From the NCBI RefSeq assembly GCF_030142155.1, contig NZ_CP126247.1, positions 1,798,001 through 1,862,000 on the forward strand: 64,000 nucleotides of DNA. Reading direction: 5' to 3'. The notes beneath the pieces were generated by a model. That model did not search any database. It was not told where the DNA came from and was given only the letters and a program-made list of their open reading frames with translations. The translations under genes and the position numbers were made by a program. This document shows, one piece after another, positions 1 to 64,000 of this stretch; the stretch's first letter is position 1, and each line of letters starts with the position of its first letter. The stretch comes from Arthrobacter sp. zg-Y820 (lineage in GTDB: Bacteria > Actinomycetota > Actinomycetes > Actinomycetales > Micrococcaceae).

Positions 1-662
1 CCTCCGGCAGCCCGAAGGCCAACCGCACGCTGCGGATGCGGGATTGGATGTTCCAGGATGTCCCCGCGGTGGCTGCCTGGATGGCAGGCAGGTTTCCGGA
101 CCTGCCGCAGCTCGCCGTCGGGCACAGCATCGGCGGCCATGCACTGGTCCTCAACAACGGAACCGCCGGCCTCTCCGGGTTTGTCGCCGTCGCATCCCAC
201 GGCGGGGTCACCCGGGCCATCGAAAACCGCAGGGAGCGCATCCGGGTGACGCTGGTCCTGCGTGTCCTGGGGCCGCTGGCTGCACGGGTGCTTGGTTTCG
301 TGCCGGGTAAGCGCATGGGGCTCGGTGAGGACATGCCCGGCGCGGCGATGCTGGAATGGAGCCGCTGGTCCCGGATGCCCGGCTACTTCTTTGACGACCC
401 CGGCATGCGGGCGTCCGAGCGGGCTGCCAAGGTGGATACCGACGTCTTCGCCATTGGATTCAGCGATGACCCATGGGCCACGCCGAAGCAGATTGACGCT
501 GTTTACGGCTGCCTGGTCAATGCGGCGGTGGAGCGACGCACCTATACGCCCGACGACGGCGGAGTCCCCGCGATCGGGCACATGGGCTTTTTCCGGCGAG
601 GTGTCCGGGACACCCTCTGGCCGCAGGTCCGGGACTGGCTCAGTGAGCGGGCCGGAACTTAG
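1..662 (+). CDS. alpha/beta hydrolase, 5' end cut by window edge
   Basis: The frame is open from the first complete codon at base 3, so the true start is outside the window and the ATG at 36 is internal. The visible part has the nucleophile elbow GHSIGG (about bases 120-137) and a late His in GHMGFFRRG (about 575-600). These suit the predicted alpha/beta hydrolases of the COG4757 type, in which the last catalytic His lies in a similar GHxGFFR context. The residues before base 36 resemble the lid region before the nucleophile in that family. The substrate is unknown. The protein is cytoplasmic as far as can be seen. Confidence 0.8.
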   Translation, partial: SGSPKANRTLRMRDWMFQDVPAVAAWMAGRFPDLPQLAVGHSIGGHALVLNNGTAGLSGFVAVASHGGVTRAIENRRERIRVTLVLRVLGPLAARVLGFVPGKRMGLGEDMPGAAMLEWSRWSRMPGYFFDDPGMRASERAAKVDTDVFAIGFSDDPWATPKQIDAVYGCLVNAAVERRTYTPDDGGVPAIGHMGFFRRGVRDTLWPQVRDWLSERAGT

Positions 663-706
663 ATGGCGGCAGTTGGCCGGGCAGGCGCATCTGCTGAGAT
701 GGGCTA

Positions 707-1243
707 ATGCGCCAAGATCCCTCCAACTGGACTCCTGCCAGCACCGAGCGGCTCCTGCTGCGCCGGCTGGAACCGGAGGACCGGGAAGACGCTGTCCGGA
801 TCCACGCCGATCCCCGGACCAACCGCTACAACCCCGACGACTTCAGCGCGGCTGCTGCCGAGGTGCTTTTTGAGATGTTTCTGGAGCACTGGAACCGGGA
901 GGGGTTCGGCTACTGGGCAGTGGCCGAGCGAGCAGCTCCGCAGACGGTGATCGGGTTTACCGGCCTGCACCTGGGCCGGGTGGATGGCCGGGAAATTCTC
1001 AACCTTTACTACCGCTACGATCCCGCGGTGTGGGGCCGCGGGTACGCGACTGAAGGAGCCGCCGAGGCCGTCCGCAGGGGGCTGGTCCACTTTCCGGACG
1101 TGCCGGTATTGGCGCGCACAAATGACCTTAACCGGCCTTCCCAGCACACCGCGCTGGCGGCGGGGCTGCTGCGCCGCGCAGATCTGGACCGGCGAAGCGG
1201 TGAGCGCCTGAATGTGTATTTTGCCCTCGGCTGGCCGGACTGA
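707..1243 (+). CDS. GNAT family N-acetyltransferase (RimJ/RimL type)
   Basis: This 178-residue protein opens with TERLLLRRLEPEDRE, typical of the Acetyltransf_3 (RimJ/RimL) branch of GNAT enzymes, and has the acetyl-CoA-binding segment YDPAVWGRGYATEGA near residues 104-118. Such enzymes transfer acetyl from acetyl-CoA to an amino group of a protein or small molecule. The acceptor cannot be read from the sequence. The gene starts 44 bases after the preceding hydrolase on the same strand, so they may be co-transcribed. Its length is normal for the family. Confidence 0.85.
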   Translation: MRQDPSNWTPASTERLLLRRLEPEDREDAVRIHADPRTNRYNPDDFSAAAAEVLFEMFLEHWNREGFGYWAVAERAAPQTVIGFTGLHLGRVDGREILNLYYRYDPAVWGRGYATEGAAEAVRRGLVHFPDVPVLARTNDLNRPSQHTALAAGLLRRADLDRRSGERLNVYFALGWPD

Positions 1244-1279
1244 TCGGGCCGTCGGCCGGGAGCAGCGGAGCAACCCGTC

Positions 1280-1531
1280 TCAGAGGCCGCCGGGACTTTC
1301 ACCGTTGGCTGTCGCTTCGATCCAGTCAACGCCGGCGTCCGAGAAGGAGAAGCCGTCCGGCCCGCTGCCGCCGAACCACCAGGCGCCGTCGGCCGGCGCA
1401 CCTCCTGCCTCCTCGATCTCCTGGAGGATGCCGCGCGGCACCACGTCGCCGTTGTTGTTCATCAGCCATGACCGGGTTGATGCGGGCAGCAGAGGCCACC
1501 ACTGTTCAATGTCGATCCGGGAGCTGTCCAT
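1280..1531 (-). CDS. small hypothetical protein, 83 aa
   Basis: This is a short acidic, tryptophan-rich soluble protein (five Trp in 83 residues) starting at an ATG at 1531. I do not recognise the family. It has no signal peptide or membrane segment. It converges on the acetyltransferase with a 36-base gap. The balanced composition and lack of repeats make it look like a real gene, but function cannot be assigned. Confidence 0.6.
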   Translation of the reverse strand: MDSSRIDIEQWWPLLPASTRSWLMNNNGDVVPRGILQEIEEAGGAPADGAWWFGGSGPDGFSFSDAGVDWIEATANGESPGGL

Positions 1532-1580
1532 ACCTCAAAGTGTTCCACTCCGCTGACGGATCGTCGACGGATGGATCGGG

Positions 1581-2249
1581 TCAGCTGGGGCAGGAGTGGT
1601 ACACGCCGTCAGCCACCGCAAACTGGAACGCGATGCTCAGGGTTTTCCTGTTCTCCTCGGTGGGTTCGACCCCCTCGGCTGTTGCCGGCGGATATGGCGT
1701 CGAGCCGATGTCCAGCGCGTAGGCCGCAGTTTCGGGGTCGGGAAGCTTGCAGGTGTCCTTGACGGTCCTGGCGACGGCGAGCATGTTCTCGGCCTCCACG
1801 AGGTTTGCCGAATGGCCTGCATCCACCCACTCGTTGAATTCGGCGATGTGGGTGGCTGCCTCCCGCCGGGACTCCGCGCCCTCAAGGTCGTAAAGCTTGT
1901 CATGGAGCGTGCTGCTGGTCTCGGCGTGCTTCCGGTCCAGGGCCTCGGTATTCAGGAGCGTGAGGTCATCCCAGGCCGATCCGGTAAAGACATGCTCATC
2001 AATCAGGGCAGCCACCTCGGGATCGGCCTTGAGGAGCCGAACTTCCTCCTCGGTCTCCGGATCGATGGCTTCATCTGCAATCCGGATAATGTCTGCGACG
2101 AGGGGCCGGTCGTTACTTGCCGCGGCTTCGGCGGCTTCCGCTTTCTCGATGCTGATCAGGGCACCGATGCAGCTGGCAAGAACGGCGGCCAGGCCCAGGC
2201 CCAGGAGTGCGTAAACATACGGTGGCAGGCGTCCGGCGGACGTGGTCAT
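1581..2249 (-). CDS. hypothetical membrane-anchored protein, 222 aa
   Basis: ATG at 2249 gives a protein with one hydrophobic segment at about residues 10-33 (YVYALLGLGLAAVLASC...) followed by a long acidic, helical extracytoplasmic part. The open frame continues upstream, but only as antisense to the next gene. LASC could pass for a lipobox, but the hydrophobic stretch continues after the Cys, so a membrane anchor is more likely. A Cys near residue 180 and one at the C-terminus could form a disulfide. The family is not recognised. The gene lies 38 bases downstream of the GT87-like gene on the same strand. Confidence 0.7.
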   Translation of the reverse strand: MTTSAGRLPPYVYALLGLGLAAVLASCIGALISIEKAEAAEAAASNDRPLVADIIRIADEAIDPETEEEVRLLKADPEVAALIDEHVFTGSAWDDLTLLNTEALDRKHAETSSTLHDKLYDLEGAESRREAATHIAEFNEWVDAGHSANLVEAENMLAVARTVKDTCKLPDPETAAYALDIGSTPYPPATAEGVEPTEENRKTLSIAFQFAVADGVYHSCPS

Positions 2250-2287
2250 GGGATTCCTCACTGGACGCGCGGACGTTTTCGTCCATA

Positions 2288-3556
2288 CTAGCTGGAGGAT
2301 TCCGGGGACGGCGCGGCACTGCTGCCGACACGGTCGGTCGCCCAGTAAACCAGCGCCAGGACCGGCAGGATCACGCCGAGACCGGTGAACAGTTCCAGCG
2401 CCGCCGGCCCCTGTCCGCTGACCTCGCCCGTGAGCATCATCGTGATGGTGATGGAGGAGAGCATAAACACCGGCAGCATCGCGGCTCCCAGCGCGATGCC
2501 CCAGGCGCGCGCCGCCGCGCGTCGTCGTCGTACCGAGACCCACAGCGCCGGCAGGACCAGCGCCATCCAGACCCAGTGGTGGAACCAGGAAATCGGCGAG
2601 ATGGCCAGCATCACCACGGCATTGGCGCTGATGGCCGCCACCGTGTCCCCGCGCCCGTCGGCACGCTTGATGGCCAGGAAACCCAGGACGACGACGGCGG
2701 CGGCGGCGAGCAGCCAGAGCGGACGCTGCAGGAACCCGGGGGCGCCCAGATGCGTGATCAGCGAGTTCAGCGACACGTTGTACATGTCGGTGGTGTCGCC
2801 CACCCGGCTGGGATCGGAGAGGGCGTGAAACCAGAAGATGCGGGACTGCTCCGGCGCGGCCAGCCAGCCCGTGGCGACGGTGGCCGCGAACGTGAGACCC
2901 AGGGTCAGGATGGCCCGCCAGTCGCGCCGGACCAGGAAGATCAGGCCGAAGGCCAGCGGCGTGAGTTTGATGCCGGCGGCGAGGCCAATCAGAATACCGC
3001 GGGGGATCCGGCCGGCGGGACGGATCAGATCCGCCACGATCAGCACCATGAGCATCGGATTGATCTGCCCGAAGCCCAGGCCCTCGCGCCACGGTCCGAG
3101 CACGCCGATCAGCAGGGTCGCCAGCACGACGACGCCGGCCGTGCCGCCCAGCGCTGCCCGGATCCGTTCCGGCAGTGCGTCGTTGTCGCAGAGGTAGCGG
3201 GCCACCAGGATCGCGGTCAGCACCAGGCAGAGGCACGAGGTCGCCGTCAGCAGCACCAGCCCGGCAGCCTCCGGAAGGAAGGCGAAAGGCGTCAGCAGCA
3301 GTGCGGCGAACGGGGGATAGGTGAAGGGCAGGCCGCGGGTGTCCGTCTGCACCAGGGCCGGATCGTACAGGCGGTGCTCGCCCATGCCGAGGAAGGCCCG
3401 CGCACCCTCGCGGTAAACGGTGAAGTCCAGTCCGTGGATCTGCGCCCCGAGGACCACCAGCACCAGCGCCGCCGGCAGCCCCAGAATCAGCCAGAGGAGC
3501 TTCGTGCGGGGAGAGGTGCGCTGCTGGGAGCGGGAATCCGCCGTCGATAATGCCAT
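2288..3556 (-). CDS. GT87/DUF2029 family membrane glycosyltransferase
   Basis: This is a 422-residue multi-pass protein with about ten hydrophobic segments. The first extracytoplasmic loop after TM1 has GLDFTVYREGARAFL and then DTRGLPFTYPPFAALL, the pattern of GT-C glycosyltransferases of the GT87/DUF2029 group, where the Asp after TM1 is the presumed catalytic residue. Actinobacterial relatives such as the PimE-like mannosyltransferases use polyprenyl-phosphate-linked mannose to extend envelope glycolipids or glycans. The exact donor and acceptor here are unknown. It is probably co-transcribed with the anchored protein downstream. Confidence 0.8.
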   Translation of the reverse strand: MALSTADSRSQQRTSPRTKLLWLILGLPAALVLVVLGAQIHGLDFTVYREGARAFLGMGEHRLYDPALVQTDTRGLPFTYPPFAALLLTPFAFLPEAAGLVLLTATSCLCLVLTAILVARYLCDNDALPERIRAALGGTAGVVVLATLLIGVLGPWREGLGFGQINPMLMVLIVADLIRPAGRIPRGILIGLAAGIKLTPLAFGLIFLVRRDWRAILTLGLTFAATVATGWLAAPEQSRIFWFHALSDPSRVGDTTDMYNVSLNSLITHLGAPGFLQRPLWLLAAAAVVVLGFLAIKRADGRGDTVAAISANAVVMLAISPISWFHHWVWMALVLPALWVSVRRRRAAARAWGIALGAAMLPVFMLSSITITMMLTGEVSGQGPAALELFTGLGVILPVLALVYWATDRVGSSAAPSPESSS

Positions 3557-3566
3557 GCCTGCAAGT

Positions 3567-3725
3567 TTAGATGGAAGGCTCAGGGTGCCGGCGCTGCCCG
3601 ACCAGCGCCCGGCCGATGATCCGGGCGCCCTCGGGAAACGCCCCGGGGTTCACGCCCGCGTAGTTCAGCCGCAGGTAGGGGCCGGTCGGTTCGGCCGGGA
3701 ACCACTCGTTGCCCGCGGCCACGGC
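3567..3725 (-). pseudogene. remnant: C-terminal end of a MocR-type (GntR-aminotransferase) regulator
   Basis: Only the last 52 codons remain, with AVAAGNEWFPAEPTGPYLRL followed by NYAGVNPGAFPEGARIIGRAL. This is the characteristic C-terminus of fold-type I PLP enzymes fused to a GntR DNA-binding domain. Upstream (to the right) the minus-strand frame immediately becomes the antisense of an EamA transporter. The first roughly 400 residues of a normal MocR protein are therefore missing. Confidence 0.7.
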
Positions 3726-4377
3726 GGGGTGGTGGTCGGTTTTCCGGTCCTGACGTCCTACGCCCTGACCACGGCGCCGGCCAGCCACGGCGCCGTCGTC
3801 ATTGGCCTGCTGCCCGCCGCGACCGCCGTCGCTGCGGTCCTGCGGGGCCGCGAGCGGCCGCCGGTCTCGTTCTGGCTGACGGCGGGCGCCGGGGCTACGG
3901 CCGTACTGGTGTTTGCCACGGTGGCCGGGGGAGGATTCGGCGGGCTGCACCGGTCCGATCTGCTCCTGATCGGCGCCGTGATCGCCGGTGCCGTCGGCTA
4001 TGCCGAGGGCGGGCTTCTTTCCCGCGAGCTTGGCGCCTGGCAGACAGTGTCCTGGGCGCTCGTCCTGGCCTCGCCGGTGATGTTGGTGCTGACCGGCGTC
4101 TCCGTGATCCGGCAGCAACCCGGCCGGCACCGCGGCGGAGTGGGCGGCGCTGGCCTATCTCGGCGTCGTCAGCATGTTCCTGGGCTTTTTCGCCTGCCGC
4201 GGGCTGGCGATCGGGCCGATCGCCCAGGTCAGCCAGGTCCAGCTGGTCCAGCCGGTGCTGACCATCTGCTGGGCGGCGCTGATCCTAAACGAACCGCTCA
4301 CCTGGCCGACGATTCTGGGCGGAGCGGCGGTGATTGCCTGTGCCGGAGTTTCGGTCCGGGTCCGGCTACGCCGATAA
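3723..4377 (+). pseudogene. EamA/DMT family transporter, N-terminus deleted and frameshifted
   Basis: The frame starts abruptly with GGVVVGFPVLTSYALTTAPA, which normally lies about 75 residues into an EamA protein, and no start codon or N-terminal helices precede it. At the CCC at about 4120-4122 (cagcaaccc) the frame breaks. Removing one C restores QQPAGTAAEWAALAYL and reads through the last helices to the stop at 4375. About 215 of some 295 residues are present. The gene is non-functional as read. The frameshift alone could be a sequencing error, but the missing N-terminus could not. Confidence 0.7.
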
Positions 4378-4389
4378 GAATCGGCAGGC

Positions 4390-5025
4390 TCAGTCCAGGA
4401 CCGTTGCATTTGCCTGCTTCATCCGGTCCGCCAACGCCGGGTTCCGGTAGGGGCCGGGCTGCTCGAGGTGGTCAATAATTCGCCGAATAGTCTCCGGCTC
4501 CTTGTTCTGGTTCATCTTTTCCTTGCCCTCGATGCGCGTAATCGGCAGCCGGATTCCCACCGTGCCGCGCACAATCCGGTGGGCGTATTCACTGTTCTCC
4601 AGTGTGGCGTGCAGCAGATGCGGTTCCGGCAACGGGGATTCGAAGTGGGTCACCAGGCGGTCCAGGACCGCGAGGTTGTCCGCATCGGAAAGGATTTCCG
4701 GGGTTCCCCAGAGATGGGCGGTGGAGAAGTTCCAGGTGGGCACGTTGGGGCGGGACCCGTACCAGCCGGGAGAAATGTAGCCGTGCGGGCCGGAGATGAT
4801 CGCCAGCATTTCACCCGCGCCCAGGCCGTGCCGGATTTCGTCCGGACGGCCCATGTGGCTGAGCAGCACGATGCCCTCGGCCTCTTCATCCAGCAGCACC
4901 GGGTAATGCGAGGCAATGATGCCGCTGCCCGGGACATGGCTGACGAGCGTGCACCACGGGTGATCGCGAATCAGTTCCTTAATGGCTTCGATGTCGTCCA
5001 ACGCGTAGGTCGGGTTGTGCCTCAT
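4390..5025 (-). CDS. PaiB-like FMN-binding negative transcriptional regulator
   Basis: This 211-residue protein matches the PaiB family along its length: an N-terminal DHPWCTLVSH segment, SHYPVLLD, an SHMGRPDE loop, ISGPHGYISPGWYG and VPTWNFSTAH. These motifs form a split-barrel flavin-binding fold. The family was named for a Bacillus subtilis protein that represses sporulation and degradative-enzyme genes, and many members are simply FMN-binding proteins of unknown target. The start is the ATG at 5025. The length is normal for the family. Confidence 0.85.
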   Translation of the reverse strand: MRHNPTYALDDIEAIKELIRDHPWCTLVSHVPGSGIIASHYPVLLDEEAEGIVLLSHMGRPDEIRHGLGAGEMLAIISGPHGYISPGWYGSRPNVPTWNFSTAHLWGTPEILSDADNLAVLDRLVTHFESPLPEPHLLHATLENSEYAHRIVRGTVGIRLPITRIEGKEKMNQNKEPETIRRIIDHLEQPGPYRNPALADRMKQANATVLD

Positions 5026-5103
5026 TGGTCTGCTCCCATGGTTTCCGGCCGGTTGGACCGCTCCCGGGAAAATCTACCCGACCGCAGGCTCAAAGCCGCT
5101 GCT

Positions 5104-5673
5104 TCAGCCCTCCACGTCGTAGACCATGGCGGGGTCGCGTTCGAGGATCCGGTCGCGCATTTCGACCTTGAGGTCTTCCAGGTGGGCGAGCTCTGCCGCG
5201 GTCTTGTCCGGCTTCGCGGTGAGATTGATGAACTCGTCCGCAACGATGCCGTCGTCGCGGATGATGCACGTGACGCATGCGTCGCCTGCGCTCACCTCGA
5301 ACACGTAGCGGGCCAGGGTGTTGCCTCGTTCGGCCCGGGCGAGCTCCGGAAGCACGGCGTAGCGCTCCCCGGTGACCGCGCGGGTCACGAGCTCGAAGGC
5401 ATCCCGGGCGCCGGGGCCGGCGAAGGGTGTGCGCACCCGGATGTCGCGGCGCTCGACGCGGCCGCCGGGGATGCGGGCTGCAAGCTCAGGCAGTGCCCGC
5501 CCGAGCGCTGCAAAGGCGTGAGCCACTCCGCCCGGGAAGCCCGGCCCGTGATATTTCATGCAGTCGGCGAAGGTGAAGCTCAGCTGCACCCCGTCCTCCC
5601 ACAGGGTGAGCGTGCGCTCGGGGTTCGGAACGGCTGACTGGGTGCGTGCGGTCGGTGCTGAATTGCTGCTCAT
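5104..5673 (-). CDS. hypothetical protein, possibly FmdE-like
   Basis: This is a 189-residue soluble protein starting at the ATG at 5673. The segment MKYHGPGFPGGVAHAFAALGRALPEL (residues about 39-64) resembles the HG..CPG...G...AL motif of FmdE-type proteins, but the usual metal-ligating Cys is shifted (FADCMKYHG). I therefore treat the family as tentative. The C-terminal third contains two Cys close together (GDACVTC). It precedes the PaiB-like gene with a 78-base gap and may share its transcript. Confidence 0.6.
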   Translation of the reverse strand: MSSNSAPTARTQSAVPNPERTLTLWEDGVQLSFTFADCMKYHGPGFPGGVAHAFAALGRALPELAARIPGGRVERRDIRVRTPFAGPGARDAFELVTRAVTGERYAVLPELARAERGNTLARYVFEVSAGDACVTCIIRDDGIVADEFINLTAKPDKTAAELAHLEDLKVEMRDRILERDPAMVYDVEG

Positions 5674-5858
5674 GTCCGGATCTCAATCTTGGTGTCTGGG
5701 GGTCTCGGCGGGGGAAAGCCGAACAAAGAACCGTATCAGGACAGGAAATCTCCGGTCTAACTGCCTGTCCTTCGTGGGGTCCATTCCTTCCTGTCCCGGC
5801 TCTGCCCTGACGGTGTGTCGTCCCGGGCTGAGGCTGACGGCGCTGGCAGGATCGGGCC

Positions 5859-6446
5859 ATGAAACACATCGGAATTCTGATCTTTGACGGGGTGGAAGAA
5901 CTCGACGCCGTCGGACCGTGGGAAGTGCTGGCCTACTGGGCCCGGAACTTTCCGGAGGACGGATACGACGTCGCGCTGCTCTCGGCGGACGGCGGACCCG
6001 TGATGGCGGCCAAGGGAATGCTGCTCACGCCGCACGTCTCCCGCGCCGCCGCTCCGGACTTCGACGTCTTTCTTCATCCGGGCGGCCATGGCACCCGTCC
6101 GCTGGCCCGGGATGAAGAACATCTGGAGTGGATGCGCAAACTGCGCGAAGACGTGCCGCTGATGACCAGCGTGTGCACCGGCAGCCTCGTGTATGCCGCG
6201 GCCGGACTGCTCACAGGCCGCCCCGCCACCAGCTACTGGGACGCGCTGGGTGACCTGGCCGGGCTGGATCCCAGCATCGCTGTCCGCCCGGAGGCCCGCT
6301 GGGTCGACGACGGCGACGTCGTCACCAGCGCCGGCGTCAGCGCCGGCGTCGACATGGCGCTGCACCTGGTTCGCCGTCTGGCCGGCGAGCAGCGTGCCCG
6401 CGAGGTTCGGCGCGGCATTCAATACGACCCGGAGCCTCCGGTTTAG
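5859..6446 (+). CDS. DJ-1/PfpI family protein (class I glutamine amidotransferase-like)
   Basis: The 195-residue protein begins MKHIGILIFDGVEELDAVGP, the N-terminal strand and acidic residue of the DJ-1/PfpI fold, and has the nucleophile elbow TSVCTGSLVYAAAGLL with Cys about residue 107. This arrangement is shared with isonitrile hydratase-like and AraC-regulator-associated members, so it may be a hydratase or glyoxalase-type enzyme. The substrate is unknown. The start has AGGATC 10 bases upstream. It converges on the sugar isomerase gene, separated by a strong hairpin. Confidence 0.85.
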   Translation: MKHIGILIFDGVEELDAVGPWEVLAYWARNFPEDGYDVALLSADGGPVMAAKGMLLTPHVSRAAAPDFDVFLHPGGHGTRPLARDEEHLEWMRKLREDVPLMTSVCTGSLVYAAAGLLTGRPATSYWDALGDLAGLDPSIAVRPEARWVDDGDVVTSAGVSAGVDMALHLVRRLAGEQRAREVRRGIQYDPEPPV

Positions 6447-6478
6447 GGCGGAGGGGTCCGGTGTCAGGGCCAAAGGGG

Positions 6479-6510
6479 GAGGGGCTGTCCCTGGTCCGGG
6501 ACAGCCCCTC
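6479..6510. terminator. bidirectional terminator hairpin
   Basis: A perfect 13-bp stem (GAGGGGCTGTCCC with GGGACAGCCCCTC) and a 6-base loop lie between two converging genes. There is no long T tract on either side, so it may work as a Rho-independent element only in part, but position and stem strength fit a shared terminator. Confidence 0.65.
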
Positions 6511-6531
6511 GCGCGGCGGTACCGCGTGCCG

Positions 6532-7497
6532 TTAGAAGCAGATCTTCCGAAGATACCGGTAGCCGACTTCCGCGGTCCTCAGCGGTGTGACGTCCGGCTG
6601 GTCGTTTTCGACGATGTACTCCTGCGGCTGGTGCGCTTTGAAAATGCGTGAGAAATCGATGGTTCCGGCACCCAGATCTGCGAAATCGCCGGTAGCATCG
6701 CGGTCCTTCACGTGGTACTGCAGAACCTTCTGCGGTGCCTGTTTAATCGTGTCGATAGCGAACCGGACGGGGTCGGCAGCTCCGACTCCAACGCCGCCGG
6801 TGACCGCCCAGTACAGGTCGACTTCCAGATGGACCAGCCTCGGGTCGAGGCGGCTTGTGAAAATGTCCCAGGGGGTGAGCCCGCCCCCGAGGTCAGTGGT
6901 GAACTCGTGCGCGTGGTTGTGATAGCCGTATTTGATCCCGGCCCTGCGTACGACAGCCGCTTCGGCGTTCATTTGGTCTGCCCACCGGTACCAGTCATCC
7001 GCATTGTCGGACGCAAGGTACGGAACAACCATGTACGTCTGGCCGAGCGTCTGTGCGTTGGAGATCTTTGTGCGCAGTTCCGCGGGTGTCGCGCTGATCC
7101 CTTCGTGGCTGGAAGAGGCCTGAATTCCGACACGCTTCAGGGTTCTCCGCATTTCTTTGGCTGTACGACCGTAGTACCCGGCCAGTTCGACGCGCTTGTA
7201 CCCGTACCGGGCAAGCTGTTGGAACGTCCTGTCGACATTCTCCTCGGTGATGATCGACCGCAGCGTGTAGAGCTGAATGCTGATGAGCCCCGGGGAAACC
7301 CGCCGATTGTCCCTGTGCCCGTGCCCGGGCTTGCCCTGGTGCCCCGGCCCGCGGGCGATGGCAGGAGCCGCCCCGGAACCGGCCAGGCCGACGCCAACGC
7401 CCGCGGCGAGTGCTCCGCGGATGAAATTGCGCCGGTCCACCCCCTTCTTCTCGAGAGAACGATTTAGTGCACCTGATGCGTCAAATCCAAAGCACAT
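6532..7497 (-). CDS. Tat-exported sugar phosphate isomerase/epimerase (TIM barrel)
   Basis: I chose the ATG at 7497 because AGAAAGG lies 8 bases upstream and the first 50 residues then form a twin-arginine signal: DRRNFIRGALAAGVGVGLAG ending near GAAPAIA. The mature 270-residue part is an AP-endonuclease-2-like TIM barrel: SIQLYTLRS, YKRVELAGYYG, GYHNHAHEF, HLEVDLYWAV and HVKDRD supply the usual metal-binding His, Glu and Asp. Relatives isomerise or epimerise sugars, cyclitols or their derivatives. Export is unusual for an enzyme acting on sugar phosphates and suggests a free sugar or glycoconjugate substrate. It is probably regulated by the nearby ROK protein. Confidence 0.85.
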   Translation of the reverse strand: MCFGFDASGALNRSLEKKGVDRRNFIRGALAAGVGVGLAGSGAAPAIARGPGHQGKPGHGHRDNRRVSPGLISIQLYTLRSIITEENVDRTFQQLARYGYKRVELAGYYGRTAKEMRRTLKRVGIQASSSHEGISATPAELRTKISNAQTLGQTYMVVPYLASDNADDWYRWADQMNAEAAVVRRAGIKYGYHNHAHEFTTDLGGGLTPWDIFTSRLDPRLVHLEVDLYWAVTGGVGVGAADPVRFAIDTIKQAPQKVLQYHVKDRDATGDFADLGAGTIDFSRIFKAHQPQEYIVENDQPDVTPLRTAEVGYRYLRKICF

Positions 7498-7666
7498 GCT
7501 GTTGCCTTTCTGACAGTAGAACGCATTGTCGCCGCCTCCGTTGGCAAGGGCGAGAACACGCACTGGAAGGTCGCTGGTGCAGTTCACCGAGCTGATCGAG
7601 AAAGGCCGCCGTCGCCGACAAGCTGTCCGCAACAACTCGGTACCAGCATTAGGGTCAAGATGTCCG

Positions 7667-7689
7667 TTTTGTTGTCTGGAACCACTAGC
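7667..7689 (+). promoter_or_regulatory. operator-like site A1, shared with 16420-16442
   Basis: This site contains TTGTT-N6-AACCA and ends in AACCACTAGC. The same 23-base pattern, 18 of 23 identical, lies upstream of the secreted sugar dehydrogenase gene. It sits about 170 bases upstream of the Tat-exported isomerase gene. A dyad TTGTT/AAC-A resembles ROK-family (XylR-type) operators, but the regulator is inferred. Confidence 0.4.
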
Positions 7690-7761
7690 AGGCGCCGGGC
7701 CGTACCGTTGGTGGAGCAATGGCGGTGACTGGAAATGAGTCCGTCGCATGAGGCTAGGTCG

Positions 7762-7789
7762 GACTTTTGGTGTCTGTCAAGCAAAAGTC
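7762..7789 (-). promoter_or_regulatory. palindrome overlapping a TTGACA -35 element
   Basis: Perfect 8-bp arms GACTTTTG and CAAAAGTC are separated by 12 bases. On the minus strand the spacer holds TTGACA, with a weak TAGCCT -10 about 18 bases further, so this looks like the promoter/operator of the isomerase gene ending at 6532. The 314-base gap 7498-7811 otherwise contains only site A1 and no credible gene. Confidence 0.45.
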
Positions 7790-7811
7790 GCCGACGGGAC
7801 GCCGGGGGAGC

Positions 7812-9020
7812 TCAGCTGGTACTTGTTTCCGAGAGTCCGGAGACCATGGCGTCGATGCGCTGGGGGGACATGGCGTGGTGAATGGCCAGCATGCTCGCGC
7901 CCAGCACGCCGGCGTCGAGACCGGAGCTGGAATGCACGATCTGAAGGTGCTGGGTGGCTAGCGGGACGGTACGCGAGTACACCGTTTCCCGGATGCCGGC
8001 GATGAAATGTTCGCCCGTCAGCGCCATGGATCCGCCAATGACGATCACCGAGGGGTTGATGAGGCTGATGCATGCCGAAAGTACGTCGCCGACGTCCCGC
8101 CCCGCCTGCCGCACTGCGTGGATCGCCTCCGTGCTTCCGGCGCGAACGAGTTCCACGACGTCTTCACTGCCGCTGGCCTCAAAGCCCTGGCGGCGCAGCT
8201 TGGCCGCCACGGCCGGGCCGGATGCTATGGCTTCCAGGCAGTCCGTATTTCCGCAGTGGCAGGGGACTCCGCTGCCGCCGTGCACGCGGATGTGCCCGAT
8301 GTCTCCGGCGACACCGTCAGCCCCGCGCTGCAGCATGCCGCTGGAGACAATGCCTGAACCGATTCCGGTGGCAACCTTGACGAAAAGCAGGTTGTCCACC
8401 TGGGGCCAGGCCATATTGCGCTCGCCCAGGGCCATGATGTTGACGTCATTGTCGACCAGGACAGGTACATGGAATCGTGCCTGCAGGTACCCGGGGACGT
8501 CATAGCCGTTCCATCCGGGCATGATGGGGGGATTGATGGGCCGGCCGGTGCGGTGTTCCACGGGCCCGGGCAGTCCGATGCCAACAGCCAGGAGGTCGGT
8601 CAGGGAACGTCCGGTGCCGTCGAGCAGTTCCGTGCCGAGTTCGACAACCGCCTCCAGGACTGCCTCCGGACCCCGCGTGATTTCCAGTGCGCGCGCAGAC
8701 TGGGACAGCAGATGCCCGGTGAGGTCGGTGACGGCCATCTGGAGGTGCGACGCGCCAATGTCCACTCCGAGCACGACCCGGCTGCCTGCCTTGAGCGCAA
8801 TCCGGGACGAAGGCCGCCCGCCGGTGGATACAGCATCCTGAACGAACCCTACGAGTCCCAGGTCCATAAGTGCTTCGATCCGAAGCGTGACTGTTGAGCG
8901 CGCCAGTCCCAGCTGCTCGGCGAGCTCTGACCGGGTGCGTGGGTTCCCGTCGCGGAGGATTTGGAAGAGCTCGCTCGCTCCGGACGATGCAAGACCGTTA
9001 ACGTTACTTATGTCACTCAC
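7812..9020 (-). CDS. ROK family transcriptional regulator
   Basis: An N-terminal winged helix (SELFQILRDGNPRTRSELAE, then LGLARSTVTLRIEAL) is followed by a ROK sugar-kinase-like domain with VLGVDIGASH, the GHIRVHG segment, and the zinc-site signature CHCGNTDCLEAIASG. ROK regulators are repressors released by a sugar or sugar phosphate. I chose the GTG at 9020, which gives the normal 402-residue length. An ATG at 9140 would add 40 residues with no family resemblance. It diverges from the ebo operon and also lies beside the isomerase gene, so either or both may be its targets. Confidence 0.85.
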   Translation of the reverse strand: MSDISNVNGLASSGASELFQILRDGNPRTRSELAEQLGLARSTVTLRIEALMDLGLVGFVQDAVSTGGRPSSRIALKAGSRVVLGVDIGASHLQMAVTDLTGHLLSQSARALEITRGPEAVLEAVVELGTELLDGTGRSLTDLLAVGIGLPGPVEHRTGRPINPPIMPGWNGYDVPGYLQARFHVPVLVDNDVNIMALGERNMAWPQVDNLLFVKVATGIGSGIVSSGMLQRGADGVAGDIGHIRVHGGSGVPCHCGNTDCLEAIASGPAVAAKLRRQGFEASGSEDVVELVRAGSTEAIHAVRQAGRDVGDVLSACISLINPSVIVIGGSMALTGEHFIAGIRETVYSRTVPLATQHLQIVHSSSGLDAGVLGASMLAIHHAMSPQRIDAMVSGLSETSTS

Positions 9021-9180
9021 CGACTCATTACAGCATAAAGGCGACGGAACCCTTGACTTCACTGCCGTCGCGCACTCGTCCGCACAAAGTATCGACTGAA
9101 TGACGGTACCGCGAAGCAAAGATATATCGGAATACCTCATAAGTTCGTTGGTCCCTGACGTTACCTATGTTAGGTTCCCT

Positions 9181-9194
9181 GTGACGGGCGTCAC
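9181..9194. promoter_or_regulatory. perfect palindrome upstream of the ebo operon
   Basis: GTGACG-GG-CGTCAC with 6-bp arms lies about 70 bases before the first gene of the ebo operon, in the intergenic region shared with the ROK regulator. A further GTCAC half-site follows immediately. It is a plausible operator, but no match to a named regulator is claimed. Confidence 0.4.
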
Positions 9195-9263
9195 CGGCGT
9201 CACTGGTTGGTTCTTACGACGCCGGGCTGGCAGGCGTTTGCGGAATGACTTCGAGGAGGAAGT

Positions 9264-10478
9264 TTGCTTAGGGACACCCATGGGGGCTGGACGTACGGCA
9301 AGACGGGCATCTGGCTCATCGGCGCACGGGGATCGGTGGCAACTACCGCAGTGATGGGCCTGGCCGCCATCGCGGCCGGGCTGGCGAAACCGCTGGGATG
9401 CGTCACGGAACATGGTGATTTTCGCGGCGTGCACCTCCCGAACTACGCAGACCTTGTGGTCGGCGGGCACGACATCAGCGGTGTTTGCATGGCCAAGCGG
9501 GCGGAGAAACTTGTTGATGCCGGCATGGTCCCCGGCGAGCTTTTTGAATCAGTCCGGCCCCAGCTCCTTGACGCGGACAGCCGGGTGCGTCCCGGGTACG
9601 ACCCCGTCGGAGGAACAGAGTCGCAGGCTGATGCTGCGCTTCGTCTGTCCGGCGACATCCTTGCGTTCCGGGAGATAAACAGCCTGCAGCGGGTCATCGT
9701 CTTGGACGTCGCCTCGACAGAGGCGCCGCCGGACCACCTCGACGAGTTCGACGACGTCGGCCTCCTGAAAGCGGCCCTGCAGGACCCCGCACGGTCCGTC
9801 CTGCCCGCCAGCTCGGTAGCGGCCTATGCAGCGGTTCTGGCGGGCTCGCCCTATATCTGCTTCACGCCGTCGACGGCGCTGAACATTCCTGCGCTGCACG
9901 AGCTTGCCGGAGCGGACGGGGTTCCGACAGCCGGACAGGATGGCAAGACCGGCCAGACCTGGCTGCGTTCGGTACTGGCTCCGGCCCTGTCCGCACGCGG
10001 GCTGCGGGTGCTCTCGTGGGCTGGAACGAATTTGCTGGGCGGCGGTGACGGCGCCACGCTTGCGGACAGCAGGGCAGTTTCCGCGAAGCTGCAGTCAAAG
10101 AACCGGGGGTTGAGGGAGCTCACTGGAGGTGCGGCAACTCCGCTGCACATTGACAACGTGCCGGACCTGGGCGAGACCAAAGTGGCCTGGGACCACATCC
10201 ACGTCGAAGGCTTCCTGGGCTCCCGCCTGACGATCCAGACAACCTGGAGCGCCTATGACTCCATGCTGGCAGCTCCGATGGTGCTGGACCTCGCCCGGCT
10301 AATGGCACTCGCCGACGCCGCCGGAGAAACCGGGCATGTTGGTGCCCTGGGCTTCTTCTTCAAAGACCCCTGGGGCAGCGACGAGCATTCCTTCGCGCAG
10401 CAGACGAACAACCTGGTGCAGTGGGCGCATGGCGCCAGCGGCCGCCTTACTGCCAACACGGACGGTGATCAGCCGTGA
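9264..10478 (+). CDS. myo-inositol-1-phosphate synthase-like cyclase
   Basis: This 404-residue protein has the family's NAD-binding N-terminus (IWLIGARGSVATTAVMG) and the NLLGGGDGATLADSRAVSAKLQSKNRGL segment. The latter corresponds to the SYNHLGNNDG..L...KQFRSKE region of inositol-3-phosphate synthases. It is divergent: Asn-rich NAD-loop residues are replaced by ARGSVAT. The family converts glucose 6-phosphate to inositol 3-phosphate, and here the product may be a different cyclitol phosphate. The start is TTG with GAGGAGGA three bases upstream, which is close. No better start is visible. It overlaps the next gene by GTGA, so it leads the operon. Confidence 0.8.
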   Translation: MLRDTHGGWTYGKTGIWLIGARGSVATTAVMGLAAIAAGLAKPLGCVTEHGDFRGVHLPNYADLVVGGHDISGVCMAKRAEKLVDAGMVPGELFESVRPQLLDADSRVRPGYDPVGGTESQADAALRLSGDILAFREINSLQRVIVLDVASTEAPPDHLDEFDDVGLLKAALQDPARSVLPASSVAAYAAVLAGSPYICFTPSTALNIPALHELAGADGVPTAGQDGKTGQTWLRSVLAPALSARGLRVLSWAGTNLLGGGDGATLADSRAVSAKLQSKNRGLRELTGGAATPLHIDNVPDLGETKVAWDHIHVEGFLGSRLTIQTTWSAYDSMLAAPMVLDLARLMALADAAGETGHVGALGFFFKDPWGSDEHSFAQQTNNLVQWAHGASGRLTANTDGDQP

Positions 10479-11356
10479 CCCGGTTCGGTGATTATCTCGA
10501 GCTGGTCCGGGCTCCTGCTGTTCTCACCGTCCTGGGCGACACCGTGGCAGGCGGCGCTGCTGCCGGCCGCGCCCTGAGCGGCCGGTGGATGTGGATGCCT
10601 CTGGCGAGCGCGTGCCTCTATGCCGGGGGAATGGCCCTGAACGACTACGCGGACCGCGACGTCGATGCCCGCGAACGACCGAAGCGCCCCATCCCGTCCG
10701 GAAGGGTAAGCGCCGGAAGTGCCCTGGCCGCGGCCTCTGCCCTCACCGTCGCGGGACTCGGGTTGTGTGCCGCGGCCGGTGGACGGAGCGCACTGGCTCT
10801 GGGGATCCCGCTCGCGGCGTCCATCTGGACGTATGACCTCATCGCGAAGGACCACGCGCTCATAGGAGCACTCTCGATGGGCAGCTGCCGGGCCCTGGAC
10901 GTCCTGATGGGCGCGGGCGCAGGTCATGTGAGGCCGGCACTCGGGGCGGCGGGCATCATGGGCGGCCATACCGTCGCCGTGACGCTCCTTTCCCGCGGTG
11001 AAGTCGAAGGGACAGACGCCGTGATCGCTTCCGGCGCCGCCGCAACCACCGGACTGGTTGCCGCCGCAGTCGTGGCCGGCTCGTCCGGACCGCCGGCCAG
11101 GATGCTTGCCGTTCTCGCTGCCACTGCTGCCTATGCCGCAAGATGTGGGCCCGCCCAGATAAGGGCAGCGCGGAGTCCGGCGGCATCAAACGCCTTGGCC
11201 GCGACCCGGGCCGGCATCCGCGCGATGATTCCGCTCCAAGCAGCGCTCGCGGTTCGGTACGGACATCCGACGGCTGCAGGTGCACTGGTTGCAGTGGATG
11301 TCCTGGGCAAGATCCTCCGGTCCCGTCCCAACGGCAGGAAGGTGAGCGAGTCATGA
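10475..11356 (+). CDS. eboC: UbiA-like prenyltransferase, EboC/SCO3242 type
   Basis: This is a 293-residue membrane protein with about eight hydrophobic segments. The first Asp-rich motif is NDYADRDVDARERPKRPIPSGR (about residues 61-82), the prenyl-diphosphate/Mg site of UbiA enzymes. The second is reduced to YDLIAKD. In ebo clusters EboC is the UbiA-type member, thought to attach a prenyl group to, or move, a precursor at the membrane. It starts with GTG overlapping the cyclase stop and ends overlapping the next ATG (ATGA), so translation is coupled on both sides. Confidence 0.85.
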   Translation: MTRFGDYLELVRAPAVLTVLGDTVAGGAAAGRALSGRWMWMPLASACLYAGGMALNDYADRDVDARERPKRPIPSGRVSAGSALAAASALTVAGLGLCAAAGGRSALALGIPLAASIWTYDLIAKDHALIGALSMGSCRALDVLMGAGAGHVRPALGAAGIMGGHTVAVTLLSRGEVEGTDAVIASGAAATTGLVAAAVVAGSSGPPARMLAVLAATAAYAARCGPAQIRAARSPAASNALAATRAGIRAMIPLQAALAVRYGHPTAAGALVAVDVLGKILRSRPNGRKVSES

Positions 11357-12858
11357 CCGTCACGCCATCGTCAGTTCCCTTCAGCATCGGGTACGGCACC
11401 AACGGCTTCATGGACCATCCCCTGCCCGACGTACTCGAGCTGCTGCACGAACTCGGCTACGGCTCGGTGGCCCTGACGCTCGGCCATCCCCACCTTGACC
11501 CGTTCGCCCCCGACCTGGAAGCCCGGCTGAGCTGGCTGCGCAGCCGTCTCGAAGAGCTGGAGCTTCGCCTGGTCATAGAGACGGGAACGCGTTTCCTGCT
11601 CAATCGCCGAGAGAAGCACCGCCCCGCTCTCGTTGACGAAGAGGCTGCAGCCCGTGTCGATTTCCTGCGCCGCGCGGTAGACATCGCGGCGGTGCTCAAC
11701 GCCGAATGCGTCTCCTTCTTTTCGGGGATCCTGCCTCCGGGAGTCAGCACCGAGTCCGGTTGGCAGCGGCTGCAGACCCGGGTTGCTGAGGTCCTGGAGC
11801 ATGCCGCCGAAAACGGGGTCGTGCTCGCCATTGAACCGGAACCCGGGATGCTCGTTGAGACGGTCGCTGATGCGCTCGAGCTTCGGACCCGGCTCGGCAA
11901 TCCGGAAGGGCTCAGGGTGACCGTCGACATCGGACACTGCGTGGTGGTTGAGCCCGGAGGCGTGCGCGGTGCGCTGATGGAAGCTGGAGCGCTGCTGGCC
12001 AACGTCCAGCTCGACGACATGAGATCCGTGGCCCACGAACACCTTCCGTTCGGGGAAGGGGAGGTCAACGTTCCGCTGGCTCTGGCAACGCTGGCGGAGC
12101 TGGATTACCGCGGCGTGGCCGCCGTGGAGCTGCCCCGCCACTCCTTCGATGCTCCGAACCTGGCTGCCCGGAGCATGGCCGCTCTGCAGGGCGCCTGGCG
12201 GGAAGCGCAGGCCGGCAAGGCCGCGGAGGAGTGGCTGCTGGAGAGCACGGGCAGGATCGCCGAAGATCCCAGTGCCCTGCCGGGGATCTTCGCTGCAGCC
12301 GGTCGCAGGGTGGGCCGCAGCCCGGTGCATCCGGACACCGATCCCACGGGGGTTCTCCATGGCAGCAGCAGCGATTATGCCCGCGGTGAGCTCATTCGGC
12401 GCCTGCAGGAGTTCCTCCCGCCGGAAGACCTGGCCGGGACCGTCCTGTCGCTCTACGACCGGGGGGACTCCTCGGAACGGCGCGGAGTGCTTCGGGGGCT
12501 GGGGTCACTGGCAGCGCAGGATCCGGACCTGCCGGCTCCGGTCGTGGCAGCGGGCCTGCGGCTGACGGTCGAGGCGCTGCGGACCAACGAGACCGGCCTC
12601 GTCGCGGCCGCCGTCGGCCCCTTCGCCGCTGCCCACCTTGATCAGCACAACTGGCGCCACGCAGTCCTGAAACTGGTCTTCATGGGCGTCAGCCTTGCGG
12701 CCGTCACCGACCTGAACGATCGCGCCGACGCTGAACTGGCGCGCATGGCCGCCGATTTCGCCGCCGAACGGCAGGCAGCGGGACGTCCGGTACCTGACGA
12801 CGTCGTTCTCCTGCTGAACCGTGCAGCCAGCCCCTCCGTCTCTCGCAAGGAGTCCTAG
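11353..12858 (+). CDS. eboA: sugar phosphate isomerase fused to an EboA domain
   Basis: ATG at 11353 overlaps the preceding TGA and gives 501 residues. Residues 1-285 are a TIM-barrel isomerase with the metal ligands in LAIEPEPGMLVE, VTVDIGHC, QLDDM and AAVELPRHS. Residues about 310-490 match EboA: LTVEALRTNETGLVAA, NWRHAVLKLVFMGVSLAAV, RADAELARMAADFAAERQAAGR. EboA is required for ebo-dependent metabolite traffic in cyanobacteria and is usually a separate protein of unknown activity. The fusion ties it physically to a sugar-type isomerase. I am confident of both halves. The substrate is unknown. Confidence 0.85.
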   Translation: MTVTPSSVPFSIGYGTNGFMDHPLPDVLELLHELGYGSVALTLGHPHLDPFAPDLEARLSWLRSRLEELELRLVIETGTRFLLNRREKHRPALVDEEAAARVDFLRRAVDIAAVLNAECVSFFSGILPPGVSTESGWQRLQTRVAEVLEHAAENGVVLAIEPEPGMLVETVADALELRTRLGNPEGLRVTVDIGHCVVVEPGGVRGALMEAGALLANVQLDDMRSVAHEHLPFGEGEVNVPLALATLAELDYRGVAAVELPRHSFDAPNLAARSMAALQGAWREAQAGKAAEEWLLESTGRIAEDPSALPGIFAAAGRRVGRSPVHPDTDPTGVLHGSSSDYARGELIRRLQEFLPPEDLAGTVLSLYDRGDSSERRGVLRGLGSLAAQDPDLPAPVVAAGLRLTVEALRTNETGLVAAAVGPFAAAHLDQHNWRHAVLKLVFMGVSLAAVTDLNDRADAELARMAADFAAERQAAGRPVPDDVVLLLNRAASPSVSRKES

Positions 12859-12860
12859 CC

Positions 12861-13739
12861 ATGCGTATTTTCGACCCGCATATCCACATGACCAGCCGCA
12901 CGACCGACGACTATGCCGCCCTCTACGCGGGCGGGGTGCGGGCACTGGTTGAGCCCGCCTTCTGGTTGGGGCAGCCCCGGACCAGCGTCGGATCGTTCAT
13001 CGACTATTTTGATTCCCTGCTGGGGTGGGAACGGTTCCGGGCTTCCCAATTTGGTATTCGCCACCACGCCACGATCGCCCTTAACCCCAAGGAGGCAAAC
13101 GATCCCAGATGCGTCCCCGTCCTGGACGAGATTCCCCGGTACCTGGCGAAAGAAGGCGTCGTTGCCGTCGGGGAGATCGGCTTTGATTCGATGACCCCGG
13201 CGGAGGATGAAGCCTTCATCCGCCAACTGGACCTGGCCCACGAGTTTTCCCTTCCTGCGCTGGTGCACACCCCGCACCGGGAGAAGCTCCTGGGCACGCG
13301 CCGGACACTGGACATCATTCGTGAGTCGGCGCTTGCTCCTTCGATGGTGGTGGTGGACCACCTCAATGAGACGAACGTGGGCATGGTGAAGGACGCCGGA
13401 GCCTGGATGGGGTTCTCCATCTATCCGGACACCAAGATGGACGAAAAACGCCTGGTCGCGATACTTCACGAGTACGGAACGGACAAGGTGCTGGTTAATT
13501 CTGCGGCGGACTGGGGCAAGTCCGACCCGCTCAAGACGGTGAGCACGGCGAAAGCCATGCTCACCGGTGGATTCACGGCGGACGACGTCGAACGGGTCCT
13601 GTGGCAGAATCCGGTCGACTTCTACGGCCAAAGCGGCCAGCTGATCCTCGATCCGATCCCCGGGTTTGACGGCGCGGAGCTGGGCGGAGCCGGGGCGACG
13701 TTCGAAGGCAACTCACTGCTGCGGGGTGTCCGCGCCTAA
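12861..13739 (+). CDS. eboB: TatD-like amidohydrolase, EboB
   Basis: The 292-residue protein begins MRIFDPHIHMTSRTTDDY, the first metal-binding HxH of TatD-type hydrolases. It continues with VAVGEIGFD (metal Glu), ALVHTPH, VVVDHLNE and VNSAADWG, where the final metal Asp sits. It is shorter on secondary motifs than TatD DNases and fits the ebo-linked EboB group, whose hydrolytic substrate is unknown. ATG follows the previous stop by two bases, and the stop overlaps the next ATG (TAATG). Confidence 0.85.
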   Translation: MRIFDPHIHMTSRTTDDYAALYAGGVRALVEPAFWLGQPRTSVGSFIDYFDSLLGWERFRASQFGIRHHATIALNPKEANDPRCVPVLDEIPRYLAKEGVVAVGEIGFDSMTPAEDEAFIRQLDLAHEFSLPALVHTPHREKLLGTRRTLDIIRESALAPSMVVVDHLNETNVGMVKDAGAWMGFSIYPDTKMDEKRLVAILHEYGTDKVLVNSAADWGKSDPLKTVSTAKAMLTGGFTADDVERVLWQNPVDFYGQSGQLILDPIPGFDGAELGGAGATFEGNSLLRGVRA

Positions 13740-14863
13740 TGCGGCTTTCCTACTGCACCAACGTGCATCCGGCGGAGGACCTTGACGGGGTAATCCGGCA
13801 GCTCCGCGACTACGCCGGCCCTGTCCGCCGCAGAGCAGGCCTGGACGTTCTCGGCGTCGGGCTGTGGCTGCCGGCAGGCCTCGCCAGCCGTCTGGCGGGA
13901 AGCGCCGGGGACATCGCGGTGCTTCGGGAGGTCCTCACCGAGCAGGGCCTGCACATCCACACCCTGAACGCCTTTCCCTACGGCGGCTTCCACAACGAGG
14001 TTGTGAAGACGGACGTCTACAAGCCCACCTGGGCACAGCGGGAGCGGCTGCAGTACACGCTGGAGTGCGCCGAGGTCCTCGCCGCCCTGTTGCCGGAAGA
14101 CACCCCGGGGTCAATCTCCACGCTGCCTCTGGGCTGGCGTGATCCCTGGACGGCCGACGACGACGCCGCCGCCACCGTGGCGTTCGCTGAGCTGTGCGAA
14201 GGGTTGCGAACGCTGAAGGAGCGCACGGGAAAGACGGTCCGGATAGCTGTGGAACCGGAACCGGGCTGCGTGCTCGACACCGTCTCGGATGTTGCAGGAT
14301 GGCTGGCGGCACGCATCCCGAGAGGCATCGACCCCGAGTACGTCGGCCTGTGCATAGACACGTGCCACCTGGCGGTGTCCTTCGCCGATCCGGCCGCCGC
14401 CGTCCGCAGCGTCGGGGCAGCAGGCCTGCGCATCGTCAAAGTCCAAGCTTCCGCCGCACTGCACGTGGCCGCGCCCTCGGACGAGGCCGCCCGCAGCGCG
14501 CTCGAGGCGTTCGCGGAACCGCGCTACCTGCACCAGGTCCGGGAGCTGGGACGCGACGGGACCGTGTTGATGGCAGACGACTTGCCGCAGGCGCTGAACG
14601 GGCTGCCGGGCAGAGGCCCCTGGCGAGTCCATTTCCACATGCCGCTGCACCTGGTGCCGGACCTTCCGCTGGAGACGACGGCGGAAGTGCTGGAAAGAAC
14701 CGTGGCTGAAGTCAGCAGCCTGCCGTACGGGCACGAAGTGCACCTGGACATTGAAACCTACACGTGGAGTGTCCTGCCCGGGAAACAAACCGATCTCGTG
14801 GAAGGAATAGCAGGAGAAATCGCCTGGGCCCGGTCCCACCTGTTGGCCCCGGCGCCGTCCTGA
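13739..14863 (+). CDS. eboE: metabolite traffic protein EboE
   Basis: The 374-residue TIM barrel begins MRLSYCTNVHPAEDLDGVI and contains TLNAFPYGGFHNEVVKTDVY, GSISTLPLGW, IAVEPEPGCVLDTV, GLCIDTCHLAVSF, HFHMPLHL and HLDIETYTWSVLP. All are typical of EboE, a xylose-isomerase-like member of ebo clusters. Family knowledge places ebo proteins in movement of a precursor to the periplasm or outside of the cell in scytonemin-producing cyanobacteria. The biochemical reaction of EboE is not established. Confidence 0.9.
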   Translation: MRLSYCTNVHPAEDLDGVIRQLRDYAGPVRRRAGLDVLGVGLWLPAGLASRLAGSAGDIAVLREVLTEQGLHIHTLNAFPYGGFHNEVVKTDVYKPTWAQRERLQYTLECAEVLAALLPEDTPGSISTLPLGWRDPWTADDDAAATVAFAELCEGLRTLKERTGKTVRIAVEPEPGCVLDTVSDVAGWLAARIPRGIDPEYVGLCIDTCHLAVSFADPAAAVRSVGAAGLRIVKVQASAALHVAAPSDEAARSALEAFAEPRYLHQVRELGRDGTVLMADDLPQALNGLPGRGPWRVHFHMPLHLVPDLPLETTAEVLERTVAEVSSLPYGHEVHLDIETYTWSVLPGKQTDLVEGIAGEIAWARSHLLAPAPS

Positions 14864-14902
14864 CGACAGCCATGCATGCCCCACTACATCTAAGGAGAAC
14901 CC

Positions 14903-16303
14903 TTGAAACCGGTACTGCTGCTCGACGTCGTGGGGCTCACTGCCCTGTCACTGCGGCACATGCCCCGCCTGTCCAAACTCGCTGCCGCGGGGTGGTCCTC
15001 CGAACTGGCCACCGTCCTTCCGGCCGTCACCTGCACGGTCCAGTCCACCATGCTCACCGGCCTGGCGCCGTCGGAACACGGGATTGTCGGCAACGGCTGG
15101 TATTTCCGTGAACTTGGGGACGTCTTCTTTTGGCGCCAGCACAACAAGCTGGTCGCCGGAGAAAAGATCTGGGAAAGTGCCCGGCGCAAAGAACCGGATT
15201 ACCGCGCCGGCAACATTTGCTGGTGGTACGCCATGGGCATGTCAACGGACCTGACAGTGACTCCCCGCCCGATCTATCACGCGGACGGAAGGAAATCGCC
15301 GGACGCCTACATCCGTCCGCCGGCGCTGCATGAGGACTTGGTGTCCCGGTACGGCGAGTTTCCGCTGTTCCAGTACTGGGGCCCGGGCGCAGGCATTCAA
15401 TCCACGCAATGGATCGTTGAGTCGACCCGGCACGTTCTGCGAAGCCAGGCACCGGAGCTCCTCATGGCGTATCTTCCGCATCTCGATTATGACCTTCAGC
15501 GTTTCGGCCCCAACCACACCCAAGCCGCCACCGCCGCTGCCGAGCTTGATGCGGCACTGGCTCCCTTGCTGGACGAAGCCCAGGCCCGCGGGTACGCGGT
15601 CATCGCCGTAGCCGAGTACGGGATCGAAGACGCACATCTGCCCGTGGACATTAACCGAGTCCTGCGCAGGGAGGGCTTGCTGGAGGTCTATGTACAGGAC
15701 GGGAAGGAGCAACTGGATACGTGGGCCTCCCGCGCCTTTGCCGTCGCAGACCACCAGGTGGCGCACGTTTACGTCCAGGATGCAGGCGACGTGGCCCGCA
15801 CAGCGGATATTCTCAGGGCGACCCGGGGGATCGATGAAGTCCTGGACCGGAATGCCCAGGGGAAGTACGGGCTGGACCATGAGAGGTCCGGAGAACTCGT
15901 CGTTATTGCCGAGCCGGGCGCCTGGTTCACGTACTATTTCTGGCTCGACGATGCCCGTGCGCCCGAATATGCACGCGGCGTCGATATCCATAGAAAGCCG
16001 GGGTATGACCCGGGCGAACTCTTCTTCGACCCGGCTGACAAGCTGGCGAAGGCCAAGGCGGGCCTGAACCTGATCAGGAAAAAAGCCGGGCTGCGCTATG
16101 CCATGAGCACCGTGCCTTTGAACCCAGGGCACGTCCGCGGGACTCACGGGAGGCTTCCCGGCTCTCGAAACAGCACGCCGATGGTGATCTCTTCCGAAGA
16201 ACGAATGCCGCCTTTTGCCGAAGAGCTGCTGCGCCGAGGGAAACCCGTCCCTGCTGCAGCGGTCAAGTCCCTCGTCCTCCAAACACAGGGACTGCCCGAA
16301 TGA
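14903..16303 (+). CDS. alkaline phosphatase superfamily phosphodiesterase, EboF type
   Basis: The 466-residue protein starts with TTG preceded by AAGGAGA. LLLDVVGLT supplies the first metal Asp. VLPAVTCTVQSTMLTGLAPSEHGIVGNGW holds the catalytic Thr and metal ligands of the nucleotide pyrophosphatase/phosphodiesterase branch. YLPHLDYDLQRFGPNH and later His-containing loops (near VADHQVAH, NPGHVRGTHG) complete the metal site. No signal peptide is evident. As the last ebo gene it would remove or transfer a phosphate or nucleotide from the pathway intermediate. The gap to EboE is 39 bases. Confidence 0.85.
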   Translation: MKPVLLLDVVGLTALSLRHMPRLSKLAAAGWSSELATVLPAVTCTVQSTMLTGLAPSEHGIVGNGWYFRELGDVFFWRQHNKLVAGEKIWESARRKEPDYRAGNICWWYAMGMSTDLTVTPRPIYHADGRKSPDAYIRPPALHEDLVSRYGEFPLFQYWGPGAGIQSTQWIVESTRHVLRSQAPELLMAYLPHLDYDLQRFGPNHTQAATAAAELDAALAPLLDEAQARGYAVIAVAEYGIEDAHLPVDINRVLRREGLLEVYVQDGKEQLDTWASRAFAVADHQVAHVYVQDAGDVARTADILRATRGIDEVLDRNAQGKYGLDHERSGELVVIAEPGAWFTYYFWLDDARAPEYARGVDIHRKPGYDPGELFFDPADKLAKAKAGLNLIRKKAGLRYAMSTVPLNPGHVRGTHGRLPGSRNSTPMVISSEERMPPFAEELLRRGKPVPAAAVKSLVLQTQGLPE

Positions 16304-16309
16304 CCAGCT

Positions 16310-16330
16310 GACTTTTGTTTGTCTAACAAC
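16310..16330 (+). promoter_or_regulatory. operator-like dyad after the ebo operon
   Basis: This site begins GACTTTTG, identical to the left arm of the palindrome at 7762, and contains the dyad TTGTT-TGTCT-AACAA at 16315-16329. It lies between the ebo stop and the secreted dehydrogenase gene and may control the latter. The 219-base gap 16304-16522 contains this and the site at 16420, and no gene. Confidence 0.4.
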
Positions 16331-16419
16331 AATCCCCGAAACTCGATTCCAACCCTACAGGGGCGCTCTTGTTGTGCCCGGGCGAGTGCGTGTGCCGGGA
16401 GCACATGAAAAATGAGTGA

Positions 16420-16442
16420 CTTTGTTCTTTCAAACCACTAGC
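16420..16442 (+). promoter_or_regulatory. operator-like site A2, shared with 7667-7689
   Basis: TTGTT-N6-AACCA followed by CTAGC occurs 80 bases before the start of the PQQ-type dehydrogenase gene. It agrees with site A1 at 18 of 23 positions, including the ten bases AACCACTAGC. The two sites precede the only two exported enzymes of the region. Confidence 0.4.
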
Positions 16443-16522
16443 GATTCCAGAAGGCCTCCGTTAGCGTTCAACGAACCTGACTCGGGCTGGTCCGGGTCCC
16501 TCAATGGCGAGAAGAGAGAGCG

Positions 16523-18724
16523 ATGACAGTCACAAGACGCGGGTTAGCTCAATCACCCGGGCATCCGACGGATGCCAGCAAAACTTCGGCCAAGCGTGCA
16601 CGGCGCGGCAGCATGGCGCTGGCGCTGGCCGCGCTGATGGCCGTATCGCTTGCGGCAGCTCCGGCACAGGCGAAACCGCGGCCGGGGGCGCCCGAAGCGC
16701 CTCCGCCGGACTCGGCGTTCCAAAAAGTAACCCTGAACGACTTCCCGGGCGAACCCGTCGATCTCGCGGTGCTGCCCAATAAGGACGTCCTGCATACCAC
16801 CCGCCAGGGTGAGGTATGGCTGAACGACGCCGCCACGGGCCTGAATACCCTGGCGGGGACCCTCGACGTCTATGAGCACGACGAAGAAGGTTTGCAGAGC
16901 ATCGCGATTGATCCGAAGTTCGGGAAAAGAGGCCACAACTGGGTCTACATGTACTATTCCCCGCCCCTGGATACGCCGGTTGATGATCCGGCAACCCCGG
17001 GTGTCAACGAGGGCGATGCGCCTGCCACGGGTACGCCCGCGGATTTTGAGCCCTTCAAGGGATACCTCCAGCTGTCGAGGTTCCGGTTCGACGGCTCCAC
17101 CATCAACCTGGCCAGCGAACAGCGGATGCTGGAGGTGCCCGTAGACCGCGGCCTCTGCTGCCATGTCGGGGGCGACATCGTTTTCGACGCCCAGGGGAAC
17201 CTTTACCTCTCCACGGGTGACGACACCAATCCCTTCTCGTCCGGCGGCTACAGCCCGCTCGACGAACGGCCCGAAAGCAACCCGGCGTACGATGCCCAGC
17301 GGACCTCCGGCAACACAAACGACCTCCGCGGCAAGGTGCTGCGGATAACCCCCCAGAGAGACGGCGGATACACTATCCCCAAGGGAAACCTCTTTCGGCC
17401 AGGAACTCCTCTCACGCGTCCCGAAATCTACGTGATGGGGCTGCGTAACCCGTTCCGCATTGAACTGGACCGGAAGACCGGCGAGCTCTTCATCGCGGAT
17501 TATTCACCCGACGCCGGCAGCGCCGACCCACTCCGGGGTCCGGCGGGAACCGGCAAATGGGCAGTTGTGACCAAGCCGTCCAACTACGGCTGGCCCTACT
17601 GCGCCACCGCAGAGCTCCCTTACGTGGACTACGACTTCGCCACCAATACCTCCGGTGCGGCGTTCAACTGCGCGGCACCCGTAAACGAGTCGCCCAACAA
17701 CACGGGTCTGCGCAGGCTGCCCCCGGTGGCCCAGCCTGAGGTCTGGTATTCCTACGACGCTTCCGAGAACTTCCCGGAACTGGGCTCCGGCGGAATCGGC
17801 CCGATGGCCGGCCCGGTCTACGATTTCGACAAGAAGGCGAGCAAGGGACGGTCGTCCGTGGCCTGGCCGAAATACTACGACGGCAAGTCGTTCCTGTACG
17901 AGTGGACACGTGACTACATCAAGGCGATGACCATGAAGAGGGGCGAGCTCGCCTCGATCGAGGACGTCGTCAGCTCAATGGTGGTCGACAACCCCATGGA
18001 TATGGAGTTCGGCCCTGACGGCGCGCTGTACGTACTGGAGTACGGTGACGGGTATTTCGGTGAGAACCCGGACGCCCAGCTCTCCCGCATCGACTACATC
18101 GGCGAGGGCGGGAACCACAGCCCGGTAGCCGTGGCTTCCGGTAATCCCACCGTGGGCCTGCCTCCCCTGACCGTCCAGTTCTCCAGCGCGGGCACCACGG
18201 ACGCGGACGGCGACAGGCTGCGCTACGCATGGGACTTCAATTCCGATGGCGTGGTGGACTCGCGGAATCCCAATCCGACGCACACCTATGAAGAGATCGG
18301 AACCTACAGGGCAAGCCTCCAGGTGACCGATCAGGGTGGCAAGCACAGGGGCAAGTCCTCGTCCGCGGAGGTTGTTGTTGAAGTAGGCAACCAGGCGCCG
18401 GTGGTGGAGTTTGTGACGCCTGTCGCAGGTCAAACCTTCCAGTTCGGTGACACCGTCAGCTACGAAGTTGTCGTCACCGACGACCAGCCTGTGGATTGCT
18501 CTCAGGTCCAGGTCACCTACATTCTGGGTCACGACGCCCACGGTCACCCGCAAACGAGCACCACGGGCTGCACCGGGACCATCACCACCACCGTGCCTGA
18601 GGGGCATGATCCCGGCGTCGACAACCTGTCGGGCGTTTTCAGTGCTTCCTACACGGATGCGGGTGATGGTGGAACGGGTCCCTTGACCGGAACCGCCGAA
18701 GTTGTTCTGACTCCCACCAGCTAG
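16523..18724 (+). CDS. secreted PQQ-dependent sugar dehydrogenase-like protein with PKD domain
   Basis: This is a 733-residue exported protein. The basic N-terminus with RRGSMALALAALMAVSLAAA and a likely cut after APAQA forms a signal peptide, possibly Tat. Residues about 60-530 form a glucose/sorbosone dehydrogenase-type beta-propeller (DEEGLQSIAIDPKF, CHVGGDIVFDAQGNLYLSTGD, YVMGLRNPFRIELD). Residues about 535-615 are a PKD domain (PPLTVQFSSAGTTDADGD, YAWDFNSDGVVDS), and a further beta domain ends the protein. It probably oxidises a sugar outside the cell using PQQ or a related cofactor. No PQQ synthesis genes are in the window. Confidence 0.85.
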   Translation: MTVTRRGLAQSPGHPTDASKTSAKRARRGSMALALAALMAVSLAAAPAQAKPRPGAPEAPPPDSAFQKVTLNDFPGEPVDLAVLPNKDVLHTTRQGEVWLNDAATGLNTLAGTLDVYEHDEEGLQSIAIDPKFGKRGHNWVYMYYSPPLDTPVDDPATPGVNEGDAPATGTPADFEPFKGYLQLSRFRFDGSTINLASEQRMLEVPVDRGLCCHVGGDIVFDAQGNLYLSTGDDTNPFSSGGYSPLDERPESNPAYDAQRTSGNTNDLRGKVLRITPQRDGGYTIPKGNLFRPGTPLTRPEIYVMGLRNPFRIELDRKTGELFIADYSPDAGSADPLRGPAGTGKWAVVTKPSNYGWPYCATAELPYVDYDFATNTSGAAFNCAAPVNESPNNTGLRRLPPVAQPEVWYSYDASENFPELGSGGIGPMAGPVYDFDKKASKGRSSVAWPKYYDGKSFLYEWTRDYIKAMTMKRGELASIEDVVSSMVVDNPMDMEFGPDGALYVLEYGDGYFGENPDAQLSRIDYIGEGGNHSPVAVASGNPTVGLPPLTVQFSSAGTTDADGDRLRYAWDFNSDGVVDSRNPNPTHTYEEIGTYRASLQVTDQGGKHRGKSSSAEVVVEVGNQAPVVEFVTPVAGQTFQFGDTVSYEVVVTDDQPVDCSQVQVTYILGHDAHGHPQTSTTGCTGTITTTVPEGHDPGVDNLSGVFSASYTDAGDGGTGPLTGTAEVVLTPTS

Positions 18725-18776
18725 CGTTGCTGCGGGACGAAGGAACTCGAGTCCCCGGAAAAGGAGCATAAGCAGG

Positions 18777-18814
18777 AAAGGACCCTGTGCCGGGAAACCG
18801 GCACAGGGTCCTTT
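18777..18814. terminator. strong bidirectional Rho-independent terminator
   Basis: A 17-bp perfect stem (AAAGGACCCTGTGCCGG with its complement) and GAAA loop are flanked by A and T runs, so it can stop transcription from both converging genes. Confidence 0.9.
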
Positions 18815-18826
18815 CCCTTGACCCTG

Positions 18827-20077
18827 TTATTCGCCTGCCTGTGATTCGCCCGCCGGCCCCTGCAGGAAGCCTGCCGGGTCTGACAGCAAAGGTTCGAAAA
18901 CCAGCTCCGCTGCTCCTATCAGGATGGGATCGTCCCCAAGCGGAGCAAGCTCAATTCTCACGTTCTCCCATGGCCCGCGGATGCCGGACCCGTGCAGCGC
19001 CTCGTCCAAGGCGCCCGGTGCTGCACGGACCAAGATGCGGAGGAACCCTCCCAAAACCACAACTGAGGGGTTGACGAGGCTGATCACTGTTTTCAATCCC
19101 ACAGCGAGCAAGCCGACCTGCTGCTGGATCACCGACCGCACCTCATCACCCGCGGACCCGTCCTGAAGCTTCTCCATGAGGATTTCTTCGAGGTTCTCGG
19201 TCTCGCCGGGCGGCAGACCGATGGCTTTGATAAGCGCTTCCCTGGTGACCTCGGCCTCGAGGCAGCCACTGGAGCCACAGGTGCAGGCGGCACCATTTGT
19301 GCGCACATGGGTGTGGCCCAGCTGTCCGGCGAACCCGGTTGCGCCCCGCACCAAATGGCCGCCGCTCATGATTCCGCCGCCAATCCCGCTTGCCCCGCCG
19401 TAGAGGTACACCAGGTCCGGAACGTCCTGCCCGGCTCCGAAGGCAGCCTGCGCAATCGCCCCCACTACGGCGTCGTTGGCGCTGACTGTCCTCAGCTGGA
19501 GCGCGTCGCTGAGCAGGGCGGGAAGCGGCTCGTCACGCCAGCCGAGATGCGGTGCCTCTATGACTTTTCCGCCGCCGGGTTCCACCAGCCCGGGAATGGC
19601 GAGTCCGACACCCACGACACGGTGCCCGGGCGGCAGTGCAGTACGCATGCCTGAGTAGACCGCGGACACAATGTTTACCACTTCGACTGCTGACGGAGCC
19701 CTGACAGTGTGGAAACGGACTGCGTTGACGATGCGGCCGCCCAGCGAGACCAGGGCGACGCTGACGACGTCGACGTCCGGGTTGACGGACAAGGCCAGGG
19801 TGGCGGGGCTCGGCTCGATCATGATGCTCGGACGGCCGTGCTGCTGGGCCTGATCAATGTCGCTTTCGATCACCAGCCCCAGCTGTGAAAGCTCAGAGAC
19901 CAGCGCCCCAATGGTGGAACGGTTGAGTCCTGTGGTCCGCGTGAGCTGGGCACGGGATACGCCGGCCGTGGAGTGCACGAGCTGCAGGACTGTGGACAGG
20001 TTGTGCTGGCGGCTCGAATCGCGATTGCTGCCGAGGTACGTGCGCGCGGTGTTCTTGCCCTGTGCCGCGGCAGTCAT
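18827..20077 (-). CDS. ROK family transcriptional regulator
   Basis: ATG at 20077 gives 416 residues. The winged helix is at about residues 20-80 (NLSTVLQLVHSTAGVSRAQL, TRTTGLNRSTIGALVSELSQLG). The ROK domain has VGVGLAIPGLVEPGG, the nucleotide-type loop YGGASGIGGG, GHTHV and the zinc signature CTCGSSGCLEAEV. It is the second ROK protein of the region. It is the last gene on the minus strand after the importer-polyprenyl synthase operon (gap 151 bases) and may sense the imported sugar. Confidence 0.85.
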   Translation of the reverse strand: MTAAAQGKNTARTYLGSNRDSSRQHNLSTVLQLVHSTAGVSRAQLTRTTGLNRSTIGALVSELSQLGLVIESDIDQAQQHGRPSIMIEPSPATLALSVNPDVDVVSVALVSLGGRIVNAVRFHTVRAPSAVEVVNIVSAVYSGMRTALPPGHRVVGVGLAIPGLVEPGGGKVIEAPHLGWRDEPLPALLSDALQLRTVSANDAVVGAIAQAAFGAGQDVPDLVYLYGGASGIGGGIMSGGHLVRGATGFAGQLGHTHVRTNGAACTCGSSGCLEAEVTREALIKAIGLPPGETENLEEILMEKLQDGSAGDEVRSVIQQQVGLLAVGLKTVISLVNPSVVVLGGFLRILVRAAPGALDEALHGSGIRGPWENVRIELAPLGDDPILIGAAELVFEPLLSDPAGFLQGPAGESQAGE

Positions 20078-20228
20078 GCGGCAGGTGTTCGTGAGGTCGG
20101 ATTCCAGGCCTGCATATTCTGCCCCCGTTGTAGGTCCCTCTGGCGGACGGCGCCAGAACCGGACTAGTTTCCCATAGTATTTCTGCTCGCAGGTACCAGC
20201 TCGGAAACACCACCTCCGCAAAGGAGGC

Positions 20229-21308
20229 TCAAAGCGAACGAAGACCGTCAACCACCGAAGACAGAAGTCCTTCCAAGGTCTCGCCGAGCCCAGCCGGCAC
20301 TTCCTCTCCCAATTGCTTGAGGGCGGACTGGGCATGCTCGGATGCCAGTTGGACAGCGTGTTCCCGCGCCCCGCATTCCGTCAGCAGGGTACGGACTCTT
20401 TGCGCCTCCGCAGCCGTCATCCGGTCGGATCCTATGAGTTCCGCAATCCGCCCCCACTGAGGTTTCGTCGCCGCGTAGGAGAGCATGGCTGTCCGTTTGC
20501 CTTCCCTGAGGTCTCCCCAGTTCGTCTTTCCGGTGTGCTGTTCCTGCCCGAAAACCCCGAGGACGTCATCAGCAATCTGGTAGGCAATTCCGGCGTCGCG
20601 TCCGAAGGCTGCGAGTGTTGCTGCAACGGAGGCCGCGGCTCCCGCCAGCACCGCGCCGGCCTGAAGCGGGGCTTCAAAGGAGTAGACGGACGTTTTTCGG
20701 CGGGCCACCGTCCGGATCTCCTCCGGCGAGGGCATCTCCACGGCGCGGGCGAATTCGACATCCAGGAGTTCTCCGCCGATCGAGGAGAACACTGCGTAGT
20801 CCAGGATGCCGTCGAGTTTCTCCCGGACCTTGGCGCACGTTTCGACGCTTCCGTGGAGGCGGTAGGCCCCGGCAAGGACCAGGTCTCCGGCAAGGAGTCC
20901 GGATGTCATGCCGGCATGCTGGGCGGCCGAGGCCGAAGCGCCTGCGCGCCGGGCCTTGTTGCTGTAGTGCCCGGAGACGTTGGGAACGCCGTGCCTCATG
21001 ATGTCCCTGTCGATGACGTCGTCATGGATGAGGAACGCATTGTGGAGGAGTTCATAGGCGGCTGCGAGCCTGGCCGCGGCGGCGGGCTCCGTTCCTCCCA
21101 GCTGGCGGTAGGCCAGCAGAAGAAGACGCGGGCGAAAGCGTTTTCCGCTGGCGGCGCTCCGTTCGATGGCTTCCCAAAGGCTGAGGTAGGCCGGATGGAC
21201 GGAGACCGCGCGCAGCTTGGCGTCCGTGAAGAACCAGTCCAGCACTTCTTCAACCAGGTCCAGATCGGCATCCGTTTCCAGTGCGTACTCTGTGTTAAGG
21301 AAGTTCAC
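20229..21308 (-). CDS. polyprenyl diphosphate synthase
   Basis: The 359-residue protein starts at GTG 21308 with AGGGGG 9-14 bases upstream. It has both aspartate-rich motifs: HDDVIDRDIMRHG (FARM, residues about 92-104) and YQIADDVLGVFGQ (SARM, about 245-257), plus GKRFRPRLLLL near the N-terminus. Such enzymes condense isopentenyl diphosphate with an allylic primer to give C15-C20 or longer chains. It lies 71 bases behind the sugar-importer permease in the same direction. I infer that it supplies prenyl diphosphate to the UbiA-type EboC. Confidence 0.9.
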   Translation of the reverse strand: MNFLNTEYALETDADLDLVEEVLDWFFTDAKLRAVSVHPAYLSLWEAIERSAASGKRFRPRLLLLAYRQLGGTEPAAAARLAAAYELLHNAFLIHDDVIDRDIMRHGVPNVSGHYSNKARRAGASASAAQHAGMTSGLLAGDLVLAGAYRLHGSVETCAKVREKLDGILDYAVFSSIGGELLDVEFARAVEMPSPEEIRTVARRKTSVYSFEAPLQAGAVLAGAAASVAATLAAFGRDAGIAYQIADDVLGVFGQEQHTGKTNWGDLREGKRTAMLSYAATKPQWGRIAELIGSDRMTAAEAQRVRTLLTECGAREHAVQLASEHAQSALKQLGEEVPAGLGETLEGLLSSVVDGLRSL

Positions 21309-21379
21309 TGCTGCGCCCCCTGCTTGTTCTTCGCTGCCTGCCGATGCCCGCTGCCGATGCCGTCGCTGCGTGCGTGAGA

Positions 21380-22432
21380 CTAGCCTCCCCGCTTGGATGG
21401 CCGCCCGGCGGCGAAACGCTGCTGCAGGAGGACCGCGACCACGATGATCGAGCCTTTCACTATGGCTTGGACGGAGGTGTCCAGGTTGTTTTGCGTAAAG
21501 ACGTTGGTGAGGGTGCTGAAGATGAGCACACCGAGGACCGTGCCCATAATGGTTCCGCGGCCGCCGATAAGCAGGGTTCCTCCTACGACGACGGCGGCAA
21601 TCGCGTCGAGTTCGTAGAGCAGGCCGTGGGTTGAGGTGCCTGCCGTTGTTCGGCCGAGCATCATCACTGCGGCAATGCCGGCGCAGAGCCCGGAGAGAAC
21701 GTAGAGCGTCACCAAGTGCCGTTTGACCTTTATGCCTGCGAGCCGGGACGCTTCGCGGTTTCCTCCAATCGCAACGGTCCTCCGGCCGAAGGTGGTGCGG
21801 TTCAGCAGGAACCAGCCCGTCGCAGCCGCCACGATGAAAATCCACACGAGAACCGGAACGCCGAGGAACTCGCCCCTCATGACCTTGAGGAAGTCCCGGT
21901 TCGTCACGATTTGGGTGCTCCGGCCTGAGATGAGTTCAGCCAGGCCTCGTGCCGCCACAAGCGTCGCGAGCGTGGCGATGAAGGCCACCACGTTTCCGTA
22001 GGCAATCACCACCCCGTTCAACAGCCCGACTCCCGCGCCGACCGCGAGTGGGACCAGGACCATGATCAGCCACGATGATTCGGTTGCCGCGAGCTGGACG
22101 CTCTTCAGGCTGGCGACCACCGTGGCCAGGCCCATGACGGACCCCACGGAAAGGTCGATGCCCCCGGCGGTAATGACGAAGGTGACGCCAATGCTGATGA
22201 CGCCGATGACGGACGCAAGCCGCAGGATGGTGAGCAGGTTCTCCACATTCAGGAACCGGTCGCCACTGGTGACCGCGCCCACCACGAACAGCAGGGCCAG
22301 CGCAATGACCAGACCGAGGCTGCGACCCACGGAACCGCCAAGGGCACCTTTCAGCGGGTTCGTCCTGGCTGGGCTGGAGCCGCCGGGCGGGGTGTCAGCT
22401 GGATTAGCGACAGTGGTGTTTGGCTCGCTCAC
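21380..22432 (-). CDS. RbsC-type sugar ABC transporter permease
   Basis: The 350-residue protein has about nine membrane segments and the signatures GVTFVITAGGIDLSVGSVMG and GGNREASRLAGIKV of the RbsC/XylH/MglC permease family. It starts with GTG overlapping the ATPase stop (GTGA), so the two are translationally coupled. With the ATPase upstream and the divergent binding protein it makes a complete ribose/rhizopine-type importer. Confidence 0.9.
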   Translation of the reverse strand: MSEPNTTVANPADTPPGGSSPARTNPLKGALGGSVGRSLGLVIALALLFVVGAVTSGDRFLNVENLLTILRLASVIGVISIGVTFVITAGGIDLSVGSVMGLATVVASLKSVQLAATESSWLIMVLVPLAVGAGVGLLNGVVIAYGNVVAFIATLATLVAARGLAELISGRSTQIVTNRDFLKVMRGEFLGVPVLVWIFIVAAATGWFLLNRTTFGRRTVAIGGNREASRLAGIKVKRHLVTLYVLSGLCAGIAAVMMLGRTTAGTSTHGLLYELDAIAAVVVGGTLLIGGRGTIMGTVLGVLIFSTLTNVFTQNNLDTSVQAIVKGSIIVVAVLLQQRFAAGRPSKRGG

Positions 22433-23946
22433 GCGGCACTTCCCTTCATAATCAGGTCGAGCACGCCGTGCTCGTCAATGTCGCTTGGGTTGGTTTCGGT
22501 GAGGACGTTGCCGTCATCGATGACGAGCACCGTATCCGCAAGCCCCAGCACTTCCTCGATCTCGCTGGAGATGACGATAATGGCTGTTCCGTCCGCGGCG
22601 AGCCGGCGGATCAGGCTGTAGATTTCCGCCCGCGCACCGACATCGACGCCACGGGTCGGTTCGTCGAGCAGTAATACCGGAGTCCCGTGCACCAGCCAGC
22701 GGGCAAGGAGGATCTTCTGCTGATTACCGCCGGAAAGGGTGCGGGTGGGGCGGTCCGGGTCGGCCGGCCGCAGTTCCAGGGCGCTGATTTGAGCTCGGGC
22801 AGCGTCCCGTTCGGCTTTCTCGTTGAGGTAGCCGGCACGTGCGAACCGTTCGAAGGTGGACAGCGTGACGTTCTTGAAAAGCGGCTCATCCAATATCAGC
22901 CCCTGGCTTTTCCGTTCTTCCGGGGAGAGCCCGATCCCGGCGTTGACGGCGGCGCTTACCGAGCCGGGGCGGATCCTCCGGCCTTTAACCGAGACCCTGC
23001 CCGACGTTGCTTTCCGGACCCCGCAGATGGTTTCCAGAATTTCGGAACGCTTGGATCCGACCAGTCCGGCGAAGCCCAGGATTTCACCCGCCCTTACCTG
23101 GAAGCTGACCTTCCGAAAGAGCCCCTGCAGCTCCAGGTCTTCCACGTCGAGCACGACCGGCGCGTCCGGATCCACCGGTTTCCGTTCGGGAAAGACGTTC
23201 TCGACGTCCCGTCCCGTCATGAGCCGAATCAGCTCGGATCTGGAGGTTTCCTCAACCTGAAGCCCGCTCGCAGTGCTCCTTCCGTCCTTGAGCACTGAAA
23301 TCCGGTCACCGATCTGGCGGATCTCCTCCAGGCGATGGGAAATGTACACCACCGCGATCCCCTGGGTGGTGAGCTCCCGCACCACGCGGAAGAGGTTGGC
23401 CACCTCTCCCGAATCGAGGACGGCACTTGGTTCGTCCATGATGATCAGCTTGGTGTCGCGGGACAGTGCACGCGCCAGGCTGACGATTTGCTTGTTTGCG
23501 GCCGACAGCGTCCCCACCTCGACGGAGGGTGAGAGCCGGCCGTGTCCGAGCCGTTCCAGCAATGATCGAGTGAGGGCATTGACCCTCCTGACGTGGAGGA
23601 TCCCTGCGCTGGCCTTTTCATGGCCGAGAAAAATGTTCTCGGCCACCGTCAGGCCGTCCACCACGTCCAGTTCCTGGTACATCGTTGCAATGCCCAGGCC
23701 CAGGGCCTCTGTGGGATGCGAAAGCGAGACCTCCCGGCCTTCCCAGAGGATCACGCCTCCCTCCGGCTGATGCACGCCGGAGAGCGTCTTGATCAATGTG
23801 GACTTCCCGGCACCGTTTTGGCCCATCACGCAGTGGACCTCTCCGGGGCGCACCTGCAGGTCCACGCCTTTGAGTACCTGTACTGCACCGAACCGCTTCG
23901 TGATGCCGCGCACCTCGAGCAAAGGGGGCTGGTCTCCATCGAACAT
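22429..23946 (-). CDS. RbsA-type sugar ABC transporter ATP-binding protein
   Basis: This is a tandem-domain ATPase of 505 residues. The first domain has Walker A GQNGAGKST, a signature region LSAANKQIVSLARALS and Walker B LIIMDEPSAVLD. The second has a degenerate Walker A (GLVGSKRSEIL) but an intact LSGGNQQKILLARWL and LLLDEPTRGVD. This asymmetry is normal for RbsA/MglA/XylG proteins. It heads the minus-strand operon that also encodes the permease and polyprenyl synthase. Confidence 0.92.
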   Translation of the reverse strand: MFDGDQPPLLEVRGITKRFGAVQVLKGVDLQVRPGEVHCVMGQNGAGKSTLIKTLSGVHQPEGGVILWEGREVSLSHPTEALGLGIATMYQELDVVDGLTVAENIFLGHEKASAGILHVRRVNALTRSLLERLGHGRLSPSVEVGTLSAANKQIVSLARALSRDTKLIIMDEPSAVLDSGEVANLFRVVRELTTQGIAVVYISHRLEEIRQIGDRISVLKDGRSTASGLQVEETSRSELIRLMTGRDVENVFPERKPVDPDAPVVLDVEDLELQGLFRKVSFQVRAGEILGFAGLVGSKRSEILETICGVRKATSGRVSVKGRRIRPGSVSAAVNAGIGLSPEERKSQGLILDEPLFKNVTLSTFERFARAGYLNEKAERDAARAQISALELRPADPDRPTRTLSGGNQQKILLARWLVHGTPVLLLDEPTRGVDVGARAEIYSLIRRLAADGTAIIVISSEIEEVLGLADTVLVIDDGNVLTETNPSDIDEHGVLDLIMKGSAA

Positions 23947-24014
23947 GTGAGGAACCTAACACATTATGTCGGTGCTCGGTATAAGGTCGTCGATTATTTT
24001 CGATCTTCTGTTAT

Positions 24015-24030
24015 TGTGATGCAGGTCACG
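24015..24030. promoter_or_regulatory. CRP/GlxR-like binding site
   Basis: TGTGA-TGCAGG-TCACG matches the CRP-family consensus TGTGA-N6-TCACA at nine of ten arm positions. It lies in the 151-base region between the divergent importer operons, 68 bases before the binding-protein start. It suggests cAMP-linked (carbon catabolite) control of the importer. Confidence 0.5.
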
Positions 24031-24097
24031 CAAAGTTGCGGCTTCAGAGGTGGCCGTGTCCTTGGCGAAGACGCACCTACTCAATGAGGAGACACAG

Positions 24098-25141
24098 ATG
24101 CCCGCAGTTCTTAAGAAACGGAAAATGCTCATCACCACCGGTGCCTTCCTGGCTGTAGGTTCGCTGGTCACCGGGTGCACAGCCGACGGCGATGAAGGTG
24201 ACAGCCAGCCCACAAATGCATCGGTTGAAGGGAACCAGGCCGAGGGGGACACGGTAGTCATTGGATTCTCGGGACCGGCTGCCGACCACGGTTGGCTCGG
24301 TGCCATCAACAGCGCTGCTCTCGCGGCGGCAGAGGACCTGCCGGACGTGGACCTGAGAGTGGCCGAAGGCACCAACGATGCCAACCTCCAGATCAGCCAG
24401 GTGGAACAGTTCATCAACGACGGAGTTGATGCCATTGTGTTGCTGCCGACCGACGGTGCGGCCCTGACCCAGGTCGCAACGCAGGCCACCGAGGCCGGTA
24501 TTCCGGTGATCAACGTTGACCGTGAGTTCTCCAGCCCTTCCGCAGCCCGCGCCACCGTCCTGGGGGACAACTACGGCATGGGCGTGAGCGCCGGGAACTA
24601 TATTTGCGAGAAGCTCAGCGGGAACAGCGATGCCGTCGTCGCCGAAATCGCCGGCATTGACTCGCTGCCCCTGACGCAGGACCGCAGCCGGGGCTTCGCG
24701 GATGCCCTTGAGACCTGCGGGCTGGACGTGGACAACCGGGTCGCCTCGGACTTCACCGTCCAGGGCGGCGAAGCGACCACGTCGCAGCTGCTGTCCGCCG
24801 CCCCGGAAATTGACGCCATCTGGAACCACGACGACGATCAGGGCATCGGGGTCCTGGCGGCGATCGACAACGCCGGCCGGGATGAGTTCTTCATGGTGGG
24901 CGGTGCCGGATCAGCAAACGCCATGCGCGAGATCCAGTCCGGGGAAAGCGTCCTGGAAGCCACGGTGATCTATCCCTCCACGCAGGCGGCGGACGGAATT
25001 CGCCTGGCCAGGCTGATCGCCCAGGACAAGGCAATGAGCGACCTGGTGGAAGTCGAAGTCCCGAAGCGCATTGTCCTGAATGCTCCGGTGGTCACCCAGG
25101 AAAACGTCGACCAGTATCTGCCCACCGCCTTCGAATCCTAG
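24098..25141 (+). CDS. sugar ABC transporter substrate-binding lipoprotein
   Basis: ATG at 24098 follows GAGGAG and gives 347 residues with a lipoprotein signal: KKRKMLITTGAFLAVG followed by lipobox VTGC. The mature part is a periplasmic-binding-protein-1 (RbsB) fold: IGFSGPAADHGWLGAINS, GVDAIVLLPTDGAALT, GIPVINVDRE, WNHDDDQGIGVLAAI. It would deliver a monosaccharide or cyclitol to the adjacent RbsA/RbsC pair. It leads the plus-strand operon continuing with the dehydrogenase and isomerase. Confidence 0.9.
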   Translation: MPAVLKKRKMLITTGAFLAVGSLVTGCTADGDEGDSQPTNASVEGNQAEGDTVVIGFSGPAADHGWLGAINSAALAAAEDLPDVDLRVAEGTNDANLQISQVEQFINDGVDAIVLLPTDGAALTQVATQATEAGIPVINVDREFSSPSAARATVLGDNYGMGVSAGNYICEKLSGNSDAVVAEIAGIDSLPLTQDRSRGFADALETCGLDVDNRVASDFTVQGGEATTSQLLSAAPEIDAIWNHDDDQGIGVLAAIDNAGRDEFFMVGGAGSANAMREIQSGESVLEATVIYPSTQAADGIRLARLIAQDKAMSDLVEVEVPKRIVLNAPVVTQENVDQYLPTAFES

Positions 25142-25220
25142 GACCTGGAGGCGGGGCGCCCTTGTTGCGGGTGCCCCGCCGCCGATCCTGGTTCCTAACA
25201 GCCGCGGAATAAGAGGAAAA

Positions 25221-26399
25221 ATGTTGAACGACGTACCGTCCCTGAGGGTTGCCATGATTGGCCACGGCTTCATGGGTGCGGCCCATTCGCAGGGGTGGCG
25301 GGTGGCGCCGCGGTTCCATGATCTGCCGGCCGCCCCGGAGATGGCCCTGTTGGTGGGGAGGAACAGCACAGCGGCTGAGTCCGCTGCCCGCAAATGGGGC
25401 TGGGCTGAGGTCGAAACGGACTGGCGTGCCGCCGTAGCGCGCGACGATATCGACGTCGTCGACATTGTCACCCCCGGTGCGTCCCATGCCGAGATTGCCA
25501 TCGCTGCCCTCGAAGCCGGCAAGCACGTGCTGTGCGAGAAACCGCTTGCCAACACCCTTGAAGAGGCCGCCGCCATGGCGGCCGCTGCGGAGGCCGCGGG
25601 CGGCAGCGCGCTCGCCATGGTGGGCTTCACGTACCGCCGCGTGCCGGCGGCAGCGTTCGCCAGGGAACTGGTGCAGTCCGGGGCCGTCGGAGAGATTCGG
25701 CAGGTACGCGCCGCCTACCTGCAGGATTGGCTGGTTGACCCGGAAGCGCCGTTGACCTGGCGCCTTCAGAAGGACCAGGCAGGCTCCGGGGCCCTGGGCG
25801 ACCTGGGCGCCCACGCCGTCGACCTCGCGCAGTTCATCACCGGCCAAAAGATCGCTGCCGTCAGCGGCACCCTCCACACCTTTGTCCATGAGCGGCCCTT
25901 GCTGGGCCGCGCTTCAGGGCTGGCCGGGACGGCAGCTGAGGAGAGGGGCGCCGTCACGGTGGATGACCTGGCGCTCTTTCACGGCCGGTTCGACGGCGGT
26001 GCCGTGGGCTCCTTCGAAGCGACCCGGATGTCCACCGGGCGCAAGAACGCACTCCGGATTGAAGTCGCCGGCTCGCGCGGCGCCATCAGCTTCGATCTGG
26101 AAAAGATGAACTCGCTGGGTTTCTATGACGCAACAGCTCCCGCGACGCGCCAGGGGTTCACCGACATCATGGTCACCGAGCCCGAACACCCGTATATGTC
26201 CGCGTGGTGGCCCACCGGACACATGCTCGGCTACGAGCATGGCTTCACGCATCAGGTCAAAGACTTCGTGGAAGCCATAGCAGCGGGGCGCCAGCCGGAG
26301 CCCTCGTTCGCCGACGGACTGCAGGTGCAACAGGTCCTCAGCGGAGTCGAACGCAGTGCGGCAGCCGAGAGCATCTGGACCAAGACGACCGAAATCTGA
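25221..26399 (+). CDS. Gfo/Idh/MocA family oxidoreductase
   Basis: ATG at 25221 with AGAGGAAAA upstream gives 392 residues. The N-terminal Rossmann fold (VAMIGHGFMGAAHSQGW) is followed by HVLCEKPLANTLEEA, where the conserved Lys-Pro of the family sits, and the GDLGAHAVDLAQFITG segment carrying the catalytic His. Members oxidise or reduce sugars and cyclitols with NAD(P), myo-inositol 2-dehydrogenase being a prominent example. Its position between binding protein and isomerase suggests it acts first on the imported sugar. Confidence 0.9.
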   Translation: MLNDVPSLRVAMIGHGFMGAAHSQGWRVAPRFHDLPAAPEMALLVGRNSTAAESAARKWGWAEVETDWRAAVARDDIDVVDIVTPGASHAEIAIAALEAGKHVLCEKPLANTLEEAAAMAAAAEAAGGSALAMVGFTYRRVPAAAFARELVQSGAVGEIRQVRAAYLQDWLVDPEAPLTWRLQKDQAGSGALGDLGAHAVDLAQFITGQKIAAVSGTLHTFVHERPLLGRASGLAGTAAEERGAVTVDDLALFHGRFDGGAVGSFEATRMSTGRKNALRIEVAGSRGAISFDLEKMNSLGFYDATAPATRQGFTDIMVTEPEHPYMSAWWPTGHMLGYEHGFTHQVKDFVEAIAAGRQPEPSFADGLQVQQVLSGVERSAAAESIWTKTTEI

Positions 26400-26446
26400 C
26401 CAGGGCCGAACACCGACGTCCGGTCCAATACCCGAGGAGAAATTCC

Positions 26447-27448
26447 ATGACACGCAATTTTACTCTGTTTACCGGACAGTGGGCGGACCTTCCGCTCGAG
26501 GAAGTGGCCAGGCTGGCCTCATCCTGGGGCTACGACGGGCTTGAGATCACCGTTGCCGGCGACCACCTCGACGCCTGGCGCTGGGACGACGAGGACTACG
26601 TTGCCGAAAAGCTGGAGCTGCTTGAGAAGTACAACCTCAAGGTCTGGACCATTTCCAACCACCTCAAGGGGCAGGCCGTCTGCGACGATCCCATCGACTT
26701 CCGCCACCAGGCGATCGTCGGATCGCGGGTCTGGGGCGATGGAGACCCGGAAGGCGTGCGGCAGCGTGCGGCGGAGGAACTGAAGAACACTGCTCGGCTG
26801 GCGCGTGCACTGGGCGCGGACACTGTTGTCGGCTTCACCGGCTCCTCCATTTGGCAGTTCGTGGCCATGTTCCCGCCGGTCCCGCAAAGCGTGATCGATG
26901 CCGGTTACCAGGACTTCGCGGACCGCTGGAACCCCATCCTTGACGTGTTCGATGAGTGCGGTGTCCGATTCGCGCACGAGGTCCATCCCTCGGAGATCGC
27001 CTACGACTACTGGACCACGGTCCGGGCCTTGGAGGCAGTGGACCACCGGCCGGCCTTCGGGCTGAACTGGGATCCGAGCCATTTCATGTGGCAGGGCATT
27101 GATCCAGTGGGCTTCATTCGGGACTTCAAGGACAGGATCTACCATGTGGACTGCAAGGACACCTTGCTGAACCTCAGCGGACAACGGACAGTGCTCGGGT
27201 CCCACCTGCCGTGGGGCGATCCGCGGCGCGGCTGGGACTTCGTCTCGGCCGGACGGGGGAGCGTCCCGTGGGAGGCCAGCTTCCGTGCCCTGGCCGCCAT
27301 CGGCTACGACGGTCCGATCTCCGTGGAATGGGAAGACGCGTCGATGGACCGTTTGCACGGCGCACCCGAAGCGCTGGCGAAACTGCGCGCCTATGACTAC
27401 CCGCCGCCGTCGGCCTCCTTCGACGCCGCGTTCGGCACCCAGGACTAG
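26447..27448 (+). CDS. sugar phosphate isomerase/epimerase
   Basis: ATG at 26447 with CGAGGAGA upstream gives 333 residues. The TIM barrel is typical of the AP-endonuclease-2-like isomerases: YDGLEITVAGDHLD, VWTISNHLKGQ, FAHEVHPSEIAYDYW, LNWDPSHFMWQ, YHVDCKDT and ISVEWED provide the metal-binding Glu, His and Asp. Relatives include inosose isomerase-like IolE/IolI enzymes. It probably isomerises the keto-sugar made by the preceding dehydrogenase. It is the last gene of the operon. Confidence 0.88.
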   Translation: MTRNFTLFTGQWADLPLEEVARLASSWGYDGLEITVAGDHLDAWRWDDEDYVAEKLELLEKYNLKVWTISNHLKGQAVCDDPIDFRHQAIVGSRVWGDGDPEGVRQRAAEELKNTARLARALGADTVVGFTGSSIWQFVAMFPPVPQSVIDAGYQDFADRWNPILDVFDECGVRFAHEVHPSEIAYDYWTTVRALEAVDHRPAFGLNWDPSHFMWQGIDPVGFIRDFKDRIYHVDCKDTLLNLSGQRTVLGSHLPWGDPRRGWDFVSAGRGSVPWEASFRALAAIGYDGPISVEWEDASMDRLHGAPEALAKLRAYDYPPPSASFDAAFGTQD

Positions 27449-27633
27449 CGGCTCCGGCTCCGGCAGCGACACTGGTCCGGCTCGGCTACGCCGGACAACG
27501 GTGCGGGTCAGCGGTTCGAACCTGTCGGCAGGCAACAATGTCCGAAGGGTCCGATAGTGTCGGTTTCAGCGGGCATGAAGGCGTGCCGGTGAACCACAGA
27601 CGGGTCGGAACGGGCTGGTCGGAACGGGGAGTC

Positions 27634-30111
27634 ATGGAATCCAAGCAGACCGTGGAGCACCTGGACGTGCTGATTGTCGGTGCGGGACTGAGCGGGATTG
27701 GTGCCGCTTGCCGCCTGCGCACCGACCATCCCGGCCGTTCCATTGCGCTTTTCGAGTCGCGCGGCCGCTCCGGCGGCACCTGGGACCTCTTCCGCTATCC
27801 GGGAATCCGCTCCGACTCCGACCTCTACACCTTCGGTTATGATTTTCGGCCGTGGCGGGAGGAGAAGGCCATTGCCGATGGCCCGAGCATCCTTCGCTAC
27901 CTTGAGGAAACCGCTGCGGAGTACGGCGTTGACGCGCTGATCCGCTACCACCACCGGGTCGTCTCGGCGGACTGGTCCGGCCGGGACGCGCACTGGAAGG
28001 TGCGCGTGGAACACACCAGGGTGCCGGGGACGCACCCGGACGGCACTGACCAGGAACCGGTGGGAACCGGGGAGTTCAGCAACTTCACCGCGGGCTGGAT
28101 TTTCAATGCCGCCGGCTATTACCGCTACGACCGGGGCTACACTCCGGATCTCCCCGGAGCGGAGTTCTTTTCGGGTCCGATTGTGCACCCGCAGCACTGG
28201 CCCGAAGACCTGGACGTGGCCGGAAAACGCATAGCGGTAATCGGCAGCGGCGCCACCGCCGTCACCCTGGTGCCGGCACTTGCCGCCCGCGGGGCACAGG
28301 TAACGATGGTTCAGCGCACTCCCTCCTATATCGTCCCGGTCCCGGCGGAGGATCCCCTTGCGCGCCGACTGCGCGGCGTCGTCGGCCCGGACCGCACCGG
28401 GCGGATCATGGCCGAGGTCAGCGCCCGCCGGCAGCGGGCCATCTGGTCCTTCTGCCAGCGCTGGCCGCGCGCCTCCCGGAGGGTCATCCGAGCAATCCAG
28501 GGCAGGGTGGTTCCGCCGGGGTTTGATGTGGACGCGCATTTGAACCCGCCGTACGGTCCGTGGGACCAGCGGCTGTGCGCGGTGCCGGACGGCGATTTCT
28601 TCGCGGCCCTGCGCGGCGGTCGGACAGAAATGGTCACCGGCCAGGTTGCACGGTTCACCGGGCACGGGATCGAACTGGCGTCGGGGCAGGAAGTGGAGGC
28701 CGACGTCGTCGTGACCGCCACCGGGTTCACCATCCAGATCCTGGGCGGCATGGAACTGCGCATCGACGGTGTGCCGGTGGACCTTGCGGCGACGGTGGCG
28801 TACCGCGGAATCATGCTCAGCGGGGTGCCCAACATGGCCTTCGCCATCGGCTACACCAATGCTTCCTGGACGCTCAAGGTGGGGCTGCTGGCCCAATGGT
28901 TCGTGCGGCTGCTGACCCATATGGACCGGCACGGTTACACCGCCGCGGTTCCGGAGGCGCCCGCCGGCCTTCAGACGCGGCCGCTGCTGGACTTCGGCGC
29001 CAGCTACGTCCAACGCAGTCTGGGCACCCTGCCCCGGCAGGGGACCGAGGCGCCGTGGCTGATGAGCATGAACTTCCTGGCCGACCGCAGGGATCTGCAG
29101 CACGGTGCGCTGGTCGACAAGCATCTGCGTTTCACCGGGCCGGAGGGCTTTGATCCGCGGGAGGAACCTGCAGCGAGGAAAGCCGAAGCCGACCAGTTCG
29201 CCACTCTCGGAACCGGCGTGCGGCTGTGTTACCGGGTCAACGGGCCCGACGACGGCGAACCGGTGGTCCTCATCGCCGGCCTGGGCTTGGACCTGACCTC
29301 GTGGCCGGCCGCGTTCGTTGACGGCCTGGCCGCTGCCGGCTACCGCGTGATCCGGCCGGACAACCGCGACGGCGGCCGCTCCAGCCGGATGCGCACACCC
29401 GCTCCAACCCTGCTGGACCAGGTGTTGGCGCGTCCGGTGGCCGGCGCCTACCGCGTGGAAGACATGGCCGACGACGTCGTCGGGCTGCTTGACTGCCTGG
29501 GTCTGCCGCGCGCCCATCTCGTGGGAATGTCGTTGGGAGGAATGATTGCCCAGGCTGTGGCCGCCCACCATCCGGACCGGACCCTGACCCTGACCTCCGT
29601 TATTTCCACCACCGGAGCCCGCAAAACCGGTGCGGCAGCGCTGTCCACCAAGCGGCGCTTCGCGGCCCGGCCACCGGGGACCCGCGACCAGTTCATCCGT
29701 GCCCGGGTAAGCATGATGCGGCATCTGGCCGGGCGGACCCATCCGGCCGACCCGGCGGCCGAGGCCGAAATGGCGGGTCTGGCCTGGGACCGGGGTGCAT
29801 TCCCGGACGGCGGATCTGCGCGGTCGCGGCAGCTCGGCGCCATCAACGCCTCGCAGGACCGCACGCGCGATCTGGCCCTGATCACCGCGCCCACCCTGGT
29901 AATCCACGGAGACCGGGATCCCATCGTGCACCCCAGCGGGGGAGTGGCCACTGCTGCTGCAATTTCCGGCTCACGCCGTGTGACGATTCCCGGAATGGGC
30001 CACTATCTCCATCCGGCCGTGCTGCCCGAGCTGCTGCGGCTGATCACCGGGCATCTGGCGGCAGAACGGCGGGTGGCAGCAAAAAGCTCACTGCAGCCGC
30101 GGCGGCAGTGA
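27634..30111 (+). CDS. Baeyer-Villiger-type flavin monooxygenase fused to an alpha/beta hydrolase
   Basis: I chose ATG 27634, with GGGG-AG just upstream and directly before the flavin fold. An ATG-in-frame extension to 27538 has no homology. Residues 1-500 are a class B flavoprotein: FAD motif IVGAGLSGIG (about residue 15), the fingerprint FSGPIVHPQHWP (about 180) and the NADPH motif AVIGSGATAV (about 203). Residues 530-825 are a hydrolase with GMSLGG (Ser about 632), HGDRDP (Asp about 760) and GMGHYLHP (His about 790). The natural reading is ketone to ester, then ester hydrolysis, in one polypeptide. Substrate is unknown. Confidence 0.88.
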   Translation: MESKQTVEHLDVLIVGAGLSGIGAACRLRTDHPGRSIALFESRGRSGGTWDLFRYPGIRSDSDLYTFGYDFRPWREEKAIADGPSILRYLEETAAEYGVDALIRYHHRVVSADWSGRDAHWKVRVEHTRVPGTHPDGTDQEPVGTGEFSNFTAGWIFNAAGYYRYDRGYTPDLPGAEFFSGPIVHPQHWPEDLDVAGKRIAVIGSGATAVTLVPALAARGAQVTMVQRTPSYIVPVPAEDPLARRLRGVVGPDRTGRIMAEVSARRQRAIWSFCQRWPRASRRVIRAIQGRVVPPGFDVDAHLNPPYGPWDQRLCAVPDGDFFAALRGGRTEMVTGQVARFTGHGIELASGQEVEADVVVTATGFTIQILGGMELRIDGVPVDLAATVAYRGIMLSGVPNMAFAIGYTNASWTLKVGLLAQWFVRLLTHMDRHGYTAAVPEAPAGLQTRPLLDFGASYVQRSLGTLPRQGTEAPWLMSMNFLADRRDLQHGALVDKHLRFTGPEGFDPREEPAARKAEADQFATLGTGVRLCYRVNGPDDGEPVVLIAGLGLDLTSWPAAFVDGLAAAGYRVIRPDNRDGGRSSRMRTPAPTLLDQVLARPVAGAYRVEDMADDVVGLLDCLGLPRAHLVGMSLGGMIAQAVAAHHPDRTLTLTSVISTTGARKTGAAALSTKRRFAARPPGTRDQFIRARVSMMRHLAGRTHPADPAAEAEMAGLAWDRGAFPDGGSARSRQLGAINASQDRTRDLALITAPTLVIHGDRDPIVHPSGGVATAAAISGSRRVTIPGMGHYLHPAVLPELLRLITGHLAAERRVAAKSSLQPRRQ

Positions 30112-30136
30112 GCCAGTTACAGTCCGGCGGTCGAAC

Positions 30137-30403
30137 CTACTGGCCCATGCCGGGGTGCACGGGAACGAAGTTGATCTTGTTGTTGTCCAGGACCCGCTTC
30201 TTCGCGATGCGGGTGAATCCCTTGGCATCCAGGTTGTTCTTGAGGCGGAAGTCCGCCAGGGCGGCGTCGTACGCCTTGTTGATCGTTGCACCGGAGATTT
30301 CCTCGGTGGTTCCGTCGGCGAAGGTGATGGTGACGGACGCCGACTGGGGGAAGTGGCGTTCCATGTGGATGAAGCCGTCGTTGTCCTGCTGAAGATTGAT
30401 CAA
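30137..30403 (-). CDS. small hypothetical protein, 88 aa
   Basis: A TTG start at 30403 is supported by AAAGGTGG 7-14 bases upstream. The protein is soluble and basic at its C-terminal half, with SVTITFADGTTEEISGATIN suggesting a small beta-rich domain. I do not recognise the family. It may share a transcript with the methyltransferase gene 39 bases upstream. Confidence 0.65.
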   Translation of the reverse strand: MINLQQDNDGFIHMERHFPQSASVTITFADGTTEEISGATINKAYDAALADFRLKNNLDAKGFTRIAKKRVLDNNKINFVPVHPGMGQ

Positions 30404-30442
30404 GTGGTTCCACCTTTGGAGATTGCGAACCTCCAGTCTTCC

Positions 30443-31255
30443 CTATCTTGGTGCCTCCGCAGTACCAGACCCCCGACGGCCGATGGCGACTGTGGCATCA
30501 GTCTCCTCCCGGCGGACAATTTCGGGGCGGAAGTCCGCGGACGCCATGATCCCGGCCACTGCCTCCGACTGATGCTCGCTGCACTCCAGCAGCACACAGC
30601 CGTCCGGGCTCAGCCAATCGGGTGCCGCGGCTATGATCCGGCGGAGCAGGTCCAAGCCGTCGCTGCCGCCGTCGAGCGTTATCGCCGGCTCATGATCGCG
30701 GGCCTCCCGCGGCATGGTGCCCAGCTGCGCGGTGGGAATGTACGGAGCATTGGCGACGACGGCGTCGATCCGGCCTCGCAGTGCAGGGGGCAGGGGAGAG
30801 AACAGGTCACCCGCGTAGACGGTTGCCAGTCCGGTGAGCGTGACGCTGGCTCGTTGCACCGACGCCGGCTGGATGTCGACGGCATGCAGCTCGGGGGACG
30901 TGGTCGTGTGTGCTGCCATGGCCAGGCTGATGGCGCCGGAGCCGCAGCAGAGCTCCACCACCGCCGGACGGTCCCTGCTCGAGATGACGTCGACGGCGCG
31001 CTCCGCGAGCAGTTCTGTCCGGCGCCGCGGAACGAACACCCCTGGAGCCACAGGGACCCGCAGCCCGAAGAACTCTGACCACCCGAGGACTTGTTCCAGC
31101 GGCAGCCCGCTGATGCGGCGCCGGACCATCTGTTCCAGGGTTTCAGCGCTCGCCGCCTCGGTGATGAGGAGTGCCGCTTCCTCTTCGGCAAACACGCAGC
31201 CGGCCGCCCGGAGTCGTGCAACAAGCGGGGGCTCTGTGGAGGGGGAAGTGCTCAC
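30443..31255 (-). CDS. PrmC-like N5-glutamine methyltransferase
   Basis: This 270-residue SAM-dependent methyltransferase has GVFVPRRRTELLAE (substrate-side motif of PrmC proteins), the SAM motif VVELCCGSGAISLAMA, and NAPYIP in place of the usual NPPY catalytic motif. PrmC methylates the GGQ glutamine of release factors. The altered motif and short N-terminal helix bundle suggest this is the second, actinobacterial paralogue rather than the housekeeping enzyme. The GTG start overlaps the stop of the preceding gene (GTGA). Confidence 0.8.
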   Translation of the reverse strand: MSTSPSTEPPLVARLRAAGCVFAEEEAALLITEAASAETLEQMVRRRISGLPLEQVLGWSEFFGLRVPVAPGVFVPRRRTELLAERAVDVISSRDRPAVVELCCGSGAISLAMAAHTTTSPELHAVDIQPASVQRASVTLTGLATVYAGDLFSPLPPALRGRIDAVVANAPYIPTAQLGTMPREARDHEPAITLDGGSDGLDLLRRIIAAAPDWLSPDGCVLLECSEHQSEAVAGIMASADFRPEIVRREETDATVAIGRRGSGTAEAPR

Positions 31256-31815
31256 GGGATCCTGTGGAGGGAGAAGATGAACGGTGAGCCGGGTCCGCGG
31301 AGATCCATGGCACCGAGCAATGTGGTCGAATCGACCCTCCGGAAGGCGTCGTTGATCGGCAGAGCGTCGTAAATCATGGTGGCGGAACCGACACCGCGGT
31401 ACTCCATCATGCGAAGCCGTGCCCGCGGCCGAGTAGTCCGGGCCAGCTGCAGCACCGGGCGGATGAGCCTGCCGACCGCCCGGCGGCGCAACAGCGGGGC
31501 AAGGTGCAGGGCCAGCTTCAAGGGAACCAGTCCCGGATTCACCTCGAAGAGCCGGCCACTTCGTGTTTCGAAAACCAGGGGATGGGCGGCTTCGACGCCG
31601 TCGAACCGCTTTCCATGCCAGCCCAAGCTGCCCAGGACGCCGTTCAATGGATGTCCTGTCGGTACCTCGGATCCGCGCCAGGAACCGGCTGCTTCGTCGA
31701 GGTGAAGCGGAGGGAGGGAATCGAAGAACGCCAGGGCTTCTGCTGCGGTGGTTCCCCCGCGTAAGAGTTGCAACCGTGCAGCGGCGGTGCGCTGGTCCTG
31801 GTTTGGTTGGTTCAC
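31252..31815 (-). CDS. GXWXG/DUF4334 domain protein
   Basis: I chose GTG 31815 because GAGGTGG lies about 8 bases upstream. An upstream extension runs through a QS repeat and Cys-rich stretch with no homology. The 187-residue protein has the GXWXG region (AAGSWRGSEVPTGHPLNG, then LGWHGKRF) and a C-terminal DUF4334 part ending YRGVGSATMIYDALPINDAF. The function of the family is unknown. Its fold is thought lipocalin-like. Confidence 0.8.
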   Translation of the reverse strand: MNQPNQDQRTAAARLQLLRGGTTAAEALAFFDSLPPLHLDEAAGSWRGSEVPTGHPLNGVLGSLGWHGKRFDGVEAAHPLVFETRSGRLFEVNPGLVPLKLALHLAPLLRRRAVGRLIRPVLQLARTTRPRARLRMMEYRGVGSATMIYDALPINDAFRRVDSTTLLGAMDLRGPGSPFIFSLHRIP

Positions 31816-31839
31816 TGGCGTTCCACCTCTGTCGTGTTG

Positions 31840-31905
31840 CTGACGCTGGTGCTGGCTCTGGCTCTGGCTCTGACTCTGCTGCTTGTCTGACGCTGGTGCT
31901 GGCTC
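31840..31905. repeat. direct repeats and GCTCTG microsatellite
   Basis: A 19-base sequence starting CTGACGCTGGTGCTGGC occurs twice (31840-31858 and 31887-31905) around four GGCTCT/GACTCT units. It lies in the 427-base gap 31816-32242, where I see no gene; the only other feature there is the putative promoter at 32230. Confidence 0.7.
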
Positions 31906-32229
31906 AGGAATTGCTAAGGAACGATGCTGGCAGAAACACGATTCTCGGCCCATCGGCGGCAGGATGCAATGACGGCGGAAGCAACGGCTGTTCACGGAGC
32001 CGCGGGGCTTGCACGAACAAGGCGGGCGCTCGCAGCCAATCAACCTCAAGCTACATGGTGGCCCACCCCACTTCTGTCAGGGGCAGCGGGTGAAGTTGGA
32101 CGCCGTGGGAGAGGCGGCGCGTAGGGCAGCGGCCGACAGCCCAGGAGCTTAGAGCGCCGACTCAGAAATAGGGTAATTAGGTGGACAACTCCAGTAATGC
32201 CAAACCTCTGAGAATGTGCCTTGCGCCAC

Positions 32230-32242
32230 TAAAATAGAAGAC
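32230..32242 (+). promoter_or_regulatory. -10 element directly before ATG (leaderless start)
   Basis: TAAAAT at 32230-32235 is followed by seven bases and the ATG at 32243. There is no Shine-Dalgarno sequence. A transcript starting at the A of the ATG would be leaderless, which is common in actinobacteria. Confidence 0.45.
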
Positions 32243-34225
32243 ATGTACTACTCCAGAGCTGCCAAAGACGACAGCCGAGCTCCCGGCCCCGACGCTTCCA
32301 ACGCGTTGTCCAACGCGGTGAGCCCTGCGCCGTTGCCGGTGTCCGGGGCTGGTTCCGGTGCCCCCGCAGCCGGGGCTGCCCCCGCTGCCGGGACTACCGG
32401 GATTGTCCCCGCAGCCGGGATTGCCGAGGCTGCCGGGATTGGCTCCCGCCCTTCCACGATTGTGGAGGATCTGGAGGCTGCGGAGCGGGTCTGCCTGATC
32501 AACGAGATCCGGGCGTTGGAGGAATTGAAGTGCGTCATCGCCGCCGCCCAGGCCAAGGCCGCGGCGGCCTTTGACGCTTCCACCCGCCGCGCCCAGGCCC
32601 GGGCCGGTCTGAAGGCCGAGCAGCTGGGTCGGGGTGTGGCAGCGCAACTGGCCCTGGCGCGCCGGGACTCTCCGCATAACGGTGCCAAACTGCTGGGCCT
32701 GGCAAGGATCCTGACCACCGAAATGCCGCACACCCTGCACGCCCTCTCCACCGGGGTGATCAACGAGTGGCGGGCCACGCTCCTGGTCCGCGAGACCGCC
32801 TGCCTGACCCTGGCCGACCGGCAGAAAGTCGATGAACAGATCGCCGGGAACCCCGCGGAACTGGAACAGCTCGGAGACCGGAAGCTGATCGCCCGGATCA
32901 AGTCCCTGTCCTACGGCCTGGACCCGCATGCCGTGGTCAACCGTGCCGCGCATGCCGTTTCCGAACGGTATGTGTCCTGCCGTCCGGCCCCGGACACCAT
33001 GACGTATCTGACCGCGTTGCTGCCGGTTGCCCAGGGCGTGGGCGTGTTCGCGGCGTTGACCCGGGACGCGGACCGGCTGCGGGCTGCCGGGGACCCGCGG
33101 ACGAAGGGCCAGATCATGGCCGACACCCTCGTGGAACGCACCACCGGCCAGGCCAGGGCCGAGGACGTGCGGGTCGAGGTGCAGCTGATCATGACGGACC
33201 GGACCCTGCTGCACGGCATCCTGCCCCCAGACACAAACACAGACACAGACACAGACACAAACACAGGCACGGGCACGAATACGGACACGGACACGGGGAC
33301 GGACACGAATACGGACACGGACACGGGGACGGACACGAATACGGACACGGGTGCGGACACGGGTGCGGAGCTGGGCGCTGTCAGGACATCTGCGGAGACC
33401 AAAGACCCCGGGACGGCGAGCTTTGGCGGGATAGCAGCTGGCCAACCGGTGGAATCCTTCGTGCCCGACGGAGCCGAACCGGCCGTGCTGGCCGGATACG
33501 GAATCGTTCCCGCGCAGTGGGCCCGGGACCTGATCCGCGGTCCCGACCCGGTTCCGGACGATGCCAGCCCGGACAGCCCGGACAGCCCGGACAGCCCGGA
33601 CAACCCGGCTCCCGGGAACAGGGACCAGGCCCGAGGCCCCGCCCGTAATCCGGCCCGTGGTCCCGCACCTATTCCGGCCCGTGGTCCCACCCGTAACCCG
33701 GCCCGAGGCCCCGCCCGTGGTCCCGCCCGCGACCGGGGCAGCGCAACAGCCGGCTGGGGTACGGTGGCGCGGCGGCCGGATCCGCGCACCGAAGTCTGGC
33801 TCCGCCGGCTCTACGTCGCACCGAACTCCGGGCAGCTGACCGCGATGGATTCCCGGGCACGCCTCGTCCCCGGCGGCCTGGCCCGGCTGATCGCAGCCCG
33901 CGACCAGATCTGCCGGACCCCGTGGTGCGGAGCACCGATCCGGCACTACGACCACATCACCCCCGTCCGCGAGGGCGGACCAACCAGTGCCGAGAACATT
34001 CAGGGACTCTGCGAGGCCTGCAACCAAGCCAAGGAAGCACCAGGCTGGAGCGCACAAGCAGCCGACTCGCCGCCCACCGATCCACCGCCTGGCGGTTCAG
34101 GCGTCGGAAATCCCGCGGGTTCGCCCGGCCGGCACCGCGTGATGACCACGACCCCCACCGGACATGTCTATCAATCCATGGCTCCGCCACCTCCAGCCGT
34201 GCGCGGACCACATGCTCAGCACTGA
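32243..34225 (+). CDS. DUF222 and HNH endonuclease domain protein with repeat linkers
   Basis: This is a 660-residue protein. Residues about 75-330 are DUF222 (LINEIRALEELKCVIAAAQA, TEMPHTLHALSTGVINEWRA, SYGLDPHAVVNRA). The C-terminus has an HNH nuclease motif: CRTPWCGAPIRHYDHITPVR, GGPTSAENIQGLCEACNQAKE. Between them are low-complexity linkers: an Ala/Gly/Pro-rich N-terminus, a TDTNTDTDTG tract (33229-33366), four DSP units and an RGPARNPA-type tract. Actinobacteria carry many such genes and their function is unknown. Start chosen at 32243 over an upstream GTG because of the adjacent -10 element. Confidence 0.88.
   Translation: MYYSRAAKDDSRAPGPDASNALSNAVSPAPLPVSGAGSGAPAAGAAPAAGTTGIVPAAGIAEAAGIGSRPSTIVEDLEAAERVCLINEIRALEELKCVIAAAQAKAAAAFDASTRRAQARAGLKAEQLGRGVAAQLALARRDSPHNGAKLLGLARILTTEMPHTLHALSTGVINEWRATLLVRETACLTLADRQKVDEQIAGNPAELEQLGDRKLIARIKSLSYGLDPHAVVNRAAHAVSERYVSCRPAPDTMTYLTALLPVAQGVGVFAALTRDADRLRAAGDPRTKGQIMADTLVERTTGQARAEDVRVEVQLIMTDRTLLHGILPPDTNTDTDTDTNTGTGTNTDTDTGTDTNTDTDTGTDTNTDTGADTGAELGAVRTSAETKDPGTASFGGIAAGQPVESFVPDGAEPAVLAGYGIVPAQWARDLIRGPDPVPDDASPDSPDSPDSPDNPAPGNRDQARGPARNPARGPAPIPARGPTRNPARGPARGPARDRGSATAGWGTVARRPDPRTEVWLRRLYVAPNSGQLTAMDSRARLVPGGLARLIAARDQICRTPWCGAPIRHYDHITPVREGGPTSAENIQGLCEACNQAKEAPGWSAQAADSPPTDPPPGGSGVGNPAGSPGRHRVMTTTPTGHVYQSMAPPPPAVRGPHAQH
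33229..33366 (+). repeat. in-frame minisatellite encoding Thr-Asp/Asn repeats
   Basis: GACAC/AATAC hexamer-like units have a clear 30-base higher-order period (TNTDTDTGTD), repeated at least twice almost exactly. All are in frame, so unit-number changes alter only linker length. Confidence 0.85.
33570..33736 (+). repeat. in-frame repeats encoding DSP and RGPARNPA tracts
   Basis: Four nine-base units (GACAGCCCG) are followed by a degenerate array of about 24-base units encoding Arg-Gly-Pro-Ala-Arg/Pro-Asn-Pro-Ala. This forms a basic, proline-rich linker just before the HNH domain. Confidence 0.8.
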
Positions 34226-34250
34226 GTGCGGACCAGATGCTCAGTACTGA
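34203..34250. repeat. 25-bp tandem duplication over a stop codon
   Basis: The 23 bases at 34203-34225, ending in the stop of the HNH gene, recur at 34228-34250 with two mismatches. The second copy is untranslated. Confidence 0.75.
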
Positions 34251-34264
34251 AATCAAGGAAACGT

Positions 34265-34339
34265 ATGAATACCGGGTTCTGGCAGCCGCCCGATCGGACG
34301 GCTTCCCTTGAAGCCGTCCGTGTGGCAGGGCTCCAATGA
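34265..34339 (+). CDS. possible 24-codon small ORF
   Basis: ATG at 34265 preceded by AAGGAAACGT encodes 24 residues beginning MNTGFWQPPDRT. It overlaps the hairpin at 34295-34320, so it could be a leader peptide for the helicase gene or simply chance. No homology is recognised. Confidence 0.2.
   Translation: MNTGFWQPPDRTASLEAVRVAGLQ
34295..34320 (+). terminator. hairpin after the HNH gene
   Basis: An 11-bp perfect stem (CGGACGGCTTC with GAAGCCGTCCG) with a 4-base loop is not followed by a T run. It is a likely terminator or attenuator between the HNH and helicase genes. Confidence 0.5.
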
Positions 34340-34396
34340 TTCCCTGCCGGCACCGGGCTGGACGAGACAGCCGGGATCACGCGGGACAATGGAGTA

Positions 34397-37129
34397 GTGA
34401 CAACGCCGATTGCCCCCATGGATCCTGCCCAACACCCCTTGCCTTTCGACCTGCAGGTCATTGGTGCGGGGCTGGTCTTCGCAGAGTCGCTGCAGGATCT
34501 CGCGGCCGCACTGACCCCGGCGGAAGCCGCACTGGATTCAGCAACCGGCAGGGCTTCGACGTTGCAGGCGGGACCCGCCGGAACCGCGGTGGTCCAGGCA
34601 CCGCCGGGCACCGGAAAGACGACCCTGGTTCCGCCGCTGCTGGCTAATCTGCTGACCAGGCGTACTGCTTCCTCCGGCGCGATTCCGCGCATCGTGGTGA
34701 CCCAGCCGCGCCGGGTTGCGGCCCGGTCCGCGGCCCGCCGCCTGGCTTCGTTGGACAGAAGCGCGGTGGGCGGCAGGATCGGCTACACCGTCCGGGGTGA
34801 GAGCCACACGGGCCCGGACACGGTGATCGAGTTTGTCACGCCGGGAATCCTGCTGCGCCGCCTGCTGGCCGATCCGGGACTGGAGGGCACCGCCGCCGTC
34901 GTGCTTGATGAGGTCCACGAACGCGGGCTGGAAACCGACCTGCTCCTGGGCATGCTCAACGAAGTCCGCCAGCTGCGGGAGGACCTCACCCTGGTGGCCA
35001 TGTCCGCAACACTGGACGCTCCCCGCTTTGCCTCGCTGATCGGCAACAACGACGACGACGGCGGCCCGGCACCCGTCGTCGGCTGCCCCTCGGCGCTGCA
35101 TCCGCTGGAGGTGCGCTGGACGCCGGGTTCTTCGCTGCGCATTGACGAACACGGGGTGACCCGCACCTTCCTGGCTCATGTCGCCGATACGGCCGCCGAC
35201 GGACATGCGGAAATGCTGGCCGCCAATCCGCAGGCTGATGCCCTGGTCTTCGTCCCGGGTGCCTGGGAAGTGTCTTTCGTGGCGTCCCGGATCCGCAGCC
35301 GCGTCGCAGCCGGAACCGCAGCTGGAACCGCAGCCGGAACCGAGGTGCTGGAACTGCACGGGCAGGTCGATCCGCGGGAGCAGGACCGGGCAGTGTCGGG
35401 CCGTAGCCCCGGCGGCGCACCTCGGATCATCGTCTCCACCAGCCTCGCCGAGTCGTCGCTGACCGTTCCGGGCGTGCGCCTGGTGATCGATTCCGGTCTC
35501 GCCCGGGAACCCCGACGGGATGCAGTCCGCGGCATGTCGGGACTGGTCACGGTGTCCTGCTCACGGGCTTCGGCGGTGCAGCGGGCCGGACGAGCCGCCC
35601 GCCAGGGACCAGGCCGGGTTATCCGCTGCTATGACGAACGCACCTTTGGCGCCGCACCGGCGCACCAGACCCCCGAGATAGCCGTCGCGGACCTGACCGC
35701 CGCCGCACTGGTTCTGGCGTGCTGGGGAGCACCCGGCGGCGAAGGGCTGGCGCTGCCCGATGCCCCGCCGTCGGCCGCCCTGCAGGACGCATTGGCAGTC
35801 CTGCGCGACCTCGGTGCCATCGACGCCTCCGGCACCGTCACCGCCCTCGGCAAGACACTGGCCGGCATTCCAGCAGATCCCCGGCTGGCGCGCGCCCTGC
35901 TGGACGGAACCGCCGTCGTCGGCGCCCGTTCCGCCGCCGAAGCCGTGGCCCTGGTGTCGGGAGATCTCCGTGCCTCCGGTGCCGATCTTCCGCGTCTGCT
36001 GTCCGGCCTGCGCGCCGGCCGGGATCCGGGGGAGCGGCGCTGGTCCGAGGACGTGCGAAGGCTGCAGTCGCTGGCCCGGCGTGCGGATACCGGCGCCTCA
36101 AAGCCGGCTGCGGCAACCGTGCCAGACGCTGACGTCCTCGGTTTTGTGGTCGGGCTGGCTTTTCCGGACCGCATCGCCCGGCGGGTCCCGGGCGATGCCG
36201 GAACAGGGGAGCGATACCTGCTTTCGAGCGGAACCCGTGCCGGATTGCCGGCCGGCAGCGCACTGAGCGGACACGAGTGGCTCGCCGTTGCCGAAGTCTC
36301 CCGGGCCCAGGGCCGCGATGCTTCCGGCACCGGAGCCGTGATTCGATCGGCCGCCCCGCTGAGCCAGGACAGTGCGGAAGCCGCGGCCCGGCATCTGCTG
36401 ACCGACACTGTGGAGGCGAAGTTCACCGCCGGCCGCGTAAAGGCCAGGCGTGAGCGCCGGCTGGGCGCGATCGTGCTGTCCTCCACACCGGTCCGCCCGT
36501 CAGCCGCCGAGGGCCGGGCCGCAGTGGCCCGCGCGCTGGCCCGGGAGGGGCTGGGGGTCATCGGATTCTCGCCGGCCGCTGACGCGCTGCGGCGCCGGTT
36601 GGCCCTGCTGCACCGCGAGCTGGGCGCGCCCTGGCCGGATGTTTCGGAGCCGGCCTTGCTGGCCCGGCTCGATGCCTGGCTGGCTCCGGAGCTGCAGGCG
36701 CTGGCCGCCGGGGCATCCGTAAACGCCATCGACCTGACCGACCCGCTGCGCCGGCTGCTTCCCTGGCCGGAAGCGTCGCGACTGGGAGAGCTGGCACCGG
36801 AACGCCTGCAGGTGCCCAGCGGCTCCCATGTGCGGATCAGCTATCCGGCCGCGGACGACGACGGCGGCCGGCCGGTGGTTGCGGTCAAGCTGCAGGAGTG
36901 CTTTGGCTGGGCGGATACCCCGCGGCTGGTCCAGGGACGGGTGCCGGTGCTGTTTCACCTGCTCTCCCCGGCGCGGGCGCCGCTCGCCGTGACCGATGAT
37001 CTGGCCTCCTTCTGGTCCGGCCCCTATGTGCAGGTCCGGGCCCAGATGCGGGGCAAATATCCCAAGCATCCGTGGCCCGAGGATCCGTGGTCGGCGAAGG
37101 CTACGGCCAAGACCAAGGCGCGGATGTAA
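34397..37129 (+). CDS. hrpB: ATP-dependent helicase HrpB
   Basis: The 910-residue protein (GTG start) is a DEAH/DExH helicase of the HrpB family. It has Walker A VVQAPPGTGKTT (about residue 66), VTQPRRVAARSAARRL, the DEVH box VVLDEVHERGLETDLLLGML (about 168), SAT in LVAMSATL, and QRAGRAARQGPGRVIRCY (motif VI). The C-terminal HrpB domain (LLPWPEASRLGELAPERLQV ... WPEDPW) ends the protein. The precise cellular role of HrpB is poorly defined. Length is as expected. Confidence 0.93.
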   Translation: MTTPIAPMDPAQHPLPFDLQVIGAGLVFAESLQDLAAALTPAEAALDSATGRASTLQAGPAGTAVVQAPPGTGKTTLVPPLLANLLTRRTASSGAIPRIVVTQPRRVAARSAARRLASLDRSAVGGRIGYTVRGESHTGPDTVIEFVTPGILLRRLLADPGLEGTAAVVLDEVHERGLETDLLLGMLNEVRQLREDLTLVAMSATLDAPRFASLIGNNDDDGGPAPVVGCPSALHPLEVRWTPGSSLRIDEHGVTRTFLAHVADTAADGHAEMLAANPQADALVFVPGAWEVSFVASRIRSRVAAGTAAGTAAGTEVLELHGQVDPREQDRAVSGRSPGGAPRIIVSTSLAESSLTVPGVRLVIDSGLAREPRRDAVRGMSGLVTVSCSRASAVQRAGRAARQGPGRVIRCYDERTFGAAPAHQTPEIAVADLTAAALVLACWGAPGGEGLALPDAPPSAALQDALAVLRDLGAIDASGTVTALGKTLAGIPADPRLARALLDGTAVVGARSAAEAVALVSGDLRASGADLPRLLSGLRAGRDPGERRWSEDVRRLQSLARRADTGASKPAAATVPDADVLGFVVGLAFPDRIARRVPGDAGTGERYLLSSGTRAGLPAGSALSGHEWLAVAEVSRAQGRDASGTGAVIRSAAPLSQDSAEAAARHLLTDTVEAKFTAGRVKARRERRLGAIVLSSTPVRPSAAEGRAAVARALAREGLGVIGFSPAADALRRRLALLHRELGAPWPDVSEPALLARLDAWLAPELQALAAGASVNAIDLTDPLRRLLPWPEASRLGELAPERLQVPSGSHVRISYPAADDDGGRPVVAVKLQECFGWADTPRLVQGRVPVLFHLLSPARAPLAVTDDLASFWSGPYVQVRAQMRGKYPKHPWPEDPWSAKATAKTKARM

Positions 37130-37132
37130 CCG

Positions 37133-38185
37133 GTGCGGCACTTTCTCCATAGTTTCTTTTCTGTTCCCTCCGGCCGGGGCCACCGGATTCCCGCCGTCCG
37201 GGTTGCCGTGGGCCTGTTTATTCCGCTGCTGGTGCTCATCCTGCTGGGCCGGACCGACCTGACCCTGTGCGCCATCTTCGGCTCACTGACCGGCGTGTTC
37301 GGCCGCACCGAACCGCACTGGCGCCGGCTGCGGCACCAGGCGCAGTCCGGCGTGCTGATGTGCCTGACCGTCGTGGCGGGCGTGTCCATGTCGATCGCGG
37401 GACGCAGCGACTGGGAAATGGTTGCCGCCGCCACACTGGTGGCCGGCGGAATATCCGTTGCGGCCGACCGACTTCGGGTGCGTCCCGCGGGCCCGTTTAC
37501 CTATATCTTCGCGTTCACTGCAACCGCCGCAGCACCGTTTGCCGGCTCGATCGGGGAAGCGGCGCTGGCCGTGGCCGGCAGTGCCCTGACCGCGGTGCTG
37601 CTCGGTGTCGCCGGCCGGCTTCATGCCCGGACGCACACGCCCCGGACGCACCTGCCCCGGCTTGAGCGGCAATCAGCCCCGGCCCCGGATTGGGCCGGCA
37701 TCTTGGTGCACTCGGGACGGTATGTGGCCGCGGTAGCTGCGGCGGGTTCCTTGGCCCTGGTCCTCGGTCCCGGGCACAGCTACTGGGCGATGCTCGCCGC
37801 CTGTGCGCCGATTGCCGCAGCGGATGCGGCCGATGCCCCGGCCCGGGCCGGACACTTCATCCTCGGGACCTATGCCGGGGTGTTGCTGTCGGCCCTGCTG
37901 CTGCAGCCGGACTGGTCGCCCGTGCAGTTGGCGATTCTCCTGGCACTCCTGCAGCTCGGCGGTGAGATCTACGTGATCCGGCACTACGGCCTTGCCATGG
38001 TGTTCCTGACTCCGGTGGCCCTGCTGATGACGGGATTCGTCTCCACGCAGCCGGCGTGGGACCTGACCGTTGACCGGGCGGTGGAAACCACCATCGGAGC
38101 ACTGGTTGCCGTCGTCGTGATCGCGCTGACCACCGGGAACGGTGCGAAGTGGATGACCCGAATGCGGCTGGCGGCAACCCGTTAG
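37133..38185 (+). CDS. FUSC family membrane protein (aromatic acid exporter-like)
   Basis: The 350-residue protein has two groups of hydrophobic helices typical of the FUSC fold. RVAVGLFIPLLVLILLGRTDLTLCAIFGSLTGVFG opens the first, and a second repeat follows about residue 190 (GHSYWAMLAACAPIAA). Family members related to AaeB and YccS are thought to export aromatic acids or other organic anions. GTG at 37133 lies three bases after the helicase stop, so the two are probably co-transcribed. Confidence 0.8.
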   Translation: MRHFLHSFFSVPSGRGHRIPAVRVAVGLFIPLLVLILLGRTDLTLCAIFGSLTGVFGRTEPHWRRLRHQAQSGVLMCLTVVAGVSMSIAGRSDWEMVAAATLVAGGISVAADRLRVRPAGPFTYIFAFTATAAAPFAGSIGEAALAVAGSALTAVLLGVAGRLHARTHTPRTHLPRLERQSAPAPDWAGILVHSGRYVAAVAAAGSLALVLGPGHSYWAMLAACAPIAAADAADAPARAGHFILGTYAGVLLSALLLQPDWSPVQLAILLALLQLGGEIYVIRHYGLAMVFLTPVALLMTGFVSTQPAWDLTVDRAVETTIGALVAVVVIALTTGNGAKWMTRMRLAATR

Positions 38186-38187
38186 CT

Positions 38188-38229
38188 GAGCAACCATGTC
38201 TCTCGAGCAACCAAGTCTCTCGAGCAACC
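38188..38229. repeat. 17-bp tandem repeat, 2.5 copies
   Basis: GAGCAACCATGTCTCTC is repeated with one mismatch and then a third partial copy GAGCAACC. It begins three bases after the FUSC stop and lies about 100 bases before the response-regulator gene. Confidence 0.8.
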
Positions 38230-38325
38230 CGGTTCCCGGATGCCCGATCGTTGATTTGGCCCGCAGCGGGCCGAACCGGGTTCCGCAGCCGGGTGTTTCG
38301 ATGGGACCGCGGCTAGACTTCCGGG

Positions 38326-38994
38326 ATGACGGAGCCTCCCCGGATCCTAGTCGTGGAAGATGACCGCAGCCTGGCAGGCATGCTGGCGGAGCTCCTGAAG
38401 TCGGAGGGCTACCAGGTGACCCTGGCCTTTGACGGGCAGCGCGCCCTCCACGAGGGTCTGACACATTCCTTCGATGTCCTGCTGCTGGACCGAGGATTGC
38501 CCGGCGTTGAAGGCCTGGACGTCCTGACCCGGCTGCGCAGCCGCGGCGTGCTCACACCGGCACTGGTGCTTTCGGCGCTGGGAAATCCCGCCGACCGGGT
38601 GGAAGGGCTGGACCGGGGCGCCGAAGACTATCTCGCCAAACCCTTTGACGTCGATGAGCTGCTGGCGCGCCTGCGCGCGCTGCGGCGCAGGAGCGCGGCG
38701 CTGACCCCCGTCCTGCCGGTGCCTGGGGGAGTCCTGGACACCACCGGCCGCACCGTCACGACCGACACGGGCGAGGTGGTGGTGCTTTCGGACCGGGAGG
38801 GTGCACTGCTGGAGCACCTGGCCCGGCGCCCGGGACAGGTCTTTCCCCGCGTTGACCTCCTGGATGCTGTCTTTCCGGACGCGGATGACGACGGCGTCGT
38901 GGATACGTATGTGCATTATCTTCGGCGCAAGTTGGGCAAGGGAATCGTGCTGACCGTGCGCGGCATCGGTTACCGGCTCGGTGCCCGGACATGA
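38326..38994 (+). CDS. OmpR-family response regulator
   Basis: The 222-residue protein has a receiver domain with acidic pocket VVEDDRSL, the phospho-acceptor Asp in VLLLDRGLPG, and AKPFD. It is followed by a winged-helix output domain (LSDREGALLEHLARRPGQVF ... VDTYVHYLRRKLGK ... VRGIGYRL). TAGACT ends six bases before the ATG and no Shine-Dalgarno is present, so translation is probably leaderless. Its partner kinase follows 23 bases later. Target genes are unknown. The acidic membrane protein downstream is a candidate. Confidence 0.92.
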   Translation: MTEPPRILVVEDDRSLAGMLAELLKSEGYQVTLAFDGQRALHEGLTHSFDVLLLDRGLPGVEGLDVLTRLRSRGVLTPALVLSALGNPADRVEGLDRGAEDYLAKPFDVDELLARLRALRRRSAALTPVLPVPGGVLDTTGRTVTTDTGEVVVLSDREGALLEHLARRPGQVFPRVDLLDAVFPDADDDGVVDTYVHYLRRKLGKGIVLTVRGIGYRLGART

Positions 38995-39017
38995 AGCGGA
39001 GATGACGCGGACATGAG

Positions 39018-40421
39018 GTGGCCGTGAAAGGCGACCGGGCCGGTCGGGTCAGTCGGGCCGGCCAGACCAGCCGGGCCAGCCGGGAGCAAAGTGAATTAAG
39101 CCGGGCGTCCCTGCGTCTCGCCGTGCAGTTCACTGCGCTGGTCGTGGTGCTGCTGGGCCTGGCCGGCACCCTGGTCTACGGATTGGTGGCCACCCAGACG
39201 CGCGAGGCGGCGGAGCAGACCCTGGCATCAGCGGTGGAGTTTGATTCGCCCCGGGAGGCGCCGCTGGACGTGTTCCTCGCCGTGTACGACGACGGTCGGC
39301 TGGCCGTGTCCCGCAACATGCCCTCCGGGCTTCCGGACACGCAGTCGCTGGCCCAAGTGGCCGCTACCGGCCTGGATCGCAGGGACACGGTTGCGGCAGG
39401 GAGCCGCACCTATGAGGTCCTGACGGTCGAGCGCCGCGGAGACGTTGTCCAGGCTGCCGTTGACACACATGATGCCACCGAACAGCTGCGCCGCCTGGCC
39501 CTGGCACTGGCGGTTTCCGTCGCGGCGGCGGGCCTTGCGGCCGGAGCCGTCTCAGCGCTGGCTGCGCGAGCGGCGATGCGTCCAATGGCCGAGGCACTGG
39601 CCCTGCAGCGCCGGTTTGTCGCTGATGCCAGCCATGAACTGCGCACACCGCTGACGCTGCTGAGCACACGGACACAGTTGCTTCGGCGGCGGCTGGCGGC
39701 TGACCCGGCCGGCTCGGCGCCTGCCCCGGAGGCTCTGCAGGCAGCGGACGACGTCGTCGCCGACACCAAGGTGCTGACAGGCATCCTCGAAGACCTGCTG
39801 ATGGCGGCAGATCCGCGGCAGTCCGGTCCGGCGGAACCCGTCAACCTGGTTGCACTGGCCCGGTCCGCCGTCGGCTCCCTGGAGCCGGAGGCGCGGAGGC
39901 GGAACCTGACGCTGGAGTTCGATGCGCCGGCCCCGGAAGTGACAGTCCTTGGCGGGCAGTTCGCCCTGCAGCGAGTCTTTACGGCGCTGGGGGCCAACGC
40001 TTTGGACTACGGCCGATCAGTCGTGCGGTTTTCGGTTCGGAGCGACAGCGGGGAGGCTGTGATTCGGGTGTCCGACGACGGCCCCGGTTTTCCGCCCGGC
40101 TTCAGCCGGCATGCCTTTGAGCGGTTTGCATCGGCGCGGAGCCGGGACCGGCAGGGAGCCGGCGATGATTCCGAAGGCTCAAAGGGCGGGGACGGCTCCT
40201 CAGCGCAGCCGCGGCACTATGGGCTCGGGCTGGCACTGGTTGCGGAGATTTCCGCCCGATACGGCGGCAGCGTCCGTGCTTTGCCGGCCGGCGCCGGTGA
40301 ACGTGCCGGTAACGAAGCAGATTCCGGCGGCGTCGTGGAAGTCCGGCTGCCGCTCGATAACAGCATCCGCGGGCGGCGGACCAGGTGGGGGAGGCTGCGC
40401 GGACTGCGGGAGCGGAACTAA
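39018..40421 (+). CDS. sensor histidine kinase
   Basis: The 467-residue protein has a membrane helix near residues 34-58, an extracytoplasmic sensor of about 100 residues, a second helix near 160-180, the H-box FVADASHELRTPLTLLSTR (phospho-His about residue 204) and ATPase motifs NALDYG, DDGPGFPPGFS and GLGLALVAEI. A second in-frame GTG six bases on is equally possible. It phosphorylates the preceding OmpR-type regulator. The stimulus is unknown. Confidence 0.9.
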   Translation: MAVKGDRAGRVSRAGQTSRASREQSELSRASLRLAVQFTALVVVLLGLAGTLVYGLVATQTREAAEQTLASAVEFDSPREAPLDVFLAVYDDGRLAVSRNMPSGLPDTQSLAQVAATGLDRRDTVAAGSRTYEVLTVERRGDVVQAAVDTHDATEQLRRLALALAVSVAAAGLAAGAVSALAARAAMRPMAEALALQRRFVADASHELRTPLTLLSTRTQLLRRRLAADPAGSAPAPEALQAADDVVADTKVLTGILEDLLMAADPRQSGPAEPVNLVALARSAVGSLEPEARRRNLTLEFDAPAPEVTVLGGQFALQRVFTALGANALDYGRSVVRFSVRSDSGEAVIRVSDDGPGFPPGFSRHAFERFASARSRDRQGAGDDSEGSKGGDGSSAQPRHYGLGLALVAEISARYGGSVRALPAGAGERAGNEADSGGVVEVRLPLDNSIRGRRTRWGRLRGLRERN

Positions 40422-40488
40422 GAATCCTCGAAGAATCTGATCCGAGAATGGAAGCGTCAGCAAACCACTTTCGGAGGTGAAGATTACG

Positions 40489-41070
40489 ATGGTTTTCCGG
40501 GACAAGACCACGGTTCTCCGGGACAAGGCCAGAGGGCCACTTGGGTGGATACTCGGCGTCGTCGGCGGTCTGGCGCTGCTGGTCGGCTCCTTTTTTGCCG
40601 GCGTGGCCACCGCGGATACCTCAGGGGACCAGGAACAGGCCTCGGTTACCGAGCAGGAAGTCCAGCGGGAGCAGGACACGGACAAACAGGGCGCCGAGGA
40701 CCAGGACGCCGAGGACCGAAGCGCTGAGGACCAGGACACCCGGTCCGAGAGCCGTCCGCGACTCGACGACGAGGACGCAGACGCAGACGCCAACGCAGAG
40801 GCCGACGGCGAAGCCGAAACCGAAGCCGATACCGATGGGGACGGGCGCCCCCATAAGCATCACCACAGAGGCGACGACGGGATTCCGGGCGACGGAGACG
40901 AGCCTGGGAACGGTCCTGCCGAAGACGGAGACAAAATCCGAGGCGATGGCGACGGTCCTGCTGACGACGGCGACGGCCCCGCCGGCGATGATGCTTCCGG
41001 CAAGGAGCCGAAAACTCAGGACGACGCTGAAACTCAGGACAACACTGAGCAGGACGCCCCGACCACCTAA
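40489..41070 (+). CDS. acidic low-complexity membrane-anchored protein
   Basis: I chose ATG 40489 because GGAGGTGA lies 8 bases upstream; the in-frame GTG at 40477 is inside that site. The 193 residues comprise a basic N-terminus, one membrane helix (WILGVVGGLALLVGSFFAGV, about residues 20-40) and an extracytoplasmic tail made almost wholly of Asp, Glu, Gly and Ala with a short HKHHH cluster. This could bind Ca2+ or other metal ions, but no family is recognised. It follows the histidine kinase by 67 bases and may be its target or accessory. Confidence 0.65.
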   Translation: MVFRDKTTVLRDKARGPLGWILGVVGGLALLVGSFFAGVATADTSGDQEQASVTEQEVQREQDTDKQGAEDQDAEDRSAEDQDTRSESRPRLDDEDADADANAEADGEAETEADTDGDGRPHKHHHRGDDGIPGDGDEPGNGPAEDGDKIRGDGDGPADDGDGPAGDDASGKEPKTQDDAETQDNTEQDAPTT

Positions 41071-41097
41071 GGCAGTCCGACACGGGACACCGGAAAC

Positions 41098-41149
41098 GGA
41101 ACGTCCGGACGGAACGTCCGGACAGAACGTCTGGACAGAACACCCGGAC
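41098..41149. repeat. four tandem 13-bp repeats
   Basis: The units GGAACGTCCGGAC (two exact), AGAACGTCTGGAC and AGAACACCCGGAC lie end to end in the untranslated space between converging genes. Confidence 0.85.
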
Positions 41150-41154
41150 ACGCA

Positions 41155-41186
41155 AAAACACCCGGCCAAAGGGCCGGGTGTTTTTG
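41155..41186. terminator. Rho-independent terminator
   Basis: An 11-bp stem AACACCCGGCC with its complement and loop AAAG, flanked by A and T runs on both sides, serves the two converging genes. Confidence 0.9.
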
Positions 41187-41248
41187 GTGGAGCTGCCGGA
41201 GGACGAGCCGTTCACTTCCCGCCCTCCGGCGGGATTGCTACTGCGAAA

Positions 41249-42121
41249 TTACGCTACGCGGTAGTAGACGGCGCCGGAGCCGACGTTAGCGCTCTGCTCA
41301 ACGGTCTGGTTGCCGTTCCATCCGCTGTGGATGGCCTGTCCGTTGCCGGTGTAGATGGCAATGTGGGCAAAGCCCATGCCGCCGTCGGCGTAGAAGGCGA
41401 TGTCGCCGGGCTGCGGGTCAGTGACCGGGGTTCCGTAGGCAGCAAGCTGCGCCGGGGACAGGTCGCCAACCGAGTGGCCGGCTGCCCGGAGGGCAACCTC
41501 AACCAGGACGGTGCAGTCCTGCATGGCGCCCATCTGGGACTGAGCGGATGCAAGCATGATCTGGTTGGTGCCGGTTACGGCAGCAGGAGTCACGGCGGAC
41601 GCCTGGGTGCTGATGCTGCTGAAGTCGGCTGCAGCAGGCTCGGCCGCGGGGGCCGGAGCAGCGGCAACAACAGGAGCGGCAACAGGAGCAGCAACAGGAG
41701 CTGCGGCGGCGCCACCGGCGTAGGTGATGACATCACCGGGGTAGATGATGGAGTCCAGCGCAAGGCCGTTCTGCGCCAGGATGTCGTTCAGGTTGACGCC
41801 GTACGTTGCAGCAATCTTGCTGAGCGTATCGCCGGACTGAACCACGTGAGTGGATCCTGCAGATGCCGGGGCCTCAACGGGAGCGGTTACAGCGGCGGGT
41901 GCGGCTACAGGGGCCGGTGCGCTGTAGGACTCGGCTGAGTCGTTGGCGATGACGCCGGCCGAGGCCGGAGCGGCCATGCCGAGCAGCAGAGTGGAGCCTG
42001 CGGCCATGACGGTAGCGGCGCTGCCGATGGTGCGTGCTTTGCCGTTGGTGGCGTTGGCAACTGCGGCCAGGAGCCCGGCGTTGTTGGCACGGTGGCGTCC
42101 ACGAGTGTTATTGAAAGACAA
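41249..42121 (-). CDS. secreted LysM and NlpC/P60 cell-wall hydrolase
   Basis: The 290-residue protein starts at TTG 42121 with AGAGGTAA 5-12 bases upstream. A long basic N-terminus and hydrophobic segment (GSAATVMAAGSTLLLGMAAP) with ASAG form a signal peptide. A LysM domain follows at about residues 88-133 (STHVVQSGDTLSKIAATYGV ... IIYPGDVITY), then an Ala/Pro linker, then an NlpC/P60 domain with catalytic Cys in GAMQDCTVLV and His in GFAHIAIYTGNG. It cleaves peptidoglycan stem peptides. A c-di-AMP riboswitch precedes it, tying it to osmotic and wall homeostasis. Confidence 0.92.
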   Translation of the reverse strand: MSFNNTRGRHRANNAGLLAAVANATNGKARTIGSAATVMAAGSTLLLGMAAPASAGVIANDSAESYSAPAPVAAPAAVTAPVEAPASAGSTHVVQSGDTLSKIAATYGVNLNDILAQNGLALDSIIYPGDVITYAGGAAAAPVAAPVAAPVVAAAPAPAAEPAAADFSSISTQASAVTPAAVTGTNQIMLASAQSQMGAMQDCTVLVEVALRAAGHSVGDLSPAQLAAYGTPVTDPQPGDIAFYADGGMGFAHIAIYTGNGQAIHSGWNGNQTVEQSANVGSGAVYYRVA

Positions 42122-42129
42122 TGAGTTAC

Positions 42130-42320
42130 CTCTCCCGATACCTGCGAGGTGAGCTGTCGGATGCGGATGGGAGTCACCCGGTCAGCTAAAGAAACCTTCG
42201 GCTGACTTAACCCCAAGGATTCAAAGGAACCCGTTTATGGTTCCCCCGCCTCTGCCGAAGTGTTTATATCTGTGGACCTTGACCAGCGGCAGAGCTAGGT
42301 AACAAGCCAAGGGAGCCGCT
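42130..42320 (-). promoter_or_regulatory. c-di-AMP riboswitch (ydaO/yuaA type)
   Basis: On the minus strand the leader contains the conserved blocks of the ydaO aptamer in order. They are GGGGGAACCATAAACGGG (42230-42247), CTTGGGGTTAAG (42206-42217), GACCGGGTGACTCCCATCC (42165-42183) and GACAGCTCACCTCGCAGG (42141-42158). The outer CTCCC/GGGAG pair could close P1. In actinobacteria this riboswitch typically controls resuscitation factors and NlpC/P60 hydrolases, switching them off when c-di-AMP is high. The P1 3' strand adjoins the Shine-Dalgarno region. The rest of the 329-base gap 42122-42450 holds a weak upstream promoter (TTACCT...TAGCGT, about 42340-42365) and no gene. Confidence 0.9.
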
Positions 42321-42450
42321 TCAGATAACGGCACGACCACTACGCTACAAGACGATTACGCAAAGGTAACTATTTAGTAACGGAGCTCGCATTTTCACCT
42401 GGGTGCCGCCTCTTGGTAATTGCAGCCCGGAGCGGCCTGGACCGGAGGGA

Positions 42451-43062
42451 TCAGGCGGGCGAATCGGTCTGGCGTACGACGTTGGCTGTCGCGAAGTTGC
42501 CAAAGCCCTGAACCAGTTCGCCGGGAGCCAGCCTCAGTCCGCGGGCGAGCCCCGTTCCCCTAAGGACAGCACCGCGCTTCTCCGCCGGATTTGAGCGGAA
42601 GTCTCCGCCGTCGGCGAGAACCACTGAATCCGCTTCGACGGCACCCATGATCTGTGAGCCGGTGCCAAGCACTGACCGGCCGGTCACCACGGGCCCGTTG
42701 GCCAGCCGTGCGCCGTCGCCCACTGCCACGGCATGGGTCCGGCCCGCCTTGAGCTGGACTCCGCCGGGCCCCAGCGTGATTTCGGAGCCCAGGAGGAGCA
42801 TTCCACCGTGCTCGGCGGTGAGAAAGGTGCCTGGATGGAAAACATTCCGGTGTCCGATAACGCAGGAACTCTGGTCATCCACCTGGATAACCACTCCGGG
42901 ATACAGCACATTGCCTTCGCCGAGCTGAGCTCTTCGTGAAATCAAGGTCGATGACGGGTCGAGTATCTGCTGGGTAGCGCACAGCTGCAGGACTTCCGCG
43001 ACGGTGAGGAATCCTAAATCCTGGCGAATGCTGTCGGCATCGGTTCGCTGAGGCGCTGGCAT
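42451..43062 (-). CDS. hexapeptide-repeat (left-handed beta-helix) protein
   Basis: ATG at 43062 gives 203 residues. After a short N-terminal helix the chain shows repeated hexapeptide-like turns (ISRRAQLGEGNVLYPGVVIQ, IGHRNVFHPGTFL, LGSEITLGPGGVQL, VGDGARLANGPVV). This suggests a left-handed beta-helix as in acyl- and sugar-nucleotidyltransferases such as GlmU. No nucleotide-binding N-terminal domain is present, so it could be an acetyltransferase-like or scaffold protein. The role is unknown. Confidence 0.65.
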   Translation of the reverse strand: MPAPQRTDADSIRQDLGFLTVAEVLQLCATQQILDPSSTLISRRAQLGEGNVLYPGVVIQVDDQSSCVIGHRNVFHPGTFLTAEHGGMLLLGSEITLGPGGVQLKAGRTHAVAVGDGARLANGPVVTGRSVLGTGSQIMGAVEADSVVLADGGDFRSNPAEKRGAVLRGTGLARGLRLAPGELVQGFGNFATANVVRQTDSPA

Positions 43063-43311
43063 AATTCTTCTCTTCTTTCGTGATCTGGCCGGATCGCAAT
43101 ATATCAACGCGCTGGGAGCACTCTTAGCCTACCGTCCTTGCCCGGGTGCTGCGGCGGCAGAACGCCCGGCGGCGCGGAAGTCGGCCGCTCGGCGGGCAGG
43201 TTCGGTGCCGACGGAAACAAAAGGCGTGAAAAGACACGAAAAATCATCCCCGGTGAAATGCAACCTGGTCCCGGCGAATTCATCAGGTGATGCTCCGGGA
43301 CGGCAGGCGGG

Positions 43312-43956
43312 CTAGGACCGCAGATAGGCCAGGGCAGCCAGGACCCGACGGTGCCCGTTGTCCAGCGGCGAAAGTCCCAGCTTCGCGAAGATGTTGCCAA
43401 TATGCTTGCTGACGGCGGTCTCTGAGACTGAAATTGCCTGCGCAATGGCGGCATTGCCGAGCCCCTCGGCCACCAGCCCCAGCACCTCGAATTCCCGCGG
43501 GGTCAGCGACCGAATGGGATCCTGGGTGCTGCGTCGGCTGAACAGCTGCGCAATGACCTCCGGGTCCATCACCGTTCCGCCGTCCAGCACCCGCTTTAGG
43601 CCGTCCACAAAGTCGCCGACCTTGCCCACACGTTCCTTGAGCAGGTAGCCCACGCCCTGCGCGCCGGAGGCAAGCAACCGCCCGGCGTAGCGGTCCTCCA
43701 CATAGGCGGAGAGGACGAGCACGGGAAAATTGGGCACCCGGGAGCGGAGTTCCAAGGCCGCACGCAGGCCTTCATTGGTGTACGACGGCGGCATCCGCAC
43801 GTCCAGCACCGCACCGTCGGCGCTCCCCGGCTCAAAGGCCGCAAGCAGGTCCTCGGCGTTGTCGGCGGAACCGACCACCTCGAATCCTTCGCCCTGCAGC
43901 AGCAGTTCCAAGCCCGCCCGCAGAAGGGCGTCGTCTTCGGCTATCAGAAGGCGCAT
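43312..43956 (-). CDS. NarL/LuxR-family response regulator
   Basis: The 214-residue protein has a receiver domain (LIAEDDALLRAGLELLL, phospho-Asp in AVLDVRMPP, LSAY, LLKERV) and a LuxR-type helix-turn-helix (LTPREFEVLGLVAEGLGNAAIAQAISVSETAVSKHIGNIFAKLGL). It overlaps the upstream kinase gene by 13 bases. The pair is divergent from the MacB-like ABC operon, separated by a palindrome that I infer is its binding site. Confidence 0.93.
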   Translation of the reverse strand: MRLLIAEDDALLRAGLELLLQGEGFEVVGSADNAEDLLAAFEPGSADGAVLDVRMPPSYTNEGLRAALELRSRVPNFPVLVLSAYVEDRYAGRLLASGAQGVGYLLKERVGKVGDFVDGLKRVLDGGTVMDPEVIAQLFSRRSTQDPIRSLTPREFEVLGLVAEGLGNAAIAQAISVSETAVSKHIGNIFAKLGLSPLDNGHRRVLAALAYLRS

Positions 43957-45239
43957 GGCAGTTCTACCCTCACAACAGTGGGCCCTCCGTCGGGGCTGGC
44001 CAGGACCAGCTTGCCGCCGAAGGCCGCCGCCCGCCGGGCGATCCCGGCCAGTCCCGTGCCCGAGCGGCCGGCGGCCTCAGCCGACCCTGCGGTCTCAGGC
44101 GAACCTGCCCGCGCGCCGCCTCGGCCGTCGTCGTTCACTTGGATCACCAGAATGTCCTCCCGCGGCGATGATTCGGTTTGCAGAACCACGTCAATCCGTG
44201 ACGCGTCGGCGTGCTTTGCCGCGTTGGTCAGGGCTTCAGCGAGGACAAAGTACGCTGCCGCCTCCACCGCGGCGGGAGCCCGCCGCAGGCCGCTGGTATT
44301 CAGGGAACACGGAACCGGTGACCGGCTGGTCAGCGAAGCGGCGGCCCCGCCCAGCCCCAGTTCGTCCAGGACCGGCGGATAAATATCGTGTACTGCCGCC
44401 CGCAGGCCGGCCAGGGCTTCGGCGGCGGCATCCTGCGCGCGCCCAAGAAAAGGCATTGCCGCCGCCGGATCCGTTTCGGCAGCCCGCTGTGCCAGCCCGA
44501 GCATCATGACGACGCCGACGAGGCGGTTCTGCGCGCCGTCGTGCAGTTCCCGCTCGATGCGCCGCAGTTCCGCCGCGTGGGCGGCGAGGGCATTGGCCCG
44601 GGCAGCGGACAGGTCGGAGATGCGCCGGGACAGCTCCGCGAACCGCCGGGGGGACAGAATGCCCAGGGTTGCGTCGCTGATCCGTCGCGCCATCCAGGGC
44701 AGCAGCAGCCAGGCGGCGACGGCGTAGCCCAGTCCCAGCAGGATCATCAGGAGGGCGTCGGTCCAACTTGTGACGGCGACTGTCAGCTCCAGCGGCGCTT
44801 CCGGCGGAAACAGGGGCCAGAAGGGGGCGGCCACCACGTACAGCACCGCACCAACGGGCAGCGCGAGAGCGAGGGCGGCGGCCGGCACGGCAAACGCGCA
44901 GTGGAACAGAAGCCAGGCCACATCACGGCGAGTCTCCGGAGAGCTGAGCAGGGCGGCCAGCTCAGTGAAGGAGTGCCGGCCGGTGAGGCGGCGCCGGTCA
45001 AACGGAAGAACCGCGGAAGAGAATCCGGCTGCGCGTCCCTGCGCCCGGGCGGCCACCCGGTTGAGCATTTCCAGGAGGCTCGGAACGGCGTACAGGCCCA
45101 CGCCCAGGGCGACGAACGGAAGCAACACGATGCCGGCGAGCAGGATGCCCAGCGACGCCAGCCAATACCCGCCCTCGCACACCAGGAACCGCAAATCCCG
45201 GGCACGGGTCTCCAGACTGGTTCTGCTCGGGAAGCTCAC
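43944..45239 (-). CDS. HisKA_3-type sensor histidine kinase
   Basis: The 431-residue kinase has an N-terminal sensor of four to six membrane helices with little external loop, the dimerisation/phospho-acceptor box RRIERELHDGAQNRLVGVVM, and a compact ATPase domain (EALTNAAKHADAS, VNDDGRGG, GTGLAGIARRAAAFGG). This is the DesK/LiaS-like arrangement, which often senses membrane or envelope stress. CATAAT ends about seven bases before the GTG start, suggesting a leaderless transcript. Confidence 0.92.
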   Translation of the reverse strand: MSFPSRTSLETRARDLRFLVCEGGYWLASLGILLAGIVLLPFVALGVGLYAVPSLLEMLNRVAARAQGRAAGFSSAVLPFDRRRLTGRHSFTELAALLSSPETRRDVAWLLFHCAFAVPAAALALALPVGAVLYVVAAPFWPLFPPEAPLELTVAVTSWTDALLMILLGLGYAVAAWLLLPWMARRISDATLGILSPRRFAELSRRISDLSAARANALAAHAAELRRIERELHDGAQNRLVGVVMMLGLAQRAAETDPAAAMPFLGRAQDAAAEALAGLRAAVHDIYPPVLDELGLGGAAASLTSRSPVPCSLNTSGLRRAPAAVEAAAYFVLAEALTNAAKHADASRIDVVLQTESSPREDILVIQVNDDGRGGARAGSPETAGSAEAAGRSGTGLAGIARRAAAFGGKLVLASPDGGPTVVRVELPCAF

Positions 45240-45273
45240 CCGTTGAATTATGCCCGACGCCGAAACGGCTGTC

Positions 45274-45291
45274 GGTATAGCCAGCTATACC
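45274..45291. promoter_or_regulatory. perfect palindromic operator between two-component and ABC genes
   Basis: GGTATAGC-CA-GCTATACC, with 8-bp perfect arms, lies in the 187-base divergent region. Its TATA-containing arms could overlap promoter elements for either direction. Autoregulation and activation of the ABC operon by the NarL-type regulator is the natural reading. Confidence 0.6.
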
Positions 45292-45426
45292 CCGGATTGG
45301 GGTGCTGGCTGTATCGGACCTCGGGTTCGTCCTCCGTAGCGTCGAAGGCAGCACCTGCACCGCGGATCACAACCTCCGTTGAAGACCTCCACCGCCGATA
45401 AGAACCGCCGACCAAGGGATGAACCC

Positions 45427-46182
45427 ATGTTTTCCGATGCCGCAGAATTCTCCGGCCCCGCTGCCCTGCAGCTGCAGGGCGTGTCCAAAAGCTACCGTTC
45501 CGGCACCGCGGGCGTGCCGGCCCTGCGGGAGGTGTCGCTGGCCGTTCCGGCCGGAACCTTCACCGCGGTCATGGGGCCCTCCGGGTCCGGCAAAAGCACG
45601 CTGCTGCAGTGCGCCGCCGGTCTGGACACGCCGGACAGCGGCCGTGTCCTGCTGGGCACCACCGAGATTTCGCGCCTGGGCAGCAAGGCACTGACCCGCT
45701 TCCGCCGGGATCATGTCGGCTTCGTGTTCCAGTCCTACAACCTGCTGCCCCAACTGTCAGTGGTCCGGAACGTCACGCTGCCGCTGCTGCTGGCCGGGCG
45801 CGGCACCGACTCCGCCTGGCTCGACTACGTTATGGACGCCGTGGGTCTGGCCGGGCTGGGGGAGCGGAAGCCGCAGGAACTCTCCGGCGGGCAGCAGCAG
45901 AGGGCGGCGATCGCGCGGGCGCTGATTACCCGCCCGGACGCTGTTTTCGCCGACGAACCCACCGGCGCTTTGGACTCCGGCACGGCACGCCAGGTGCTGG
46001 ACCTGCTGCGGCACACCGTCTCGGTCCTGGGACAGACGGTTGTCATGGTCACCCATGATCCGGTGGCGGCCGGCTCTGCTGACACAGTCATTTTCCTCGC
46101 CGACGGACGCCTCGACGGCAGCATGAGCGGTGCCACCGCCCGCGACGTCACCGAACGCATGGCCTACCTGGGGGAGCGCTGA
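45427..46182 (+). CDS. MacB/LolD-type ABC transporter ATP-binding protein
   Basis: ATG at 45427 with AAGGGA upstream gives 251 residues. Walker A GPSGSGKST (about residue 52), FVFQSYNLLPQLSVVRNVTL (Q-loop), signature LSGGQQQRAAIARAL and Walker B VFADEPTGALD are all intact. The PTGALDS form is typical of the LolD/MacB group that energises FtsX-like permeases. It partners the permease starting one base after its stop. Confidence 0.93.
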   Translation: MFSDAAEFSGPAALQLQGVSKSYRSGTAGVPALREVSLAVPAGTFTAVMGPSGSGKSTLLQCAAGLDTPDSGRVLLGTTEISRLGSKALTRFRRDHVGFVFQSYNLLPQLSVVRNVTLPLLLAGRGTDSAWLDYVMDAVGLAGLGERKPQELSGGQQQRAAIARALITRPDAVFADEPTGALDSGTARQVLDLLRHTVSVLGQTVVMVTHDPVAAGSADTVIFLADGRLDGSMSGATARDVTERMAYLGER

Positions 46183-46183
46183 C

Positions 46184-48670
46184 ATGTTTGCTCTTGCCAA
46201 AGCATCCATCCGGCACCACCGCGGCGGATTCGCCGGGGTTTTTGTGGCCGTGTTCCTGTGCGCCGGGCTCATCACGGCCATGGGCGTCCTCATCGAAACC
46301 GGGCTTCGCGGCGGCACGGCCCCGCAGCGGCTGCAGGGCGCCGACGTCGTAGTGGGCGCCCCGCAGGCGCTGCCGGTGGTGGAGGACATGGACGCCCCCT
46401 TCGCCGAACGCGTCCTGCTTCCCTCCGGTGCGGTCGCTGACATACGCGCCGTTCCCGGGGTGGAACGGGCGGTGGGCACCATCGAGCTTCCGCTGGCCAC
46501 CACGGACGGTACGGCGGTTTCCGCGGCTGCCTGGGAATCGGCTGCCCTGGCACCGTACAGGCTGTCCTCCGGGAAGCCTCCGCAGCAGGCCACCGACGTG
46601 GTGGTGGACGGCTCCTTTGAAGCGGTTCCGGGCAGCCGGCTCGTCCTTGCCCACGGCGGCGTTCCAACGGAATACACGGTGTCCGGCATCGCCGCCCCGG
46701 AGGCGGGGGATACCGGCTCGGCGTCCCCCGCCGTCTTCTTCAGCTCCGCGGGCGCGGCGGCCCTGTGGCCGCACGGCGAGACGGTGGCGACGGTGGGCGT
46801 GATAACCGAGCCCGGCGTCGAGCCGAAACAGCTCGCGGCTGCCATCGAGGCGCAGGTGACGGGCGTCGTGGGCTACATCGGCGACCGGCGCGGTGACGTG
46901 GAGAACCTCGGCGGATCGGCTGCCCGGTCCGCGCTGCTGCTGTTCAGCGGCTCGTTGGCCGGGGTGGCCCTGATGACCGCGGTCTTTGTCACCGCGGGCA
47001 CCCTCTCGCTGTCCGTCCTGGGGCGCCGGCGGGAGTTCGCGATGCTGCGGGCCGTCGGGGCCGGGGCAAACCAGACACTGGGCATCGTGGTCCGTGAAGT
47101 CCTGCTGGTTTCCGGCGCCGCTGCCGTCCTGGGTGCGGTTCCCGGCTACTGGCTTGCCGGTTTCCTGGGGGAGCGGTTCACTGCGGCCGACGTCCTTCCG
47201 GAATACTTCCAGCTGGCCTTCAGTCCGCTTCCGGCGCTCGCCGCTGTCCTGATCAGCATCGCCGCAGCGGTCGCTGCCTCGCTCGTCGCCGCCCGCGGAA
47301 CGGTCCGCGCGGCACCCACAACAGCGCTGCGTGAGGCGGTAACGGAGAAATCCTCTCTGGGCCGTGGGCGCGTCATCACCGGCCTGACCCTGCTGGGCGG
47401 GGGTTTGTTCGCGTCAGCGGTGCCGGTTGCCGTTCCGGGCGCCGCAGGATTGGCCGCGGCGGCCTCCGGCATCCTGCTCCTGGTGATCGGCGCCGGCGTC
47501 CTCGGCCCCTGGCTGGTGACCGGCGCGCTGAAACTGGTGCAACCACTAATGCGCCGCCACGCCTCCGCTTCCCTGGTCCTGGCGGAGGCCGCTGCCAGCG
47601 CTTTCCCGCGCCGACTCGCCGCAGGGATCGTTCCCCTGACGCTGGCGATTGCGCTCGGATCGGTGCAGTTCTTTATGCCGGCCACGATTGAAACGGAGGC
47701 CAAGCGGCAGTCCGGCGACGGAATGGTGGCCGGGTACCTGGTCAGCGCACCGGGTTCGGGGATCTCCAACGAGCTCGCCGAAACGGTGGCTGCGGTCCCC
47801 GGGGTGGGAACCGTCTCACCGGTGGCCCGTTCCGCCATCCTCGCCGAAACCCGGTTCCTGGGAATGGAGGACGGCATGCAGTCCTACGCCGTTCAGGGCC
47901 TGACGCCGCAGGATCTGCACGGTGCCCTGGACCTCGATGTGCGGGAGGGGTCCCTGGACCGGCTGGCCGATCCGGGAACCGTAGCCCTGAGCGCGGACCT
48001 GGCCCGGGAATCCGGCACGGCGCCGGGCGGGGAGTTTTCCTTCCACTACGGCGACGGAACCAAGGCGACCGCCGTCGTCGTCGCCACCTACGAGCGGGGA
48101 CTGGGGTTCGGCGACGTCGCGGTGGCCAATGACACGCTGCGCAGCCACATCACCACTGGCCTGAACGACTACTTGCTGGTCACCGCTGAGCCGGGAACGG
48201 ATCCCGGGGGACTGAACGCCGCGGTCAGCGATCTTGGCCTGACAATCCTGGACCGGGAGGAGCTCGGCGCTGCCGGAGCCGCGGAGCGGAACGCCGAGTC
48301 GTGGGTTTCCATTCTGGCGATGCTGGTCCTGCTGGGATATCTGGGCGTGTCAGTGGTCAACACTCTGGTGATGGCAACGGCCCGGCGCCGGCCCGAGATG
48401 CTGCTGCTGCGCACCTTAGGGGCCTCGGACGCGCAGCTGCGCCGGATGACCGGGCTGGAATCGGTTGCGGTGGCGGGAATCGCCGTCGTGCTGGGAACGG
48501 CGCTCGCAGTGCCGCCGCTGATGGGCATTGCGGTCAGTGTCTCCGGGCAGCCGTTGCCGACCATTCCGCCGCTGGCCTATCTGCTGCTCATTGGCGCAAC
48601 GGCGGTCCTGGGGACGGGATCCATCGCGGTGGCCACGCGTGCCGCGCTGCGGCCGGAGCGGGCCGGCTGA
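46184..48670 (+). CDS. FtsX-like ABC transporter permease
   Basis: The 828-residue permease starts at ATG 46184. It has an N-terminal helix, a large extracytoplasmic MacB-like domain, and two FtsX domains. The first has GVALMTAVFVTAGTLSLSVLGRRREFAMLRAVGA; the second is near the C-terminus, with YLGVSVVNTLVMATARRRPEMLLLRTLGAS. Such mechanotransmission transporters pump peptides, antibiotics or lipids, or give resistance to envelope-active compounds. Linkage to a LiaS/DesK-type kinase fits that role. Confidence 0.92.
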   Translation: MFALAKASIRHHRGGFAGVFVAVFLCAGLITAMGVLIETGLRGGTAPQRLQGADVVVGAPQALPVVEDMDAPFAERVLLPSGAVADIRAVPGVERAVGTIELPLATTDGTAVSAAAWESAALAPYRLSSGKPPQQATDVVVDGSFEAVPGSRLVLAHGGVPTEYTVSGIAAPEAGDTGSASPAVFFSSAGAAALWPHGETVATVGVITEPGVEPKQLAAAIEAQVTGVVGYIGDRRGDVENLGGSAARSALLLFSGSLAGVALMTAVFVTAGTLSLSVLGRRREFAMLRAVGAGANQTLGIVVREVLLVSGAAAVLGAVPGYWLAGFLGERFTAADVLPEYFQLAFSPLPALAAVLISIAAAVAASLVAARGTVRAAPTTALREAVTEKSSLGRGRVITGLTLLGGGLFASAVPVAVPGAAGLAAAASGILLLVIGAGVLGPWLVTGALKLVQPLMRRHASASLVLAEAAASAFPRRLAAGIVPLTLAIALGSVQFFMPATIETEAKRQSGDGMVAGYLVSAPGSGISNELAETVAAVPGVGTVSPVARSAILAETRFLGMEDGMQSYAVQGLTPQDLHGALDLDVREGSLDRLADPGTVALSADLARESGTAPGGEFSFHYGDGTKATAVVVATYERGLGFGDVAVANDTLRSHITTGLNDYLLVTAEPGTDPGGLNAAVSDLGLTILDREELGAAGAAERNAESWVSILAMLVLLGYLGVSVVNTLVMATARRRPEMLLLRTLGASDAQLRRMTGLESVAVAGIAVVLGTALAVPPLMGIAVSVSGQPLPTIPPLAYLLLIGATAVLGTGSIAVATRAALRPERAG

Positions 48671-48794
48671 TTTTGGCCGGTACGATCAGGAGCGGTGCCA
48701 CCGCCGGTACCGTCGAAACCCTGAACCTGGTGCTCGACGACGTCGTCCCGCAGCCACAGACGGCCGTTAGCACGCTCTCCCAGAAAGAATTACG

Positions 48795-48833
48795 CTGCTC
48801 CGGAGCCCGGCAGGCCGCCGGTTTCCGGAGCAG
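48795..48833 (+). promoter_or_regulatory. hairpin masking the ribosome-binding site
   Basis: Perfect 10-bp arms CTGCTCCGGA and TCCGGAGCAG enclose a further CCGGC/GCCGG stem, 10 bases before the ATG at 48843. The right arm contains the only Shine-Dalgarno-like GGAG, so folding would block translation. The 172-base gap 48671-48842 holds no gene. Confidence 0.5.
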
Positions 48834-48842
48834 GCCACTGTC

Positions 48843-50552
48843 ATGACCTTCCAAACTTCTCCCGCCGCAGCCACGTCAGCAGCCGCCGCAGCAGCCACCT
48901 CCGGGCGGCAGCTGCTGCGCGCGGGCCTGCGCCGCAACCGCCGACGCCTCGTCCTTTCCTCACTGCTGATCATGGGGCACCAAACCTGCGAAGCGCTGGT
49001 CCCCGTGGCAATCGGCTGGACGGTGGACCTGGCGGTCGTGAGCCGGAACCCCGGAGTGCTGGTGCTCTGCCTGGCGGCGCTGACCGCGTTGTTCCTCACC
49101 CTGACCATGTGCTGGCGCTGGGCCGCGCGGTACGCCTACGGCGCCGCCCAGGACGAAGCGCACACGCTCCGTTCCGAGCTGGCCGGGCACTTCCTCCGGC
49201 ACCGGCCGCGGGGAGCTTCCCGGCCCCGGGGCGAACTGCTGTCCATCTCCACGTCCGACGCCGATGTGGCCTCCCAGGCGGTTGCCTATGTCTCCGGACT
49301 CTGGGGCGCGGCCGCCGCCCTGGCTGTCAGCTGCGGCGTCCTGCTCAGCATCGACGTCCGGCTGGGGCTGCTGCTGGTGGGAGTCGCCGTGGGAATTACC
49401 GTCGGGCTGAACCTCGTCTCTCCGCTGCTGTCCCGGCGCACCGCCGCACAGCAGGAAAGCCTGGCCGCCACGTCCGCGCTGGCCGCTGACCTGCTCGGCG
49501 GGCTGCGCGCGCTGCACGGCCTCGGCGCGCAGCAGCAGGCGGCCGCCAGATACCGGAACGTGAGCCGCCGGGCGCTGGCGGACGGCATCCGCTCCGGCAA
49601 TACCCGGGCCGTCCAGCTGGCCGCGACCGCGCTGGGCAGCACCCTGGTTCTTGCGGTGGCCGTGGCTGCAGCCGGCCTGCTGGCCCTGCGCGGAGAGATC
49701 TCGCTGGGCGGCTTCATCGCTGCGGTTGGCGCGGCGCAGTTCATTGCCGAACCGCTCGGCCACGTGGGGATGTTCCTGCAGCAGCGGGCCGCCGCACATG
49801 CCGGTGCCGACCGGATCGCCGCAGTGCATGCCGAGCCCGACGCCGAGCCTTCCAGCGGCTCGGACCAGCCGTTCCGTGACCAGCTCGTTCCGGATCTCTC
49901 CATCCGCACCGCTGACGGCCGGGAGCTGCTGCACCTGAAACCGGGTGAAATGGTGGGCCTGGTTGCCGATGCGCAGAGCGTTGAGCTGCTCTACGGTCTG
50001 ATCGGCTCCGCGGTGCCCACATCCCGAGTCCATCTGGAGCCCCACCACTGCGACCTCTTCGCCGGAACTGTTGCGTCGAACCTGGCCCTCGCGGGGACGG
50101 GCGCGGGGACAGGCGCCGGGTCAGACACCTTCGCCGCCGAAACACGCCGGATGGCGGCAGCCCTGGCAGCCGCCCACGCCCACGACGTGGTGGCTGCCCT
50201 CGACGACGGTCTGGACTCACGCGTCACCGAGCGGGGGCTTTCCTTCTCCGGGGGCCAGCGGCAGCGCCTGGCACTGGCCCGGGCGCTTCACGCCGATCCG
50301 CCGCTGCTGGTGCTGAGCGATCCCACCAGTGCCGTGGATTCCGTCACGGAGCAGAGCATTGCCCGCGGCATTCGAAGCCTGCGCCACGGCCGGGACGGCG
50401 GAAGGGTCACCGTGGTGGCAACCGCCAGTCCGGCCCTGCTGGCGCTGACCGACCGTGTCGTCCTGCTGCGCGGCGGACACGTGGTTGCCGCCGGCACCCA
50501 CCTTGAACTGCTGGATGGCAGCTCCGACTACCGAAAGGCGGTGCTGCGATGA
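48843..50552 (+). CDS. ABC exporter half-transporter with degenerate ATP site
   Basis: The 569-residue protein has an N-terminal six-helix exporter membrane domain and a C-terminal nucleotide domain. That domain lacks Walker A: the expected loop reads GEMVGLVADAQSVELLYGL (about residue 368) with no GKS/T. Its signature is intact (LSFSGGQRQRLALARAL, about 465), but Walker B is LLVLSDPTSAVD, with the Asp-Glu pair replaced by Ser-Asp. It must therefore work as a heterodimer, contributing the signature to the catalytic site of the following gene product, which it overlaps by ATGA. Confidence 0.9.
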   Translation: MTFQTSPAAATSAAAAAATSGRQLLRAGLRRNRRRLVLSSLLIMGHQTCEALVPVAIGWTVDLAVVSRNPGVLVLCLAALTALFLTLTMCWRWAARYAYGAAQDEAHTLRSELAGHFLRHRPRGASRPRGELLSISTSDADVASQAVAYVSGLWGAAAALAVSCGVLLSIDVRLGLLLVGVAVGITVGLNLVSPLLSRRTAAQQESLAATSALAADLLGGLRALHGLGAQQQAAARYRNVSRRALADGIRSGNTRAVQLAATALGSTLVLAVAVAAAGLLALRGEISLGGFIAAVGAAQFIAEPLGHVGMFLQQRAAAHAGADRIAAVHAEPDAEPSSGSDQPFRDQLVPDLSIRTADGRELLHLKPGEMVGLVADAQSVELLYGLIGSAVPTSRVHLEPHHCDLFAGTVASNLALAGTGAGTGAGSDTFAAETRRMAAALAAAHAHDVVAALDDGLDSRVTERGLSFSGGQRQRLALARALHADPPLLVLSDPTSAVDSVTEQSIARGIRSLRHGRDGGRVTVVATASPALLALTDRVVLLRGGHVVAAGTHLELLDGSSDYRKAVLR

Positions 50553-52474
50553 CCGCCGGACCGGACGCCCTGAATTCCGACCTGAAGTCCGTGCCGGACA
50601 CCCATCCCGGTGCCATGGACCCCGGCGCCCGCACGGGGCAGGGAGCAGCCGTTCCGCTGCCGATCGCCGGACGGCGGCAGACGCTGGCGATGCTGGACGG
50701 GCAGTTGCGCTCGATGCCTGTCCTCGCCGCCGCCGCGCTGCTGCTGTGCCTGGCTGCCGCGGGCTGCGGCCTGGCGGCGCCCTGGCTTATCGGGGCGATC
50801 ACCAACACCGTTCTGGAGGCGATGACGGCGGGCCCGGACGCTGCGGGTGCGGCGGAAGACCGGCTGATCGGGCTGGTGGCCGTCCTGGTCGCCGCCGGCG
50901 TGGCCGCGGCGGGACTGACCGCCGTGAGCGCCGCCTGTGTGTCCCGGCTGGGGCAACGCCTGCTGGCCGGCATGCGCGAAACGGCCCTCACCCGGGCGTT
51001 GGAACTGCCCGGGGAAACCGTGGAAGCGAGCGGCCACGGTGACGTGCTGAGCCGGGTGGGCGACGACGTCGCCGTCGTCAGCCAGGCCGTGACCGCGCTG
51101 CTGGCACCCTGGATCGGCGCCGTCCTCACCGTGGTGCTCACTGTTGCCGGGCTGGCCGCGCTCGACCCCAGACTGGCGCTGGCCGGGTTGTGCGCCGTTC
51201 CGGTCTACTACTTTGCGCTGCGCTGGTACCTGCCGCGCGCGGCACCCCGCTATGCCGCCGAGCGGGTCGCCTTTGCCGAACGCGCCGAGGTGGTCACGGC
51301 CTCGCTGGCCGGGGTGGCCACTCTGCAGGCCTACAGGGCGGAGGAGGCATACGCAGGAAAGATCAGCACCGCCTCGGCAAAGGCCCGCGACATTTCCCGC
51401 GGCGCTCTCTGGTTCTACACGGGCTGGAGCAAGTGGCTGAACATTGCGGAGCTTACCGGGCTGGGAATGATCCTGCTCACCGGCTTCCTGCTCTCCTCGG
51501 CCGAGATCGTCACCGTGGGAGCCGTAACGGCGGCCGCCCTGTACTTCCACCGGCTGTTCAACCCGCTGGGGATCATCATTTCCAGCTTCGACGAAATTCA
51601 GTCCGCAGCGGCCAGCCTGGCGCGCATTGCCGGCCTGGCCGGAGCGGAGGCCGGACCGGGCACAGCCAAGCGCAAGCCTGCCGGAGCACCTCAGCCTGCC
51701 GGCTCCGGGGGAGGGACGGCAACAGCGGACCTGACGGCAGCCGGGGAAGTGGCGGTGGAGAACCTCACGCACCGGTACGGCAGCACCACGGTCCTGGACA
51801 ACGTCTCGCTGACCATTGCCGATCGGGAGCACATCGCCCTGGTGGGGCCCAGCGGTGCCGGGAAATCCACGCTGGCAGCCCTGATCGCCGGGGTGCTGAC
51901 CCCGGCGGAAGGGGCCATCCGGCGCGGCCCGGCAGTCCCGAGCGGGCCGACCGGCCCGGACACAACGGCCCGGGAAACGCCGCGGACAGTGCTTGTGGCG
52001 CAGGAACCCCATGTTTTCGCCGGACCGCTGATCGACGATCTGCGGCTGGCCCGGCCGGACGCGACCGCCGCCGACGTCGACCGCGCCCTGGAACTGGTGG
52101 GCGCAGCACCCTGGGTGGCGGCCCTGGAGAGAGGAACGGCAACGGTTATCGGCGAGTCGGGCCACGCCCTGACTCCCGGGCAGGCCGCGCAGCTGGCGCT
52201 GGCCCGCGCGTGGCTGGCGGATCCGGCGGTGCTGATCCTGGATGAGGCCACGGCGGAAGCGGGCAGCGCCGAGGCCGGAGTGCTGGAAGCGGCAGCCACC
52301 GCCGTCATGCGGGGACGGACAGCAGTGGTGGTCGCACACCGCCTCACCCAGGCCGCCGCCGCCGACCGCGTGATCATGATGGACGCCGGCAGAATTCTCG
52401 AGCAGGGCAGCCACGCCGAGCTCCTGGCGCACCGCGGCGCCTACGCCGGGCTCTGGGCGGCGTGGCAGCGCTAG
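50549..52474 (+). CDS. ABC exporter half-transporter with catalytic ATP site
   Basis: The 641-residue protein has a disordered N-terminus of about 45 residues, six membrane helices, and a nucleotide domain with intact Walker A GPSGAGKST (about residue 433) and Walker B AVLILDEATAEAG. Its signature, however, is LTPGQAAQLALARAW instead of LSGGQ. This is exactly complementary to the previous protein, so one consensus and one dead site form in the heterodimer. It is likely a drug or lipid exporter. Confidence 0.92.
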   Translation: MTAGPDALNSDLKSVPDTHPGAMDPGARTGQGAAVPLPIAGRRQTLAMLDGQLRSMPVLAAAALLLCLAAAGCGLAAPWLIGAITNTVLEAMTAGPDAAGAAEDRLIGLVAVLVAAGVAAAGLTAVSAACVSRLGQRLLAGMRETALTRALELPGETVEASGHGDVLSRVGDDVAVVSQAVTALLAPWIGAVLTVVLTVAGLAALDPRLALAGLCAVPVYYFALRWYLPRAAPRYAAERVAFAERAEVVTASLAGVATLQAYRAEEAYAGKISTASAKARDISRGALWFYTGWSKWLNIAELTGLGMILLTGFLLSSAEIVTVGAVTAAALYFHRLFNPLGIIISSFDEIQSAAASLARIAGLAGAEAGPGTAKRKPAGAPQPAGSGGGTATADLTAAGEVAVENLTHRYGSTTVLDNVSLTIADREHIALVGPSGAGKSTLAALIAGVLTPAEGAIRRGPAVPSGPTGPDTTARETPRTVLVAQEPHVFAGPLIDDLRLARPDATAADVDRALELVGAAPWVAALERGTATVIGESGHALTPGQAAQLALARAWLADPAVLILDEATAEAGSAEAGVLEAAATAVMRGRTAVVVAHRLTQAAAADRVIMMDAGRILEQGSHAELLAHRGAYAGLWAAWQR

Positions 52475-52590
52475 CAGATGGAACACCCGCCGGGCGGGAT
52501 GCGCCCGCCGTCTTTGGGGTCCGGATAGGATTGCAGCTCGGGCAAGACCCGGCCCCATCCACATCCCACCGTGAACAGGATTTCTCTCTT

Positions 52591-54159
52591 TTGAGCCAAA
52601 ACCCGCCTTCCGCCGTCTCCTCGGAACCGCTGCCGCCGGAGCCGCAGCCCCCGTCCCACGCGGCGTCAGCCACGAAAACAACCGGGACAGCAGCCGGCAA
52701 AACACGCCGCGCCGGACGCGTTCCCGCCCCCGATGCACTGGATTCGCGGACCAAGACAGTGATCGCGCTCCTGCTGGTCTCGTCCTTCGTGGTCATCCTG
52801 AACGAAACCATCATGAGCGTGGCCCTGCCGCGGCTCATGGCTGACCTGAACATCACCGCCGGCACCGCCCAGTGGCTGACCACCGGTTTCATGCTCACCA
52901 TGGCCGTGGTCATTCCCGCCACCGGTTTCCTGCTGCAGCGCTTCTCCATGCGGGGCCTGTTCATGACTGCCATGTCCCTGTTCAGCACCGGAACCCTGCT
53001 GGCCGCACTGGCTCCGGGATTCGGCACGCTGCTGGCCGGCCGCGTCATCCAGGCAGGTGGAACCGCCATCATGCTGCCCCTGCTGATGACGACGGTCCTG
53101 AACGCCGTCCCCGCCCACCGGCGCGGACGCATGATGGGCACAATTTCAATCGTCATCGGGGTGGCCCCGGCCATCGGCCCCACGGTCTCGGGCATCATCC
53201 TCAGCGTTCTGGACTGGCGCTGGATGTTCTGGCTGGTCCTGCCGATCGCCCTGCTCTCCCTCGTGGTGGGCGCGCTGAAGGTCCAGAACCTCACTGAAAC
53301 CAAACGGGTGCCGTTCGACGTGCTTTCGATCGTGCTGTCCACCTTCGCGTTCGGTGGGCTGATCTTCGGCCTGAGCAGCATCGGCGAAGCCGCCGAGGGC
53401 AAGGCACTGATGCCGCTGTGGATTCCGATTACCGTCGGTGCCTTGGCGATGGCCGGATTCATCTCCCGGCAGCTGGTGCTTCAGCGCACCGACCGGGCGC
53501 TGATGGACCTGCGCACCTTTGCCAGCAAGCCCTTCGTCGTCGCCATTGTCCTGTTTGTGGTCAGCATGATGGCCCTGTTCGGCTGCCTGATTGTCCTGCC
53601 GCTGTACCTCCAGAACGTGCTGGGCCTGAGCACCCTGAACACCGGCCTGCTGCTTCTGCCGGGCGGCGCCGTGATGGCGATTCTCTCGCCGATCGTCGGC
53701 GGGCTCTTCGACAGGTTCGGTCCCCGTCCGCTGGTCATTCCCGGCGCCGTGGTCCTTAGCGCCGCCCTGTGGGGCATGACGACGCTGGACGAAGGCAGCC
53801 CCGTCGTAGTCGTGATCGTCCTTCATTGCCTGCTGAACACCGGCCTCGGGTTCATTTTCACCCCGCTCTTCACTTCGGCGCTGGGCTCACTGCATAAGTC
53901 GCTCTACTCCCACGGCAGCGCGATCATCAACACCGTGCAGCAGCTGGCCGGAGCCATCGGCACCGCGGTCTTCATCACCCTGATGACCACGGGCACCACG
54001 GCGGCACTGAGCGACGGCGTCGCTGCTGTCCCGGCCGCGGCCGCCGGCGTGCACACCGCCTTCTTCTGGGGCGCAGTCATCTCCCTGGTGGCCGTGGCAG
54101 CGTCATTCCTGGTCCGCCGGCCCACCAATGAACTGCCCGACGGCGTGGCCATCCACTAA
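52591..54159 (+). CDS. MFS transporter, DHA2 (14-helix drug:H+ antiporter) type
   Basis: I prefer TTG 52591 (LSQNPPSAV), giving 522 residues; an in-frame extension to 52462 adds sequence that looks non-coding. After a proline-rich cytoplasmic tail come about 14 helices with the DHA2 signatures LNETIMSVALPRLMADLNIT, QWLTTGFMLTMAVVIP, GRVIQAGGTAIMLPL and GPTVSGIILSVLDWRWMF. Members export antibiotics, dyes or metabolites. It ends five bases from the converging mftF gene with no terminator between. Confidence 0.9.
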   Translation: MSQNPPSAVSSEPLPPEPQPPSHAASATKTTGTAAGKTRRAGRVPAPDALDSRTKTVIALLLVSSFVVILNETIMSVALPRLMADLNITAGTAQWLTTGFMLTMAVVIPATGFLLQRFSMRGLFMTAMSLFSTGTLLAALAPGFGTLLAGRVIQAGGTAIMLPLLMTTVLNAVPAHRRGRMMGTISIVIGVAPAIGPTVSGIILSVLDWRWMFWLVLPIALLSLVVGALKVQNLTETKRVPFDVLSIVLSTFAFGGLIFGLSSIGEAAEGKALMPLWIPITVGALAMAGFISRQLVLQRTDRALMDLRTFASKPFVVAIVLFVVSMMALFGCLIVLPLYLQNVLGLSTLNTGLLLLPGGAVMAILSPIVGGLFDRFGPRPLVIPGAVVLSAALWGMTTLDEGSPVVVVIVLHCLLNTGLGFIFTPLFTSALGSLHKSLYSHGSAIINTVQQLAGAIGTAVFITLMTTGTTAALSDGVAAVPAAAAGVHTAFFWGAVISLVAVAASFLVRRPTNELPDGVAIH

Positions 54160-54164
54160 GGCGG

Positions 54165-55568
54165 TCACTGCCTCCGGCGGCCGGTGATTTCGGGCAGCAG
54201 TGCCCGCAGTGACCGGCCCCGGAGCGCGCCCAGCCACACTCCCGCACCGTAGGCCAGATCGTCGAGGCGTCGGGCGGCGGCAAAGCGGAGGAGGTCCAGG
54301 TCCGCTCCGGTGCGCAGATATTCGACGGTGGTGTCAGCCAGCGCTGCCGCCAGCACCGCCCGCCGGAGGCGGCGTGAAAGCAGGCAGCCCGCGGCGGCCA
54401 GCGGCCACCAGTGCCGCAGCAGCAGCGCCGAGGTCTGCCCCAGCGCGGCGACGGCGCCCCGCCCCGCGAGCGAAACGCCGAGAAGAATCGGATGCGGGCT
54501 GCGCCGCAGTTTGCCGGCCAGGCGAAGCGCCGTAAAGGCGGTCAGTGCTGCTGCAGCGGGCAGCGACCAGCGCCGCTGCGCCAAAAGCGCCGCAACCAGA
54601 GCGGCACTCCACGGCGAGAGAACCGCCGGAGCCACGTTGGATCCGTGCCGGAGGGCCAATTCGTGGGCTCCCGTGCCGTAAAACGCCTTCCGCACCAGCC
54701 ACGGCAGCAGTTCCCTGCGGTGCTCATGCCGCGCCGCGACGGAGGCCTCGTAGCGAACGCGCCAACCCCCGGCAACCAAGTTCCAGACCAGATCCACGTC
54801 CTCGGCGACCCGGAGTTCCGGGCTGAAGCCGGATCCCAGCGCGTCCACCCGTCCCACCAGGCAAGCGGCTGGCAACCACGACACGGGTGAGCGGGGATGA
54901 ACCAGCGAGGAACGGGTTCCCAGATCCAGCGAGGAGCGTGAATCCTCGTACCGGCAGATCCAGCCGGCGTCCGGCCCCGCGTTCCAGCCCAAGATGCGCG
55001 GCGCGGCCAGCGCCACCTGCGGATCGGCGAAGTGGCGCAGCAGCATCGGCACCGTCTGCGGATCCAGCACCATGTCCGAGTCAGCAAACACCACAAAAGG
55101 CGTCAGAACCCGGCGCAGCCCAGCATTGCGGGCGACGGCGGGTCCGCCGTTCACGGCCAACGGAACATACTGCGCACCGTGGGCGGCCGCCGTGACGGCG
55201 ACGGCGTCAGCGTCCAGGGAGGCGTCGTCGACCACTATCACCGCCTTGCCCGACCCGATGCTTTGCAGCAGTCGGTCCAGGGCTTCGGGCCGGTCCCGCA
55301 CCGGCACCACATACGTCACTAGCTCAGGATCCACATCCGGCAGCGATGCCAGTACAGGCTCCGCCATGCCAAAACCGAGCAGCTTGTCCACCAATGCCCG
55401 GGAACGCCGGTCCACCACCGTCAACTCCCGGTCCGCCAGCAGCGTCTGGGCCGCAGGGCCCAAAAACAGCACCCGGAGCGGGGCGCCTCCAGTCAGGACG
55501 GTTCCCCGGCCGCTGACCCGGACACCCCCGGCCAGCCGCACCCGGAACCCCGGCGGCAGCGCGGTCAT
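54165..55568 (-). CDS. mftF: mycofactocin glycosyltransferase MftF
   Basis: ATG at 55568 overlaps the mftE stop (ATGA) and gives 467 residues. It is a GT2 enzyme: VTYVVPVRDRPEALDRLL, AVIVVDDASLDADA, GGPAVARNAGL, the metal-binding VFADSDMVLDP, and AEDVDLVWNLV. These precede C-terminal hydrophobic helices that probably attach it to the membrane. MftF adds a beta-1,4-glucose chain to premycofactocin, the last known tailoring step. Length and order after mftE match known mft clusters. Confidence 0.92.
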   Translation of the reverse strand: MTALPPGFRVRLAGGVRVSGRGTVLTGGAPLRVLFLGPAAQTLLADRELTVVDRRSRALVDKLLGFGMAEPVLASLPDVDPELVTYVVPVRDRPEALDRLLQSIGSGKAVIVVDDASLDADAVAVTAAAHGAQYVPLAVNGGPAVARNAGLRRVLTPFVVFADSDMVLDPQTVPMLLRHFADPQVALAAPRILGWNAGPDAGWICRYEDSRSSLDLGTRSSLVHPRSPVSWLPAACLVGRVDALGSGFSPELRVAEDVDLVWNLVAGGWRVRYEASVAARHEHRRELLPWLVRKAFYGTGAHELALRHGSNVAPAVLSPWSAALVAALLAQRRWSLPAAAALTAFTALRLAGKLRRSPHPILLGVSLAGRGAVAALGQTSALLLRHWWPLAAAGCLLSRRLRRAVLAAALADTTVEYLRTGADLDLLRFAAARRLDDLAYGAGVWLGALRGRSLRALLPEITGRRRQ

Positions 55569-56308
55569 ATGGCCGCTCCGGCGGACTGCAGGCAGCCGTG
55601 CCGGTCCGCCGCTCCCGCCATCCGCGCCAGCACCGAGGCCACGGCACCATGCAGCAGGTCGGCGCCCTCCGCCGCGGAGGCGCCCTCGGGATTGCCCAGG
55701 ATCCCCGACGCTGACACCGCAGCCACCCCGCCGGCGGCCATGGCCGGCATTAGGTCGGCGAGGGCTGCGGTATTGCCCCGGACAGCCCTTCCGGTGTCCA
55801 CGGACTCCGGAACCAGATGCAGCATCAGCGAGGTCTCGGTCCGTCCGGCGTGCGCGTCGACGGCGCCGGCCAGGCAGGGAACCCAGCTGACAGTGTGCCC
55901 TTCTCCGGTCAGCCGGGTAACGGCGCGGGCCAGGGCGGTGGTGTTGCCGCCGTGCGCATTCACGAAAATGATGCGCCCGGCCCAAGTGGACAGTGACCGC
56001 ACCAGCTCAATCACCACGCTTTGCAGGGCGTCAGTGCCCAACGACACAGTGCCGGGAAACTGCTGGTGCTCGCCACTGGCGCCGTAGGGCAGGGCAGGAG
56101 CGACGACGACGCGGCCCTGGCGCTTCTGCCCGCCCAGTTCGGCGGCCACGCCCCGGGCCACGGCTGCCGCAATGACGGTGTCGGTATCCAGCGGCAGATG
56201 CGGGCCGTGCTGCTCGGTGGACCCCGCCGGAATCAGCACCGTGGCGCCACCGGGCACATCCGGCCAGGGCAGCGCCGCCAGCTCTTCCGGAAGATGGACC
56301 TCCTGCAT
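55565..56308 (-). CDS. mftE: mycofactocin precursor peptide peptidase MftE
   Basis: This 247-residue creatininase-family metallopeptidase has IPAGSTEQHGPHLPLDTDT, VVVAPALPYGASGEHQQFPG, FVNAHGGNTTAL and AHAGRTETSLML, carrying the His, Asp and Glu metal ligands. MftE releases the modified C-terminal Val-Tyr core from MftA after MftC has acted. The gene abuts mftD (start directly before the mftD stop) and overlaps mftF, so the three are one translational unit. Confidence 0.93.
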   Translation of the reverse strand: MQEVHLPEELAALPWPDVPGGATVLIPAGSTEQHGPHLPLDTDTVIAAAVARGVAAELGGQKRQGRVVVAPALPYGASGEHQQFPGTVSLGTDALQSVVIELVRSLSTWAGRIIFVNAHGGNTTALARAVTRLTGEGHTVSWVPCLAGAVDAHAGRTETSLMLHLVPESVDTGRAVRGNTAALADLMPAMAAGGVAAVSASGILGNPEGASAAEGADLLHGAVASVLARMAGAADRHGCLQSAGAAI

Positions 56309-57505
56309 TCAGGGCTCCCGGACCGGCAGCGACATCCCCAATGCGCGGGTGAACCCCGGCGGGATGACCAAGTCCCGGGTGCTGAGTTCGTGGATCGAGG
56401 AATGGCCCAGCCCGCGCAGCGCAGAATCCAGCCCGCCGTGCAGGATTTCCAGGACATTCTCCACGCCGATTTGCCCGTTCGCAGCCAGCCCCCAGAGGTA
56501 AGCGCGGCCAATCATCACGGCCCGCGCGCCCAGGGCCAGAGCCTTGGCGACGTCGGACCCGCGCCGGATTCCGCCGTCGAGCAGTACCTCCACTTGGTCG
56601 CCGACAGCCTCGGCGACCGAGGGAAGGAGCCGGATCGTCGCCGGAGTGCCGTCGAGGTTGTTGCCTCCGTGGTTGGACACGGAGAGCGCGCTGACGCCGA
56701 TATCCACGGCCCGGCGCGCGTCATCAACCCGGGAGACGCCCTTGAGCATGAACGGTCCGCCCCACGCCTCCCGCAGCCAGGCGACATCCTCCCATGTGGG
56801 AGGGGGAGTCTGCATCCACTCGCCGTAGGCGCCGAAAAATGTGGGTGCCGCACCCCCGGGCGGTGTGACGTTCGGCGCGGTAAGGTCCGGTACCCGGCCT
56901 GATTTGGCGAAGTCCAGCAGCCAGCGTGGATGGGGCAGGACTTCAGGAGCGAGCCGTGCCATTGCCTTAACGGTCATCTTCTCTGGGATAACCGGGCTGC
57001 CCCAGTCGCGTCCGTTGGAGAAGGACCAGTCCAGGGTGGAAATCAGGCCGGTGGCACCGGCGGCCCTGGCCCGTTCCATCCGCTGCAGCATCACCTCCCG
57101 CGTGCCGCTCCAATACATCTGGAAGAACAGCTGCGAACCGGCGGCAGCCACCTCCTCCACCGGTTTGCTGGCAAAAGAACTGAGGCTCATGACGGTGCCC
57201 CGGGCGGCGGCGGCCCGTGCCACCGCCACCTCGCCGTCCGGATGCACCGCCTGCACACCGGTGGGGGAGATAATCACCGGCAGGGAGATTTGGTGGCCCA
57301 TGACCGTGGTGGAGAGGTCTCGCTTGGCGGTCTGGCCGACCACATGCGGAGCGAACCCCAGTTCGGAGTAAGCGGCAATGTTGTCATCAACGGTCACCCC
57401 GCGTTCGGACCCGGCCACCAGGGCACCGTAAACGGACTTTGGGAGCCTTCTTTTGGCGCGCCGCTGCGCTTCGGCAACAGTTTCAAACCATGGGTTCCTG
57501 AACAT
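56309..57505 (-). CDS. mftD: pre-mycofactocin synthase MftD
   Basis: This 398-residue FMN enzyme of the lactate/glycolate oxidase family has VYGALVAGSERGVTVDDN, ISPTGVQAVHPDGE, FQMYWSG, LKGVSRVDDARRA, ALSVSNHGGNNLDGTPA (catalytic His) and VLLDGGIRRGSDV. MftD oxidatively deaminates the cyclised peptide core to give the redox-active quinone-like premycofactocin. Upstream (57506-57592) is a short GGGCAGGG-repeat spacer and then the VWA gene on the same strand. Confidence 0.93.
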   Translation of the reverse strand: MFRNPWFETVAEAQRRAKRRLPKSVYGALVAGSERGVTVDDNIAAYSELGFAPHVVGQTAKRDLSTTVMGHQISLPVIISPTGVQAVHPDGEVAVARAAAARGTVMSLSSFASKPVEEVAAAGSQLFFQMYWSGTREVMLQRMERARAAGATGLISTLDWSFSNGRDWGSPVIPEKMTVKAMARLAPEVLPHPRWLLDFAKSGRVPDLTAPNVTPPGGAAPTFFGAYGEWMQTPPPTWEDVAWLREAWGGPFMLKGVSRVDDARRAVDIGVSALSVSNHGGNNLDGTPATIRLLPSVAEAVGDQVEVLLDGGIRRGSDVAKALALGARAVMIGRAYLWGLAANGQIGVENVLEILHGGLDSALRGLGHSSIHELSTRDLVIPPGFTRALGMSLPVREP

Positions 57506-57592
57506 GGCATTTCCTTCCTTCGGTGAGACTGGGCAGGGCTGGGGCGGAACTGGGCAGGGCAGGGGCGCCGCGGGAAACGGGTTCCGTGGCTC

Positions 57593-58576
57593 TCATGTGC
57601 GGAACACCGCGCTGATGGCGGGGGCAATGTCCCGGTAGTTGCGGATGGTGCGGGGGGTACCGCGGCCCGCCTGGGCCAGTTCCCGGCCCAGAGCGACGTC
57701 CGTCTCGGCGCTGATGTCGATCAGCACGTCAAGCCGTGGCAGCCGGGTTGCGGCCAGTCGCGGATCGGGGCCGGCATTGTGGACGCAATCCGAGAGCAGC
57801 AGTACACGAGCGTCCCGGACCGGTTGCCGGGCCAGTTCCCGATGTGCGAGCTCGAGCGGAAAACTGACGTTCGTCAGTCCCCGCGCCGGCATCCGCAGCA
57901 GGGTATCCACCAGCTCCAGAGGCTTCAGTTCACCGCCCAAGGGCAGCAGCAATGCGGCATCGGACCAGAAAGCAATCACGGCCAGCGCATCCCGGTGCAG
58001 CTCGGACGCCAGCGCACCGACGGCGGCAGCCATCGTCTGCAGCCGCTCACCTTTCATTGAGCCGGACACATCGACCGCCAGCACCACGCTGCGGCGGGTC
58101 CGGATCCGGTCCCGGACCACAATGTCTTCATCCTCCGGCACTGGCCGTTCCGCCAGCACCTCCAGGGTCCGGTCCAGATCGATCTCGTCGGTGCCGCCGC
58201 GGTAGGGCAGGCTGGCCAGCACCCCGCCGCCCCGGTGCCTTGTGGAGGTACGACGCGGCCGAGGCACCGACAAAAGCGCGGCGATCTGCCGTACCCGTGC
58301 ACGCACTGCCGGATCCACCGGAGCGTCCGAAATCCCGGCTGCCACCAGGGCGGCCGACTCATCGGTAAAGCCCGGGCGTGACGTCCCCGGCGGAGGAGCA
58401 GCGCCCGGAACCCGACGGCGGGAAGAGGCCGGGCGGATGACGACACCGCTGCCGCCGCTGGGCGCCGGTTCAAACACGGTGGGCTCCTCGGTCAGCTGCT
58501 TCGGCGTCCGGCGCAGCGGAGTGCGGCTTTGAGACTGCCGGGAGGTGCGCCGGACCACCGGCGAATCGGCTGCCAC
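57593..58576 (-). CDS. VWA domain protein (CoxE-like), partner of the MoxR ATPase
   Basis: The 327-residue protein (GTG start) has a basic, Pro/Arg-rich N-terminal half, possibly disordered, followed from about residue 160 by a von Willebrand A domain. The MIDAS motif is intact: VLAVDVSGSMKGERLQ, a Thr in GLTNVSFPLE, and LLLSDCVHNAGPDP. MoxR-VWA pairs act as chaperones that load cofactors or metals into enzymes, for example CoxD/CoxE for Mo-CO dehydrogenase. Here it starts six bases after the ATPase and precedes mftD, so I infer maturation of a mycofactocin-linked dehydrogenase. Confidence 0.85.
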   Translation of the reverse strand: MAADSPVVRRTSRQSQSRTPLRRTPKQLTEEPTVFEPAPSGGSGVVIRPASSRRRVPGAAPPPGTSRPGFTDESAALVAAGISDAPVDPAVRARVRQIAALLSVPRPRRTSTRHRGGGVLASLPYRGGTDEIDLDRTLEVLAERPVPEDEDIVVRDRIRTRRSVVLAVDVSGSMKGERLQTMAAAVGALASELHRDALAVIAFWSDAALLLPLGGELKPLELVDTLLRMPARGLTNVSFPLELAHRELARQPVRDARVLLLSDCVHNAGPDPRLAATRLPRLDVLIDISAETDVALGRELAQAGRGTPRTIRNYRDIAPAISAVFRT

Positions 58577-58582
58577 TTCTCT

Positions 58583-59494
58583 TCATCCGGGTGCTGCCGC
58601 TGCCGGGTTGAGGATGAAGTGGTCCTCCCAGATCTCCCGGAGTACGCGTTCCGGTGTGCTGTCGGCGGCTTCGTCCAGATGGATCCGGCCGGAGAGCGAG
58701 ACAACCATGGCGTCGTAAACCATGCTTTGGTAGCCCTCGGTCCCGGCACCCGGGACTCCGCGCAGGCTTGCCAGCTGCAGGGCTACCAGCACGCAGTCGA
58801 TGGCTCCACGCACGCTGGAGCCCTGCCGGACATCCGGATGCACGCGCGTGGCCCGGGTGACGGCCACTGCGTCAGTGGTCAATGCACGGCCCAGCGGCCC
58901 GTTCGCCTCGGTACGCAGCGCAACAATGCCGCGCTCGGCGTCGTCGTCCTGGTAGCCGATGGAAAGTCGGTTCAGGCGGTCATGCACCGAGGTGGACAGC
59001 CGGGTGGTGCCCATGTTGTCGTAGGGGTTCATAGAGGCGATCACGCGGAAGGTTGGGCGCGCGGTGATGCTGCCCACCCGCGGAACCGCTATGGAGCGGT
59101 CGGCCATCGCGGTCAGCAGGGTGTTCAGAGTGTCCTCCGGGGCACGGTTGAACTCCTCGATGTAGAGGAACCCGCCTGTCTGCATGGCTTCCACCAACGG
59201 TCCGGCGACAAAGTTGTCGGCGCTGTAGTCCTCGCGGAGCACCCGTGCGGGGTTGTGGTGGCCCACTAGTTTGGCGGGGGTGAGGTCGGCGTTGCCCTCG
59301 ACGAAAAGCAGCGGAATGCCCCATTCCCGGGTGATGGCCCGGAGCATGGTGGTCTTGCTGGTTCCCGGGGGGCCCTCCAACACGATGTCCCGGCCGGCTG
59401 CGACGGCCGCGAGGGTCAATTCCAGCTCCCGCTCGCGGCCGACGAGGTGCGCGGCGATCCGGTCCCGGGTGTCGGAGATTTCCATTGCTTGCAC
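58583..59494 (-). CDS. MoxR-type AAA+ ATPase
   Basis: GTG at 59494 is preceded by AAAGGAA; an ATG nine bases on is also possible. The 303 residues include Walker A LEGPPGTSKTTMLRA (Ser in place of the usual Gly before Lys), Walker B GFLYIEEFNRAPEDTLNTLL, and sensor 1 VIASMNPYDNMGTT. The dual Glu and the FNRAP/NPYD motifs are typical of the MoxR family (CoxD/NorQ-like). It is coupled to the VWA gene and follows the dehydrogenase genes by 26 bases. Confidence 0.88.
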   Translation of the reverse strand: MQAMEISDTRDRIAAHLVGRERELELTLAAVAAGRDIVLEGPPGTSKTTMLRAITREWGIPLLFVEGNADLTPAKLVGHHNPARVLREDYSADNFVAGPLVEAMQTGGFLYIEEFNRAPEDTLNTLLTAMADRSIAVPRVGSITARPTFRVIASMNPYDNMGTTRLSTSVHDRLNRLSIGYQDDDAERGIVALRTEANGPLGRALTTDAVAVTRATRVHPDVRQGSSVRGAIDCVLVALQLASLRGVPGAGTEGYQSMVYDAMVVSLSGRIHLDEAADSTPERVLREIWEDHFILNPAAAAPG

Positions 59495-59520
59495 TGGGAG
59501 TTCCTTTCGCTCCGGCTGCT

Positions 59521-60360
59521 TTAGCGGACGGCCCCGCCGGCGTCGACGGGGATTTGGCCACCGGTGACGTAGAAGGACTGGTCGGAAGCCAGCCATGCGA
59601 CGGCGTTGGACACATGTTCGGGCTCGATCCAGGCCTTGCCCATCGGATTGGTGCCGGCGAAGGCCGCCTCGGCATCCGCAGCCTGCGGATCGTCCAACTC
59701 GGGCCGGAACAGCTGGTAGGTCTTCCGGTTCTTCACCATCAGGGTGTCGACGGAGTTCGGATGGATGGTGTTGACCCGGATTCCCAGCGGGCCGAGCTCG
59801 TTGGCCAGCGACTTCATCAGGCCCACCACGGCGTGCTTGGTGGTGGTGTATGCGGCAACGTTTGCCAGTCCCTTGAACCCGGCGAGGGATGAAATGATGA
59901 CCACCGATCCGCCGGCGCCCGAAGCGATCAGGTGTTCGGCGGCGGCCTTGTAGGTGTGCCAGACGCCGGTGACGTTGATGTCCATGAGGTCCTGCCAGGA
60001 CTGCTCGTCAACCTTGTGCGTGTCAGGGCCGAAGGTAAAAATCCCGGCGTTGGCCACTACGATGTCCAGCCGGCCCAGCTGCGCCACTCCCTGATTGACT
60101 GCCGCCGTCAGCGCCTCGATGTCCCGGACATCCGCTTCCATTGCCACGATCCGGCGGTCCAGGGCCTCGACCTGCCGGACGGTCTCCTTCAGGTCCTCCG
60201 GAGTGGCCGGCGGATAGAAATCGGTGACGCTGTCCACCGGGCCGCAGAGATCGACGGCGATGATGTCGGCGCCCTCCCGGGCCAGCCGGAGCGCGTGGCT
60301 GCGGCCCTGCCCGCGGGCAGCACCGGTGATGAATGCGACTTTTCCTTCAAGGGTTCCCAT
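59521..60360 (-). CDS. mycofactocin-dependent SDR family oxidoreductase 1
   Basis: The 279-residue short-chain dehydrogenase has the cofactor motif [19 protein letters not shown] and the mycofactocin-type insertion after beta-2 (DLCGPVDSVTDFYPPATPED). NAG is in VVANAGIF, the active Ser in VIISSLAG and YTTTKHA supplies Tyr and Lys. SDRs with GQGRSHA and this insertion hold NAD tightly and pass electrons to mycofactocin. AGGAAAGGAAAC precedes the ATG, and a CTGGTG repeat lies just upstream. It probably oxidises an alcohol of unknown identity. Confidence 0.88.
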   Translation of the reverse strand: MGTLEGKVAFITGAARGQGRSHALRLAREGADIIAVDLCGPVDSVTDFYPPATPEDLKETVRQVEALDRRIVAMEADVRDIEALTAAVNQGVAQLGRLDIVVANAGIFTFGPDTHKVDEQSWQDLMDINVTGVWHTYKAAAEHLIASGAGGSVVIISSLAGFKGLANVAAYTTTKHAVVGLMKSLANELGPLGIRVNTIHPNSVDTLMVKNRKTYQLFRPELDDPQAADAEAAFAGTNPMGKAWIEPEHVSNAVAWLASDQSFYVTGGQIPVDAGGAVR

Positions 60361-60373
60361 GGTGTTTCCTTTC

Positions 60374-60415
60374 CTGGTGCTGGTGCTGGTGCTGGTGCTG
60401 GTGCTGGTGCTGGTG
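60374..60415. repeat. (CTGGTG)7 hexanucleotide repeat
   Basis: Seven perfect hexamers lie in the 75-base spacer between two dehydrogenase genes, starting 14 bases upstream of the next start codon and outside any coding frame. Confidence 0.95.
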
Positions 60416-60435
60416 CGGCCTGGTTGGCGCGGTGA

Positions 60436-61266
60436 TCATTTGAGCAGGACGCCGGCGTCAATCGGGAACGTTACTCCGGTGATGTAGCGGGCCTCGTCTG
60501 AAGCAAGGAACAGCAGCGCGTTGCTGATGTCCCGTGCGTCAAGCAACGCGACGGGCAGGGGATTTACGGCAGCGAACGCTGCCATGACATCTTCCTTTTG
60601 CGGGTTTTCCAGATCCGGCCGGAACAGACGGTATGTGGGCTCGTTCAGGACCATGTCCGTGGCCACCGTGGATGGATGGAGTGAGTTCACCCGGATCATG
60701 TCCGGTGCCAGTTCCAAGGCCAGGGTTCTCATCAGACCAATCACACCGGTTTTGGCTGCCACATAATGGCCAATGTTCTGGGACGCTTTGATGCCGGCCC
60801 CTGAGCTGGTCAGGATGATGGATCCGCCGTTGCCCCCGGCCTTCAGATGGGGAATGGCTGCTTTGGCTGTATGCCACACGCCGGTGAGGTTGATGTCCAT
60901 CATGTCCTGCCAGGATTCTTCGCTGATCTCCTCCATGCGGCCCATCGAGAAAATTCCGGCGTTCGCACTGACGATGTCCAACCGTCCCAGTTCCGCAACG
61001 CCCTCGTCCAGCGCTGCCTTCAAGGCGGTGTAGTCGCGAACATCGGCTTCGATGGCGACGATCCTCCGGTCGAGGGCTTCGACGTCTTTGACTGTCTGTT
61101 CCAGATCCTGGGTGGTCGCCATGCTGTAGGGCACAGAGCTGACCTGCCCGCAGATGTCGATCGCAATGATGTCTGCGCCCTCTTCAGCCAGGCGAATGGC
61201 GTGGGAGCGGCCCTGCCCCCGTGCCGCACCGGTAATAAAAGCGACTTTTCCTTCTACACGTCCCAT
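60436..61266 (-). CDS. mycofactocin-dependent SDR family oxidoreductase 2
   Basis: ATG at 61266 with GGAG 8-11 bases upstream gives 276 residues. An in-frame start 12 bases earlier is less likely because all paralogues begin [13 protein letters not shown]. It has [19 protein letters not shown], the insertion with PYSMATTQDLEQTV, SANAGIF, LTSSGAG, YVAAKTG, and the C-terminus ITGVTFPIDAG. It resembles copy 5 most closely (same length and similar [30 protein letters not shown]). Confidence 0.88.
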   Translation of the reverse strand: MGRVEGKVAFITGAARGQGRSHAIRLAEEGADIIAIDICGQVSSVPYSMATTQDLEQTVKDVEALDRRIVAIEADVRDYTALKAALDEGVAELGRLDIVSANAGIFSMGRMEEISEESWQDMMDINLTGVWHTAKAAIPHLKAGGNGGSIILTSSGAGIKASQNIGHYVAAKTGVIGLMRTLALELAPDMIRVNSLHPSTVATDMVLNEPTYRLFRPDLENPQKEDVMAAFAAVNPLPVALLDARDISNALLFLASDEARYITGVTFPIDAGVLLK

Positions 61267-61295
61267 TTGGTGCTCCAATCGGTTGATGGTGCGGA

Positions 61296-62108
61296 TTAGT
61301 ACTGGGTGTTTCCGGCGTCGACGGTCATTGTTAGTGAGGTGACATAGCGGGCCTCATCGGAGGCCAGGAAGAGGACGGCGTTGCTGATGTCCACCGGCTG
61401 GGTGATGTCCACGGGCAGCAGGTTGGTCATCATGCCAGCGACGCGCGGATGGTCGGTGAGCATCCCGCCCATGGCGGCCATGCCGTCGCCTGAGGCCATC
61501 GGGGTGTCCACGCCGGTTGGGTGGACGGAATTGACCCGGATGTGGTGTTCGGCGAGTTCGGTGGCGAAGGCATGCATCAGTCCGACAACGCCGTGCTTGG
61601 CAGCGACGTACGGGGTCAGGAACGGCAGTCCCTTCAGGCCCGCCGCGGAACTGGTGAGGACGACGGCTCCGCCGCCGGCCCGAACCAGATGCGGGGCCGC
61701 CAGCTGCACGGTGTTCCACACACCGGTGAGGTTGGTGCCGACAGTTTCCTCCCAGATTTCCGGGGTCACCTCATCCCACGGCTTCATGATGCAGATCCCG
61801 GCGTTGGCCACGACAATGTCCAGCCGGCCCAGCTCTGCCACCCCGGTGTCGATCGCCCGCTGCAGGGCGGCCCGGTCACGGACGTCGGCCTTGGTGGCGA
61901 TGATCCGCCGGTCCAGGGCTTCCACTTCCTTCACCGTTTGGGCCAGGTCCTCCTCGGTGGAAGAGGGATATCCGATGCCCGGGATGGTGTCGCAGAGATC
62001 GACGGCGATGATGTCAGCGCCCTCCTGCGCGAGCCGGATCGCGTGGCTGCGGCCCTGCCCCCGGGCTACTCCGGTAATGAATGCGACCTTTCCTTCTACA
62101 CGCCCCAT
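61296..62108 (-). CDS. mycofactocin-dependent SDR family oxidoreductase 3
   Basis: The 270-residue member has [19 protein letters not shown], insertion DLCDTIPGIGYPSSTEED, VANAGIC, LTSSAAG and YVAAKHG, ending SLTMTVDAGNTQY. It is a close relative of copy 4: same length, same [24 protein letters not shown] and DGMAAM/DGLAAM regions. The pair therefore looks like a recent tandem duplication. Its substrate is unknown. Confidence 0.88.
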   Translation of the reverse strand: MGRVEGKVAFITGVARGQGRSHAIRLAQEGADIIAVDLCDTIPGIGYPSSTEEDLAQTVKEVEALDRRIIATKADVRDRAALQRAIDTGVAELGRLDIVVANAGICIMKPWDEVTPEIWEETVGTNLTGVWNTVQLAAPHLVRAGGGAVVLTSSAAGLKGLPFLTPYVAAKHGVVGLMHAFATELAEHHIRVNSVHPTGVDTPMASGDGMAAMGGMLTDHPRVAGMMTNLLPVDITQPVDISNAVLFLASDEARYVTSLTMTVDAGNTQY

Positions 62109-62165
62109 CGCGTGCTCCTTTCGGGTGGTTGTGTCGGCTGATGCTGCGGAACCGGAAGTGTGGAA

Positions 62166-62978
62166 CTAGTACTGAGTGACGCCGGCGTCGACGGTCATAG
62201 CCAGTGATGTGACGTAGCGGGCCTCGTCAGAGGCCAGGAAGAGGACGGCATTGGCAATGTCCTCGGGCTGAACCAGTTCCACCGGCAGGAGATTGGTCAA
62301 CATGCCGCCGACACGCGGATGTGCTGCGAACATCGCGTTCATGGCGGCCAGTCCGTCCCCGGCCGACATGGGAGTGTCCACGCCGGCTGGGTGAACGGAG
62401 TTGACCCGGATGTGGTGTTCGGCGAGCTCGGTGGCGAAGGCGTGCATCAGTCCGACGACGCCGTGCTTCGAGGCAACGTAGTGGGAGAGGAACGGAAGCC
62501 CCTTCAAGCCCGCGGAGGAGCTGGTGAGGATGATGGACCCGCCGCCGGCCTGCACCAGATACGGCGCCGCCAGCTGTACGGTGTTCCACGCGCCGGTGAG
62601 GTTGGTGCTGATGGTGTCCTGCCAGATTTCCGGAGTCACCTCGTCCCACTGCCTCATGATCATGATTCCTGCGTTGGCCACCACTACGTCGAGGTGGCCG
62701 AATTCGGACACCCCCGCGTCCAGAGCCTGCTGCAAAGCGACTCGGTCCCGGACGTCGGCCTTGGCTGCAATGATCCGCCGGCCCAAGGCCTCCACCTCCT
62801 TAACCGTTTGCTCCAGGTCCTCCTCCGTCGCTGAGGGATATGCGATGTCCGGAATGGCGTCGCAGAGATCAACGGCGATGATGTCAGCGCCCTCCTGCGC
62901 CAGTCGGACGGCATGGCTGCGGCCCTGTCCCCGGGCTGCTCCGGTAATGAAAGCGACTTTTCCTTCTACACGCCCCAT
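62166..62978 (-). CDS. mycofactocin-dependent SDR family oxidoreductase 4
   Basis: The 270-residue member has [19 protein letters not shown], insertion [32 protein letters not shown] and YVASKHG, ending [13 protein letters not shown]. The sister copy is number 3, 57 bases downstream. Both lie in a single minus-strand run with the other dehydrogenases, so co-expression is likely. Confidence 0.88.
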
Positions 62979-63031
62979 GGCATGTCTCCTTTGGTAATGG
63001 TGTTCACAATGGTTACTCGGGTTCAGAATGG

Positions 63032-63862
63032 TTATTTGGCTGTGGCTCCGGCATCGACGGGCAGGGTCACGCCGGTGATGTACCGGGCTTCGTCCGAGGC
63101 GAGGAACAGCACGGCGTTGGAAATGTCCACAGGTTCCACCCAGGGTATGGGCAGCACGTTAAGTGGCTGGAAACGTTCGGCGATCTGCTCGCGCGTCGGG
63201 TCTGCCAGATCCGGGGCGAAGAGCTTATAGATGACCTGGTTCTGGATCATGTCCGTGTCCACCCCCGTGGGGTGGACGGTGTTCACCCGGATCATGTCCG
63301 GTGCGAGCTCGAGCGCCAGGGCGCGCATCAGGCCCACCACCCCGTGCTTGGCTGCCACATAGTGTGCCGAGTTTTCGATGCCCATCAGGCCTGCGGTGGA
63401 GCTGGTCAGGATAATCGATCCGCCGTTGCCTCCCGCTTTCAGATGCGGAATGGCAGCTTTGGCGGTGTGCCAGACGCCGGTGAGGTTGACGTCCATCATG
63501 TCGCCCCACTCTGCATCGGAAAGCTCCTCCGCCCGGGCGAAACCGGCTATTCCCGCGTTGCCGCAGACGATGTCCAGCCGGCCCAGCTCGGCCACCCCCT
63601 CATCCACCGCAGCCTTCAGCGCTGCAAAGTCCCGCACATCGGCTTCAATGGCCACGATCCGCCGGTCCAGCGCTTCAACGTCCTTGACTGTCTGCTGCAG
63701 GTCCTCAGCGGTTGCCATCGGGTAGTGCACGGTGTCCATTTGCCGGCAGATATCGACGGCGATGATGTCCGCGCCCTCCTGGGCCAGCCGGATGGCATGG
63801 CTGCGTCCCTGCCCCCGGGCGGCACCGGTGACAAACGCTACTTTTCCCTCGACACGTCCCAT
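63032..63862 (-). CDS. mycofactocin-dependent SDR family oxidoreductase 5
   Basis: The 276-residue member has [19 protein letters not shown], insertion [33 protein letters not shown] and YVAAKHG, ending [15 protein letters not shown]. It is the first complete gene of the minus-strand block, with a 66-base gap to the partial gene at the window edge. Confidence 0.88.
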
Positions 63863-63928
63863 TGCTGGTCCTCTTTTCTTCGTCGGTGCTCCGTGGTGTT
63901 AATGCGCGTGTTTCTTGCGTGCGTGGAA

Positions 63929-64000
63929 TCAGCCGCAGCCGCACTTGTCGCCGCAGCCGCCGTTTCCTGCCGGATCCGCCGGCCCCGGGACGAATCCGGC
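63929..64000 (-). CDS. C-terminal fragment with Cys-rich tail, possibly mftC
   Basis: The last 24 codons of a gene running in from the right end in GNGGCGDKCGCG before the TGA. The three Cys could bind metal or an Fe-S cluster. Because mftA, mftB and mftC are the missing parts of the mft set and should lie upstream of mftD on this strand, MftC (a radical-SAM/SPASM protein) is a candidate. The visible residues do not prove it. Confidence 0.4.
   Translation of the reverse strand, partial: AGFVPGPADPAGNGGCGDKCGCG

Follow-up and report, generated by a model that had tools for sequence, protein, structure and literature searches.

A myo-inositol-phosphate-synthase-type cyclase and a TIM-barrel partner occupy the place of EboD in an actinobacterial ebo cluster

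Analysis of a 64,000-nt window of Arthrobacter sp. zg-Y820 DNA (GCF_030142155.1, NZ_CP126247.1, positions 1,798,001 to 1,862,000 of the forward strand; all coordinates below are relative to the window) revealed an ebo cluster in which a myo-inositol-phosphate-synthase-like (MIPS) cyclase and a TIM-barrel protein together occupy the place of EboD, as judged from the distribution and gene content of such clusters. We read this locus, with a probability of about 0.6, as an ebo system with MIPS and TIM barrel in EboD's place, in which the ring would be prenylated by an EboC-type enzyme to give a lipid used in export. The exchange of MIPS for EboD was not found in the literature searched; a prenyl-cyclitol product for ebo is itself already in print, having been proposed in two earlier papers (PMC5133447, PMC6282210).

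The cluster is one tightly packed run of six genes (9264-16303), the open reading frames of which were confirmed. A cyclase of the ebo-type MIPS clade stands in EboD's slot (9264-10478, +; Pfam PF07994 at 162 bits and PF01658 at 97 bits, both above cut-off) and is followed by a UbiA-family prenyltransferase in the EboC position (10475-11356, +) and a TIM-EboA fusion protein (11353-12858, +), with a 4-base overlap at each of these two junctions. The N-terminal half of the fusion is a xylose-isomerase-like TIM barrel (11353-12210, +; AP_endonuc_2, 122 bits, residues 29-278). The C-terminal EboA domain (12343-12858, +; fusion residues 341-487) scored 141.5 bits with domain model NF035938 (cut-off 50) and 54.2 with the EboA-family model (cut-off 320). 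After a gap of 2 bases comes a TatD-family hydrolase of EboB type (12861-13739, +; Pfam TatD_DNase, 51.7 bits), the last base of which (13739) is the first of the gene for the EboE TIM-barrel protein (13739-14863, +; NF035939, 423.7 bits, cut-off 250). The run ends, 39 bases further on, with a type I phosphodiesterase / nucleotide pyrophosphatase of EboF type (14903-16303, +; PF01663 (Phosphodiest), 197.6 bits). The same six genes were found in unchanged order in 16 of 18 further actinobacterial loci; thus, the operon is not a product of chance, and an earlier note on this DNA was right to describe six coupled genes.

Counterparts of EboB were present in all 18 actinobacterial loci at 62-73% identity and fit one tree with EboD-type rows, the window's own EboB not being among the rows; the TatD Pfam match is generic, and no EboB-specific curated model was matched. 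Close relatives of EboF were likewise detected in 18 of 18 loci and fall in one tree together with EboD-type EboF. When solved structures were searched, the EboE and EboA-domain queries gave no match and EboF gave two, both distant and of phosphodiesterase type.

That the Ebo proteins are recognisable, as the same note had it, was borne out for EboE and the EboA domain, both above cut-off, and for EboB and EboF by their Pfam matches and their relatives in other loci. The prenyltransferase missed the NCBI EboC model NF035940 (163.7 bits, cut-off 250) and instead passed the SCO3242-family model NF045897 (309.7 bits, cut-off 260), an outcome common to all four actinobacterial prenyltransferases scanned (window, L023, L037 and L041). 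In Deinococcus and Azospirillum, the proteins at the EboC position of EboD-type clusters failed the EboC model too. Streptomyces coelicolor has a homologue of the window MIPS, and its gene SCO3243 neighbours SCO3242 by number. An assayed EboC of Flavobacteria farnesylated quinolines (PMC9235831).

We compared the cyclase with classical MIPS/Ino1 (A. fulgidus 1u1i and 3qvx; the host's Ino1), with which it has the family and the catalytic residues in common. The A. fulgidus catalytic residues N255, K274, K278, K306 and K367 were unchanged in all 22 ebo-type rows, as were D225, D261 and D332 in the same numbering (L001 was excluded from this comparison). By contrast to the classical enzymes, the ebo cyclases form a separate group in the tree, where a branch of support 100 parts them, the window's included, from sister and canonical MIPS; only L001, the host's Ino1 and a very long row, lands on the ebo-type side. 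The window cyclase also matched, weakly and distantly (E 8.5e-8, about half of the length aligned), the five-membered-cyclitol-phosphate synthase of PDB 6k96, an enzyme of the MIPS superfamily that makes a specialised cyclitol and that we take to belong to a different pathway.

The host genome encodes a separate Ino1-like gene besides the operon MIPS, and the proposal that the operon cyclase is the housekeeping enzyme was rejected on this basis; a purely general role in inositol synthesis is what the note had named as refuting its reading. A related explanation is that the operon MIPS serves the general supply of inositol for phosphatidylinositol and mycothiol, its place in the operon being accidental or a matter of co-regulation. 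Its catalytic residues, those of an ordinary MIPS in every position checked, would suit such a role, which we nevertheless regard as very improbable given the second Ino1-like gene, the separate position of the ebo-type enzymes in the tree and their occurrence, among 296 actinobacterial genomes, only alongside ebo.

In that genome sample, ebo-type MIPS was detected in exactly 17 genomes (530-607 bits; the next best MIPS scored 347 bits), and these are the same 17 in which EboE scored above cut-off. Five genera had members with and without ebo, and in every member seen ebo and ebo-type MIPS coincided. EboD had no match in the host's own genome at E <= 1e-60, and none of the 296 genomes held a protein above the curated NF004852 cut-off; the best EboD-profile score was 192 bits, compared to 475-607 for true EboD. 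An EboD hidden elsewhere in the genome was thus rejected for this sample. Some of the genomes that went into the MIPS and TIM profiles were afterwards also counted with them: profiles A3 and A4 held 11 and 11 actinobacterial rows from loci counted later, and six of the 17 genomes (G104, G123, G153, G154, G222 and G275) had no row in A3.

The mutual exclusivity of the two cyclases, which the note had put forward as a check, was borne out in 106 EboE-bearing loci, made up of 18 from the actinobacterial draw, 8 plasmid records and the best 80 of at least 582 relatives retrieved with a Gemmatirosa-led EboE alignment: MIPS occurred without EboD in 18, EboD without MIPS in 70, both in none and neither in 18, proportions that, given this make-up of the set, are not frequencies. 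Thresholds were 150 bits for MIPS and 200 bits for EboD, and the score also decided how EboD genes split or in pieces (L070, L080 and L096) were counted. Both cyclases were found in one fragmented gemmatimonad bin (G342), in which EboD and ebo-type MIPS lie on different short contigs.

The replacing module also includes the TIM half of the EboA fusion, which travels with MIPS. The clade of this TIM half was detected in 23 of 296 actinobacterial genomes, made up of the 17 that have ebo-type MIPS and another 6 that have the sister MIPS. Across the 106 loci, again with the best 80 of at least 582 EboE relatives among them, it was present in 19, namely all 18 MIPS-bearing loci (a partner that further distinguishes the ebo cyclase from classical MIPS/Ino1) and L024, which has no MIPS locally; none of the 70 EboD loci had it.

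The pair was also found in Gemmatimonadota, where two loci (L042 and L219) are arranged EboG-B-F-C-MIPS-TIM with EboE divergent, EboG taking the place of EboA. The nearest relatives of the gemmatimonad EboB, EboE and EboF are EboD-type rows, for EboB those of Deinococcus (a set of 5, support 100). A single clade of gemmatimonad MIPS clusters and actinobacteria was rejected for EboB (AU p 7.5e-6), weakly so for EboF (AU 0.034) and not for EboE (AU 0.436), and transfer of the whole MIPS-type operon as a block to Gemmatimonadota was rejected to the same extent. The MIPS-TIM pair is the same but EboB groups with EboD-type rows; the pair therefore stands on at least two ebo backbones. The EboC tree gave a joint clade of gemmatimonad MIPS clusters and actinobacteria with a support of 20, a weakly supported grouping by which the gemmatimonad prenyltransferase may have moved with the cyclase. 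Placement of the gemmatimonad EboC with Deinococcus and a verrucomicrobium, a group picked after the EboB tree, was rejected (AU 1.2e-46). These four trees (EboB, EboC, EboE and EboF) were quick searches of 49-51 rows that sampled 28-30 of the 70 EboD loci, with the window proteins absent; the EboE of L219 spans two frames and was represented by its longer-scoring piece (217 residues). The number of independent events behind the swap is small, at least two.

Two EboD-less alphaproteobacterial ebo clusters (G311 and G345) have a sister-type MIPS elsewhere in the genome, at 307 and 308 bits; other hits of the MIPS-profile search of 88 genomes or records (8 of them plasmid records only; E <= 1e-40) were three of ebo type and seven at 224-275 bits. 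The EboE proteins of G311 and G345 are 81% identical and thus represent one lineage. A TIM gene is present in G311, and the G345 contig stops before any. EboE was detected in 2 of 250 genomes of G345's order, G345 itself and G511, in which EboD adjoins EboE.

Compared to the ebo operon (eboABCDEF) of Cyanobacteria, Bacteroidota and eustigmatophyte plastids (PMC5133447), the window shares EboE, the EboA domain, a TatD-type protein, a UbiA-family prenyltransferase, the EboF type and tight clustering. It differs in that MIPS and an additional TIM barrel stand in for EboD, EboA is fused to that barrel, the genes follow another order and the prenyltransferase is of the SCO3242 family. The EboG-type operons of Deinococcus and others (PMC5133447) likewise show ebo parts to be exchangeable, EboG for EboA; unlike the gemmatimonad MIPS clusters, the Deinococcus ones kept EboD in both loci seen. 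The TIM half as a module part, the gemmatimonad second backbone and the published cyclitol-plus-prenyl proposal (PMC5133447, PMC6282210) were absent from the earlier note.

Downstream of the cluster lie a glucose/sorbosone-dehydrogenase-type (GSDH) protein with a PKD domain (16523-18724, +; PF07995 and PKD, signal peptide by eye), found near the cluster in 13 of 21 actinobacterial loci, window included, and a polyprenyl synthetase (20229-21845, -; PF00348, 150 bits, residues 227-483, true start inside the listed ORF), close to the cluster in 4 of 21 (window, L023, L033 and L039), which may make the prenyl donor. Upstream, a divergently transcribed ROK-family protein (7812-9140, -; PF00480, 198 bits, and winged-helix matches) is a possible regulator, and relatives of it flank the clusters L037 and L039. 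In Streptomyces camelliae, a ScyD/ScyE-family protein adjoins MIPS. Other flanking genes of the window encode a second ROK-family protein, an IolE-like TIM protein, an ABC transporter and a Gfo/Idh protein. With these and the GSDH protein nearby, the locus could be taken for a sugar-breakdown cluster, its likeness to ebo being only one of common folds; this seems scarcely credible, as EboE and the EboA domain score above curated cut-offs and the six-gene order persists in further loci while the flanking genes vary.

The ring product of MIPS is expected to be C6 and to retain its phosphate. For EboD a C7 ring without phosphate has been proposed (PMC5133447), and from this difference MIPS-type clusters might be expected to use a different building block for a different final metabolite, the two kinds of cluster sharing no more than the later steps (A, B, E and F). 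The SCO3242-type prenyltransferases and the gemmatimonad use of EboG for EboA fit this expectation. We consider it unlikely, since the remaining core gene types are common to both kinds of cluster and the gemmatimonad EboB, EboE and EboF are nearest to EboD-type rows, as if the later steps take either ring.

By the preferred reading, that of a prenylated ring used in export, the cyclase would most likely convert glucose 6-phosphate to inositol 3-phosphate, or may halt at an inosose phosphate. The TIM barrel would isomerise or epimerise this ring, the EboC-type prenyltransferase would add a prenyl chain, and EboB, EboE and EboF would trim or finish the conjugate. In Nostoc punctiforme, the scytonemin monomer stays in the cytoplasm of deletion mutants of the five-gene ebo cluster (PMC6282210). 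By analogy, the prenyl-cyclitol lipid may help a metabolite to cross the membrane, where it would then be acted on by exported enzymes of propeller type, whose genes lie next to many clusters. The Nostoc study left eboD, which has paralogues in that genome, out of its analysis; thus, what links the cyclase to export is the P. fluorescens transposon phenotype told there (PMC6282210).

An inositol-type cyclase in EboD's place suggests a carbon ring derived from a sugar as the basis of the ebo product. As the two cyclases are non-homologous, their exchange is a separate line of evidence that this product centres on a ring closed from a sugar phosphate. More tentatively, and at somewhat less than even odds, ebo may be a modular prenyl-cyclitol carrier-lipid system with an interchangeable ring step, which would be assigned to EboD in most sampled phyla, to MIPS and TIM in Actinobacteria and some Gemmatimonadota, and to a related MIPS acting in trans from elsewhere in the genome in one alphaproteobacterial lineage. 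Ebo clusters are found across many phyla and also in the plastids of some algae. The swap makes a vague guess testable, as standard assays exist for the substrates and products of MIPS, and isotope-labelled inositol can be fed to Streptomyces.

The operon that the earlier note had placed at 9264-16303 of the window was confirmed as six plus-strand genes. These encode, in order, a relative of myo-inositol-phosphate synthase (MIPS) with both MIPS Pfam domains (9264-10478), a UbiA-family prenyltransferase (Pfam UbiA, 10475-11356), a xylose-isomerase-like TIM barrel (TIM) fused to an EboA domain (11353-12858), a TatD-type protein (Pfam TatD, 12861-13739), EboE (13739-14863) and a phosphodiesterase (Pfam Phosphodiest, 14903-16303). 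The TIM barrel is one of two window proteins matched by Pfam AP_endonuc_2. Translation of the genes is probably coupled, as the successive junctions are two 4-base overlaps, a 2-base gap, a 1-base overlap and a 39-base gap. Curated models were matched by EboE (423.7 bits vs a cut-off of 250), the EboA domain of the fusion (141.5 vs 50) and the prenyltransferase (SCO3242 family, 309.7 vs 260); the prenyltransferase failed the EboC model (163.7 bits, cut-off 250) and the fusion failed the EboA family model (54.2 bits, cut-off 320). By Pfam, the operon is flanked by a divergent ROK-family gene on its 5' side and a GSDH/PKD gene on its 3' side, with a polyprenyl synthetase gene farther downstream (20229-21845, minus strand). 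Judged by its relatives, the host is an actinobacterium. An IolE-like TIM-barrel protein is encoded at 6532-7749; its match to a twin-arginine signal model falls under cut-off, and genes resembling it (26-32% identity) were found near EboF or MIPS at 9 of 18 actinobacterial loci.

A single draw of 296 actinobacterial genomes underlies all EboE, MIPS, TIM and EboD counts for the phylum. EboE was matched in 18 of these genomes and scored over cut-off in 17, and the ebo-type MIPS was detected by its profile in the identical 17 (530-607 bits), about 4-5 kb from EboE in each; the next MIPS scored 347 bits. The TIM clade (E ≤ 1e-40) was found in 23 genomes, namely these 17 and six with a sister MIPS (330-347 bits). 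Both profiles were built with rows from some of the counted genomes, yet the six of the 17 with no row in the MIPS profile still scored 530-597 bits. The best match to our EboD profile among the 296 genomes reached only 192 bits, on a scale where true EboD scores 475-607 and the rest of the superfamily at most 208. None of the 296 exceeded the NCBIfam NF004852 cut-off for EboD, so the EboD homologue just outside the clusters that the earlier note had named as refuting its reading did not appear in this sample. The 17 genomes span eight genus codes and seven family codes, and in five genera (g6, g9, g10, g23 and g129) every member seen without EboE was also without the ebo-type MIPS; this agreement within genera argues against shared ancestry alone.

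The order MIPS-EboC-TIM~EboA-EboB-EboE-EboF was observed in 16 of 18 actinobacterial neighbourhoods. One exception (L024 / L179) is a second cluster with no cyclase gene in its stretch, in a genome (G123) whose other cluster carries MIPS. The other (L040) belongs to the eighteenth EboE genome, G244, in which EboE was found as two partial pieces with no MIPS in the stretch. This locus is decayed, with the middle of EboE missing and EboC fragmented; still present are EboB, EboF and the EboA domain. The fusion is not found everywhere, as Streptomyces camelliae encodes TIM and EboA separately.

Across phyla, 106 EboE-bearing loci were compared (18 actinobacterial, 8 from plasmid records and the best 80 of 582 relatives in the species collection). 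By profile, 18 had MIPS only, 70 EboD only, 18 neither and none both, in agreement with the mutual exclusivity that, by the earlier note, would support replacement. TIM (≥ 150 bits) was present at 19 of the 106, namely the 18 MIPS loci and L024. Apart from L024 and L040, a whole-genome search of the 16 remaining loci with neither cyclase found true EboD elsewhere in eight and no true EboD in eight. One of the latter, Terrabacter (L090), has a full MIPS-type cluster at another place; two (L058 and L077) are ABCEF clusters; and five (L073, L086, L094, L114 and L127) have an EboE-like gene with other ebo genes absent from the stretch. The EboE-like proteins of these five and of L090 (488-505 bits on our EboE profile), all from stretches with no other ebo genes, are possibly an EboE paralogue with another role. 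L077 and L058 come from related alphaproteobacterial bins (G311 and G345) with EboA, B, C, E and F and no true EboD in the genome; each has elsewhere a MIPS of the YcaO-cluster type described below (307 and 308 bits). Of the 88 genomes or records behind the loci (8 being plasmid records only) that were searched for MIPS, S. camelliae, Gemmatirosa and Terrabacter alone had the ebo type.

In Gemmatirosa (L042) EboG, EboB, EboF, EboC, MIPS and TIM lie in a row, with a divergent EboE. Ebo-type MIPS was detected in 3 of 150 genomes of this phylum (479-516 bits): Gemmatirosa; G422, which has the same arrangement with EboE split over two frames; and the bin G342 (L218 and L221), with part of EboC, MIPS and TIM on one short contig. 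Another short contig of G342 (L050) carries EboD, EboE, EboF and part of EboC, making this genome an exception to exclusivity at the genome level. Since L050 is, by its title, a low-coverage metagenome contig, G342 is either a mixed bin of two organisms or one organism with two clusters.

Trees of EboB, EboC, EboE, EboF and MIPS were quick searches with SH-aLRT support. Gemmatimonad EboB fell in a set of five (support 100) that included three EboD-type rows, with Deinococcus as its closest relative; placing it in one clade with actinobacterial EboB was rejected (AU 7.5e-6). The corresponding joint clade gave AU 0.034 for EboF and was not rejected for EboE (AU 0.436). Gemmatimonad EboC was nearest to actinobacteria (support 20); its grouping with Deinococcus was ruled out (AU 1.2e-46). 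In the MIPS tree a branch of support 100 set the ebo-type rows, actinobacterial and gemmatimonad alike, apart from the sister and canonical MIPS. The host's Ino1 (L001) fell on the ebo side of this branch; its row is very long and its placement uncertain. These trees and gene contents put the MIPS-TIM pair on two or more ebo backbones, each of which lacks EboD within the cluster. This recurrence argues most strongly that the pair replaces EboD in function, the count of independent swap events being small.

The MIPS+TIM module also exists outside ebo, as the sister MIPS of the six actinobacteria and of G311 has TIM close by and no ebo genes. Five of the six share with G311 the order MIPS, unknown, methyltransferase, Gfo/Idh oxidoreductase, a second unknown (not found in G311), YcaO, TIM and GT4 glycosyltransferase. 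GT4 is followed by a PIG-L deacetylase in G311 and in four of these five actinobacteria; the stretch of the fifth stops at that point. In G244 MIPS adjoins TIM and most other YcaO-cluster genes were not found. This non-ebo cluster, conserved across L171-L176 and L197 (L173 having only adjacent MIPS and TIM), resembles mycothiol assembly with an added YcaO enzyme.

Residues N255, K274, K278, K306, K367, D225, D261 and D332 of Archaeoglobus fulgidus MIPS were identical in 22 of 22 aligned ebo-type sequences. We take the four lysines to be catalytic, and the structure matches include solved variants altered at K278, K367 and N255. Ordinary MIPS oxidises glucose 6-phosphate, closes the ring by an aldol step and then reduces it to give inositol 3-phosphate; the same reaction is the simplest expectation for the ebo type. 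Sugar phosphate cyclases likewise use NAD and aldol closure, so the earlier note's analogy between the ring closures of MIPS and EboD is chemically reasonable. The TIM clade is akin in sequence to ketose epimerases and IolI, as would suit an enzyme that isomerises or epimerises an inositol-derived ketone.

On the distribution, the locus counts and the two backbones, the earlier note's reading of a cyclase in place of EboD is upheld as a replacement by MIPS(+TIM) in EboD's slot, at a probability of about 85%. Gene content and order, exclusivity within loci, module behaviour and the conserved active-site residues are direct observations. Among the matches listed from open-licence full-text literature on ebo genes, EDB, SCO3242 and cyclases (subscription literature lying mostly outside), none described MIPS within an ebo cluster. 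In the available parts of the sources, PMC5133447 notes the actinobacterial fusion of EboA to a xylose-isomerase domain and mentions a few draft genomes without eboD, with 'inositol' absent from its main text; the ebo comparison of PMC9235831 takes in the actinobacterium Saccharomonospora, again with the word absent; and in PMC3610822 the CDA antibiotic cluster is listed with SCO3242 and SCO3243 (myo-inositol phosphate synthase) among its entries.

Ebo was proposed to build a cyclitol with a prenyl chain attached (PMC5133447), and flavobacterial EboC farnesylates quinolines in vitro (PMC9235831). In Nostoc, deleting any one gene of the five-gene ebo cluster blocks export of the scytonemin monomer, in a study that did not analyse eboD (PMC6282210). 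A polyprenyl synthetase lies near the cluster at 4 of 21 actinobacterial loci, including the window, and a GSDH-type protein at 13 of 21; weaker relatives of the latter adjoin 12 of the 70 EboD loci in the set that includes the best 80 of 582 relatives, and all three scanned were GSDH. In S. camelliae a ScyD/ScyE-family protein (243 bits vs a cut-off of 80) is encoded directly 5' of MIPS, echoing ScyE of Nostoc, and a multicopper oxidase gene follows the ebo cluster. On this plasmid (L041:4191-16417) the ScyD/ScyE-family protein, MIPS-type ebo cluster, aromatic prenyltransferase, methyltransferase and multicopper oxidase lie in a row that may be likened to a scytonemin-style export and oxidation locus. 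A 2Fe-2S protein gene of this plasmid (L041:16439-16762) is annotated as tet(W/32/O) tetracycline resistance at 100% in a plasmid database, which looks like a mislabel. Slot replacement together with the following chemistry is somewhat favoured: MIPS and TIM would make a ring, the prenyltransferase would lipidate it, and the resulting lipid may aid the passage of a metabolite across the membrane.
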